This document shows, one piece after another, positions 1 to 35,809 of a stretch of 35,809 nt of DNA; positions within the stretch are counted from its first letter, which is position 1; every line of letters starts with the position of its first letter. Source of the stretch: a virus; IMG/VR virus record IMGVR_UViG_3300028027_000129, positions 1-35,809 of that record; one strand, 5' to 3'. A model generated the notes under the pieces. The model was not told the origin of the DNA, did no database searches, and worked only from the letters and a program-made list of their open reading frames with translations. The position numbers and the translations under genes are program-made.

Positions 1-21
1 GATATAGACTTTCCTGCGTAA
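1..21 (+). CDS. Possible 3' end of a rightward gene
   Basis: Frame 1 reads six codons and a TAA before the bidirectional terminator at 31-76. Frame 2 stops at once and frame 3 runs into the terminator stem, so frame 1 is the natural candidate for a gene entering from the left. A bidirectional terminator between convergent genes is consistent with this. Nothing can be said about function. Confidence 0.25.
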   Translation, partial: DIDFPA

Positions 22-30
22 CTAAAACTT

Positions 31-76
31 AAAAAACCCACAGCATGTCCGTAATAAGATATATTGTGGGTTTTTT
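31..76. terminator. Bidirectional rho-independent terminator
   Basis: A perfect 12-bp inverted repeat, AAAAAACCCACA (31-42) and TGTGGGTTTTTT (65-76), encloses a 22-nt loop. The outer A/T runs give a U-tract in both directions. It sits between a possible rightward gene end and the leftward gene at 204-395. Confidence 0.8.
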
Positions 77-143
77 ATTTTTAGGGCAAGCGCAAAAATG
101 GTTTTTAATTTCGGCGCAAAATAGAGGCTAACAAACCAATACA

Positions 144-158
144 AGCCCGACACGGGCT
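144..158. repeat. GCCCG/CGGGC hairpin downstream of the leftward operon
   Basis: AGCCCG-ACA-CGGGCT forms a perfect 6-bp stem with a 3-nt loop in an AT-rich spacer after the stop of the 204-395 gene. No strong U-tract follows on either strand. The stem core GCCCG/CGGGC recurs in intergenic hairpins at 10636-10652 and 13465-13481, so it may be the same class of 3' element. Confidence 0.5.
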
Positions 159-203
159 ATAACGGTTCTATCCCAATTATGCGGGGAAGTTAAGATTAAT
201 ATA

Positions 204-395
204 CTATTTACACCTAGTACAATACATAGGGTTTCTCATGTTATCTTCTGAGACCACAAACTTAATGGCACAGTGAGAACACTTTACCTCAAATAGCGAG
301 TATTGCCTCAAAAGCATTTTGTATCTATCAGTATAGTAGAACATAGTTACAAACCATGTTACTGAACAAAAAAATACTACTAATCCTAGCGTCAT
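204..395 (-). CDS. Membrane-anchored zinc-ribbon small protein
   Basis: 63 residues. Residues 2-21 are hydrophobic and form one predicted transmembrane segment, followed by a basic stretch (DRYK..LLRQY). The C-terminal half carries two cysteine pairs, CSHC and CTRC, which look like a zinc ribbon facing the cytoplasm. The start is set by a GAGGAG ribosome-binding site just upstream; that site is itself the end of the preceding 44-residue gene, so the two are probably translationally coupled. Function unknown. Confidence 0.75.
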   Translation of the reverse strand: MTLGLVVFFCSVTWFVTMFYYTDRYKMLLRQYSLFEVKCSHCAIKFVVSEDNMRNPMYCTRCK

Positions 396-397
396 TT

Positions 398-532
398 CTA
401 CTCCTCAAAACTCATCTGTGTTTCCCAAAAATCTTTATTTGGATCAACAATAACTTCATCTACGACATGCTTACAGGCAGAGCAAATGACCAAACCATCA
501 AGGTCAACTTCATATGCGTGATTGCAGTCCAT
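398..532 (-). CDS. Small zinc-finger-like protein, 44 aa
   Basis: 44 residues, MDCNH...ICSACK..., with C3, H5, C17 and C20 as plausible metal ligands and an acidic C-terminal half. No ribosome-binding site is seen. Instead TATACT (539-544, preceded by TG) lies 6 nt before the ATG, which predicts a leaderless mRNA. The stop falls 2 nt before the next ATG (395), and its last codons, GAG GAG, form that gene's ribosome-binding site. No longer in-frame start exists upstream. Function unknown. Confidence 0.65.
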   Translation of the reverse strand: MDCNHAYEVDLDGLVICSACKHVVDEVIVDPNKDFWETQMSFEE

Positions 533-538
533 GTATCC

Positions 539-544
539 AGTATA
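539..544 (-). promoter_or_regulatory. Leaderless-type promoter (-10) for the 44-aa gene
   Basis: TATACT preceded by TGG (extended -10) is separated from the ATG at 532 by 6 nt, so transcription should begin at or next to the start codon. A TTGCCT hexamer lies 17 bp upstream (562-567) as a weak -35. Confidence 0.6.
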
Positions 545-587
545 CCAAACTTCGGCGGGACAGGCAAAGCCAGTATCCCTAGTATAA

Positions 588-668
588 CTAACCCCTATAG
601 AAGATATAAGATGCTAAGGCGATAGCCAGCACATATGGGATAGCGCAGAAAATAAACATATCCATCAT
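588..668 (-). CDS. Single-pass membrane microprotein, 26 aa
   Basis: 26 residues beginning MMDMFIF, hydrophobic almost throughout and ending FYRG, so one transmembrane helix with a basic tail. Its ATG overlaps the stop of the 54-residue gene upstream in a TTATGATG junction, which suggests coupled translation. A second in-frame ATG directly follows the first. Too short for family assignment; kept because of the coupling and the composition. Confidence 0.45.
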   Translation of the reverse strand: MMDMFIFCAIPYVLAIALASYIFYRG

Positions 669-829
669 AATATATAACCCCATAGCCCAGCAATGCCTAA
701 TAGGCCAGAAACCCAAAAGATCCATTTATTCCCTGGCGAAAAACACTCATAGATAGCCAAGATTATTAGCAAACCAGATAAACCAATTAGTCCATATATG
801 AAGTAAATGTATAGAGAAAGTAAGTCCAT
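665..829 (-). CDS. Two-helix small membrane protein, 54 aa
   Basis: 54 residues with two hydrophobic segments (about 2-27 and 36-53) separated by a short loop, YECFSPGNKW. The -10 TATAAT (836-841) lies 6 nt before the ATG, predicting a leaderless transcript. A DnaA box (860-868) overlaps the -35 position and a second box follows at 881-889. The stop overlaps the start of the 26-residue peptide. The hairpin topology is compatible with a holin or a membrane-modifying early protein, but nothing proves this. Confidence 0.6.
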   Translation of the reverse strand: MDLLSLYIYFIYGLIGLSGLLIILAIYECFSPGNKWIFWVSGLLGIAGLWGYIL

Positions 830-835
830 GAGATG

Positions 836-889
836 ATTATACTACTGGTTTGATAAGAGTTATCCACAGGTGTTTGATAGTTATCCACA
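836..889 (-). promoter_or_regulatory. Leaderless-type promoter overlaid by two DnaA boxes
   Basis: TATAAT at 836-841 is followed after 6 nt by the ATG at 829. TTATCCACA occurs at 860-868 and 881-889, spaced 21 bp (two helical turns); the first covers the -35 region. TTATCCACA matches the classical DnaA box (TTATNCACA). Confidence 0.6.
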
Positions 890-891
890 GG

Positions 892-1428
892 TTATGATAT
901 TTGCCAAACCTCTGGATCTTGTGCAATGAGAAACTCTTCAAAAGATTTATTACATAATGCCCATTGGCTTCGATTATTACGAATAAGATCAATGGCTTCA
1001 CGAGCATCCATACCATCACGAATAAGGACTAAGGCTGTGATAAGACCTGATCTATTCCATCCAGCCTGACAACGAATAAGAACTCTTTTGCCCTTCTTCC
1101 AGTCAGAATGAGCAATGCGAACAATGTCAAATAACTCTTCAGTGTTCATTTTATTAATGTCTGAGTCCCAAACACCATAGCGAAACTCTTTTACAAACCA
1201 GTCAACAGGGTTAGAGTAAGCATACATAGTAATAACTGTGTCGAACTGTTCAGTTGTAATCATTGGAACCTTTAGTTGTGTGTTAACATCAAGATCATCT
1301 GTTCCACCTTGCCATAGACCAGGAACTACCTCAGACCATAATGGGTCTATATAGCGTCTTTCAGATTGACCATAATCAGGTCTTTCTAGATCTATCAGAT
1401 TTGTTTTATCTTCCGTTTTTATATCCAT
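892..1428 (-). CDS. Dual-specificity/tyrosine phosphatase-like protein
   Basis: 178 residues. The signature RCQAGWNRSG (C120, R126, S127) matches the C-x5-R phosphate loop of cysteine-dependent phosphatases (family consensus HCxxGxxRS/T), with arginine in place of the usual histidine. The general acid is probably D88 or D90 in the YGVWDSD segment. The N-terminal 30 residues are charged, and SEVVPGLWQGG resembles the opening strand of dual-specificity phosphatase folds. Expected role: hydrolysis of phosphotyrosine/serine or of another phospho-substrate in the host cytoplasm; the substrate cannot be read from the sequence. The promoter is canonical (TTGACA-17-TATACT) with the -10 6 nt before the ATG, so the mRNA should be leaderless. 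Confidence 0.85.
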   Translation of the reverse strand: MDIKTEDKTNLIDLERPDYGQSERRYIDPLWSEVVPGLWQGGTDDLDVNTQLKVPMITTEQFDTVITMYAYSNPVDWFVKEFRYGVWDSDINKMNTEELFDIVRIAHSDWKKGKRVLIRCQAGWNRSGLITALVLIRDGMDAREAIDLIRNNRSQWALCNKSFEEFLIAQDPEVWQIS

Positions 1429-1434
1429 GTTTCA

Positions 1435-1463
1435 AGTATATACCCAGAAAAATAGTCTGTCAA
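1435..1463 (-). promoter_or_regulatory. Canonical sigma-70-type promoter, leaderless start, for the phosphatase
   Basis: Read leftward: TTGACA (1458-1463), 17 bp, TATACT (1435-1440), 6 nt, ATG (1428). Two DnaA boxes, 1470-1478 and 1482-1490, stand directly upstream of the -35. Confidence 0.75.
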
Positions 1464-1469
1464 ACATAG

Positions 1470-1490
1470 TTATCCACAGGTTTATCCACA
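1470..1490. promoter_or_regulatory. Pair of DnaA boxes
   Basis: TTATCCACA at 1470-1478 and 1482-1490, both in the same orientation, 12 bp apart, at the edge of the long gene-free repeat region. Confidence 0.6.
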
Positions 1491-2166
1491 GATAAATCTT
1501 ACTGATATTTTTTAGATATTCTTTGAGTGGAGGAAAGTGGAGTGAAATGGAGTATGGAGCGCTTTTATAGATGGGATCGTAATGTCTTGGGGGCCCCAAA
1601 CCCTACCATACAAACCTTCATATGTCAAACCATCATATCCCGATAGCGGATTATACCTCCAAACCTTGGTTTTGTCAAACCTTTATAGCCAAAAAACCCT
1701 ACAAAAAATGTAGCAAAATGTCCAATAAATCTAGGAAAAACCAGGAAAAAATATATAAAAGGTTTGATAATTTCTAAAAAACCAGGAAAAAAGGTTTGTC
1801 TATTTATTGTGTATTATACTAGGTGAATTTGGTATCATTCGTAATCCCCCGCTAGATCCCGTGGGATCGTAATGTCTGATAAGCCTGTGACTCTGGCCTG
1901 GGGCGGGGGATCAATAAGAGTAATTGACAAACCCTACAGTATAAGATACAATACCAAACCTTTATATCCTGGTTTGACAGATAAGGTTTGATATGCTATG
2001 AATGGGGAAAAGTTTTTTAGGGTTCGTAATGTTTTTTTAGGAAATGAGGTTTGAAGGTTTGTCCATGAATGGGGAAAAATTTGGCTCTATCGTAATAAGT
2101 TTTTAAGGTTTGGTGGTTTGTACGATATGTCCGATTTGTCTATGATCCGGCCCCGCAGGGTTGAGA
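1491..2166. other. Gene-free repeat region; candidate replication origin
   Basis: No credible gene lies here; the short rightward reading frame at 2118-2336 is opposite a real leftward gene. The stretch is AT-rich and holds about 19 copies of AAACC or its complement GGTTT, often extended to CAAACCTT or AGGTTTG. The copies come in alternating blocks: AAACC at about 1599-1690, GGTTT at 1761-1800, AAACC at 1929-1960 and GGTTT at 1971-2120. It also has a 16-bp direct repeat, TGGGATCGTAATGTCT (1572-1587 and 1862-1877), two ATGAATGGGGAAAA repeats (1998-2011 and 2065-2078) and a GC-rich nested inverted repeat at 1844-1911. Together with the DnaA boxes to its left this resembles an iteron-type origin. 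Confidence 0.5.
1844..1911. repeat. GC-rich nested inverted repeat
   Basis: ATCCCCCGC (1844-1852) pairs with GCGGGGGAT (1903-1911). Inside it, GATCCC (1855-1860) and GGGATC (1863-1868) form a second palindrome around 2 nt. It is a 68-nt GC-rich island in an AT-rich region: a possible cruciform, structured RNA or protein-binding site. It has no T-arm or other tRNA feature. Confidence 0.5.
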
Positions 2167-2424
2167 TTATCCAGCCGCAGCCAAAACCTCATCAAGACTT
2201 TCAAAACCTTCGTCATCAAGATTTAGAGAAGCCAAGAACAGTTGCCAAGTTTCAGCAATATATTTTTCTCCGTCACCAGTTACATTACAGAGATTTTCTT
2301 TTTCTAGGTAAGCAAGTGGCAAACCTAAGTCATTGAATTCTATGAACTCATTGAAACCTGGGTCTTCTCTGTATTCAGAATAAAGTTGTCCCAAGATATT
2401 GCATATGTTAGAAAAGTCGGTCAT
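2167..2424 (-). CDS. Hypothetical acidic protein, 85 aa
   Basis: 85 residues, strongly acidic (EYREDPGFNEF, LDDEGFESLDEVL), predicted mostly helical, with no recognised motif. Its ATG lies inside the end of the 77-residue gene upstream (17-nt overlap), so translation is probably coupled. It is the last gene of a leftward transcript before the gene-free repeat region. Function unknown. Confidence 0.65.
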   Translation of the reverse strand: MTDFSNICNILGQLYSEYREDPGFNEFIEFNDLGLPLAYLEKENLCNVTGDGEKYIAETWQLFLASLNLDDEGFESLDEVLAAAG

Positions 2425-2641
2425 GGTTATATTCTACTCTCTTTTGTTCTACTGTGTCAAGTTGGAATTGTGCTGACTCTAGTACTTCTAGACTCCTGCG
2501 AAAAACGAGATAAGGTAAAGACCTAGCCATGTACACTCCAACCTTTTCTAGGTCAAGGTGAAAGTCGCTAAGTAGTACGCCAATCTTTTCTGCTACTTTT
2601 TCTTCTTTGGTTTTTTCTACTGCACGGCTAATACGATACAT
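2408..2641 (-). CDS. Hypothetical helical protein, 77 aa
   Basis: 77 residues, predicted helical, with a basic N-terminus (MYRISRAVEKTKEEK). The promoter and start are clear: TATAAT at 2659-2664 with TGG before it, then a short leader containing GAGAGGAG 5 nt before the ATG. It lies just after the terminator at 2667-2713, so it opens a new transcription unit shared with the 85-residue gene. No family recognised. Confidence 0.7.
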   Translation of the reverse strand: MYRISRAVEKTKEEKVAEKIGVLLSDFHLDLEKVGVYMARSLPYLVFRRSLEVLESAQFQLDTVEQKRVEYNHDRLF

Positions 2642-2658
2642 GGTACTCCTCTCAATTC

Positions 2659-2664
2659 ATTATA
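2659..2664 (-). promoter_or_regulatory. Extended -10 promoter
   Basis: TGGTATAAT read leftward, 17 nt before the ATG at 2641, with the ribosome-binding site GAGAGGAG in between. The U-tract of the upstream terminator ends a few bases before it. Confidence 0.65.
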
Positions 2665-2669
2665 CCAAA

Positions 2670-2713
2670 AAGTTGGGGAGAGGGCAAGCCCACCACAGCA
2701 CTGCCCCCTCACC
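2670..2713 (-). terminator. Rho-independent terminator after the 119-aa gene
   Basis: Read leftward, GGTGAGGGGGCA pairs with TGCCCTCTCCCC (one mismatch, one G-U pair) around a 15-nt loop and is followed by AACTTTTT. It separates the 2736-3095 gene from the next promoter. Confidence 0.7.
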
Positions 2714-2735
2714 CTAGACAGGGATGACCCTACCC

Positions 2736-3095
2736 CTAGTCTTGCTCGGCAAAAACCTTTGGTGCATATGCATTAATAAATGCTTCCCATTCAACAGGCA
2801 CATTATCAGTAATAGTCTTGTTAGTAAAGTCGATGACTACCGTCTGCTCGCCTAGGTCGTAGTTGGTCCCATTGATAGCGTATAGGCCAAACCCTGTCTC
2901 ATCAAGAATGTTATGTTGGATTAAATAACTAATAATCATACGGGTACCGTAGGCAGCATCCTGCCAGCGGGGCGCTGCATGTCTTAGGGCCTCTGCGATA
3001 TCAGTCTCCCATGAATCCTGGCCCCAGTGGCTGTATAGGACCACACTAGGTCCGTCCTCTGAATCCTTGAATACAAAATTAATACGTGCTCCCAT
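2736..3095 (-). CDS. Conserved phage hypothetical protein, 119 aa
   Basis: 119 residues beginning MGARINFVFKDSEDGPSVV. The opening VVLYSHWGQDSW and the closing VEWEAFINAY resemble small cytoplasmic proteins common in actinophages (from memory, function unassigned). Predicted mixed alpha/beta, acidic, no cysteines. AGAGGAGA about 7 nt before the ATG supports the start. A possible -10, TATACT, lies at 3126-3131, overlapping the end of the gene upstream. Confidence 0.75.
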   Translation of the reverse strand: MGARINFVFKDSEDGPSVVLYSHWGQDSWETDIAEALRHAAPRWQDAAYGTRMIISYLIQHNILDETGFGLYAINGTNYDLGEQTVVIDFTNKTITDNVPVEWEAFINAYAPKVFAEQD

Positions 3096-3125
3096 TACTG
3101 TGTCTCCTCTAGGTCGTTTACTTCA

Positions 3126-3131
3126 AGTATA
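3126..3131 (-). promoter_or_regulatory. Possible internal -10 promoter
   Basis: TATACT preceded by TGA, about 30 nt upstream of the ATG at 3095 and abutting the stop of the 52-residue gene. Its local sequence, TATACTTGAA, matches the phosphatase promoter. Confidence 0.4.
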
Positions 3132-3290
3132 TCAAACAGTGTCGGCTGTGTCCACATGGGCACGGTCCTCTTCTAAATCTACAATTAACTTGGCAATGAT
3201 ATTGTGGGCTGCTATGTTCTCTGTTTCAGATCCTCCCCATAACAATTGCTGTGCTTCATTTAACTTAAGGTTAATAGCATCCTTATTCAT
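3132..3290 (-). CDS. Hypothetical helical protein, 52 aa
   Basis: 52 residues, MNKDAINLKLNEAQQLLWGG..., predicted as two helices (LNEAQQLLW and AAHNIIAKLIVDLEED) with a polar tail. The ATG overlaps the stop of the 108-residue gene by 8 nt, indicating coupling. The amphipathic pattern suggests a helical hairpin that could oligomerise. Function unknown. Confidence 0.6.
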   Translation of the reverse strand: MNKDAINLKLNEAQQLLWGGSETENIAAHNIIAKLIVDLEEDRAHVDTADTV

Positions 3291-3609
3291 TGAGTTCCCC
3301 CTCGAAGTCGATAACTACCTTGGACACTCGTCCGTCCTCATTGAGTTGTACGTAGACAGGGTAAAGACCGTCTCCATAGCCAGTAGAGAATACAACGGCG
3401 CTATGCATTCCAACGGTGCCATAGTTAGACTCTAGAGTTGTAGCACTTGCTCCCTGATAGGAATACTGCCCTACCTTACCCTCTAGGTCCCACTCATCGT
3501 CTACATTCGTCTGCCAAGTATCTAGATAGCAAGGGTCGCCTACCATTGCCTGACCTGAGTCAACTCCGAAATGTCCTGCTAAAATTAAATCTGTTAGTGT
3601 TGCTTGCAT
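3283..3609 (-). CDS. DUF4241-like conserved phage protein, 108 aa
   Basis: 108 residues from MQATLTDLILAG. VGDPCYL near residue 22, a central G-A-rich segment, and STGYGDGLYPVYVQL...GRVSKVVIDF at the C-terminus resemble DUF4241-type proteins (recalled, not searched). The frame stays open upstream to 3675, but AAAGGAGAAATAC directly before the ATG at 3609 fixes the start. Likely a small cytoplasmic beta protein of unknown activity. Confidence 0.7.
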   Translation of the reverse strand: MQATLTDLILAGHFGVDSGQAMVGDPCYLDTWQTNVDDEWDLEGKVGQYSYQGASATTLESNYGTVGMHSAVVFSTGYGDGLYPVYVQLNEDGRVSKVVIDFEGELNE

Positions 3610-3696
3610 GTATTTCTCCTTTGGTGTTATAGGTGTCCTGTGACAAACCATATTGTTATTGTTATCGCAAACCAAGTCATCAAGAATTGTAATAAC

Positions 3697-4125
3697 TTAA
3701 TCTGATTCCCTCTCTGCCTCTGCCTTCTGTTCTACTGTAGCACATTCTGGGCAAAAACCCAAATCGTAGTATTTCTCATTAATTAGTTGGCCATCGTCCT
3801 CTATCTCTGCACTGCAGGCTTCACAATAAAACCAGTATGAACTGACTTTAATTTGAATAGTAGTGTCGGGGGGACAAGGAACTTCAGTAATAAAATAACC
3901 AATCCTATTAATAAAGGACCAGCCATTCCATACATAAGACCCACCGTCATCTCCATCACCATAGGTCCAGATATGATTGGGGTCAGCCTTCTTTACAAAC
4001 TCGTACTCATCTCCATAGGTCTCAAACATCAAACCATCAAATGAAGCATTTGTATCTATATTATTAGGGATAGGCTTGTATGTATCTACCCACTCATCAA
4101 AGTCCATCTCAATAAAGTTATCCAT
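3697..4125 (-). CDS. Zinc-ribbon-containing conserved phage protein, 142 aa
   Basis: 142 residues. An acidic N-terminal part (MDFDEWVDTYKPI) is followed by a beta-rich middle (SYVWNGWSFINRIGYFITE), and the C-terminus carries CEAC and CPEC, about 25 residues apart, as a zinc ribbon. The first base of its ATG is the first base of the preceding gene's TAA (TAATG), so it is coupled to the 59-residue zinc protein. Function unknown. Confidence 0.7.
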   Translation of the reverse strand: MDNFIEMDFDEWVDTYKPIPNNIDTNASFDGLMFETYGDEYEFVKKADPNHIWTYGDGDDGGSYVWNGWSFINRIGYFITEVPCPPDTTIQIKVSSYWFYCEACSAEIEDDGQLINEKYYDLGFCPECATVEQKAEAERESD

Positions 4126-4304
4126 TATAGTGGTCCCTCGATATTCTTAGACTCGCACTCTGCACACTCACCATCTGTGACCTCATCGTAGTAGTCATCC
4201 TCTACATCCTCCATTGTGCCGTCCTCGGTATACATACCAAGTTTATGGCTTACTTCTACGTACCAGAAGCGAGTGGTATTATTACAGTCTAAACATTTAG
4301 GCAT
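4125..4304 (-). CDS. Zinc-ribbon microprotein, 59 aa
   Basis: 59 residues, MPKCLDCNNTTRFWYVEV..., with CLDC at residues 4-7 and CAEC at 47-50 around an acidic middle (EDVEDDYYDEVTDGE). Start and stop both form 1-nt TAATG overlaps with its neighbours, typical of this operon. A zinc-ribbon fold is likely; the partner is unknown. Confidence 0.65.
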   Translation of the reverse strand: MPKCLDCNNTTRFWYVEVSHKLGMYTEDGTMEDVEDDYYDEVTDGECAECESKNIEGPL

Positions 4305-4516
4305 TATTCGTCACCTGCGATTTCTTGTGGTAGGTACTCTTTATCATACACTAAATGGTATGCAGTTGCAAGTCCCTCAGCAAATCCCTCTGCACGGGTC
4401 CTATCCATAGATACCATGGCATCGCTGTAGTCGTCTTCTTCTTCCTCTTTGGCAATCTCTGAAAAGTCTGCCCAAGCAGCGTCAATCATTTGTTCTAGCA
4501 TTTGTTGTGGTGTCAT
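4304..4516 (-). CDS. Hypothetical acidic helical protein, 70 aa
   Basis: 70 residues, helical, with a run of glutamates (KEEEEDDY) and a C-terminal helix, AEGFAEGLATAYHLVYD. The upstream gene has a similar helix, LQGYMQALTNCYTMTYN, in the same place, so the two may be diverged tandem duplicates. It overlaps the upstream gene by 4 nt (ATGA) and the downstream gene by 1 nt (TAATG). Confidence 0.65.
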   Translation of the reverse strand: MTPQQMLEQMIDAAWADFSEIAKEEEEDDYSDAMVSMDRTRAEGFAEGLATAYHLVYDKEYLPQEIAGDE

Positions 4517-4755
4517 GAGTTGGTCTCCTCTATGTTTTTTCTGTCTATAGATAAATTATAGGTCATGGTGTAGCAGTTTGTCAAGGCCTGCATGTATCCC
4601 TGTAAAAACCGATCATCGTTATCTCCGTCAAGCAAACCTTCCATGTCTAGCATTTCATTCTTAAGATAACCATGCATTAAGTCAATCAGGGGGATAGATG
4701 TGTCCTCTAATGCTTTAGTTAGATAGTCAGGGATAAAGGGATACTTCTCGCTCAT
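4513..4755 (-). CDS. Hypothetical acidic helical protein, 80 aa
   Basis: 80 residues, MSEKYPFIPDYLTKALE..., helical, with an acidic loop (LLDGDNDDRF) before a helix resembling one in the downstream neighbour. No catalytic motif. Overlaps its upstream neighbour by 1 nt (TAATG) and its downstream neighbour by 4 nt. Function unknown. Confidence 0.65.
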   Translation of the reverse strand: MSEKYPFIPDYLTKALEDTSIPLIDLMHGYLKNEMLDMEGLLDGDNDDRFLQGYMQALTNCYTMTYNLSIDRKNIEETNS

Positions 4756-4961
4756 TAGACCCTACCTTCTGCTACTGCTAGTAAATGACTAGTGGCATAC
4801 ATCTCCCCAGTATTATTCATATCACTTATCTCTAACTCACGATACTCATCTGAATCAAAGTCCCCCTCAAATTCATCCATGAGGGTTTGTAACTTCTCAG
4901 CGTCTTGCTCAATGCTAAGTAGATGTAACTTCATATACTCAATGAAAGTTGGCATGTCCAT
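4755..4961 (-). CDS. Hypothetical acidic helical protein, 68 aa
   Basis: 68 residues, MDMPTFIEYMKLHLLSIEQD..., with a long amphipathic N-terminal helix and a C-terminal helix, TGEMYATSHLLAVAEG. That ending loosely resembles the last helices of the next two downstream genes, so the three may form a diverged family. Both ends are TAATG overlaps. Function unknown. Confidence 0.65.
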   Translation of the reverse strand: MDMPTFIEYMKLHLLSIEQDAEKLQTLMDEFEGDFDSDEYRELEISDMNNTGEMYATSHLLAVAEGRV

Positions 4962-5062
4962 TAGTTATCCTCGCAATCATGTGCTTCAATAAAAGACGGC
5001 ATATCAATCAACTGCTTATCGCAATCACCACAGTAAGGAACATAGACTACATTAGTTGTCAT
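4961..5062 (-). CDS. Zinc-knuckle microprotein, 33 aa
   Basis: 33 residues, MTTNVVYVPYCGDCDKQL..., with CGDC at 11-14 and H28/C30 near the end as possible metal ligands. TAATG overlaps at both ends place it firmly in the translation chain. Too short for family assignment. Confidence 0.6.
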   Translation of the reverse strand: MTTNVVYVPYCGDCDKQLIDMPSFIEAHDCEDN

Positions 5063-5244
5063 TAGATTACTTCCTCATCTAGTTCAACTTCATCTTCCTC
5101 GTACTGTTCATCTACATCAATAGAATAAACTTCAGGGAATCCGTAGTCTTCGTACTCCCAGCCAAGTTTTTCTGCTTCTTCTGCGTTATCTGCTTCTACT
5201 TCGTAGTTATATTCTACAATTACCTTTAGGTCATATGTTGGCAT
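5062..5244 (-). CDS. Small acidic protein, 60 aa
   Basis: 60 residues, MPTYDLKVIVEYNYEVEAD..., a predicted beta-alpha-beta unit followed by a glutamate/aspartate-rich tail. It has its own promoter: TATAAT (5265-5270) formed by the last sense codons of the upstream gene, then AAAGGAG before the ATG. The start pattern (M-x-x-Y-x-V/L-x-V) is shared with the 49-residue protein at 13891-14040. The negative charge might suggest DNA mimicry or partner binding; that is speculation. Confidence 0.7.
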   Translation of the reverse strand: MPTYDLKVIVEYNYEVEADNAEEAEKLGWEYEDYGFPEVYSIDVDEQYEEDEVELDEEVI

Positions 5245-5261
5245 TTGTTTTCTCCTTTATA

Positions 5262-5477
5262 TTAATTATAGGGGTTTGAGTCTATTTTTACAACTGGACG
5301 GGGTGTGACCTTGCTCACATCAGGCTGACTGGTCTTGACCGTTGCATCTTCCCAGCCTAAAAGGATCAATTCATCTGGGTAGTCACAAACACATCTAGGA
5401 GCCTTCTTAAAATCCCTAGTAGTGACCTCAAAAAGGGTATCGCAATGAGTACACAGAAGACTATACTTAGTCCACAT
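5262..5477 (-). CDS. Zinc-ribbon small protein, 71 aa
   Basis: 71 residues, MWTKYSLLCTHCDTLFEV..., with CTHC at 9-12 and CVCDYP near residue 29 forming a short zinc ribbon, then a proline-rich polar C-terminus. Its final codons, TAT AAT, are the -10 of the downstream gene's promoter, and a TGTGA-N6-TCACA palindrome lies within its 3' part (5304-5319). Starts on a TAATG overlap. Confidence 0.65.
   Translation of the reverse strand: MWTKYSLLCTHCDTLFEVTTRDFKKAPRCVCDYPDELILLGWEDATVKTSQPDVSKVTPRPVVKIDSNPYN
5265..5319 (-). promoter_or_regulatory. Promoter with CRP-like palindrome inside a coding region
   Basis: -10 TATAAT at 5265-5270. A perfect TGTGA-CCTTGC-TCACA at 5304-5319 is centred 44 bp upstream of the -10 centre, the same distance as at the 10566 gene. 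No GTCRGT box is present. Confidence 0.5.
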
Positions 5478-5635
5478 TAGTCAAAGTACCCTTCTGCCCA
5501 TAGTCCCTGTAAGAATTCACTAGCCATATACAGTCTTGAATGTAGCCAAGGGTCATCGTCAGGATTGACGGTAGTTATAGCAGAATCAATGGCATTAGTC
5601 ATCTCATCTAAATCTGTCTTAGTATATCCTAGCAT
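5477..5635 (-). CDS. Hypothetical helical protein, 52 aa
   Basis: 52 residues, MLGYTKTDLDEMTNAIDSAI..., two predicted helices split by NPDDDP. The ending LYMASEFLQGLWAEGYFD is rich in aromatic residues. TAATG overlaps at both ends. No motif recognised. Confidence 0.6.
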   Translation of the reverse strand: MLGYTKTDLDEMTNAIDSAITTVNPDDDPWLHSRLYMASEFLQGLWAEGYFD

Positions 5636-5796
5636 TATTCTCCCCAATACTTGACAATAGTGTTCATGGTAATATGTAGGTGGCAGTCACATGGTTCTCC
5701 ACCCATGTTCTCCTCAAATTCAAAGTGCGATAGGTTGTCCTCATAAATCTCATTTACGAGTTCTGATATTGTGTATGGGCTGTATTTTGTAGTCAT
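5635..5796 (-). CDS. Hypothetical protein with CDCHLH motif, 53 aa
   Basis: 53 residues, MTTKYSPYTISELVNEIYED..., helical N-terminus, then EPCDCHLHI, whose two cysteines and two histidines could bind a metal. The ATG overlaps the 141-residue gene by 4 nt (ATGA); the stop forms TAATG with the next gene. Function unknown. Confidence 0.6.
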   Translation of the reverse strand: MTTKYSPYTISELVNEIYEDNLSHFEFEENMGGEPCDCHLHITMNTIVKYWGE

Positions 5797-6218
5797 GCTA
5801 ATATTGTACTAGGTGCCACTGACATTTTGGACTGCCATAGGGAACAGTTACTATCTAGTCTGTCACCAAAGACACGAATGTATTCAGAGATATCTTTCTT
5901 AAATACGGTTTGGCAAGACTTGACGGTATCTACTGATATAAATACTCTTCCGTTCCATAGTCCCATTTGTCCAATATTTGTGGGGATTTCAAGACAACCA
6001 TAAGTATCTTGCTCCCAGCCAACACCCTCTGTACATACAACAGCATACTTGGGATCGCCAAATACGTTCTTCTCTTCAAGTTCAATTAGTAGTAGGTCAT
6101 CTACTGTGCATTCACTAAATTCATTACTGTACTGCACACGATAGATATCGTTGGCAATCTTGGCTAGTTTCTTGCCGTCTAGTACATTTCCCATATATCC
6201 TGGTGTTCGTTCTCTCAT
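5793..6218 (-). CDS. Conserved hypothetical protein, 141 aa
   Basis: 141 residues, MRERTPGYMGNVLDGKKLAK..., predicted alpha/beta, no known motif. First gene of the leftward overlap chain that runs down to about 3700. AAAGGAT stands before the ATG, and a promoter is readable: TTGCAA (6272-6277), 17 bp, TACAAT (6249-6254). A 33-bp tandem repeat covers the -35 region, suggesting repressor or activator control. Confidence 0.7.
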   Translation of the reverse strand: MRERTPGYMGNVLDGKKLAKIANDIYRVQYSNEFSECTVDDLLLIELEEKNVFGDPKYAVVCTEGVGWEQDTYGCLEIPTNIGQMGLWNGRVFISVDTVKSCQTVFKKDISEYIRVFGDRLDSNCSLWQSKMSVAPSTILA

Positions 6219-6248
6219 GGTGTATCCTTTGGTAGTAGGTATATATTA

Positions 6249-6277
6249 ATTGTACCCGAACTGGGAAAAAATTGCAA
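6249..6277 (-). promoter_or_regulatory. Promoter of the 141-aa gene and its operon
   Basis: Leftward TTGCAA (6272-6277), 17 bp, TACAAT (6249-6254). The -35 lies inside the first of two 33-bp repeats (6262-6328). Confidence 0.5.
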
Positions 6278-6328
6278 CTACCGTAATGAGGATTTGGGAA
6301 AAATATCATACTACCGTAATAAGGTTTG
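6262..6328. repeat. 33-bp tandem repeat, two copies
   Basis: Copies start at 6262 and 6295. Each begins TGGGAAAAA and shares ACTACCGTAAT then AGG-TT. The same layout (TGGGGAAAA, 10-12 nt, CGTAAT) occurs twice in the gene-free region, at 2003-2030 and 2070-2096. All four copies are in one orientation. Confidence 0.65.
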
Positions 6329-6374
6329 TAACAAAATGTTATAGAGACCGGCCCGCAAGATCGTGAAATAAATT

Positions 6375-6451
6375 TGGCGGCTCCGATGGGACTTGAACCC
6401 ACGACCTCTACCGTGACAGGGTAGCGTTCTAACCAACTAAACTACGGAACC
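6375..6451 (-). tRNA. tRNA-Asp (anticodon GTC), CCA encoded
   Basis: Read leftward from 6451, the acceptor GGTTCCG pairs with CGGAGCC (one G-U). The anticodon stem CTACC/GGTAG holds the loop CTGTCAC with anticodon GTC. The T-arm is GTGGG-TTCAAGT-CCCAT. Discriminator G is followed by an encoded CCA. It sits between DUF932 and the 141-residue gene, probably co-transcribed with DUF932. Phage tRNAs usually offset codon bias; only one is visible here. Confidence 0.93.
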
Positions 6452-6457
6452 AAATGG

Positions 6458-6480
6458 TGAGCAGTTTTACATCATGCTCA
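6458..6480 (-). repeat. TGAGCA/TGCTCA 3' hairpin
   Basis: TGAGCA (6458-6463) pairs with TGCTCA (6475-6480), 10 nt after the DUF932 stop and just before the tRNA on the leftward transcript. Lacks a leftward U-tract, so an RNA-processing or stability element is as likely as a terminator. Confidence 0.5.
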
Positions 6481-6490
6481 GGATTTTTTA

Positions 6491-7513
6491 TTATGCGAGA
6501 GACATTACGCCTTGCACAATTTTTAGTAAGCGATTTTTTTCTGCGTTGATTGCAGGGTCAAATCCACTTGCACTTGCAAGGATAGATTCGTTAGAACCAC
6601 CACGAGCAGAGCGATACCAGTCAAGGCGTTCAGTAAGTGCATTGAAAGCACCCCACGCATTGCCAGCAATCATGCCATTGAATTCACCTGTGTAAATATC
6701 GTTGATTACATCAACTTTATTTTCCCACTTCTTTACCGCACCCTTAGAATCTTTTTCTGGCTTAGGATATGCAGCAAGAATGATTTTGTTGAAATCAGTC
6801 GCATTTACTTCCTTCTCAATCATTGCCTTAGCCATGATATCAAATTCGTCCATGTAAGCATTAGCAAGACCAAGAGTCTCACGAGCAATCTGCACTTTAC
6901 CATTTGCAGTTTGTGTGTGGCGAATCTTGAATGATTGCTTGATACCCTTGTTTTTCTTACGACCTACGCCACCGAGAGCAAGGTTGAGAGTATTAGCGCA
7001 CACTACACGAACGGGTGTAATGCTTGCCTGAATAGCGATTGAGCCGTCATGTGATGTGTTGATAAGCAAATAAGTTTTTACCTTATCACTTACGCCGTTA
7101 GGGTCTAGGATTGTTTCACGCTCTAGTGCAAGCGCACCGAATACAACACGCCCACCCTTGATTGAGCCAGCAGTTTCCCAACGACCACCGCCGTCAAGAA
7201 TGTTATCACCGAATGAAAATAAATCCTCATTCTGTAAAACATGGTAACGCTCACCAACTACACCAAGAATATCGGTTTGAGTGTTGTCGGTAGGATTGGT
7301 ACGCAAGACATATTGGTATGCCTTGTCGCTTGTGAGATGTGATGGGGTTTCCAAATCCTCAAGACGAACATTCCAACCGTCAAGATTTGCTAGTGATAGC
7401 ATTTCTGATGTTGTTTTTTCCTCTGTGAATACGGTACCCAATCCATGCCATGCAGGTTCACGGAAAGATGCAAAAGATGTTTTTCCGTTTTGTGTTTCTA
7501 GGTCATGTGCCAT
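6491..7513 (-). CDS. DUF932 family phage/plasmid-like protein
   Basis: 340 residues from MAHDLETQNGKTSF. The opening AWHGLGTVF, the central GERYHVLQNEDLF, and VRVVCANTLNLAL are hallmarks of DUF932 (TIGR03299, phage/plasmid-like protein). The family is common on phages and conjugative plasmids; its biochemical role is not established, though early-gene position suggests DNA metabolism or host takeover. Length is normal. The frame stays open 20 codons upstream, but AAAGGAAAAACTC before the ATG at 7513 fixes the start. It has its own regulated promoter (7545-7640), and the tRNA-Asp lies downstream. Confidence 0.92.
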   Translation of the reverse strand: MAHDLETQNGKTSFASFREPAWHGLGTVFTEEKTTSEMLSLANLDGWNVRLEDLETPSHLTSDKAYQYVLRTNPTDNTQTDILGVVGERYHVLQNEDLFSFGDNILDGGGRWETAGSIKGGRVVFGALALERETILDPNGVSDKVKTYLLINTSHDGSIAIQASITPVRVVCANTLNLALGGVGRKKNKGIKQSFKIRHTQTANGKVQIARETLGLANAYMDEFDIMAKAMIEKEVNATDFNKIILAAYPKPEKDSKGAVKKWENKVDVINDIYTGEFNGMIAGNAWGAFNALTERLDWYRSARGGSNESILASASGFDPAINAEKNRLLKIVQGVMSLA

Positions 7514-7544
7514 GAGTTTTTCCTTTTCTGTTGTTGTTAATCTA

Positions 7545-7670
7545 ATCATACACCTAGCCACCGACAAAAGCAAATCAGGCTAGTTAGATATGGGGCAATT
7601 CGGACATTTTTATAATGTGTCGTAATTCACACGGCGTGTCGCTTGACAAGATCAAGTTTTGCGGGCCGGG
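7545..7670 (-). promoter_or_regulatory. Regulatory cassette driving DUF932
   Basis: In transcription order: GCCGGG core (7665-7670), octamer GACACGCC (7633-7640 on the minus strand), imperfect palindrome TGTGT-CGTAAT-TCACA (7616-7631), ATGTCCG (7601-7607), GTCGGT (7560-7565), 9 bp, TATGAT (7545-7550). All are members of the repeated cassette set described in the findings. Confidence 0.65.
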
Positions 7671-7675
7671 TTTAT

Positions 7676-7701
7676 TGAGCCGTTTACATGGACAATGCTC
7701 A
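7676..7701 (-). repeat. TGAGC/GCTCA 3' hairpin
   Basis: TGAGC (7676-7680) and GCTCA (7697-7701) flank 16 nt, 52 nt beyond the stop of the 147-residue gene. Member of the six-copy TGAGC...GCTCAGG family. Confidence 0.4.
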
Positions 7702-7738
7702 GGTCCCTTACCCAGTTTTAGGACATGTGGCAGGTCCT

Positions 7739-7762
7739 TATTTCATAGCCCCCTATGAAATA
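7739..7762 (-). repeat. Hairpin overlapping the stop codon of the 147-aa gene
   Basis: A perfect 10-bp inverted repeat, TATTTCATAG (7739-7748) and CTATGAAATA (7753-7762), with a CCCC loop. The TAG stop (7753-7755) is inside the stem. No U-tract follows. Confidence 0.6.
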
Positions 7763-8196
7763 TTATCCTCTGCTTGAATTGAGCGAGTGTCAACATTAAA
7801 ATCATCAATTGAGTAATCGAATGAGTCAACACTAAACTCAAGAGTGTTAGCAACTTCATCTGCATCCACATCAAATGGAACTTCGATTTCAACTTCAAAC
7901 TCAACTGTTGCAGTAATTGTAACTGTCTTAGTTAGTTCAAAGTCGCAAATCTCAGATAAAGACTCTGCTACGGTTGCACTAATATCTCCATTGCCCAGTG
8001 ATTCAATTACATATTCTTTGATTGTATTAGTTAGGTTATAGCGCTCAGAATTCATTGTCTGTATTACTTGTGATTGCTGAGAACTATCAGCCTGTAGTCG
8101 GACGATGTATTCATCCTTCTTTTCAATTACTTCTTGCAGCGCTGCGATTTGTGTGTGCAGGAATTCTGTTGTTGCATTTATTACTGTCTGGTCCAT
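7753..8196 (-). CDS. Coiled-coil protein of unknown function, 147 aa
   Basis: 147 residues, MDQTVINATTEFLHTQIAAL.... Residues 10-60 form a coiled coil (LQEVIEKKDEYIVRLQADSS). The C-terminal half is an acidic beta stretch, TVTITATVEFEVEIEVPFDV, like those in several small actinophage proteins. AAAGAGG before the ATG supports the start. Driven by a GTCAGT-type promoter. The stop codon sits in a 10-bp hairpin. Likely oligomeric; role unknown. Confidence 0.75.
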   Translation of the reverse strand: MDQTVINATTEFLHTQIAALQEVIEKKDEYIVRLQADSSQQSQVIQTMNSERYNLTNTIKEYVIESLGNGDISATVAESLSEICDFELTKTVTITATVEFEVEIEVPFDVDADEVANTLEFSVDSFDYSIDDFNVDTRSIQAEDNIS

Positions 8197-8226
8197 GGGG
8201 GCCTCTTTCTGTTAGGTTATATTATA

Positions 8227-8310
8227 ATTCTAGCATTGGCCACTGACAAATGCAATACGTAAAGGCCTTATCTTAAATATTGAGACGTGATCTTGATCAC
8301 ATGTGCCGGG
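8227..8310 (-). promoter_or_regulatory. Regulatory cassette driving the 147-aa gene
   Basis: TAGAAT (8227-8232), 9 bp, GTCAGT (8242-8247), palindrome CGTGA-TCTTGA-TCACA (8286-8301) centred 64 bp above the -10 centre, then GCCGGG (8305-8310). Extended -10 TGC is present. Confidence 0.65.
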
Positions 8311-8318
8311 GCGCAAAA

Positions 8319-8341
8319 TGAGCCTTTTTGATTCATGCTCA
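8319..8341 (-). repeat. TGAGC/GCTCA hairpin
   Basis: TGAGC (8319-8323) pairs with GCTCA (8337-8341). Lies beside the GCCGGG core of the same spacer. The neighbouring 8342-8423 holds no credible gene. Confidence 0.4.
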
Positions 8342-8423
8342 GGAATTTACACCTCTTGCAGTTGGTGTGAACTGTGCTCTATAGTATTTCTATAATCGCC
8401 CTAATCAGCCTGGCGAATTATTG

Positions 8424-8446
8424 TGAGCAGTTTTACTTCATGCTCA
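8424..8446 (-). repeat. TGAGCA/TGCTCA 3' hairpin
   Basis: TGAGCA (8424-8429) pairs with TGCTCA (8441-8446), 26 nt after the stop of the 141-residue gene. The loop is nearly identical to that at 6458-6480 (one base differs). Confidence 0.45.
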
Positions 8447-8472
8447 GGAATTGTTATCCCCGTTATTGGGAA

Positions 8473-8898
8473 TTATAGGTAGCGAGCCACCGCATTGTAT
8501 GTAGAAGTATTTACAACTTCCTCATCTGTCATCTTTAGAATACGAATTGCGTTTGACAATTCCTCTTTCTGATTGCGATATTCGTGTGTAGCAATTTGCT
8601 CAAAGTCACGCTCAGGTGATTTAGGCAATTCTGACTCTGATACTGTTAGGTCAAAGTCAATGTTTAGTTGATTATTCCATGAGCGATAAGAAGTACGGAA
8701 GTTCTCTGCCTTCTTGATATTAGCGGTTGCGTAGGCAATAAGTTCCTTCTTATACTTTTCTTGTAACTTTTGGAACTTTGCTTCGTTGGCTTCCTGTGAT
8801 ATGTAATCTGACTCTAACTTTGCTAATGCAGTTTCTAGTGCTTTGATTACCTTTACTGTTGCAATTTTTACTGATATTGCTTTACCTTTTGTTGCCAT
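8473..8898 (-). CDS. Conserved helical phage protein, 141 aa
   Basis: 141 residues, basic N-terminus (MATKGKAISVKIATVKVIKA), then long helices rich in Lys and Glu (EANEAKFQKLQEKYKKELI) predicted as coiled coil, and a C-terminal helical segment. No cysteines or catalytic motif. It resembles small helical proteins frequent in actinophage early regions (recalled, function unassigned). AAGAGA precedes the ATG. Promoter: GTCAGA, 9 bp, TATAAT. Confidence 0.75.
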   Translation of the reverse strand: MATKGKAISVKIATVKVIKALETALAKLESDYISQEANEAKFQKLQEKYKKELIAYATANIKKAENFRTSYRSWNNQLNIDFDLTVSESELPKSPERDFEQIATHEYRNQKEELSNAIRILKMTDEEVVNTSTYNAVARYL

Positions 8899-8933
8899 CT
8901 GTTTTTCTCTTTTCTTTGGTGGGTTATATTTCT

Positions 8934-8954
8934 ATTATAGGGGGTGGGTCTGAC
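8934..8954 (-). promoter_or_regulatory. GTCAGA-type promoter for the 141-aa gene
   Basis: GTCAGA (8949-8954), 9 bp, TATAAT (8934-8939). No TGTGA-N6-TCACA palindrome is visible upstream, unlike most members. Confidence 0.6.
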
Positions 8955-8963
8955 TTTTTGTGA

Positions 8964-8986
8964 TGAGCCTTTTTGGAACTTGCTCA
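8964..8986 (-). repeat. TGAGC/GCTCA 3' hairpin
   Basis: TGAGC (8964-8968) and GCTCA (8982-8986), 55 nt beyond the stop of the 53-residue gene at 9041. Confidence 0.4.
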
Positions 8987-9040
8987 GGTTCGTTCCTGCC
9001 ACTTATTTAGAGTCGCTGTACATTGGCGACTATGAAAGGC

Positions 9041-9202
9041 TTACGCCTTCCAAGTTGTCCAGCGTGTTGCACCTGCAACATCTAACTTCACACGAACTGT
9101 GCCGTTAGCGTTTGGCTTGATTTCTGTAATTGTTCCTGTGACCTTTGACTTCTGTGATGTGTAAGTGTCGCCGACCTTGTATAGTGCTTGTGCTACTGTC
9201 AT
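9041..9202 (-). CDS. Small SH3-like beta protein, 53 aa (paralog of next gene)
   Basis: 53 residues from MTVAQALYKVGDTYTSQKSK. YKVGDTYTSQKSKVTGTITEI is a KOW/SH3-barrel-like pattern. It aligns with the 56-residue neighbour (YQIGDLFTTSKTGVTGRITDF), so the pair are tandem duplicates. The frame continues upstream, but AAAAGGA before the ATG at 9202 fixes the start. Promoter candidate TATACT at 9236-9241. Possibly a small nucleic-acid or protein adaptor; unproven. Confidence 0.7.
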   Translation of the reverse strand: MTVAQALYKVGDTYTSQKSKVTGTITEIKPNANGTVRVKLDVAGATRWTTWKA

Positions 9203-9235
9203 TTTTTTTCCTTTTCTATTGTTGGTTATATTTCT

Positions 9236-9297
9236 AGTATATCCGATAAATCTCAGAAATACAAATCTATTGGGGAATAATCTCATATTTTGAGATT
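9236..9297 (-). promoter_or_regulatory. Promoter region with TCTCA/TGAGA palindrome
   Basis: -10 TATACT (9236-9241). AATCTCA-N5-TGAGATT at 9279-9297 is a perfect 7-bp inverted repeat overlapping the stop of the upstream gene. It differs from the TGTGA family. Confidence 0.4.
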
Positions 9298-9466
9298 ACT
9301 TAGAGGTCTTTACCATAGCAAAGCGGTGTGCGCCGTTTGCCAAGCGTAATGAAACTCTAGTTAGTTTAGCATTTATAGGGCTAAAGTCTGTAATGCGACC
9401 AGTAACACCTGTTTTGCTAGTTGTGAATAGGTCACCGATTTGGTAAGTATATCCTTGTAGTGTCAT
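9296..9466 (-). CDS. Small SH3-like beta protein, 56 aa
   Basis: 56 residues, MTLQGYTYQIGDLFTTSKTG..., beta-rich and basic at the end (FAMVKTSK). Paralog of the downstream 53-residue protein: shared IGD/VGD turn, VTG-x-IT and hydrophobic spacing. GAAAGG before the ATG. Promoter TATACT (9503-9508) with an upstream TGTGA-like palindrome. Confidence 0.7.
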   Translation of the reverse strand: MTLQGYTYQIGDLFTTSKTGVTGRITDFSPINAKLTRVSLRLANGAHRFAMVKTSK

Positions 9467-9502
9467 TTTTTGTTGCCTTTCTATCGTGGTGGTTTTGCTT
9501 AT

Positions 9503-9621
9503 AGTATAATTCTAGCAAAAAATATAATAAATATCAAATCCTGTGGATCGTTCTGGGTGTGATAAACCCCACATCTTAAAGGCGTGTCGTAACTTGACAA
9601 ATTAACTTTTTTGCGCCGGGC
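9503..9621 (-). promoter_or_regulatory. Regulatory cassette driving the 56-aa gene
   Basis: TATACT (9503-9508), palindrome TGTGA-TAAACC-CCACA (9558-9573) centred 60 bp above it, octamer GACACGCC on the minus strand (9581-9588) and GCCGGGC (9615-9621). The GTCRGT box is absent at the usual place. Confidence 0.5.
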
Positions 9622-9629
9622 CTACTAAG

Positions 9630-9686
9630 TCACTGATACATAAATAGAATCAGTAACCATAGTAAGATCCACATCCAAGTATTCAT
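9630..9686 (-). CDS. Possible 18-aa membrane peptide
   Basis: MNTWMWILLWLLILFMYQ, entirely hydrophobic, starting 6 nt after the GP88 stop. No clear ribosome-binding site, so this may be chance; noted because similar tiny hydrophobic frames recur in the region. Confidence 0.25.
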   Translation of the reverse strand: MNTWMWILLWLLILFMYQ

Positions 9687-9692
9687 GCAATA

Positions 9693-10415
9693 TTATTTCT
9701 TAGTTGCAGAGAATACAATATCCGCTTTATTGAATACACACAGTGAACACGATACACATGCGGACCCTGCATTGCTAATAAGTGGAATGGCTTTTAGGTT
9801 TTCAGGACACTTAGCACCTGGTTTATTTGTTAGGGCCTTCATGTCTGCTTGACCTTCTGCAAAGTTTTTAGCAAGATATGCCAATTTGATTCCATGCTCA
9901 GTTTTTAGTCCAATACCAATTGCCTTATTCTCACTATCAGTAGAATAATATAGTGAGAGATTAGGCTGGTCCTTTAGCATAAGCGCTGCACTTTCAACAC
10001 GTGTATATACCCAGAATTGTACATGGCGAAAGTCCATGATAATTTGCTTCCATGCATACGCATATGTATCATTAAAGAAATCCCCGTCCCAGTGGATACG
10101 GAATAATTGTGGTGCATTTTTCTTTCCACAATCTTTAACAAAATCAATCATCATCTCTTTAAGTAGTGCGACCATGGTTTCATAGTCTGCGTCTTTAAGT
10201 AGGTTCCAATTATGAAGTAGGTTAACTTTTACGGTTGGGAATATTTTTTCCAATTTGCCTGCATAGCAAACAGTCTCACAGACAGTCGTTGCGCCAGGAC
10301 ATGAATAGTTTTTTCCTGCGGGTAGTCCGAAGGTATTCGCAATGCTTGCTTGCTTTCCATTAGGTGTAACAAGGTTAGCCACCTTTCTATCTTTAGAGCG
10401 TTTTAGTTGGGTCAT
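9693..10415 (-). CDS. GP88 domain protein
   Basis: 240 residues from MTQLKRSKDRKVANL. Features of the phage gene-product-88 family: NTFGLPAG-x-YSCPGATTVCETVCYAGKL near the N-terminus, FRIHWDGDFF and VQFWVYTRV in the middle, and a C-terminal cluster, GSACVSCSLC. The conserved cysteines (three near the N-terminus, three near the C-terminus) suggest metal or Fe-S binding; no enzymatic activity is established for the family. An in-frame GTG (10427) lies upstream, but AAAGTGAG spaced before the ATG at 10415 fits better and matches the gene at 13235. Starts 4 nt after the 48-residue gene. Confidence 0.88.
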   Translation of the reverse strand: MTQLKRSKDRKVANLVTPNGKQASIANTFGLPAGKNYSCPGATTVCETVCYAGKLEKIFPTVKVNLLHNWNLLKDADYETMVALLKEMMIDFVKDCGKKNAPQLFRIHWDGDFFNDTYAYAWKQIIMDFRHVQFWVYTRVESAALMLKDQPNLSLYYSTDSENKAIGIGLKTEHGIKLAYLAKNFAEGQADMKALTNKPGAKCPENLKAIPLISNAGSACVSCSLCVFNKADIVFSATKK

Positions 10416-10419
10416 CGAA

Positions 10420-10566
10420 TTACTCACTTTCTTTTTTCAATTCTAGCATTAGGGACTGACTTTTCTTACCCTTGCGAGAGTAAACTTTTTTAGAAGGCAC
10501 GGCAGAGGCAGCATTAGAACGGCGAAGTTCCATTAGTCTGCGTAATTCCTCTGGTGTTTTTTTCAT
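10420..10566 (-). CDS. Small basic protein, 48 aa
   Basis: 48 residues, MKKTPEELRRLMELRRSNAA..., strongly basic and helical (lysine/arginine runs KKVYSRKGKK), so nucleic-acid binding is plausible. The -10 TAAGAT (10573-10578) is 6 nt before the ATG, predicting a leaderless mRNA, with a perfect CRP-like palindrome upstream. A GTCAGT promoter for GP88 is embedded in its 3' codons. Confidence 0.6.
   Translation of the reverse strand: MKKTPEELRRLMELRRSNAASAVPSKKVYSRKGKKSQSLMLELKKESE
10440..10460 (-). promoter_or_regulatory. GTCAGT-type promoter inside the 48-aa gene, driving GP88
   Basis: GTCAGT (10455-10460), 9 bp ending ATGC, TAGAAT (10440-10445). The ATGC-TAGAAT part is identical to the promoter at 8227-8247. 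Confidence 0.6.
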
Positions 10567-10572
10567 ATAATA

Positions 10573-10652
10573 ATCTTAGCAGTTTTGTGAGAAAATATCA
10601 AATCGCCTTAATGTGAGTAGTATCACATGCGACACGCCCGACAACGCCGGGC
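10573..10652 (-). promoter_or_regulatory. Regulatory cassette upstream of the 48-aa gene and GP88
   Basis: TAAGAT (10573-10578), perfect palindrome TGTGA-GTAGTA-TCACA (10612-10627) centred 44 bp above it, octamer GACACGCC (10631-10638) and hairpin GCCCG-N7-CGGGC (10636-10652), which directly follows the upstream gene's stop. Confidence 0.6.
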
Positions 10653-10658
10653 CCCCAC

Positions 10659-10901
10659 CTATTCGTCTTCGTCTATAAAAACATAAAGTTTAAACATGTC
10701 TTCAAATGTGCAATTAGTTTCTTCTTCTTCGCCGTAGTCGTTGCGATGAGTGATTACATAGTTATCACCTGTTGCATCATCTACAACGGATAACACTTCT
10801 ACAATATCATTATCAATATTGATCAAGTCGCCTTCCATTAGTTGCGATGGCGTTAGTAGGTCTGCGTATACGAATTTCATAGTTTCCATTGTAGCAGTCA
10901 T
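10659..10901 (-). CDS. Small conserved beta protein, 80 aa
   Basis: 80 residues. LMEGDLINIDNDIVEVLSV and YVITHRNDYGEEEE give an SH3-like beta-barrel pattern seen in actinophage small proteins (recalled). Acidic tail FIDEDE. Initiation: GGGGAG before ATG, with a 4-nt overlap with the 29-residue gene. Last gene of its operon, ending beside the GCCCG/CGGGC hairpin. Confidence 0.7.
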   Translation of the reverse strand: MTATMETMKFVYADLLTPSQLMEGDLINIDNDIVEVLSVVDDATGDNYVITHRNDYGEEEETNCTFEDMFKLYVFIDEDE

Positions 10902-10987
10902 TTAGTCTCCCCATAAATTTCTTCTTCCATAGCAATGCATTTTTTACAATCGCAATATTTTGAGTGTGGAATAGTTGTATCAATCAT
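10898..10987 (-). CDS. Zinc-binding microprotein, 29 aa
   Basis: 29 residues, MIDTTIPHSKYCDCKKCIAM..., with CDCKKC as likely metal ligands and an acidic tail. The ATG follows the previous stop by 1 nt and the TGA overlaps the next ATG, so it lies in the translation chain. Confidence 0.55.
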   Translation of the reverse strand: MIDTTIPHSKYCDCKKCIAMEEEIYGETK

Positions 10988-10988
10988 T

Positions 10989-11273
10989 CTAATCCTCCCC
11001 GTCAGGTAGCCAGAACGATAGGTGGTGTTGCTCTACAATAGCCCATGCAGGCGCTTGCTTATCTCCCTTATAGAGAATCTGAAAGTCACCAACCTTTGGC
11101 ATATCAATCATGCGGTCATAGTCCTCATCATAGTATGCGTCAATAGCCTCGATGCATGGCGCTACCATTTCTGCGGGGACTGGAGGATAGTGATTACCCT
11201 TGAGGTGATAAAGAATCTGAGTTTCCAAATCCAACACTGTATCTTGAATTCCTAGTGCAGTTACGCTTCCCAT
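10989..11273 (-). CDS. Conserved actinophage-type protein, 94 aa
   Basis: 94 residues. LKGNHYPPVPAEMVAPCIEAIDAY followed by an acidic stretch and QAPAWAIVEQHHLSFWLP form a pattern I recall from many actinophage early regions, function unknown. AAGGAG before the ATG. Expected soluble alpha/beta protein. Confidence 0.75.
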   Translation of the reverse strand: MGSVTALGIQDTVLDLETQILYHLKGNHYPPVPAEMVAPCIEAIDAYYDEDYDRMIDMPKVGDFQILYKGDKQAPAWAIVEQHHLSFWLPDGED

Positions 11274-11274
11274 A

Positions 11275-11415
11275 TTAGTATGCTCCTTCTAGTAGGTCTG
11301 GTATTAAGTCTAGTGCATATACGCACTCATGGCAAACTGGCCGTTCAAATCGTGAATCAAACATATCATAGTCTAAGTTCTCATAGCATTCTTCGCAATA
11401 GGTTAGGTCGCTCAT
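11275..11415 (-). CDS. Zinc-ribbon microprotein, 46 aa
   Basis: 46 residues, MSDLTYCEECYENLDYDMFD..., with CEEC (7-10) and CHEC about 20 residues later. A compact four-cysteine zinc ribbon, acidic. Overlaps the 69-residue gene by 4 nt. Its 3' end forms the AAGGAG of the next gene. Confidence 0.65.
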   Translation of the reverse strand: MSDLTYCEECYENLDYDMFDSRFERPVCHECVYALDLIPDLLEGAY

Positions 11416-11621
11416 TTAGTTACTACCCTTCCGTCACGATAAAAAGTCTTAGTTACCATTTTGCCCCAAGGGTCACTGATATTATAGGTTGCATATTCTT
11501 TAGCGTCTCCACAATCGACACACTTATACCAAGCGTCTACAACCTCAATCATGTCTGCACTTCGCAGGGTAGACACAAGGTTGCCGTCATATGAGATAGT
11601 TAGTGAGTAGTTATATTCCAT
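11412..11621 (-). CDS. Hypothetical protein with single CVDC knuckle, 69 aa
   Basis: 69 residues, MEYNYSLTISYDGNLVSTLR..., beta-rich N-terminus, KCVDCGD in the middle, basic C-terminus (TKTFYRDGRVVTK). Overlaps both neighbours. The WYKCVDCGDA segment suggests half a zinc ribbon or a homodimeric site. Confidence 0.65.
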   Translation of the reverse strand: MEYNYSLTISYDGNLVSTLRSADMIEVVDAWYKCVDCGDAKEYATYNISDPWGKMVTKTFYRDGRVVTK

Positions 11622-11725
11622 TAGTTGTAACTTCCTTTACATTCTGAGCATAGATAATTTATTTTGCAGTAGCAACCTACGGCAGTAGGCGTATCAGTTT
11701 CATAGTAGTCGTCATAGTAGTCCAT
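11621..11725 (-). CDS. Zinc-binding microprotein, 34 aa
   Basis: 34 residues, MDYYDDYYETDTPTAVGCYC..., a tyrosine/aspartate-rich start then CYC and CSEC pairs. TAATG at both ends. Confidence 0.55.
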   Translation of the reverse strand: MDYYDDYYETDTPTAVGCYCKINYLCSECKGSYN

Positions 11726-11868
11726 TACTTAGCCTCTTTCGTCAAAAATAGTTGGTGGGTATTAGCATATTCTATCATCGCTTCTGCCTCTCGGTCAAGA
11801 TAGCAAGGGTAGCAATATAGTTCGGTGACGCTAACTGCGTTCTCATTACAACCAATACAAGTATCCAT
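11725..11868 (-). CDS. Zinc-ribbon microprotein, 47 aa
   Basis: 47 residues, MDTCIGCNENAVSVTELYCY..., with CIGC (4-7) and CYPC (19-22), then a helix (REAEAMIEYANTHQLFL). TAATG overlaps at both ends. Confidence 0.6.
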   Translation of the reverse strand: MDTCIGCNENAVSVTELYCYPCYLDREAEAMIEYANTHQLFLTKEAK

Positions 11869-11978
11869 TAGTTACCTTCTTTCTTTACAATAATCTTAGC
11901 AGATAGTACCGACAAGGCTTCTGCCTTGCTTGCTTCACGTTGGGTCTTTACGTGAGCCTTGAATTCGTCTAGGTTCAT
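11868..11978 (-). CDS. Small basic helical protein, 36 aa
   Basis: 36 residues from MNLDEFKAHVKTQREASKAE, one amphipathic helix with a lysine-rich end (KIIVKKEGN). The frame is open to 12119, but AAGAAGG before the ATG at 11978 and the promoter at 12011 fix this start. First gene of the chain running down to 10659. Confidence 0.6.
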   Translation of the reverse strand: MNLDEFKAHVKTQREASKAEALSVLSAKIIVKKEGN

Positions 11979-12010
11979 AGACTTACCTTCTTTCTTGAGT
12001 TGATATAAAT

Positions 12011-12126
12011 ATCCTATCATCTGCCACCGACAAACACAAACCCATAATAGGTATTTCGGGGATCTGGCGATGTGTTTATAATCACACTTAATAGCCTGTA
12101 GATAACCTGTGGACGACACGCCGGGC
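12011..12126 (-). promoter_or_regulatory. Regulatory cassette heading the 10659-11978 operon
   Basis: TAGGAT (12011-12016), 9 bp, GTCGGT (12026-12031), palindrome TGTGT-TTATAA-TCACA (12071-12086) centred 65 bp above the -10 centre, octamer GACACGCC (12115-12122) merged with GCCGGGC (12120-12126). Confidence 0.65.
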
Positions 12127-12132
12127 TAACTT

Positions 12133-12155
12133 TGAGCAGTTTTAAATCTTGCTCA
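12133..12155 (-). repeat. TGAGCA/TGCTCA 3' hairpin
   Basis: TGAGCA (12133-12138) pairs with TGCTCA (12150-12155), 13 nt after the stop of the 58-residue gene. A T7 run follows on the plus strand only. Confidence 0.45.
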
Positions 12156-12168
12156 GGATTTTTTTATT

Positions 12169-12345
12169 TTATTTAGTTAGACCGCATGCGTGTGTGAATT
12201 TTTCCATTTTAAAATTTGGATTATCGCTTGCAAAAAAATCTGCAAAATCATTTACCAAATCTTCAAATGTAAATTGGTCTGCAATTAAATCTTGAAATGA
12301 ATTCAAAATTTCTGCAACGGCTACATAGTCTTTGCGAGTCATCAT
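12169..12345 (-). CDS. Conserved small phage protein, 58 aa
   Basis: 58 residues beginning MMTRKDYVAVAEILNSF and ending with F-x-x-A-C-G. The MTRKDY...ILN...F...DNPNF...F..AC pattern is a very common small-protein family of actinophages and plasmids (recalled), function unknown. TAATG overlap with the upstream gene. Confidence 0.75.
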   Translation of the reverse strand: MMTRKDYVAVAEILNSFQDLIADQFTFEDLVNDFADFFASDNPNFKMEKFTHACGLTK

Positions 12346-12506
12346 TATAGTTTTACCATACTTTCTACATCTGCAGAGATTTGGTTATACGCATTAGCGC
12401 AAGAGTAGCAATATGTTTCAGTAGGGATACCACCTAGCATAAATGCATCTGTGCCCGAATATACAATGCTTGTGCTTGTGCAGTTATTTACTTTGCATTC
12501 TTTCAT
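12345..12506 (-). CDS. Zinc-ribbon microprotein, 53 aa
   Basis: 53 residues, MKECKVNNCTSTSIVYSGTD..., with C4/C9 and CYSC (33-36) as a zinc site followed by a helix. TAATG overlaps at both ends. Confidence 0.6.
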   Translation of the reverse strand: MKECKVNNCTSTSIVYSGTDAFMLGGIPTETYCYSCANAYNQISADVESMVKL

Positions 12507-12712
12507 TATTCTGCCACCTTTAGTGTTGCATATGAATTGCCTTCATTAAGAAAGTCAAGCACTGGCTGAAGTTTTGGTGCAACTAATTCTTTTAGCATTG
12601 ACTCTAGCATTACGATTTGCATTTCATCAGGTAGTGAGAGCAAGCGAATTCCTACTGGGTGAGTTTCATCAATTTCAGTTATGAATTTGAGAGAGTGTTC
12701 GATTTTTACCAT
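12506..12712 (-). CDS. Hypothetical helical protein, 68 aa
   Basis: 68 residues, MVKIEHSLKFITEIDETHPV..., hydrophobic helices (IVMLESMLKELVAPKLQPVL). AAAGGAC precedes the ATG. A GTCGGT-type promoter lies inside the gene upstream (12783-12803), giving about a 60-nt leader. No family recognised. Confidence 0.65.
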   Translation of the reverse strand: MVKIEHSLKFITEIDETHPVGIRLLSLPDEMQIVMLESMLKELVAPKLQPVLDFLNEGNSYATLKVAE

Positions 12713-12727
12713 TTTATCTGTCCTTTG

Positions 12728-12859
12728 TTAGTTATTGTTTGTTGTTCTAGATAACATTACGCATTCGCATTGTGTTACTAATATTGTATCTGATTCCACC
12801 GACACATAGGCAATTGTTTCGCAGTTATCACATAACCACATTCCCGCAATTTCTCCCAT
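12728..12859 (-). CDS. Zinc-binding microprotein, 43 aa
   Basis: 43 residues, MGEIAGMWLCDNCETIAYVS..., CDNC (10-13) and CEC (31-33). TAATG overlap with the upstream gene. A promoter-family box is embedded in its middle codons. Confidence 0.55.
   Translation of the reverse strand: MGEIAGMWLCDNCETIAYVSVESDTILVTQCECVMLSRTTNNN
12783..12803 (-). promoter_or_regulatory. GTCGGT-type promoter inside the 43-aa gene
   Basis: GTCGGT (12798-12803), 9 bp, TACAAT (12783-12788). Confidence 0.5.
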
Positions 12860-13023
12860 TAGTGTTGCTCCTCGCAATTCTTGTCGTAGTCAAATCCACA
12901 ATAGTAGCAACCCATAAATTCTGAGTGTTCAATGCAATAGTATTTGAATTGACTTGAGTCACAACAAAAGTGTTGCTCATCTATGATTTCATAGAATTCT
13001 GTTTTATCAACGACTGCGCTCAT
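12859..13023 (-). CDS. Cysteine-rich protein, 54 aa
   Basis: 54 residues with eight-residue-spaced Cys/His: FCCDSS, YYCIEH, GCYYCGFD, NCEE. The central Y-C-x-E-H-x-E-F-x-G-C-x-Y-C-x-F-D is shared with the rightward 61-residue gene at 15992-16177, so the two are paralogs on opposite strands. Likely a two-site zinc fold. TAATG overlaps at both ends. Confidence 0.65.
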   Translation of the reverse strand: MSAVVDKTEFYEIIDEQHFCCDSSQFKYYCIEHSEFMGCYYCGFDYDKNCEEQH

Positions 13024-13235
13024 TATTCACCAACCTTTACTGCAACGGTGCGGTAAGTGTTACGCCAAGCGCCCCAACCGCTATTAGGTGCAACCTCTAC
13101 AAGATAGGTATCACAACCGTCATACCAAATTGGCTTAGGGTGCGGTCTTGCACTTATGATTTTTCCACGCAAGGTTTTAGAGATATATTCTTTTCCCACT
13201 AGTAGGGACTGGACTGAGTATACATTTGCAGACAT
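13023..13235 (-). CDS. Small basic beta protein, 70 aa
   Basis: 70 residues, MSANVYSVQSLLVGKEYISK..., beta-rich (GKIISARPHPKPIWYDGCDTYL; WGAWRNTYRTVAVKV), net basic. GAAAGTGAG precedes the ATG. Promoter ATCAGT, 9 bp, TATAAT. An SH3/OB-like fold is possible; function unknown. Confidence 0.7.
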   Translation of the reverse strand: MSANVYSVQSLLVGKEYISKTLRGKIISARPHPKPIWYDGCDTYLVEVAPNSGWGAWRNTYRTVAVKVGE

Positions 13236-13269
13236 AAGTTTGTCTCACTTTCTTTTTCTTTATATTACC

Positions 13270-13481
13270 ATTATAGCATTTTGGACTGATATTCTCAAAT
13301 CCAAATTCGGACATATCCGACATTCTGAATGTGAGGTTGGTCACATTGTTTAGGGCATTATTCAATTGTTTATATAACTATACTAACACACAAATCCCAA
13401 AAAGTCAAATCGACACGCCGTAAACTGGGAGTGAATTACATCACACGTAAACTGATCACGACACGCCCGAGTGCGCCGGGC
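13270..13481 (-). promoter_or_regulatory. Regulatory cassette heading the 12169-13235 operon
   Basis: TATAAT (13270-13275), 9 bp, ATCAGT (13285-13290), ATGTCCG (13308-13314), ATGTCGG (13317-13323), perfect palindrome TGTGA-GGTTGG-TCACA (13330-13345) centred 65 bp above the -10 centre, octamers at 13412-13419 and 13460-13467, second palindrome AGTGA-ATTACA-TCACA (13430-13445) and hairpin GCCCG-N7-CGGGC (13465-13481). Confidence 0.65.
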
Positions 13482-13482
13482 C

Positions 13483-13510
13483 AAAAATTGCAGAGTTTTT
13501 ATTTCTGCAA
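13483..13510 (-). terminator. Rho-independent terminator after the 33-aa gene
   Basis: TTGCAGA (13488-13494) and TCTGCAA (13504-13510) form a 7-bp stem; read leftward it is followed by TTTTT (13483-13487). Confidence 0.6.
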
Positions 13511-13522
13511 CTTTTGTTCTAT

Positions 13523-13624
13523 TTATTTGTAGTCTTTGAAAATCTTTTCTAAAGTTTCAATTTGTTCATTTGTCAAATGTTCTAATTGAATTGCTTTTTC
13601 AAATCCAAAAATATCTTTTTCCAT
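13523..13624 (-). CDS. Hypothetical helical microprotein, 33 aa
   Basis: 33 residues, MEKDIFGFEKAIQLEHLTNE..., one long charged helix. TAATG with the upstream gene, terminator directly downstream, so it is the last gene of the 13523-14207 unit. Confidence 0.55.
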   Translation of the reverse strand: MEKDIFGFEKAIQLEHLTNEQIETLEKIFKDYK

Positions 13625-13794
13625 TATGCATTCTCCATTTCTACATTTTCCATCATGTAACTTTCAAAATCTGCAAGACCGCAGCGGTATGCAATTGGGT
13701 CACAATTTTTTAGAATATCTGAGGGTAGAAATTCTAAATCACCAATAAAGAAAGAACCTTGCTCATTGAGCAAATCATTATAGAAATCTTCCAT
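13624..13794 (-). CDS. Hypothetical acidic protein, 56 aa
   Basis: 56 residues from MEDFYNDLLNEQGSFFIGDL. GGAGGAG, which also encodes the end of the upstream gene, lies before the ATG at 13794; a GTG five codons earlier is less likely. Acidic, ending ESYMMENVEMENA. Function unknown. Confidence 0.6.
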   Translation of the reverse strand: MEDFYNDLLNEQGSFFIGDLEFLPSDILKNCDPIAYRCGLADFESYMMENVEMENA

Positions 13795-13795
13795 G

Positions 13796-13894
13796 TTATT
13801 CTCCTCCACAATCTACACATGTTGCAATATCATTTACATCAAGCCACATTGACTCGATAGGCTCATCACATGAGCGACAGTTAACAGTTATCAT
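13796..13894 (-). CDS. Zinc-ribbon microprotein, 32 aa
   Basis: 32 residues, MITVNCRSCDEPIESMWLDV..., with CRSC (6-9) and CVDC (26-29): a minimal four-cysteine ribbon. Overlaps the upstream gene by 4 nt. Confidence 0.6.
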   Translation of the reverse strand: MITVNCRSCDEPIESMWLDVNDIATCVDCGGE

Positions 13895-14040
13895 TCTGAA
13901 ACCTCCTCAACTTTAACAGCGTTAAACTTTTCTAGTTCAACCTCGTTAAGTGGATAGAGTGAACGATTTAGTGCAAAGATTGCAGCAATATCGGAATCTG
14001 CTTCACACACATATGAAACAGTTACATTATATTTAGTCAT
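13891..14040 (-). CDS. Small acidic beta-alpha protein, 49 aa
   Basis: 49 residues from MTKYNVTVSYVCEADSDIAA. GGAGTCAAATA before the ATG (14040) fixes the start; the frame is open further upstream. N-terminal pattern resembles the 60-residue protein at 5062-5244. TAATG with the upstream gene. Confidence 0.6.
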   Translation of the reverse strand: MTKYNVTVSYVCEADSDIAAIFALNRSLYPLNEVELEKFNAVKVEEVSE

Positions 14041-14207
14041 TATTTGACTCCTTTCTTGTAGAGAAAATCCCACGCCTTACGGCAGATTAAGATTGAGTTG
14101 CAATTATCGCAACAGATAGACCCATTAGGGTTTAGGTTTATGTCATATGCATCTACATATGAAGTTGTGTTTCCGCATACAGAGCGGAGAGGATATAGTG
14201 TGGACAT
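14040..14207 (-). CDS. Cysteine-rich small protein, 55 aa (paralog A)
   Basis: 55 residues, MSTLYPLRSVCGNTTSYVDA..., with C11, ICCDNCNS and LICRKAWDFLY. Nearly the same protein as the one at 14713-14877. CCDNC plus the outer cysteines suggests a zinc ribbon. Its last codons form the AAAGGAGTCAAATAATG initiation block of the next gene. Confidence 0.7.
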   Translation of the reverse strand: MSTLYPLRSVCGNTTSYVDAYDINLNPNGSICCDNCNSILICRKAWDFLYKKGVK

Positions 14208-14262
14208 ATTTGCCACCTTTCGTTAATAAGGTCTAATTCTTTTTCAACCTTGTATACATACA

Positions 14263-14425
14263 AGTGTAACAGGGGGGTCTGACATTTTACTCATGAGTAT
14301 CGGTATAAAACGGACATTTTGATTTGTGAGTAATCTCACATTTTTAAGTAGGACTGGTCAAATAATGGTCATCTTAAAAGATTTTTTGCGACACGCCGCA
14401 TTTTAATTTGACAAATGGGCCGGGC
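14263..14425 (-). promoter_or_regulatory. Regulatory cassette heading the 13523-14207 operon
   Basis: TACACT (14263-14268), 9 bp, GTCAGA (14278-14283), ATGTCCG (14311-14317), perfect palindrome TGTGA-GTAATC-TCACA (14325-14340) centred 67 bp above the -10 centre, octamer GACACGCC (14390-14397) and GCCGGGC (14419-14425). Confidence 0.65.
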
Positions 14426-14435
14426 TAACTTTTGA

Positions 14436-14537
14436 TCATTCTTTTAAGAATAAATAAATTCCTGAAAAGAAAGTTACAAAAGAAAACCAGAGCAGTGCAT
14501 TGCCACTTACAAAAAAGGTTTGATAAAAATTACTCAT
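14436..14537 (-). CDS. Single-pass membrane microprotein, 33 aa
   Basis: 33 residues, MSNFYQTFFVSGNALLWFSF..., one hydrophobic aromatic-rich helix (about 7-30), ending LKE. AGGAG stands before the ATG, and a 4-nt overlap joins it to the 59-residue gene. Could be a small holin-like or regulatory membrane peptide; unproven. Confidence 0.55.
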   Translation of the reverse strand: MSNFYQTFFVSGNALLWFSFVTFFSGIYLFLKE

Positions 14538-14713
14538 TTATTTTTCTCCTGCTCCAATAAATCATTTGTGAATAGTGTAGCAATTCTTTGCTTTTCTTTA
14601 TCTGACATGCTTGCCCATAAATATCCAAGCAAGTAGTGAGTGCCTGAGTCATGGTCATTACCACGAATTTGACGGCATGTAGCAAGTACATCTTGAAGTT
14701 TTATGCTTATCAT
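14534..14713 (-). CDS. Hypothetical helical protein, 59 aa
   Basis: 59 residues, MISIKLQDVLATCRQIRGND..., helical, with THYLLGYLWASMSDKEKQRI in the middle and a glutamate/lysine tail. TAATG upstream, ATGA downstream. No family recognised. Confidence 0.65.
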   Translation of the reverse strand: MISIKLQDVLATCRQIRGNDHDSGTHYLLGYLWASMSDKEKQRIATLFTNDLLEQEKNK

Positions 14714-14877
14714 TACTTTACCTCTTTATAAAGAAAGTCCCATGCCTTACGGCAAATCATTATGCTTTCGCAATTATCACAACAGATAGAGCCGTGAGGA
14801 TTTAGATTTATATCATATGCGTCTACATATGCAGTTGTTTTTCCGCAAACGGAATCGAGTGGATATAGTGTACTCAT
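14713..14877 (-). CDS. Cysteine-rich small protein, 54 aa (paralog B)
   Basis: 54 residues from MSTLYPLDSVCGKTTAYVDA. Aligns along its full length with the 55-residue protein at 14040-14207, including AYDINLNP-x-GSICCDNC and ICRKAWDFLYK. The block AAAGGAGTCAAATAATG in front of it also occurs at the end of paralog A. Frame open upstream, but this block sets the start. Confidence 0.7.
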   Translation of the reverse strand: MSTLYPLDSVCGKTTAYVDAYDINLNPHGSICCDNCESIMICRKAWDFLYKEVK

Positions 14878-15053
14878 TATTTGACTCCTTTGATATGTCC
14901 TGAGATACCTAGAGCGTCGCAAGACACTTGCAAGGTGATTGATTTAGGTAGCGCACTAGGTAGCGCAGTTATGTAATTTTTAGCAAGGTATGCGGTAGGA
15001 AACTCCATACGCTTTACATTACCATTGAACGAGGTTAGTTTTACTTGTACCAT
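14877..15053 (-). CDS. Hypothetical basic beta protein, 58 aa
   Basis: 58 residues, MVQVKLTSFNGNVKRMEFPT..., with a repeated ALPSALP, ending GHIKGVK. Predicted compact beta/alpha fold, basic. Its final KGVK codons form the ribosome-binding site of the next gene. Confidence 0.65.
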   Translation of the reverse strand: MVQVKLTSFNGNVKRMEFPTAYLAKNYITALPSALPKSITLQVSCDALGISGHIKGVK

Positions 15054-15304
15054 TAGTTAGTACCAACTTTCTTTAGTAGTGAAGTGATAGCGACATATCG
15101 CTTAGCGATTTCTACCGCTTTAGGATTAGGGGTAGAGTAAAATCTACCTTGTGAGTAATCGCTAGGATATTTGTTAGCAATACGCTGAGCGATACGGATA
15201 GGGAGAGGATTATTACTAGGTGCATATCCTGCACTTTCTAATCCAAATTCTTTAGCGATATCGCTACGAATTTCTGAGTAGTAGTTATTTATTGAGTGAG
15301 TCAT
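15053..15304 (-). CDS. Hypothetical basic protein, 83 aa
   Basis: 83 residues, MTHSINNYYSEIRSDIAKEF..., helical. IRIAQRIANKYPSDYSQGRFY and AVEIAKRYVAI look like short amphipathic helices; net basic. GAAAGGGGTCAAAT precedes the ATG, a variant of the initiation block used by two genes downstream. First gene of the leftward early region after the divergent control region. Confidence 0.7.
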   Translation of the reverse strand: MTHSINNYYSEIRSDIAKEFGLESAGYAPSNNPLPIRIAQRIANKYPSDYSQGRFYSTPNPKAVEIAKRYVAITSLLKKVGTN

Positions 15305-15350
15305 ATTTGACCCCTTTCTTTTTTTCTAATATCTATTTTCTTACTATGTA

Positions 15351-15356
15351 AGTGTA
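15351..15356 (-). promoter_or_regulatory. -10 of the leftward promoter
   Basis: TACACT with extended TG (TGTTACACT), the same -10 as at 14263. The box 9 bp upstream is a weak ACAAGA rather than GTCAGA. Confidence 0.5.
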
Positions 15357-15697
15357 ACAGAAAAATCTTGTACTGTCCAGTATACTGGTTGGTAGTCTCA
15401 CTATATGGAGCGTGGGACTTGTGATATAGGTCACTTATTTGCTAGGCTCACCCTAAACTTTAGGTTTACTTGCTAGGCTCATTGACCTGATTTATTACGC
15501 TATTTTATTTTTTCTATACGAGAAGTATAGCATAAAAATATCAAAAAGTCAAGTCCAAACACGGCGTGTCGTATGTGATTTATACCACATAAGATTAGAC
15601 ACGCCCGAGTGCGCCGGGGCGAAAAGTTATCCACATGACGCACATCACACCCAGAATTGAGCGTGAGTTATCCACATGACCTACATCACATTTCAAA

Positions 15698-15751
15698 ATG
15701 TCCGATTTGTGGCATTACTGGTCAGTAAATGTCGTACCCCTCTGTTATACT
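15698..15751 (+). promoter_or_regulatory. Rightward promoter of the cassette family
   Basis: ATGTCCG (15698-15704), GTCAGT (15721-15726), GTCGTA (15731-15736), 9 bp, TATACT (15746-15751) with extended TG. The palindrome-like CATGA-CCTACA-TCACA (15675-15690) is centred 66 bp above the -10 centre, as in the leftward cassettes. Confidence 0.65.
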
Positions 15752-15806
15752 TCTATATATAGAAGGTTGAAAAAGAAGTAAGCCCCTAAAAGAAAGGAAG
15801 TCCAAA

Positions 15807-15992
15807 ATGACTTCACTAAATACAATAGTATGCGAAGTGCATACACCTCATCTGTCCGCTATCTCTTACACATCTAACATGTGTTTCGAGGAACAATTCA
15901 CATTCTGCGAAGTGTGTGAACAAAACATCGAAAGGTGGGCTGATTTAGATAACCCATTCTCTCCATGGTCTAAGTGGAAGGTGTCTAACTAA
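15807..15992 (+). CDS. Cysteine-rich small protein, 61 aa
   Basis: 61 residues, MTSLNTIVCEVHTPHLSAIS..., with C9, C27, C34 and C37 (FCEVCEQNIERW) as likely zinc ligands. AAAGGAAG precedes the ATG. First gene of the short rightward operon from the divergent region. TAATG joins it to the next gene. Function unknown. Confidence 0.65.
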   Translation: MTSLNTIVCEVHTPHLSAISYTSNMCFEEQFTFCEVCEQNIERWADLDNPFSPWSKWKVSN

Positions 15993-16177
15993 TGAGTACA
16001 CCTACACTTATTCTTTCACATATTCCTTTAACTAACGTTTTCTTGCGTGGCACAAAACAATTCTTGTGTTGCGAAGAAATGCAAACCGCAATTTATTGCG
16101 ATGAACACTTTGAATTTCAAGGTTGCCAATATTGCGACTTTGACCTATCTGCCTCAGAATGTGAGTGTGAAAACTAA
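15992..16177 (+). CDS. Cysteine-rich small protein, 61 aa, paralog of 12859-13023
   Basis: 61 residues. The C-terminal half (FLCCEE, YCDEHFEFQGCQYCDFD, ECECE) aligns with the leftward 54-residue protein at 12859-13023. The N-terminal half (TLILSHIPLTNVFL) is hydrophobic and not shared. Two zinc sites are likely. TAATG overlaps at both ends. Confidence 0.65.
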   Translation: MSTPTLILSHIPLTNVFLRGTKQFLCCEEMQTAIYCDEHFEFQGCQYCDFDLSASECECEN

Positions 16178-16353
16178 TGATAGACCTTACTCTAACAACT
16201 ATGCAGGGTAACACCCGCAAAATAAATCTCATGTCTAAGCAAGAGGTTTTTGATTTTATCGAATTGTTCAAATCAACACTTCATGAAAATCAGCGTGTAA
16301 AAGTTACCTGCGATTTACTAGGAATAAATGGTTACCTACAAGGTACAAAATAA
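16177..16353 (+). CDS. Hypothetical protein, 58 aa
   Basis: 58 residues, MIDLTLTTMQGNTRKINLMS..., alpha/beta, with VFDFIELFKSTLHENQRVKV then LLGINGYLQG. No motif. TAATG start, terminator 14 nt after its stop. Confidence 0.6.
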   Translation: MIDLTLTTMQGNTRKINLMSKQEVFDFIELFKSTLHENQRVKVTCDLLGINGYLQGTK

Positions 16354-16366
16354 ATCCTAAAAGATC

Positions 16367-16402
16367 TAGTGGGTGCGTTGCATACGTGCTCACTATTTTT
16401 TT
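16367..16402 (+). terminator. Rho-independent terminator
   Basis: TAGTGGGTGCGT pairs with ACGTGCTCACTA over 12 bp (three G-U pairs), loop TGCAT, followed by TTTTTTT. Confidence 0.8.
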
Positions 16403-16510
16403 GCTATTTTATTTTTTATTATGTGTATCGTACATCTCAGAAAAATATTCAGATTTTGGTAAAAGTGGTTTTTTATAATTTTTCAGATTTTCCAGGGGAT
16501 AGGAATAAGG

Positions 16511-16516
16511 TATAAT
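16511..16516 (+). promoter_or_regulatory. Leaderless-type promoter for the 46-aa gene
   Basis: TATAAT, then 7 nt to the ATG at 16524. No ribosome-binding site between them. Confidence 0.6.
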
Positions 16517-16523
16517 ATTACCT

Positions 16524-16664
16524 ATGGGAATACTAGACAACTTTGAGAATGCTTGGGATCCAGAATTCCAGTATGAGCATACAAACCTGACACAGATATT
16601 TAGCGATACATGCTGTAATGGATGTGCTTGCCAAACCTCAGATGCTCACAAACCAGAAAACTAA
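16524..16664 (+). CDS. Cysteine-rich small protein, 46 aa
   Basis: 46 residues, MGILDNFENAWDPEFQYEHT..., with CCNGCAC (30-36), a dense metal-binding cluster. Predicted leaderless mRNA. Convergent with the leftward zinc protein at 16740. No family recognised. Confidence 0.6.
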   Translation: MGILDNFENAWDPEFQYEHTNLTQIFSDTCCNGCACQTSDAHKPEN

Positions 16665-16712
16665 GGTTTTATATTTATAACGGTTTGTTATAGTTAAAAT
16701 TTCGAGGGGATA

Positions 16713-16729
16713 CAACCATCTCCTGGTTG
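16713..16729. repeat. CAACCA/TGGTTG hairpin between convergent genes
   Basis: Perfect 6-bp stem, 5-nt loop. No U-tract on either strand, so termination is uncertain. Confidence 0.4.
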
Positions 16730-16739
16730 CTGGCTAAAA

Positions 16740-16937
16740 TCACCATTTCCCAATAGGACAACGAGCATCTAATAGATCAGTCTTTAACTTCATAAAGCAA
16801 TTACACTTCTTACATCTGGCACCATTCTTTTTAAAGAATTCACAATTGGTGCATATTGCCATACGATTATCTATAACATCTTTGCTGGCTCTGGGGGTAG
16901 AAGGTTTGAGCCAATCTCCAATAGTAACTTCATCCAT
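16740..16937 (-). CDS. Zinc-binding protein of the CPxGKW family, 65 aa
   Basis: 65 residues from MDEVTIGDWLKPSTPRASKD. R-x-x-ICTNCEFF...RCKKCNCFMKLKT...ARCPIGKW is a widespread small-protein pattern in tailed phages (T4-like and others), with CTNC, CKKCNC and the final C as metal ligands; function unknown. An earlier in-frame ATG (16946) lies inside the -10 TATAAT (16945-16950). The ATG at 16937 is 7 nt past it, so the mRNA is probably leaderless and this is the start. Confidence 0.75.
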   Translation of the reverse strand: MDEVTIGDWLKPSTPRASKDVIDNRMAICTNCEFFKKNGARCKKCNCFMKLKTDLLDARCPIGKW

Positions 16938-16944
16938 ACAAACC

Positions 16945-16950
16945 ATTATA
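16945..16950 (-). promoter_or_regulatory. Leaderless-type promoter for the CPxGKW protein
   Basis: TATAAT read leftward, 7 nt before the ATG at 16937. Confidence 0.55.
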
Positions 16951-17090
16951 GCCTATATGGAGCATATGAGCCATTCTTAGACACTATTGGGAGTGTGTCC
17001 CATAGATTGTCTATAGGAGGGTTTGATAACCTCTATTTTCGGCTCGCTTTGTATCCCGCCGAATTTTAAGACTGTTATCTTAAATAATGA

Positions 17091-17096
17091 TATAAT
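17091..17096 (+). promoter_or_regulatory. Leaderless-type promoter for the 70-aa membrane protein
   Basis: TGATATAAT, 7 nt before the ATG at 17104; no ribosome-binding site. Confidence 0.6.
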
Positions 17097-17103
17097 ACTT
17101 CTT

Positions 17104-17316
17104 ATGACCGTACAAGACTGGGCTTCACTAATCGTCGCAATACTTACAATTGTATCTTCAATTGCTTTTGGAATTAAATGGCTTGTAAAACATTATCTCA
17201 GCGAACTTAAACCGAATTCTGGATCATCGCTAAAAGACTCTGTTACCAGATTAGAAGAAAAAACTGACAAGATGTTTGATCTTTTGATTGAACATATTAA
17301 AGATCACTCTAAGTAA
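17104..17316 (+). CDS. Single-pass membrane protein with C-terminal coiled coil, 70 aa
   Basis: 70 residues, MTVQDWASLIVAILTIVSSI.... Residues 7-28 form a transmembrane helix; residues 46-66 (LKDSVTRLEEKTDKMFDLLI) form a coiled coil. Similar short proteins in actinophages are annotated as membrane proteins or holin candidates. The frame is open to 17023, but the -10 position selects this ATG. It lies just before the structural genes. Holin-like function possible, unproven. Confidence 0.7.
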   Translation: MTVQDWASLIVAILTIVSSIAFGIKWLVKHYLSELKPNSGSSLKDSVTRLEEKTDKMFDLLIEHIKDHSK

Positions 17317-17532
17317 TTCTTCTATATATAATATATACTTAATATCTTAAAAACTTTTATACAGTATATTCTTTTCTTTATATATTTTAAGTATACACTA
17401 TCAATACCCTGGACTATTAGGATAAAACGGACATAAGGTATATAACCATTTATAACTCTTTTGTAACAATTTAATATTGTAACTTTTTGTTATACAAATC
17501 ATTAATAACCTGGTTTTAATTAAATAATAAGA
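17317..17532. other. AT-rich spacer
   Basis: No gene seen. Very AT-rich. Contains the 13-mer ATAAAACGGACAT (17422-17434), identical to 14305-14317 in a leftward cassette, with a leftward TATACT at 17390-17395, so a leftward promoter remnant is possible. Confidence 0.4.
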
Positions 17533-17605
17533 TATAATCTTAATGCTAGCACCCAAGTTGCTACCCCCACCCCACTGCGCTTGGGTGTCTAGCCTTATTT
17601 TATGG
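17533..17605 (+). ncRNA. Candidate small structured RNA with own promoter
   Basis: TATAAT (17533-17538) is followed after 6 nt by G17545. There a strong hairpin begins: GCTAGCACCCAAG (17545-17557) pairs with CTTGGGTG-T-CTAGC (17580-17593, one bulged T). The 22-nt loop is C-rich (17558-17579). The stem is followed by CTTATTTTATGG, a weak U-tract. Predicted product is about 55-60 nt. It could instead be a terminator or an upstream control element for the gene at 17619. Confidence 0.5.
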
Positions 17606-17611
17606 TATAAT
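17606..17611 (+). promoter_or_regulatory. Leaderless-type promoter for the first tail gene
   Basis: TGGTATAAT, 7 nt before the ATG at 17619. Confidence 0.6.
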
Positions 17612-17618
17612 CAATGAT

Positions 17619-18035
17619 ATGTGCTCACCTACAGTAGAACGATTTGGGGCAACCCCAGCAAATATTCAATGGACTGTCGTTCGTGGAGACTATGCTTCAT
17701 TTACAATTTCATTTCTTGAAAATGATGAAGTTACAGAATTTGATACTGTTGGTTGGGCTTTTGCAGCCACAGCCTATGATCCTACTACAGACGTTCTAGA
17801 TGAATTAGATGTTGTTGTAGACGGTTCTGTTATTACTGTCAGTGCTCCCGCTTCAGTTACTGAAAACTGGGGAACTAAATATAAGTCTGTAGTTGCAGAA
17901 CTATCTTTTGACCTTCAAGCAATAGTTCCAGACGGTACCTCAACAATTACATGGACTCCAGTAATTGGAACAATCTGCGTTCTTGGAGACGTGTCCCCAT
18001 CAACTACAAGAAATACTTTGGGAGGAGTATCTTAA
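17619..18035 (+). CDS. BppU-like tail/baseplate protein, 138 aa
   Basis: 138 residues. IQWTVVRGDYASFTISF at residues 16-32 is the opening of BppU-N-type domains (pattern W-x-x-x-x-GD-x-A-x-F), which adapt fibres to the tail in Gram-positive phages. All-beta. Related to the proteins at 18893-19249 (YYRGDTAQF) and 23067-23480 (WTIVKGDTASF). Predicted leaderless. First gene of the tail-fibre cluster. Confidence 0.7.
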   Translation: MCSPTVERFGATPANIQWTVVRGDYASFTISFLENDEVTEFDTVGWAFAATAYDPTTDVLDELDVVVDGSVITVSAPASVTENWGTKYKSVVAELSFDLQAIVPDGTSTITWTPVIGTICVLGDVSPSTTRNTLGGVS

Positions 18036-18119
18036 ATGATAATTAAAATTAAAGATACAAATACAAAACTCCCGCCAATTATAAAGATTAATGGCACTGT
18101 TTTTAAAGTAAAGAGATAA
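18036..18119 (+). CDS. Basic microprotein, 27 aa
   Basis: MIIKIKDTNTKLPPIIKING... 27 residues, lysine-rich, beta-like. GGAGGAG lies upstream, ending in the preceding gene, and the ATG directly follows that gene's TAA. Probably a small structural or assembly peptide; uncertain. Confidence 0.5.
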   Translation: MIIKIKDTNTKLPPIIKINGTVFKVKR

Positions 18120-18122
18120 GTC

Positions 18123-18866
18123 GTGGCCATATCAAAAAATATGGATGCTCCAAAGACAAAATATGCGGAAGCAATTAAGTCAACTAAAAGTGAAGAACTA
18201 AGTAATACTGAATATATTGCTGTTCCAGGAATTCAGGGTGAACGAGGCGAAGTAGGTCCAGCAGGACCACCAGGACCAGAAGGACCAAGGGGCGAAAGAG
18301 GTATTCCAGGCAAAGATGGTAAAGATGGCATTCCTGGGCCACAAGGACCTAAAGGAGATCCTGGCAGAGGCGGGGGAGAAGGATATGAGAGTCCTTCAGG
18401 TCAATATCCAGGATGGGCATATTATCAGAATAAAAATAAAAAACCAATCTTGCTAGGTCCTGAAAGAGGAGATGATGGTTGGGTAAATATTTTAATGGAT
18501 GACGATATGGATAGTAATATTTTGAAATTTCTTCCAGAAGGATCAGTATCTCTTTGGAATTCAGTTACTCAGAGAATTAATTTTAAGCAATTAAAGGTGG
18601 GTGCTAGAGTTGACATTAGGTATGACATAGCCCTTACTACTGATACAAACAGTACAGAAGCATGGATTAGAACATATATACCAAAGGTGGAATCTCCAAC
18701 TGGATACCTAGGAATGCTTAAATATAAGTATCCATATGAAATGTCTGTTAGTCAAACCCTATATGTTGACTTGTCAAAAATTAGATCAGAAGGTGCAGTC
18801 ATTCAGGCAAGAGCAGATAATGAAAGTACCATTATACTAAAGGGCATGTATATATCAGTCTCTTAG
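18123..18866 (+). CDS. Collagen-like tail fibre protein, 247 aa
   Basis: 247 residues, GTG start with AAAGAG upstream. Residues 36-83 are about 16 collagen Gly-X-Y triplets ([16 protein letters not shown]), which should form a trimeric stalk. The C-terminal 150 residues are a beta-rich globular head ([20 protein letters not shown]...). N-terminal 30 residues probably attach to the tail. Expected role: adsorption fibre. Confidence 0.8.
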
Positions 18867-18869
18867 TGG

Positions 18870-18875
18870 TATAAT
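18870..18875 (+). promoter_or_regulatory. Extended -10 promoter with short SD leader
   Basis: TGGTATAAT followed by AGGAGG (18881-18886) and the ATG at 18893. Confidence 0.6.
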
Positions 18876-18892
18876 GGATCAGGAGGATATTG

Positions 18893-19249
18893 ATGACATT
18901 TCCAAGTACTTATAATTTTAGTTATTACCGTGGTGACACTGCTCAATTTGTTGCCCGTCCAAAAAATGCAAATGACGGATCTTCTTTTGAACTAACAGGA
19001 TATAGTTCTATTTTTACAATTGCAACAGCAAGAGGTTCAGGGGCTACAAGATATTCTACTGCACAGGGAATTACTGCTGTAGTTGATACTGCAAACGATC
19101 TAGTAACGTGTACCATTACACCAACAGGTGGAAGATTGCTTGCTCAAGGTTCATATGTTTATGATGTTCAAATTGATAATGGAACTCAAATCTATACTCT
19201 TTTGACTGGTACGATTTCTGTAACAGATGACATTACTGGTGCCGCTTAA
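18893..19249 (+). CDS. BppU-like tail protein, 118 aa
   Basis: 118 residues from MTFPSTYNFSYYRGDTAQFV. The same W/Y-x-x-GD-T-A-x-F opening as at 17619 and 23067. A TTG at 18890 is too near the AGGAGG, so the ATG at 18893 is preferred. Beta sandwich, no signal peptide. TAATG joins it to the next gene. Confidence 0.7.
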   Translation: MTFPSTYNFSYYRGDTAQFVARPKNANDGSSFELTGYSSIFTIATARGSGATRYSTAQGITAVVDTANDLVTCTITPTGGRLLAQGSYVYDVQIDNGTQIYTLLTGTISVTDDITGAA

Positions 19250-19812
19250 TGCCTGATGTTCTATTGAGTAATGATGATATTACAGTTCTTGGCCCACCAG
19301 AAATTGTTGAAGTCTTAGTTGACATTGGTCCACAAGGTGATCGTGGAAGCCAGATATTTATTGGTGTAGGAGATCCAAATTCTGTGGAAATTGGACAAAC
19401 AATTAGATTAAATGATTTGTATATTAATACATCTCCAGGAGCAAACTATGGATATCTATATCAGTATGTTTCTGAGCCTGGAGGAAATGTTTGGATTGAG
19501 GTTTTAAAAGTAAATCCAACTCTATATTCAAAGCGCCATTCTGCAACTTTTACTAGTGGCGAGGCAAGCATAACTATACCAATCTCAAATATTGTTACAG
19601 TTTCTGGAACACCCCTAACAGCAAATAATTTTGCAGTTCAATATAGTATTGTTAGCACAAACCCCATAGCATCATCCATAGAGATTCCAACTCTTACGGG
19701 ATCGGGGACCAATCTTGTTGTTAATTTTAATGCCGTTAAGTCGGTTAATGGAACTTGGTCAAATTTGACTGGAGAGGTAACCATACATCTATTTATATCA
19801 ATAGTCTTGTGA
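19249..19812 (+). CDS. Tail fibre protein with short collagen-like linker, 187 aa
   Basis: 187 residues. DIGPQGDRGSQIFIGVGDPN at 27-46 is a short Gly-X-Y linker followed by a beta element common in phage tail fibres. The C-terminal half (STNPIASSIEIPTLTGSGTN) is Ser/Thr-rich beta. Coupled to the BppU-like gene. Confidence 0.7.
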   Translation: MPDVLLSNDDITVLGPPEIVEVLVDIGPQGDRGSQIFIGVGDPNSVEIGQTIRLNDLYINTSPGANYGYLYQYVSEPGGNVWIEVLKVNPTLYSKRHSATFTSGEASITIPISNIVTVSGTPLTANNFAVQYSIVSTNPIASSIEIPTLTGSGTNLVVNFNAVKSVNGTWSNLTGEVTIHLFISIVL

Positions 19813-19820
19813 TATTGTGG

Positions 19821-19826
19821 TATAAT
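19821..19826 (+). promoter_or_regulatory. Extended -10 promoter
   Basis: TGGTATAAT, then GAGGTG and the ATG at 19845. Confidence 0.6.
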
Positions 19827-19844
19827 TTTTGATGAGGTGAATAA

Positions 19845-20525
19845 ATGGCAGCAGAATCAATAGGAACTTTAGTACCTACTAAAATACCAAGTCTTTCAGA
19901 TCAGGCGGATATTCAGGCTGCCCTCAGAGTCTATCACTACGGATCATATACTTTTGATACAGCAGAAACAAATGCTGCAAACCTTATTAATCCCTCAGTT
20001 GCATATACAATAAATAACTTGCAATCTCAGATAACAGCATTGTCTGGAACAACTCCAATTCAGGCCACTAGTTTTAATGCAAAAGGCGATCTTTTATCTG
20101 CTTCAGCAAATGATACATTGGCTGTTTTAAGCGTAGGTTCAAACGGAAGAGTTCTTACAGCAAATTCTGCAACCACTAGCGGACTTGAGTGGGTTACTCC
20201 AGAAGTAACTGCTACAAGTACAAATACTTTGTCTAACAAGACTTTAACTGCTCCAAAATTTGCAGACCTTGGCTTTATTGCAGATGCCAATGGAAATGAA
20301 CTGCTTGTCATGGATACCGTAACCTCAGCGGTAAATGAAATTAAAATTTCAAACGCTGCAACTGGAGGAAACCCCTCTATTGCAGTACAAGGTGGGGACA
20401 CAGATGTATCGCTAAACCTTGTTTCAAAAGGTGTTGGTACAGTTCAGGCAAATGGAATTGACATAGCAACAACAGTGTTACTTGAAGAAGTTGAAATTCT
20501 AACAATTATGGGCGCACTGCTATAA
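19845..20525 (+). CDS. Tail fibre protein, 226 aa
   Basis: 226 residues. AKGDLLSASANDTLAVLSVG then GRVLTANSATTSGLEW at 75-115 and SNKTLTAPKF at 131-140 are repeat-fibre modules shared with the 613-residue fibre (AKGDLIVGSADDAVARLGIG; TNKTLTSPKI). The N-terminus contains PSLSDQADIQAALRVYHYGS, a likely tail-binding segment. Confidence 0.75.
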   Translation: MAAESIGTLVPTKIPSLSDQADIQAALRVYHYGSYTFDTAETNAANLINPSVAYTINNLQSQITALSGTTPIQATSFNAKGDLLSASANDTLAVLSVGSNGRVLTANSATTSGLEWVTPEVTATSTNTLSNKTLTAPKFADLGFIADANGNELLVMDTVTSAVNEIKISNAATGGNPSIAVQGGDTDVSLNLVSKGVGTVQANGIDIATTVLLEEVEILTIMGALL

Positions 20526-20534
20526 AATATGGTG

Positions 20535-20540
20535 TATAAT
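20535..20540 (+). promoter_or_regulatory. -10 promoter with SD leader
   Basis: TATAAT followed by AGGAGG and the ATG at 20573. Confidence 0.5.
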
Positions 20541-20572
20541 AATAACACAATCTACTTAGGAGGTAGTAACTA

Positions 20573-20875
20573 ATGGCTACATTAACCAAGGCTCTTGCTA
20601 GACAAGCAGCAGCAACATCAAGTGCGACACTATACACGGTGCCGTCTTCAACAACTACAGTAATTACAAATATCGCTGTATGTAATAACGCAGCATCTGC
20701 TGCTACTTTTACTATCTTGCTAGATGACATTGAACTGCAAAAAGATTCTTCAGTTCCAGCAAACTCAACAGTATATATTGACCTAAAGCAAGTTTTAGCA
20801 ACAACAAAGACTATTAAGGCGTTTGCTTCTGCAATCACTGTAGACTTTCACATCAGCGGAGTGGAGATTTCGTAA
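20573..20875 (+). CDS. Small tail-fibre accessory protein, 100 aa
   Basis: 100 residues, MATLTKALARQAAATSSATL..., beta-rich (VITNIAVCNNAASAATFTIL), ending VDFHISGVEIS. Similar proteins in actinophage tail clusters are unassigned minor structural proteins. AGGAGG before the ATG. TAATG with the next gene. Confidence 0.65.
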   Translation: MATLTKALARQAAATSSATLYTVPSSTTTVITNIAVCNNAASAATFTILLDDIELQKDSSVPANSTVYIDLKQVLATTKTIKAFASAITVDFHISGVEIS

Positions 20876-21762
20876 TGGGCGTTAATGTATTTCCTACACC
20901 AACAACAGCAACAGTATTTACTAACAACAGACTAACTGTTCCAAGTGCTAATACTGTTCAAACGCCTAACATTACTTTGACACCTGGAGTCTATACGATT
21001 TCCAATGTTTCTAGCACAATCACAACAATTGAGTTCTATTCAAATGATGGAACAAGAATTGCTGGCGCAGTAACATCATCTGGAACAGTTACTGTAAACC
21101 TTGCACAGACAGTAGATAAGTGTATCTTGTGGACAAATACAGGATCAAATATTGCTGTTTCAATTGATCGTGTTGCAAATATTTTAACAAGTTCTGCTTC
21201 AGGAACACTTGATACAATTAGCGCAACTGGAACATACACAGGCACAAGTGCATCTGGTCTTGCTTATGCAGTTGTCATCGGTGGCGGTGGCGGAGGTTCT
21301 CCACAAGGAGGAACAGCAGGTAATGCCGCAGGTATTGGAGAAAAACTTGTAGCGCTAACTGGTTCTATGCCTGTAACTGTTGGTAATGGTGGAACAGCAA
21401 CACTATCAGGAGGATCTTCAGTATTTGCTGGAATAACAGCAACTGGTGGCGGTGGATCAGGATCAGGTAGTGGATCATCAACAGGTGGATTCTATAATCA
21501 GTCTGGTGGTGGCCCAAACGGTAGAACTGGTGGAACTCGTCCTGCTGCAGTTTACACAATTACAGGAGTTACAGCAGCATCTGGCGGCGGCGGTGGACAA
21601 GATGCTCAGGTTTATCAGCCAGGTAACGGTATTTCTGGAACCCCAGGTGGTGGCGGCGGCATCGGCGCAGGTGGTGGCTCAGGTGGTCAGCAAATTTCTG
21701 GTGTCGGCGGTGGCGGTGGCGGCACTGGTGGCAATGGAGTTGTCTACGTTCTAAGGTTTTAA
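20875..21762 (+). CDS. Glycine-rich receptor-binding tail protein, 295 aa
   Basis: 295 residues. Residues 1-135 form a beta domain. Residues 136-295 are a glycine-rich domain with runs GGGGGG and the ending GGNGVVYVLRF, typical of polyglycine-sandwich tips of phage adhesins. Expected to contact the host surface. Strong terminator follows. Confidence 0.75.
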   Translation: MGVNVFPTPTTATVFTNNRLTVPSANTVQTPNITLTPGVYTISNVSSTITTIEFYSNDGTRIAGAVTSSGTVTVNLAQTVDKCILWTNTGSNIAVSIDRVANILTSSASGTLDTISATGTYTGTSASGLAYAVVIGGGGGGSPQGGTAGNAAGIGEKLVALTGSMPVTVGNGGTATLSGGSSVFAGITATGGGGSGSGSGSSTGGFYNQSGGGPNGRTGGTRPAAVYTITGVTAASGGGGGQDAQVYQPGNGISGTPGGGGGIGAGGGSGGQQISGVGGGGGGTGGNGVVYVLRF

Positions 21763-21766
21763 TTTA

Positions 21767-21810
21767 TAAAAAAATACCCCCCAAGGCATATAGCCAAGGG
21801 GGGATTTTTT
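21767..21810. terminator. Bidirectional terminator between convergent genes
   Basis: CCCCCC (21777-21782) pairs with GGGGGG (21798-21803); inner GGC/GCC pair around ATATA. Flanked by an A-run (21767-21774) and a T-run (21805-21810), so it works in both directions. Confidence 0.85.
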
Positions 21811-21817
21811 ATATTAT

Positions 21818-22390
21818 TTAATTATATTGGTTAGGGAACTTCTTTAACCATTTTTGGTATTGTGCAGGCTTGGCATGCTTCCAAGACTTCCAATTTGTTC
21901 CACCCTGAGTCATATGAAATACAATTTGTGCATTTTTCACGGGACTAAATAGTTCAGCATTAGCATCTAGGTTAAACTTATCTCTACGATCAGGTCCTAG
22001 ATCACCGATCATATTTATTTGGAATACCCCGTAAGAACTGTCTCCAGTCTTAGCATTTCCATTAAATGCAAAAGGTCTTCCGTTTGATTCTGCTTTTGCT
22101 ACAGCCCAAGCAGTCTTCAGACCCTTTCCAGTAAAGCCTACAGCCTTTAACATTTGAACTAAGTCATAGTCACTTAAAGATACAGCATTTGTATACTTTG
22201 CTAAAATTACCTTTTTATTTGGCTTAGAAACCAAAAAAGCCGACTTAGGGTCGGCAGGGGTAGTTAAGGACTTATTACTCAATAAATTATTTTCAGTTGT
22301 ATTTGTTACAGCATTAGCAGAATTACTTATAGGTGCAAGCAATCCAACTAAAGATAGGATTCCAATCCAAGCCATCTTGTCTCTTCTCAT
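21818..22390 (-). CDS. Secreted lysozyme-like transglycosylase
   Basis: 190 residues. Residues 1-27 are a signal peptide (MRRDKMAWIGILSLVGLLAP...ANA). The catalytic domain holds AVAKAESNGRPFAF with likely acid E101, then SSYGVFQIN (119-126), matching the G-x-x-Q-I-N motif of lytic transglycosylases/SLT. Acts on peptidoglycan outside the membrane, for lysis or entry. It is the only leftward gene among rightward tail genes, with its own promoter, AGGAGG ribosome-binding site and shared terminator. Confidence 0.85.
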   Translation of the reverse strand: MRRDKMAWIGILSLVGLLAPISNSANAVTNTTENNLLSNKSLTTPADPKSAFLVSKPNKKVILAKYTNAVSLSDYDLVQMLKAVGFTGKGLKTAWAVAKAESNGRPFAFNGNAKTGDSSYGVFQINMIGDLGPDRRDKFNLDANAELFSPVKNAQIVFHMTQGGTNWKSWKHAKPAQYQKWLKKFPNQYN

Positions 22391-22415
22391 AAAATAAACC
22401 TCCTAGAAACAAAAG

Positions 22416-22446
22416 CACCAGTTGTCTGGTGTTACTACCAAGTATA
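22416..22446 (-). promoter_or_regulatory. Promoter and 5' hairpin of the transglycosylase mRNA
   Basis: TGTTATACT with the -10 at 22441-22446. The perfect inverted repeat CACCAG-N4-CTGGTG (22416-22431) begins a few nt after the predicted start site: an operator or a 5' stabilising stem. Confidence 0.6.
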
Positions 22447-22521
22447 ACATGTTTTTGCCCCAAAAAGCAACTTTTTGATATTTTTAAGTTTTTGTTATCT
22501 ATTTGTTATAATTGAAAGTGG

Positions 22522-22527
22522 TATAAT
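22522..22527 (+). promoter_or_regulatory. Near-leaderless promoter
   Basis: TGGTATAAT, 9 nt before the ATG at 22537; no room for a ribosome-binding site. Confidence 0.55.
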
Positions 22528-22536
22528 AGAAATACT

Positions 22537-23067
22537 ATGGCTACAGGAATAACACCTATATATGATTTACCATACCCAGTACTTTCCGATCAGGTTAATG
22601 TACACGAGGACATTCAGTCATTAGCCGAACAATTAGAATTAATATTACCAACAATTGGTTTGCCTTATCAAACCCTAGAAGTTACAAATACTAGTGGATC
22701 AGCAATTGCCAAAGGGGATCCAGTTTATATTTCTGGTTTTGGAACATCCAAGCCTACAGTTGCAAAAAGCGTTTCTACAGATATTGCAACATTTCCAGTA
22801 GTTGGTTTAGCACAAGCAGCAATTGCAAATACAAACGATGGCGTTATTGTTATCTCTGGAGTTTTTTCTGGAGTAAATACAAATTCTTATAATGTTGGAA
22901 ATATTTTATATGTTGGAACTACTGGAGGACTTACTGCTACCCAGCCAACAGCAGGATCTGGAGCAGTAGCAGTAGTTGCAAAGAAAAATTCTTCAACTGG
23001 GATACTTCTAGTTGGGCAGCCAAAAGGAAATGGCACTTGGGGATCACTGAAAGCAGGTTTAGCATAA
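22537..23067 (+). CDS. Tail fibre/structural protein, 176 aa
   Basis: 176 residues, MATGITPIYDLPYPVLSDQV... with a helical segment (EDIQSLAEQLELIL), then beta: SGSAIAKGDPVYISGFGTSKP and VVGLAQAAIANTNDGVIVIS. This central module is common in virion spike and fibre proteins. Near-leaderless start; TAATG with the next gene. Confidence 0.7.
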   Translation: MATGITPIYDLPYPVLSDQVNVHEDIQSLAEQLELILPTIGLPYQTLEVTNTSGSAIAKGDPVYISGFGTSKPTVAKSVSTDIATFPVVGLAQAAIANTNDGVIVISGVFSGVNTNSYNVGNILYVGTTGGLTATQPTAGSGAVAVVAKKNSSTGILLVGQPKGNGTWGSLKAGLA

Positions 23068-23480
23068 TGGCAACTTATAGAGGTCAGGGAGCATCTACAT
23101 ATGATATTGGAGAAAAGCCACCATTCGTTAATTGGACAATCGTAAAGGGCGACACAGCCTCTTTTAAAGTTTACCTAACAGATGATGCTAAACAGCCTTT
23201 AACTATTGATGACTGGGATATTGAGGTGGAGTTTAAAAGACCTACTACCCCCGTTGAGCCTCAGATAATTACAGATGTTGCAACTTTAGTTTTTTCAATT
23301 ACCCCAACACAAGACCTAGAAGACGCTGATGGTGAATTTAAGGTTAACCTTACTGCAGCACAAACTGCACAATTAAGAACAAATGATATTTTTGATATTG
23401 AATTACGTCTTCCACAGAACACTCTTGTTTGGACAGTTGCTCAAGGGAAGATTACTCTCCTTGAGGATGTTACAAACTAA
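23067..23480 (+). CDS. BppU-like tail protein, 137 aa
   Basis: 137 residues from MATYRGQGASTYDIGEKPPF. FVNWTIVKGDTASFKVYL (20-37) is the BppU-N-type opening; TLVWTVAQGKITLLEDVTN closes the domain. Third member of the family in this cluster. An upstream in-frame ATG (23037) lies inside the preceding gene, so the TAATG start is preferred. Confidence 0.72.
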   Translation: MATYRGQGASTYDIGEKPPFVNWTIVKGDTASFKVYLTDDAKQPLTIDDWDIEVEFKRPTTPVEPQIITDVATLVFSITPTQDLEDADGEFKVNLTAAQTAQLRTNDIFDIELRLPQNTLVWTVAQGKITLLEDVTN

Positions 23481-23701
23481 TGGCAACAGTTGTTATAAAT
23501 AACAATGCCCCAGTTTTTACAAAAGACATTGAAAGAGTTTCTTTTCCAAATGTAGAAATTACTCAGCCAAATCGGGGAGTAAATATAAACTCAATTCTTC
23601 CATTTAGAATAAGGTTTACAGCCATACAGGTGCCAACATCTATTGGTAATGTACCAGCAATTCCATTACAGGTTATTGGTTTCTCTAACTATATACTTTA
23701 A
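23480..23701 (+). CDS. Small tail protein, 73 aa
   Basis: 73 residues, MATVVINNNAPVFTKDIERV..., beta-rich, ending VPAIPLQVIGFSNYIL. TAATG overlap with the BppU-like gene, so probably a partner structural protein. Confidence 0.6.
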   Translation: MATVVINNNAPVFTKDIERVSFPNVEITQPNRGVNINSILPFRIRFTAIQVPTSIGNVPAIPLQVIGFSNYIL

Positions 23702-23710
23702 AATATGTGA

Positions 23711-23716
23711 TATAAT
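23711..23716 (+). promoter_or_regulatory. Leaderless-type promoter
   Basis: TGATATAAT, 6 nt before the ATG at 23723. Confidence 0.6.
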
Positions 23717-23722
23717 TCAAGC

Positions 23723-24169
23723 ATGGCTAAATTATCAATCGCAAGCATCAAGTCTCTTTTTCAGACTGGAGACCGTCCAAGTCAAACAAACTATGAAGAT
23801 TTGATTGACAGCACCTCTGCAAGATCTACAGATCTTGGTTCAGATGGTAACAATGAAGTTACAATTAACGGCATTGAGAATTCAACAATTTTTGATAACT
23901 TTTTAGCAAGTGAGTGGAGATCAGTAAAATACATGGTCTCAATTAAAAAGACTTCTGGCGGCGCAAATAAATACTGGGCCACAGAATTAACCATTGTTCC
24001 TGACAATACAGATGTAAATGTTAGCGAATATGGAACAGTAGACAATGATGGGAATATTGGCACCATCTCCGTGTCTAGAGCAGGAGATACAGTTTCACTA
24101 ACTGTAGTTCCAGTGGGTGGGCAAACCCCGATAACCTTGCGCTATTTGCGTATTGGTTTAAAGGCATAA
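23723..24169 (+). CDS. Tail protein, 148 aa, shares C-terminal domain with the 613-aa fibre
   Basis: 148 residues. The N-terminus (SIASIKSLFQTGDRPSQTNYEDLI) resembles short fibre-attachment helices. Residues 70-148 (WRSVKYMVSIKKTSGG...ELTIVPDNTDVNVSEYGTV) match the C-terminal domain of the 613-residue fibre (AAKYVVQLKKSGN...EVLVAIDGDNNVYLTEY). Predicted leaderless. Confidence 0.7.
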   Translation: MAKLSIASIKSLFQTGDRPSQTNYEDLIDSTSARSTDLGSDGNNEVTINGIENSTIFDNFLASEWRSVKYMVSIKKTSGGANKYWATELTIVPDNTDVNVSEYGTVDNDGNIGTISVSRAGDTVSLTVVPVGGQTPITLRYLRIGLKA

Positions 24170-24185
24170 CTAAGGAGATATAAAG

Positions 24186-26027
24186 ATGGCAACAGTAACA
24201 AAAGATTTTAGAGTAAAAGCGGGATTAGTAGTTGAAGGTACAACTGCAACCGTTAATGGAAAGAATATTATCACAGCAGGTGTCGTTGACGCTAAAGGTG
24301 ATTTGATTGTTGGTAGTGCAGACGATGCAGTTGCTCGTTTAGGCATTGGTACAAACGGTCAAGTACTTACAGCAAACTCAAGCGCAACATACGGCGTTGA
24401 GTGGTCAGCACCAGCAGCAGTTGGCGTGTTTGGTTCAAGCATTGAGTTTGAAGGCGCTACAGCAAATTCTTTTGAAACAACTCTTGCAGTAACAGACCCA
24501 ACAGCAGACCGCACAATCACACTTCCAGATGCAACTGGTACAGTAGCACTTACTTCAGATGTTACAACACATGCAAACCTTACAGAAGCCCATGGCGCAA
24601 CAGGTGCAGTAGTTGGAACAACTAATACACAGACACTCACAAACAAGACATTAACATCACCAAAGATTAATGAAGATGTTGTTATGTCTGCATCATCAAC
24701 AGAACTTAACATTCTTGATGGCGCAACACTTTCAACTACAGAACTTAACTATGTAGATGGTGTAACATCAGCAATACAGACTCAGTTAGATGCTAAGGCT
24801 ACTGGCTCAGACCTTACAACTCACACAGGTGCAACAGAAGCACACGGTGCAACTGGTGCGGTAGTTGGTACAACAAATACACAGACACTTACAAATAAGA
24901 CACTTACAAGCCCAGTAGTTTCAGGACTTGCACTTTCAGATTCAAGCATTGTATTTGAAGGTTCATCAGCAGATGCTCACGAAACAACTCTTACAGTAAC
25001 AAACCCTACATCAGATCAAACAATCACTTTGCCAAATGCTACAGGTACTGTTGCTCTTACAGCAAACAAGTTGGATGCTTTTGCAGCAACTACTTCAGCA
25101 GAACTTCGTTCAGTAATCTCTGATGAGACTGGTACTGGCGGACTTGTTTTTGCTGATACCCCAACACTTGTAACACCAAATATTGGTGCTGCAACTGGTA
25201 CATCTTTGGTTCTTTCAGGGGATCTAACAGTTAATGGTACAACAACTACAATTAACTCAACAGAAATTACAATTGATGATAAGAACCTCACACTTGGTTC
25301 AGTAGCATCTCCAACAGATGCAGGCGCTGACGGTGGTGGTCTTACACTCAAGGGTGCTACAGACAAGACTTTCTCATGGGTAGATGCAACTGATGCATGG
25401 ACCTCATCTGAACACCTTAATCTTGCTTCTGGCAAAGATTATTACCTAAACGGTACACTAGTAACAGCAGCAACACAGACTCTTACAAACAAGACAATTG
25501 ATGGTGCAAGCAATACACTTACAGTACGAATTGCAAATGATGTTTCTGGTCTTGGAACTGGCGTAGCCACATTCCTTGCAACACCATCTTCTGCAAACCT
25601 TGCAGCAGCACTTACCGATGAAGCAGGATCTGGAACAGTAGCATTTACTACTAGCCCAACTTTTGTTACACCAACACTTGGTGCAGCAGCAGCAACAAGC
25701 ATTGCCCTACCAGATGCCCTTGTTGGTTCTGCTCTAGCAACTGCTGGAACTTCAGCAACAACAGTTGATACATTCTCAGCAACAACATATTCTGCTGCTA
25801 AGTATGTAGTTCAGTTAAAGAAGTCTGGCAACATTGAGGTAATTGAAGTACTTGTTGCCATTGATGGTGACAACAATGTTTATCTAACAGAGTATGCTAA
25901 TGTACAAAGCAACGGTGAACTAGGAACAACAAATGCTGTCTACTCAGGTGGCAATGTTCTCCTTCAAGTTACCGCAGCAGCAGCAGATACATCTGTTAAG
26001 GTAAGCAAGACCTATATTGAAGCATAA
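24186..26027 (+). CDS. Repeat-built tail fibre, 613 aa
   Basis: 613 residues. N-terminus MATVTKDFRVKAGLVV is shared with the 153-residue gene downstream. Repeats: FEGATANSFETTLAVTDPT-ADRTITLPDATGTVAL (near 80) and a second copy (near 258), NTQTLTNKTLTSP (near 145 and 240), and LTVNGTTTTINSTEITIDDK (near 349). Ser/Thr/Ala-rich beta shaft. The C-terminal domain (540-613) is shared with the preceding gene. AAGGAGA precedes the ATG. Probably a long side or central fibre. Confidence 0.8.
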   Translation: MATVTKDFRVKAGLVVEGTTATVNGKNIITAGVVDAKGDLIVGSADDAVARLGIGTNGQVLTANSSATYGVEWSAPAAVGVFGSSIEFEGATANSFETTLAVTDPTADRTITLPDATGTVALTSDVTTHANLTEAHGATGAVVGTTNTQTLTNKTLTSPKINEDVVMSASSTELNILDGATLSTTELNYVDGVTSAIQTQLDAKATGSDLTTHTGATEAHGATGAVVGTTNTQTLTNKTLTSPVVSGLALSDSSIVFEGSSADAHETTLTVTNPTSDQTITLPNATGTVALTANKLDAFAATTSAELRSVISDETGTGGLVFADTPTLVTPNIGAATGTSLVLSGDLTVNGTTTTINSTEITIDDKNLTLGSVASPTDAGADGGGLTLKGATDKTFSWVDATDAWTSSEHLNLASGKDYYLNGTLVTAATQTLTNKTIDGASNTLTVRIANDVSGLGTGVATFLATPSSANLAAALTDEAGSGTVAFTTSPTFVTPTLGAAAATSIALPDALVGSALATAGTSATTVDTFSATTYSAAKYVVQLKKSGNIEVIEVLVAIDGDNNVYLTEYANVQSNGELGTTNAVYSGGNVLLQVTAAAADTSVKVSKTYIEA

Positions 26028-26046
26028 TTAGGAAAAGAGGCTAGAA

Positions 26047-26508
26047 GTGGCAACTGTAAATAAAGATTTTAAGGTAAAGCACGGGTTAGATGTAACTCAG
26101 GGCGGTACTTTTGGAGGAACTGTTACAGTTGCTACTCCTACCGAAAACACACATGCAACAACAAAGTTGTATGTAGATAGCAAGGGAGCAATTGCTGCAC
26201 CAGCATCAACGGCACCCTCAACACCAGTAAATGGACAGTTATGGTTTGATACAGTATCACGCCATCTATCTGTATATTCTACCGATGCTGCTGACTGGAT
26301 TATGATTGCAACATTTTCAGATACCGCTGATCTTAGACAACACATCCACGATACTGCCATTGACGGAACTGGACTTATTGTTTCAGTATTCCAAGATGCA
26401 GGATTTTATGATTCAATTTTTACATCAACTGAAATTGCAGGATTCTATGATTCAGACTATTGGAATAACAGTTACGATGGCGGAAGCCCACTAGATAATT
26501 TCAGTTAA
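26047..26508 (+). CDS. Tail fibre protein, 153 aa
   Basis: 153 residues, GTG start with AAAGAGG upstream. MATVNKDFKVKHGLDVTQGG matches the start of the 613-residue fibre. PSTPVNGQLWFDTVSRHLSV is a fibre motif widespread in phages of aquatic bacteria. Aspartate/tyrosine-rich C-terminus (IAGFYDSDYWNNSYDGG) may form the tip. Confidence 0.7.
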   Translation: MATVNKDFKVKHGLDVTQGGTFGGTVTVATPTENTHATTKLYVDSKGAIAAPASTAPSTPVNGQLWFDTVSRHLSVYSTDAADWIMIATFSDTADLRQHIHDTAIDGTGLIVSVFQDAGFYDSIFTSTEIAGFYDSDYWNNSYDGGSPLDNFS

Positions 26509-26516
26509 TTATCTGA

Positions 26517-26522
26517 TATAAT
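26517..26522 (+). promoter_or_regulatory. Extended -10 promoter
   Basis: TGATATAAT, then AGAGGAGAG before the ATG at 26555. Confidence 0.55.
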
Positions 26523-26554
26523 ACTATAAGACACCACGAAAGAGGAGAGTATAA

Positions 26555-27913
26555 ATGGCAACAAGAATGCAACAGCGCAGAGGTACTGCTGCTCAATGGG
26601 TTTCAACAAACTCTGGTAATGGCCCAATCCTCAACGCAGGTGAAATTGGATACGAGACCGACACAAATAAATTTAAAATTGGTGATGGAACAAATCACTG
26701 GGTAAACCTTGACTACTTTATTGATGCTAGTTCAACAGTAAACCCTGCTTTTGGCTCAAGCATTACATTTGAGGGTGCAACTGCAAATGCATTTGAGACT
26801 ACACTTGCTGTAACAGATCCTACAGCAGATCGCACTATCACTTTCCCAGATGCAACAGGCACAGTGGCCCTAACATCTGATATTTCAGAACTTTCACAAG
26901 ATGCAATTGACTCTGCACTAACTGCGGGTACAGGTATCACAAAGACTTATAACGATGCAGCAAACACTCTAACTATTGCAGTAGATACAACAGCAATTCA
27001 GGCTCGTGTTGCAGATGTTTCAGATACAGAAATTGGATACCTAAATGGTGTTACTTCTGCAATTCAGACACAATTAGATGATAAATCAACTGCTTCAAAA
27101 ACAGAAACACTTACAAATAAGACTTTAACTACTCCAACAATTAACGGACCAACAATCACTGCAACTGGACAAACACCAACAATACATGGTATTTATCTTC
27201 CTGCACCACACAATATTATTTTTGAAGGTACAACAGCAGATGATTTTGAAACAACTTTACAGGCTGGTGAACCAACTGCAGATAGAACAATTACACTGCC
27301 AGATGGCACAGGAACTCTTGCTTTAGCAGAAAACGTAGCAGCCTTATCTGGAGCAACCTTCACTGGAGCGGTATCTGGAACAGACTTAACACTTTCAGGT
27401 AACTTAACCGTAAATGGAACAACAACAAATATTAACTCAACTAACCTAGTGGTAGAAGACAAGAACGTTGTCCTTGGTGATGTGGCTACCCCTTCTGATA
27501 CAACTGCAGATGGTGGTGGTATAACACTAAAAGGTCTAACAGATAAAACTTTTAATTGGGTAGACTCTACAGACGCTTGGACTTCATCAGAGCATATTAA
27601 TCTTGCTTCAGGAAAGACACTAAAGTACGATGGAACTGATCTAGTTGCATCACAGTCTGGCAATTCAGGTAAGTACCTTACTACAAATGGAACTTCAACT
27701 TCTTGGGCAACACTTGCAGGATATTCTGCCCCTACAATTGGTTCAACATCAATTGCTTCAGGTGCAACCGTTACAACAATTGCGGGACTAACATTAACAG
27801 CACCAACACTAACTGGAACAGTAACCGTATCAGGAGATATTGATATGACCGTTGCTGGTGGTCCAGGAAGTGTAAAAGACGAACTAACACTTATGCTTAT
27901 GGGTGCTATCTAA
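26555..27913 (+). CDS. Tail fibre with Mtd N-terminal-type domain, 452 aa
   Basis: 452 residues. Residues 1-58 (QRRGTAAQWVSTNSGNGPIL; AGEIGYETDTNKFKIGDG) match the major-tropism-determinant/hyaluronidase-type N-terminal trimerisation domain. The shaft repeats the FEGATANAFETTLAV, TNKTLTTP and LTVNGTTTNINSTNLVVEDK modules of the 613-residue fibre. Ends MLMGAI, like the end of the 226-residue fibre (IMGALL). Terminator 33 nt downstream. Confidence 0.8.
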   Translation: MATRMQQRRGTAAQWVSTNSGNGPILNAGEIGYETDTNKFKIGDGTNHWVNLDYFIDASSTVNPAFGSSITFEGATANAFETTLAVTDPTADRTITFPDATGTVALTSDISELSQDAIDSALTAGTGITKTYNDAANTLTIAVDTTAIQARVADVSDTEIGYLNGVTSAIQTQLDDKSTASKTETLTNKTLTTPTINGPTITATGQTPTIHGIYLPAPHNIIFEGTTADDFETTLQAGEPTADRTITLPDGTGTLALAENVAALSGATFTGAVSGTDLTLSGNLTVNGTTTNINSTNLVVEDKNVVLGDVATPSDTTADGGGITLKGLTDKTFNWVDSTDAWTSSEHINLASGKTLKYDGTDLVASQSGNSGKYLTTNGTSTSWATLAGYSAPTIGSTSIASGATVTTIAGLTLTAPTLTGTVTVSGDIDMTVAGGPGSVKDELTLMLMGAI

Positions 27914-27945
27914 AAAACAAAGCACTAACCTTAAAGTAAAGATTT

Positions 27946-27976
27946 ACACGCTCTTATTGAGCGTGTTTTTCTTTTT
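27946..27976 (+). terminator. Rho-independent terminator after the fibre cluster
   Basis: ACACGCTC (27946-27953), loop TTATT, GAGCGTGT (27959-27966), then TTTTCTTTTT. Confidence 0.9.
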
Positions 27977-27985
27977 AAAGTATGT

Positions 27986-28018
27986 TATACTTAGGTACTA
28001 CTTCGCAAATTACGAAGT
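27986..28018 (+). promoter_or_regulatory. Promoter and 5' hairpin of the ribonucleotide reductase mRNA
   Basis: TGTTATACT with -10 at 27986-27991. ACTTCG-N7-CGAAGT (28000-28018) lies at the predicted 5' end of the mRNA, as in the transglycosylase transcript. The leader is only about 56 nt. Confidence 0.6.
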
Positions 28019-28053
28019 ACTTATCTAATTTTACTTTGAAAGGTACACAATAA

Positions 28054-30087
28054 ATGTCAGAAAGCGTATTCTCTTTTCGTCTATCAGAAGAATTTGTAAA
28101 TAAGTATCAAACCATTCCAGCACCATTTGGATTCTCAGATGCAGGATCTAACTCGTTGGGAGAGGTAACATTTATTCGCACATATTCTCGTGTTAAAGAA
28201 GACGGAACAAAAGAACGCTGGCACGAAGTATGTCGCCGTGTAATTGAAGGTATGTACTCAGTACAAAAAAACCACGCTAAAGATAACCGTCTACCATGGA
28301 ATGATAACAAGGCTCAGAAGTCTGCTCAGGAAGCATTTCAAAGAATGTTTGAATTAAAGTGGACTCCACCAGGTCGTGGTCTATGGGCATTTGGAACTCC
28401 TATGACTATGGAGAAGCGTAACTCAGCATCCCTTCAAAACTGTGCAATGGTATCTACTCGTGACATTGATCGCAATGATCCAGGCGCTCTTTTTGCTTGG
28501 GTTATGGATGCATTAATGTTAGGTATTGGTGTAGGGTTTGATACCCTTGGACAAGACAAGCAAATGTCTATTTATGCTCCAACAGAGCCAGCATCTATTT
28601 ATGAAATCCCAGATACTCGTGAAGGATGGGTTGAGTCTGTTAGATTACTTATTAATTCATTTCTTCGTGCAAACCAGCCTATTCAGGAGTTTACATATGA
28701 CCTTATCCGTCCTCTAGGTGCCCCTATTAAGGGCTTTGGAGGCGTTGCAAGCGGTCCAGCACCACTTATTGATCTCCATACACGTATTCGTAATGTAATC
28801 GGCTCTAGAGCAGGAGAAGTCCTTGATAGTCGTGCAATTGTGGATATCGTAAATCTTATTGGCACATGCGTTGTTTCTGGAAATGTTCGTCGTTCTGCTA
28901 CCCTTGCACTTGGCACACCAGAAGATGATGGTTTTATTAATCTTAAAAATCCAGAAGTATTTCCAGAGCGCAACTCCTATGATCCAGAAAAACCAGGTTG
29001 GGCATGGATGAGCAATAATTCTATTTCAGCAACAGTTGGAACAAAATATGAAGACTATGTAGATTTAATTGCAGACAATGGAGAACCAGGTTTTATCTGG
29101 CTTGATGTTGCTCGTGACTATGGCCGTCTTGCAGATGCTCCTGATTATAAGGACACTCGTATTATGGGATTCAACCCTTGTGCGGAACAGCCATTGGAAA
29201 GTTACGAATTATGTACACTTGTAGAGGTGCACCTTAATCGTCATGAATCCAAGGAGGATTTTCTCAAGACGTTGAAGTTTGCCTATCTTTATGGAAAGAC
29301 TGTAACTCTTATGCCTACACATTGGCAGCAGACAAATGGTATTATGCAAAGAAACCGTCGTATTGGAACATCTCTTACAGGTATTGCATCATTTGCAGAT
29401 ACATTTGGTCTTCCAACAACTCGTGAATGGATGGACGAAGGATACAACAAGATTCGTCATTACGATCACCAATATTCAGAATGGCTATGCGTTCGTGAAT
29501 CAGTTCGTGTAACAACAGTTAAGCCATCAGGATCTGTTTCACTTCTTTCTGGTGCAACCCCTGGAGTTCACTGGGGTCCTGGTGGAGAGTTCTATCTTCG
29601 TGCTATTCGTTTTGGAAATACTGATCCAATGCTTCATTTGTTTAAAGCAGCGGGGTATAAAATTGAAGCAGATCTTGTATCAGCAAATACATCAGTAGTA
29701 TATTTCCCAGTAGCATCTGGACACAAACGTGCAGAGAAGCAAGTCAGCCTATTTGAGAAGATTGGTCTAGCAGCAACTGCTCAGAAGTACTGGTCAGATA
29801 ACGGTGTTTCTGTAACTCTGTCATTTGACAAAGAAGAGGAAAAAAAGTTTGTTGCTCCAGCACTAAATATGTATGAAGGACAGTTGAAGGCAGTTTCATT
29901 CCTTCCAATGGGCAATAAAACTTATCCTCAGCAGCCTTATACAGAAATATCAAGAGAAGAATACAACTCATATGTAGGTAAGATTGGTAAGATTGATTGG
30001 TCTGCTATCTATGATGGTGTAGAAAATCTTGAGGCTGAAGGTGAATCATATTGTTCAACTGATGCTTGTGAGATTAAGTTTTACTAG
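28054..30087 (+). CDS. nrdJ: Adenosylcobalamin-dependent (class II) ribonucleotide reductase
   Basis: 677 residues. Reduces ribonucleotides to deoxyribonucleotides using B12-generated thiyl radical chemistry. Visible residues: C130 (NCAMVST), C376 and E378 (NPCAEQ), C387 (YELCTLVE), and the C-terminal redox pair C667/C672 (CSTDAC). Spacings 376-387 and C-x4-C match the monomeric triphosphate reductase type of Lactobacillus (about 739 residues); this one is about 60 residues shorter. Supplies dNTPs for phage DNA synthesis. GAAAGG precedes the ATG. It sits between tail genes rather than with replication genes, behind its own terminator and promoter. Confidence 0.92.
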   Translation: MSESVFSFRLSEEFVNKYQTIPAPFGFSDAGSNSLGEVTFIRTYSRVKEDGTKERWHEVCRRVIEGMYSVQKNHAKDNRLPWNDNKAQKSAQEAFQRMFELKWTPPGRGLWAFGTPMTMEKRNSASLQNCAMVSTRDIDRNDPGALFAWVMDALMLGIGVGFDTLGQDKQMSIYAPTEPASIYEIPDTREGWVESVRLLINSFLRANQPIQEFTYDLIRPLGAPIKGFGGVASGPAPLIDLHTRIRNVIGSRAGEVLDSRAIVDIVNLIGTCVVSGNVRRSATLALGTPEDDGFINLKNPEVFPERNSYDPEKPGWAWMSNNSISATVGTKYEDYVDLIADNGEPGFIWLDVARDYGRLADAPDYKDTRIMGFNPCAEQPLESYELCTLVEVHLNRHESKEDFLKTLKFAYLYGKTVTLMPTHWQQTNGIMQRNRRIGTSLTGIASFADTFGLPTTREWMDEGYNKIRHYDHQYSEWLCVRESVRVTTVKPSGSVSLLSGATPGVHWGPGGEFYLRAIRFGNTDPMLHLFKAAGYKIEADLVSANTSVVYFPVASGHKRAEKQVSLFEKIGLAATAQKYWSDNGVSVTLSFDKEEEKKFVAPALNMYEGQLKAVSFLPMGNKTYPQQPYTEISREEYNSYVGKIGKIDWSAIYDGVENLEAEGESYCSTDACEIKFY

Positions 30088-30099
30088 TCTCTAGCCTGC

Positions 30100-30105
30100 T
30101 ATAAT
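30100..30105 (+). promoter_or_regulatory. Extended -10 promoter
   Basis: TGCTATAAT, then AGGAG before the ATG at 30123. Confidence 0.6.
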
Positions 30106-30122
30106 AAGGGTATAGGAGAATT

Positions 30123-33100
30123 ATGTCTAACCCGTCAAATTTATATGCAGAGAAGATTTTCTCAGAACACCCACTGGTTTTGTGGGCACTCGATGATCAG
30201 GCTGACTATGTAAGTTTAATAACAGAAGCACAAAGAAATATATCATTACTTTGGAATGAGACTGGTGGAGCAGCAACTCTAGTATCAACACCATCAGATG
30301 CACCTTTTCAAGATAGTTATACATCATCTATTTCTGCAAATGTTCCAACGATTGATGGAGAAGAAGTAATTGCATGGAGTCCAGACCTTAAAAATTTTAG
30401 TGATCTAGACGTAGACCTTGGAACTATTTCTGTAGGCACATACTTTTATCTAAATAGTGTGTATGTTGATTCAATTTCAATAGGCATAGAATATACAGAT
30501 ACAACTTCTTCGCAACTTGTTAGAAAGTTTGAGACATTCTTAAATCCAGTATATGCAAACTGGTCTTTGATATCTGCTACTTTTGATGTTCCTGATGAAA
30601 ATGCAAATTTTAGAATATTTATTAAATTTAGCACATTGACAGGTGGTGCTTCTTCAAGTGATTATCAAATTTTATTTAATGGAATTACCGCTGGCCAATG
30701 GTCTGAAGAATTTAACGCAACATCTTTAGGCGTTAGCAGCCAACTTATTCCTTCAAGCATAGCCTTAACACAAACACATGGCTTAGAGGCAAAAGCATAT
30801 GGTCTATCTGATAGATCTGGATATTACCTAGTAAATAAAAATAGTTTAGTTGCAAGAAACACAACAATTCCATTAGTTTATGGAGCGTCTGGTGTTACAA
30901 AACTAAGGCCCAACCAAAATAACTTGCCATCATTAATTATTCCAGGACAAGGATTTTTAAATGAAGCAGGTAGATATAAAGATTACACTGTAGAGTTTTG
31001 GGCAAGAATTAATTCTGATTCTGCTACCCCTTCAAGAATATTTGGACCTATTTCATCTACAGATGGGCTATATGTCGAAAGCGGATTCTTAACATTAAAA
31101 ATTGGAAATACCTTTAGATCTCATTTTGTTGGAGAATGGTATAGACCAATGCTAATTGATATTAGAGTGTTAAAAAATTCTGCAACAGTTTTATTAAATG
31201 GTGAGCAAGTTATTAGTATAAGTTTTAGTACAAAGGACCTAATTCTGCCATCTGTTTTAAATGAAAATGGCAAGTCTCAAGATTGGCTTGGCTTTTATTC
31301 TACAGAAAATGTTACACCAATTGAGATCGACTGTGTTGCAATATATCATTATCAAGTACCAATTACAGTTGCAAAAAGAAGATGGGTTTATGGACAAGGA
31401 GTTCTTTCTCCAGAAGGAATTAACTCTTCCTATGGAGGATCTTCTGCATTTATTGATTACCCATTTGCAGACTATACAGCAAACTACTCTTATCCAGATT
31501 TTGCAGAATGGCAACAAGGAACTTTTGACAATCTAGTAACAAATCAAAACTCGCTGGAGTTACCAATTTATTCTTTACCAGAAATCTTTACCAACTCAAA
31601 AACACTTCAAAGTCTATATGATGACAACCTTGCTATTCAGTCTGAGGAAAATAAGTTTATAACATTAAAGCCCAATGATTCCTGGGCTAATCAAGGAGCA
31701 TATATAAATTTTCCAAGATTTGATATTTTAAATGATCAGGTTCATGCACTATATGGTATCTTTAAAGCATCAGAAAATACTTCAGTTCAAACACTGTTTA
31801 AAATATATAATAGTCGTACAGGTAACTTTTTTACAGTTAAAAAAAATGGTGCAAAAATAGATTATTCTTTAAAGTTTAATGGAATAGAAGAAGCAATTTA
31901 TTCAACTCCCAATTTTTCAATAAACACATTGATTTCTGTTGGCATAAAATTTGAAGACCTAAATAATACTTTTGGTGGAAATGTTGCTGCATTTTTTGGA
32001 AATTTAAATGGTTTAAAAATGTATGTTGGTGGCGATGAAACAGCAAGCAATACATTTTTTGGAAAAATTTACTCAGTTGGAGTTTGCTCTAGTTTAAACT
32101 TAGTAACTATTGAAGATCACTTTAATATAAACGGTATTGTCAAAATACAAGATGCAGCAGAACTTCTAGCACATACTGCAAGTTATACACTTTTGCCAAC
32201 AATAGCGTATGGTAAATTTTTATTAGATATTGGTGTTTCCTCTTACTGGGAAGATTACCTACCACTTTCTTATTTTGCACAATATGTAAAAAATGATGTT
32301 GGAAATGAATACTACGATTTAGACTTTTTACAATTTAACATTGGTTATCCAGCACCATCAAAACTATTAGAAAAAGAGTCGGTAACTGAGGATTGGACAT
32401 ATGCAAACCTTTATAGTGAATATCTAAGTCCAATACAAAGACCATACTCAGAACTAGATAATTTCCTATATTCTGGATTTAATGATTATGAAGATCTAGC
32501 ACAAAAATCAAATAAATACTATGAATATGATACAGCAGACTCTGAAATTAAAAGTTATATAACTTTTCAATATATTCAAGAAGGAGCAAATGCACTTCCA
32601 AGTTATTTCACAACAACAGAGAAAGCAAAAGAAGGCAGAGTTGTCGACATTGCTGAATATCCTCAGTGGCAAAATACAAAATTTGAAGTTGTAGATGGAA
32701 CAATAATTTATCCAATAAAGACAGTTGATTTTAATAAGTTAGGAATTGTTTTTCATCTAGAGTTTACCTCAAGAAATACATTGACAAAGCCAATATCTTT
32801 AAGAAGGTTAAGTTTTACATCTCAAGCACTCAATAACAATTCTTTTAATCCAGTGGGAACTAGATTTGGAATAGACATGTTTCCTTATAAAAAATCGGGA
32901 ATATATTACGACTATAAGTCTAAAAATCCATTTAGTATTTATAAAGGAAGTACACCTTATCTATATATGACCAGGGATTCTGGAATTGAAGTTCGTGGAG
33001 AGTTTAGTTCAACTGTTGATCGAGGAATAAACATTCCAATTAATAAGCAACTAGCAGATGCCTACCAAGTAAGCGCAGTACAACTGTGGTATAGATATGA

Positions 33101-33710
33101 TCTTGACAACTTTACAATTACTCCAACACAGTTCTTTGAAATAAAATATAAGGGTAATTTAATAAAATTTTATACTATGGCCATAGACAGTGCTGGTAAA
33201 AGAGCAAGGGTTTATGCTATTGATGAAAATACAGGAGAATTATTTAATGGTCTGTCATATTATGTAAATGGAAATATTGTTAGAGAGCCAGTATTAACTA
33301 CCAAAGAATGGTCTGTTCTTGGAATAGGGTTTGCCAATACATTAGATTTTAATAACTTTATTGGTGGCATTAATCTTAATGGTCCAGGAGTATTTAATAA
33401 TATATCTTATTATCAAGCAAATAGTCTGCAGCAAATACAAAAGCAACTTACAAGGCCTTGGGCAGACGTAAAGGATGACGATGGGACAGATCTTTATTGG
33501 CAGTATTGGGATGAAAATTTTAGTTGGGGAGGAATGCTGGTACTGTCATCTTCCAGCCTTTATGGTGTCAACCCATCAGATGTTTATAAAACATATATTG
33601 GAACCAACAAGATAATCGTTGATGATGGGGACGGAATGACGTTTCTTCCAGATAAAATTAGGATATATCAAGACTTAGAGTGGTCTAGTTTTATAGTTAC
33701 ACCTATCTAA
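30123..33710 (+). CDS. Large minor tail protein with LamG-like domain, 1195 aa
   Basis: 1195 residues. Starts MSNPSNLYAEKIFSEHPLVL-WALDDQAD, typical of large actinophage minor tail proteins. Residues 273-405 (DYTVEFWARIN ... WLGFYS ... IDCVAIYHYQV) are a concanavalin/LamG jelly roll that probably binds surface glycans. The rest is beta-rich with many Asn, Tyr and Ser. AGGAG before the ATG. Expected at the tail tip or baseplate. Confidence 0.8.
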   Translation: MSNPSNLYAEKIFSEHPLVLWALDDQADYVSLITEAQRNISLLWNETGGAATLVSTPSDAPFQDSYTSSISANVPTIDGEEVIAWSPDLKNFSDLDVDLGTISVGTYFYLNSVYVDSISIGIEYTDTTSSQLVRKFETFLNPVYANWSLISATFDVPDENANFRIFIKFSTLTGGASSSDYQILFNGITAGQWSEEFNATSLGVSSQLIPSSIALTQTHGLEAKAYGLSDRSGYYLVNKNSLVARNTTIPLVYGASGVTKLRPNQNNLPSLIIPGQGFLNEAGRYKDYTVEFWARINSDSATPSRIFGPISSTDGLYVESGFLTLKIGNTFRSHFVGEWYRPMLIDIRVLKNSATVLLNGEQVISISFSTKDLILPSVLNENGKSQDWLGFYSTENVTPIEIDCVAIYHYQVPITVAKRRWVYGQGVLSPEGINSSYGGSSAFIDYPFADYTANYSYPDFAEWQQGTFDNLVTNQNSLELPIYSLPEIFTNSKTLQSLYDDNLAIQSEENKFITLKPNDSWANQGAYINFPRFDILNDQVHALYGIFKASENTSVQTLFKIYNSRTGNFFTVKKNGAKIDYSLKFNGIEEAIYSTPNFSINTLISVGIKFEDLNNTFGGNVAAFFGNLNGLKMYVGGDETASNTFFGKIYSVGVCSSLNLVTIEDHFNINGIVKIQDAAELLAHTASYTLLPTIAYGKFLLDIGVSSYWEDYLPLSYFAQYVKNDVGNEYYDLDFLQFNIGYPAPSKLLEKESVTEDWTYANLYSEYLSPIQRPYSELDNFLYSGFNDYEDLAQKSNKYYEYDTADSEIKSYITFQYIQEGANALPSYFTTTEKAKEGRVVDIAEYPQWQNTKFEVVDGTIIYPIKTVDFNKLGIVFHLEFTSRNTLTKPISLRRLSFTSQALNNNSFNPVGTRFGIDMFPYKKSGIYYDYKSKNPFSIYKGSTPYLYMTRDSGIEVRGEFSSTVDRGINIPINKQLADAYQVSAVQLWYRYDLDNFTITPTQFFEIKYKGNLIKFYTMAIDSAGKRARVYAIDENTGELFNGLSYYVNGNIVREPVLTTKEWSVLGIGFANTLDFNNFIGGINLNGPGVFNNISYYQANSLQQIQKQLTRPWADVKDDDGTDLYWQYWDENFSWGGMLVLSSSSLYGVNPSDVYKTYIGTNKIIVDDGDGMTFLPDKIRIYQDLEWSSFIVTPI

Positions 33711-33715
33711 TATGG

Positions 33716-33721
33716 TATACT
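33716..33721 (+). promoter_or_regulatory. Leaderless-type promoter
   Basis: TGGTATACT, 7 nt before the ATG at 33729. The in-frame GTG at 33723 would lie upstream of the predicted start site. Confidence 0.6.
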
Positions 33722-33728
33722 GGTGGTT

Positions 33729-34124
33729 ATGGATTCCTTAATAAACCCCGAAACTGGTCAGCCCATTGTCAGAAATGTGCGTAGACAGGTAATTGAAAAG
33801 AAGTATAACTGGGGACTATACGTATATAAAAAAGCAACTGGAAAATGGTTTACTGACGGAGAAGGCAATGTGCTCAATATTGAGTCTATGCGTAATGACG
33901 TAGCAAAAATTGCAGAACTTAAGGCAGCAGCAAAACACTTTGGAGATGATGGAGATGGGGAAGCGGTTTTTGTTCCAGGCCTAACTCGTATTTCAGATGA
34001 AGAGCATACAGAGCAAATGGATCGTATGAAAGCAGGGCTTATTCCATCAATGAACGATCTAGGTGCATGGCATGCAGCACAACAAACATTAAACAAAGCA
34101 GGCAGAGAGTCATTTGATGAGTAA
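33729..34124 (+). CDS. Conserved protein upstream of portal, 131 aa
   Basis: 131 residues, MDSLINPETGQPIVRNVRRQ... YNWGLYVYKKATGKWFTDGE... Acidic, helical C-terminal half (EEHTEQMDRMKAGLI). I recall similar proteins next to portal in large actinophages, unassigned. Overlaps the portal gene by 8 nt. Could be a packaging or head-completion factor; not shown. Confidence 0.65.
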   Translation: MDSLINPETGQPIVRNVRRQVIEKKYNWGLYVYKKATGKWFTDGEGNVLNIESMRNDVAKIAELKAAAKHFGDDGDGEAVFVPGLTRISDEEHTEQMDRMKAGLIPSMNDLGAWHAAQQTLNKAGRESFDE

Positions 34125-35751
34125 CAGCGACTACATAGAGGCAAGACTTGGAACAACAGAAAAGCCTGAGAGCCAATTTAAAAATAGTGATCCATTCATT
34201 AAGTCTTGGGATGAATTAAAAAATCTTGCGGGACTTGAAGATAATTTTAAGCGTCGCATTACAAGACAAGTAAATAAAGCAATAACACAAGAAGGATATC
34301 TGGCAACTAATGCAAACATTGACCTACTTAGTGATTCATATTTAAGTTCAGCCAATGCTGATCCAAAAGGTCTTAAAGATTCTGGCTCTAAGGCAATTAA
34401 CCCAGGCTTGGTCTATCGTAATGGTTACGGTCTATTTGATGTAATTACTCCACCATACAACTTGTACGAACTTGCTAATTTTTATGATACATCTTTTGCT
34501 AATCATGCTGCAATTGATGCAAAGGTAGAAAATGTTGTAGGTCTTGGATATCGTTTTGATGTAACAGATCGAACAATGATGAGTCTTGAAAATAATACTG
34601 ATAAAGGTGCGACAAGTCGTGCACGTAATCGTATTGAAAGAGCAAAACTAGAAATTCGTGATTGGCTAGAATCCTTAAATGATGATGATAGTTTTACACG
34701 AACAATGGAAAAAATTTATACAGATCTTCAAGCAACTGGTAATGGATACATGGAAGTTGGCCGAACAGTAACTGGAGAAATTGGATATATTGGACACATA
34801 CCATCTACAACGATGCGTGTGCGACGAATCCGTGATGGCTATGTTCAAATCATTGGGCCAAAGGTTGTTTACTTCCGTAATTTTGGAGCAACAAACAGAA
34901 ATCCATTAACTGCAGATAATCGCCCAAATGAGATTATTCACTTTAAAGATTATTCACCACTAAACACTTACTATGGAGTGCCAGATATTATTGCAGCCCT
35001 TCCATCTCTTATTGGTGATCAACTTGCCTCTCAGTATAATATTGACTATTTTGAAAATAAGGCAGTTCCAAGATATGTAATTACTCTTAAGGGTGCCAAA
35101 CTATCTGCTGATGCTGAAGATAAGATGTTTAGATTTTTACAGACTGGCCTAAAGTCTCAATCTCATAGAACTTTGTATATTCCACTTCCAGGAGACAATG
35201 ATCACTCTAAGGTTGAGTTTGAGATGAAGCCAATTGAAAATGGTATTCAAGATGGATCATTTAAAGAATACCGTAAGCAAAATCGTGATGATATTTTGAT
35301 TGCCCATCAGGTTCCAATTTCTAAACTTGGAGGGTCTGATTCAGGCGCAATTGCGGCAGCCCTCGCCCAGGATAGAACTTTTAAAGAGCAAGTATCCCGC
35401 CCAGCACAACAGGATCTTGAAAAAATCATATCAAAAATTATTAAAGAAAAAACAGATATTCTTCAGTTTAAATTTAACGAACTTACCCTTACAGATGAGA
35501 TTGCACAGTCTCAAATCCTTGAGAGATATGTTAAGAATCAGATTATGCTACCTAATGAGGCTCGTGAAATTCTCGATCTACCTCAAGCAGAGCATGGAGA
35601 TGATCCACTTGAACTTAGTCCAAGGCAGGCAGCAGACTCAAGAGCAAATGGTAATCGTTCTAGAGATGCAGAAAGGACAAACAACCAATCTGATGGATCA
35701 GCAACTACTGCTGGACGTAATCCAAAGGGTGAAGGTAGAGCATCTCAATAA
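34117..35751 (+). CDS. Phage portal protein
   Basis: 544 residues. Forms the dodecameric ring through which DNA enters and leaves the head. Diagnostic stretches: DVITPPYNLYELANFYDTSF, DLQATGNGYMEVGR, YFRNFGA, IIHFKDYSPLNTYYGVPDII, and the C-terminal DILIAHQVPISKLGGSDSGA with FNELTLTDEI, matching PBSX/HK97-type portals. A TTG one codon earlier is less likely than the ATG at 34117. The last 50 residues are polar and probably disordered. Confidence 0.92.
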   Translation: MSNSDYIEARLGTTEKPESQFKNSDPFIKSWDELKNLAGLEDNFKRRITRQVNKAITQEGYLATNANIDLLSDSYLSSANADPKGLKDSGSKAINPGLVYRNGYGLFDVITPPYNLYELANFYDTSFANHAAIDAKVENVVGLGYRFDVTDRTMMSLENNTDKGATSRARNRIERAKLEIRDWLESLNDDDSFTRTMEKIYTDLQATGNGYMEVGRTVTGEIGYIGHIPSTTMRVRRIRDGYVQIIGPKVVYFRNFGATNRNPLTADNRPNEIIHFKDYSPLNTYYGVPDIIAALPSLIGDQLASQYNIDYFENKAVPRYVITLKGAKLSADAEDKMFRFLQTGLKSQSHRTLYIPLPGDNDHSKVEFEMKPIENGIQDGSFKEYRKQNRDDILIAHQVPISKLGGSDSGAIAAALAQDRTFKEQVSRPAQQDLEKIISKIIKEKTDILQFKFNELTLTDEIAQSQILERYVKNQIMLPNEAREILDLPQAEHGDDPLELSPRQAADSRANGNRSRDAERTNNQSDGSATTAGRNPKGEGRASQ

Positions 35752-35776
35752 TTGGGAAAACTCTATAAATGTTTGG

Positions 35777-35782
35777 TATAAT
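35777..35782 (+). promoter_or_regulatory. Extended -10 promoter near the right edge
   Basis: TGGTATAAT, 10 nt before an ATG at 35793. Confidence 0.5.
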
Positions 35783-35792
35783 AGAAGACAAC

Positions 35793-35809
35793 ATGAACAT
35801 AAATAAGGC
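35793..35809 (+). CDS. First codons of a rightward gene, cut by the window
   Basis: ATG AAC ATA AAT AAG GC reads to the end of the window. The -10 10 nt upstream fits the near-leaderless pattern of this region. Only five full codons are visible, so the call depends on the next window. Confidence 0.3.

Follow-up and report, generated by a model that had tools for sequence, protein, structure and literature searches.

The DNA analysed was a stretch of 35,809 nt (35.8 kb) of an IMG/VR virus record (IMGVR_UViG_3300028027_000129), here called the window. The left arm of the window (to ~17 kb) was coded leftward and the remainder rightward, the latter including structural genes, a portal and a ribonucleotide reductase. 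A protein coded beside the structural genes (18123-18866) carried collagen-like Gly-X-Y repeats. As a first-pass annotation of the window had stated, its longest gene-free stretch lay near the left end: 1429-2166 was the longest interval for which the ORF list has no coding-strand ORF of 60 aa or more. It was flanked by a dual-specificity-phosphatase-like gene on the left (PF00782; 892-1428, minus strand) and by a conserved, uncharacterised gene on the right (2167-2424, minus strand). A DUF932 gene (6491-7573) and a GP88-family gene (9693-10427), both on the minus strand, were also found in the left arm.

Near relatives were collected from IMG/VR via the DUF932 gene. Hundreds were found and 80 were retained as loci, on contigs of up to 119 kb. 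The repeat-bearing intergenic region, here called the field, was conserved in at least 84 distinct sequences of freshwater phages, so that the conservation in relatives proposed as a check in the first-pass annotation was borne out. The field set comprised 84 distinct full-length fields, the alignment 48 relatives, and six near-complete relatives (G001-G006) were used for genome-wide comparisons. The right neighbour was present in 68 of the 80 loci and the phosphatase-like gene in a single one, thus the module is not the promoter of one gene. A plain upstream region of the phosphatase gene was ruled out, as that gene was missing from 79 of the 80 relatives.

The relatives are freshwater phages, probably with actinobacterial hosts, since related terminases came mostly from Streptomyces and Gordonia phages. 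One relative (G002, L090-L092) coded a cytochrome P450, a carbamoyltransferase, 2OG-Fe(II) oxygenases, a sulfotransferase and a TipAS domain. Mimicry of a host oriC was rejected because the module was absent from the genome collection but for one Chitinophagaceae MAG contig. This contig (CANGYR010000020.1), which bears an actinophage module, is probably a mis-binned phage contig.

The CAAACC array and overlapping promoter-like sequences

AAACC/GGTTT was found 19 times in 1491-2166 (spanning 1598-2119), where 1.6 copies were expected from the dinucleotides of the window (Poisson P 1.3e-14). The excess reported in the first-pass annotation, about 19 copies in place of about one, was thus confirmed. 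Shuffles of the region itself (2000) gave a mean of 3.0 and a maximum of 9 copies. CAAACC was a better-fitting word, with 15 copies against 0.37 expected. The array (1597-2120, no strand assigned) read CAAACC at 1597, 1611, 1626, 1660, 1676, 1928 and 1955, and GGTTTG at 1761, 1793, 1971, 1985, 2048, 2056, 2107 and 2115. The alternating orientation blocks described earlier were recovered only as a tendency, with mostly CAAACC in the left half and mostly GGTTTG in the right half, but not as strict blocks. The spacing of the CAAACC copies was irregular and linked to promoters.

The field was the densest AAACC/GGTTT stretch in the window and in each of the six near-complete relatives, with one such stretch per genome. 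Other intergenic regions of the six relatives had 0.6-1.25 copies per kb, near background, compared with 0.6-1.0 in coding DNA. An equal density in other spacers, which the first-pass annotation had named as evidence against its reading, was therefore not seen. For the same reason, background level outside the field, CAAACC was ruled out as a genome-wide promoter element. In the stretch fetched from a distant relative, DSL-LC01, the field was absent.

In one relative (L135) the word read CAAACA, with 18 copies and zero CAAACC, while the promoter hexamers TTGACA/TATAAT were kept. Such a concerted change is the pattern expected of a multi-copy site for a co-evolving binding protein. The repeat word was also switched in the fields of L124 and L160/L189 (variants CAAATT and CAAATA).

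Promoter-like sequences were defined as having at most two mismatches to TTGACA-16..18-TATAAT, with Markov shuffles as control. A leftward consensus promoter (TTGACA-17-TATAAT) was predicted at 1650-1678 on the minus strand, with CAAACC over its -35 and spacer. Two rightward promoter-like sequences followed on the plus strand, at 1924-1952 (TTGACA-17-TACAAT) and 1974-2002 (TTGACA-17-TATGAA), and a further predicted promoter (TTGACA-17-TATACT; 1435-1463, minus strand) lay just ahead of the left-hand gene. Taking the second DnaA box described below as zero, leftward promoters at +100..260 were found in 82 of the 84 fields (8.6% of shuffles) and rightward promoters at +380..900 in 70 of 84 (16% of shuffles). 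The rightward promoter reads antisense to conserved genes. Since CAAACC overlaps the -35 and spacer of predicted sigma70 promoters, the AAACC words look like operators of a phage regulator. A structured RNA was rejected, as Rfam gave only the tRNA and the fold of eight aligned leftward leaders was without compensatory change.

DnaA boxes, GTGGAG repeats and TTCGTAA elements

The first-pass annotation had placed four DnaA boxes next to the repeats. All four were exact copies of TTATCCACA, but only those at 1470-1478 (box 1) and 1482-1490 (box 2), both on the plus strand, touch the field; those at 860 and 881 lie about 600 b away. Box 2 was taken as the reference point (D2 = 0). Another exact box, 11-12 b ahead of D2 and on the same strand, was present in 76 of the 84 distinct fields. 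Adjoining box 2, the alignment of 48 relatives showed a conserved ATCTTACTGAT (1496-1506, plus strand), and the 9-mer ATCTTACTG was ~880-fold enriched in fields.

Three further feature classes had been overlooked in the first pass, namely the promoters, a series of GTGGAG repeats with ~10-b pitch, and five same-strand TCGTAAT copies in the field. The GTGGAG/ATGGAG repeats of the window (1527-1559, plus strand) lie at +45, +55, +65 and +72 from D2. GTGGAG was at +47/+57/+67 in 58 of the 84 fields, eight of these having a fourth copy at +74, and at 45/55/65 in window-type fields. TCGTAAT occurred 14 times in the window, where 3 copies were expected. The first TTCGTAA-type element (T1; TCGTAAT, 1577-1583, plus strand) corresponds to a TCGTAA at +95..98 from D2 in 76 of the 84 fields. 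In the relatives, the series from D2 thus ran through GTGGAG at +47/+57/+67 and a predicted cut at ~+77 to TTCGTAAT at +95..98, with rigid spacing. Elements 2 and 3 (1839 and 1867; 1839-1873) and elements 4 and 5 (2024 and 2090; 2024-2096), the latter two preceded by GGGGAAAA..TTT, were also on the plus strand. The TTCGTAA elements were one-way and repeated, and near the predicted cut TCGTAAT, GTGGAG and the DnaA boxes each kept one orientation.

Elsewhere in the window, the intergenic region 15400-15700 contained exact DnaA boxes at 15627 and 15668, CRP-like TGTGA..TCACA palindromes and the words GGCGTGTCG/GACACGCC. Blocks similar to it recurred in other intergenic regions of the relatives.

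Comparison with mapped phage termini

Ends of BE1 phages have been defined by a pile-up of read starts together with doubled coverage (PMC5764925). We examined six Boydwoodruffvirinae phages of Streptomyces cluster BE (EGole, LilMartin, LukeCage, Genie2, Jay2Jay and Targaryen), whose direct terminal repeats (DTRs) are 11-12 kb long. In EGole the repeat measures 11341 b: base 1 of the record reappears at 124313, and the copy is identical up to the end. The repeat computed for Jay2Jay was 11438 b, identical throughout, whereas 10,778 is given in the table of the BE1 paper (PMC5764925). The large terminase of G002, whose gene falls outside the window, was 55% identical to BE terminases over 100% of its length. 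Each of the six BE phages also had homologues of DUF932 and GP88 inside its DTR, with the order and strand of the window genes.

Upstream of the DTR start, every one of the six had TTATCCACA at -93 (-94 in EGole) and TGTGGATAA at -71 or -69, and the cut sequence was ...GTGTAATG^G (TAATG^G, the caret marking the cut). Several GGAAA..TTCGTAAAG copies (TTCGTAA elements) followed on one strand within 700 b after the cut, and LilMartin and LukeCage had TCGTAA at +21/22 of the DTR. BE phages and the freshwater relatives thus share two DnaA boxes at a fixed distance before the cut, which in the relatives lie at about -88 and -77 of the predicted cut. However, the BE boxes are inverted whereas the freshwater boxes are direct, and the BE field is without the GTGGAG triplet, the CAAACC array and near-consensus sigma70 promoters, its enriched short words being CTATATACA and GTCTTATAT. 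BLAST gave no alignment between BE and freshwater termini at significant E-values, and the link consists of motif order and spacing.

One relative (L187) had an exact copy of the BE pre-cut sequence GATAGTGTGTAATGG where the cut is predicted, its boxes lying at -88 and -76. In G001-G003 the pre-cut motif (ATAGTG...TAATG^G) was present at the predicted cut within two mismatches; about ten loose matches were found per genome, and DnaA boxes lay upstream only of the one at the predicted cut. In G004-G006 no pre-cut match within two mismatches was found at the site, where the placement rests on spacing. The window's own copy was degenerate. Because the order and distances of the series are near those of BE, the match in L187 is exact and the matches in G001-G003 are accompanied by boxes, we predict the left DTR end of the window, a terminase cut with no strand assigned, near the junction of 1556 and 1557. 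This placement draws on spacing and motif homology with the six BE termini and L187.

No right end of the DTR was found within the window. A TGTATCGTAC at 16424, resembling the BE right end (GCATGTAT^CGTAC), was dropped as it recurred in none of the six relatives. Contig ends near the site were likewise no more than suggestive and were not taken as proof: five fell at +3..+36 from the predicted cut and another four at +553..577. The assemblies of the freshwater relatives collapse any DTR. In the satellite phage Mulchroom (L267), which has its own terminase genes, the DTR begins (1-30) with ATGGGGTATCTCGTGTGCATTCGTAAG (ATGGGGTAT...TTCGTAAG). This start resembles that of LilMartin, a close relative of Mulchroom's helper, while that of MiniFlayer does not.

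In Jada (Streptomyces cluster BK, Loccivirinae) the arrangement was different. BK phages resemble BE in the pre-cut GATAG...TAATA^G, and the DTR of Jada starts ...GATAGAGTGAGAGGGTAATA^G. They resemble the field in having a cluster of DnaA boxes with TTCGTAA elements within ~1 kb. In Jada, however, the DTR is short (766 b), no DnaA box is near its start, and the DnaA/TTCGTAA unit is ~6 kb from the terminus: the boxes are 6.3 kb left of the DTR start and the TTCGTAA elements ~1 kb beyond the boxes. In other BK phages the box segment was similarly far from the end of the record. The boxes and TTCGTAA elements are thus not required for terminase cutting in Jada, and the two travel together, separable from the terminase site. 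An intergenic segment of ~42 b by the BK DnaA boxes (L271, 16673-16714) was 93-98% identical to one in WheeHeim and Forthebois, which are 18-kb Streptomyces phages.

A predicted genome-end region and competing readings

The field is most likely a conserved composite genome-end region. More specifically, we consider it probable that a long DTR in an actinobacterial phage of ~110-120 kb has its left boundary here, with a predicted cut and operator-covered promoters. This reading is favoured because collinearity with the mapped BE termini is the strongest independent evidence. On the unique side of the boundary would lie the DnaA-box pair and then three to four GTGGAG copies with ~10-b pitch, up to the predicted cut; on the DTR side would lie the same-orientation GGAAA..TTCGTAA elements and a promoter cluster covered by CAAACC. 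The terminase may recognise the GTGGAG series and cut close to where it ends, so that the TTCGTAA/CAAACC part would form the left tip of the linear genome and be present a second time at the right-hand repeat. Leftward promoters there would drive the variable genes that run leftward beyond the repeat, and rightward promoters would read inward, antisense to the genes of the repeat, both presumably regulated by a phage protein binding CAAACC. DnaA could have one of two roles, opening or loading an origin next to the cut or acting as an architectural cofactor.

A long-DTR left terminus with DnaA boxes and TTCGTAA elements can already be seen in BE phages, and the freshwater field would be a variant of it. 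What the present comparison of sequences adds is the conserved anatomy, the promoter-like sequences and the collinearity with the mapped termini of terminase-sharing phages. Little is known of how the genomes of uncultured freshwater phages begin, replicate and get packaged, and existing virome reads would allow a check of the genome end predicted here at base level. A more far-reaching and improbable reading is that host DnaA, bound at a set distance from the terminase cut, takes a working part in forming the genome ends and couples the start of replication to packaging or to the first entry of DNA, in two separate lineages of actinophages. The box-to-cut distance is fixed in two lineages and lost in a third, so a role of DnaA in end formation versus an adjacent origin is testable in cultured Streptomyces phages.

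The first-pass annotation had proposed the field as a candidate origin. Part of this proposal stood, since the field is a conserved cis-acting element, present once per genome and equipped with DnaA boxes, which makes a replication origin there possible; the AAACC words, however, sit over sigma70 promoters and are operator-like. If replication were the primary function, host DnaA would act on the boxes and a phage initiator on CAAACC/TTCGTAA, with the phage DnaB, primase and pol III then loaded. We regard this as unlikely, though it is the best of the alternatives. Exact DnaA boxes are in excess (6-12 per genome, ~1.5 expected), there is one field per genome, an AT-rich stretch lies around +280..340 of the fields, and a relative codes for a DnaB-type helicase, a DnaG-type primase, DnaE and RecA of its own. 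DnaA boxes are also accompanied by TTCGTAA elements in BK phages, at a distance from the genome end. Such separability is what an origin would show, and the idea was therefore kept as partly supported. Against it, the cumulative GC skew put forward as a check had its turning points elsewhere in the six near-complete relatives, at strand switches, which the first-pass annotation had itself named as contrary evidence; as the skew follows gene direction and is confounded by it, it is silent or mildly contrary. Intergenic regions of these phages outside the field contain DnaA boxes as well, and an origin leaves the collinearity with BE termini unexplained. Iteron-type origins of phages and plasmids, such as P4 ori, lambda ori and P1 oriR, have many short repeats, some with DnaA boxes. 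The field differs from them in the irregular spacing of its short repeats and in the overlap of these with promoters. Within the genome-end reading, the unit of DnaA boxes and TTCGTAA elements may still, on weaker grounds, be a DnaA-assisted replication origin beside the cut.

A transcriptional switch only, that is, a promoter/operator array under a phage protein binding CAAACC, would account for the near-consensus divergent promoters overlapped by this word and for the concerted change of the operator word. It appears highly improbable, as it explains neither the rigid series from DnaA box through GTGGAG to T1 nor the BE collinearity, and has the rightward promoter antisense to conserved genes.

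The T5 injection stop signal has been described as rich in repeats and with DnaA boxes (PMC13250531), and T5 resembles the predicted arrangement in its long DTR (10.2 kb in the record), similar genome size and DnaA boxes, but a T5-like signal at which DNA entry pauses once the first segment is in is the least credible reading, a loose resemblance at best, since the exact T5 boxes are +6.1, +6.2 and +9.5 kb inside the terminal repeat with none at its start, whereas those of the window are ~70-90 b outside the predicted repeat. In the T5 record (L269), DnaA boxes at 8714 and 8726 (+6.18/+6.19 kb; one a relaxed match) form a pair 12 b apart, the same spacing as in the window.
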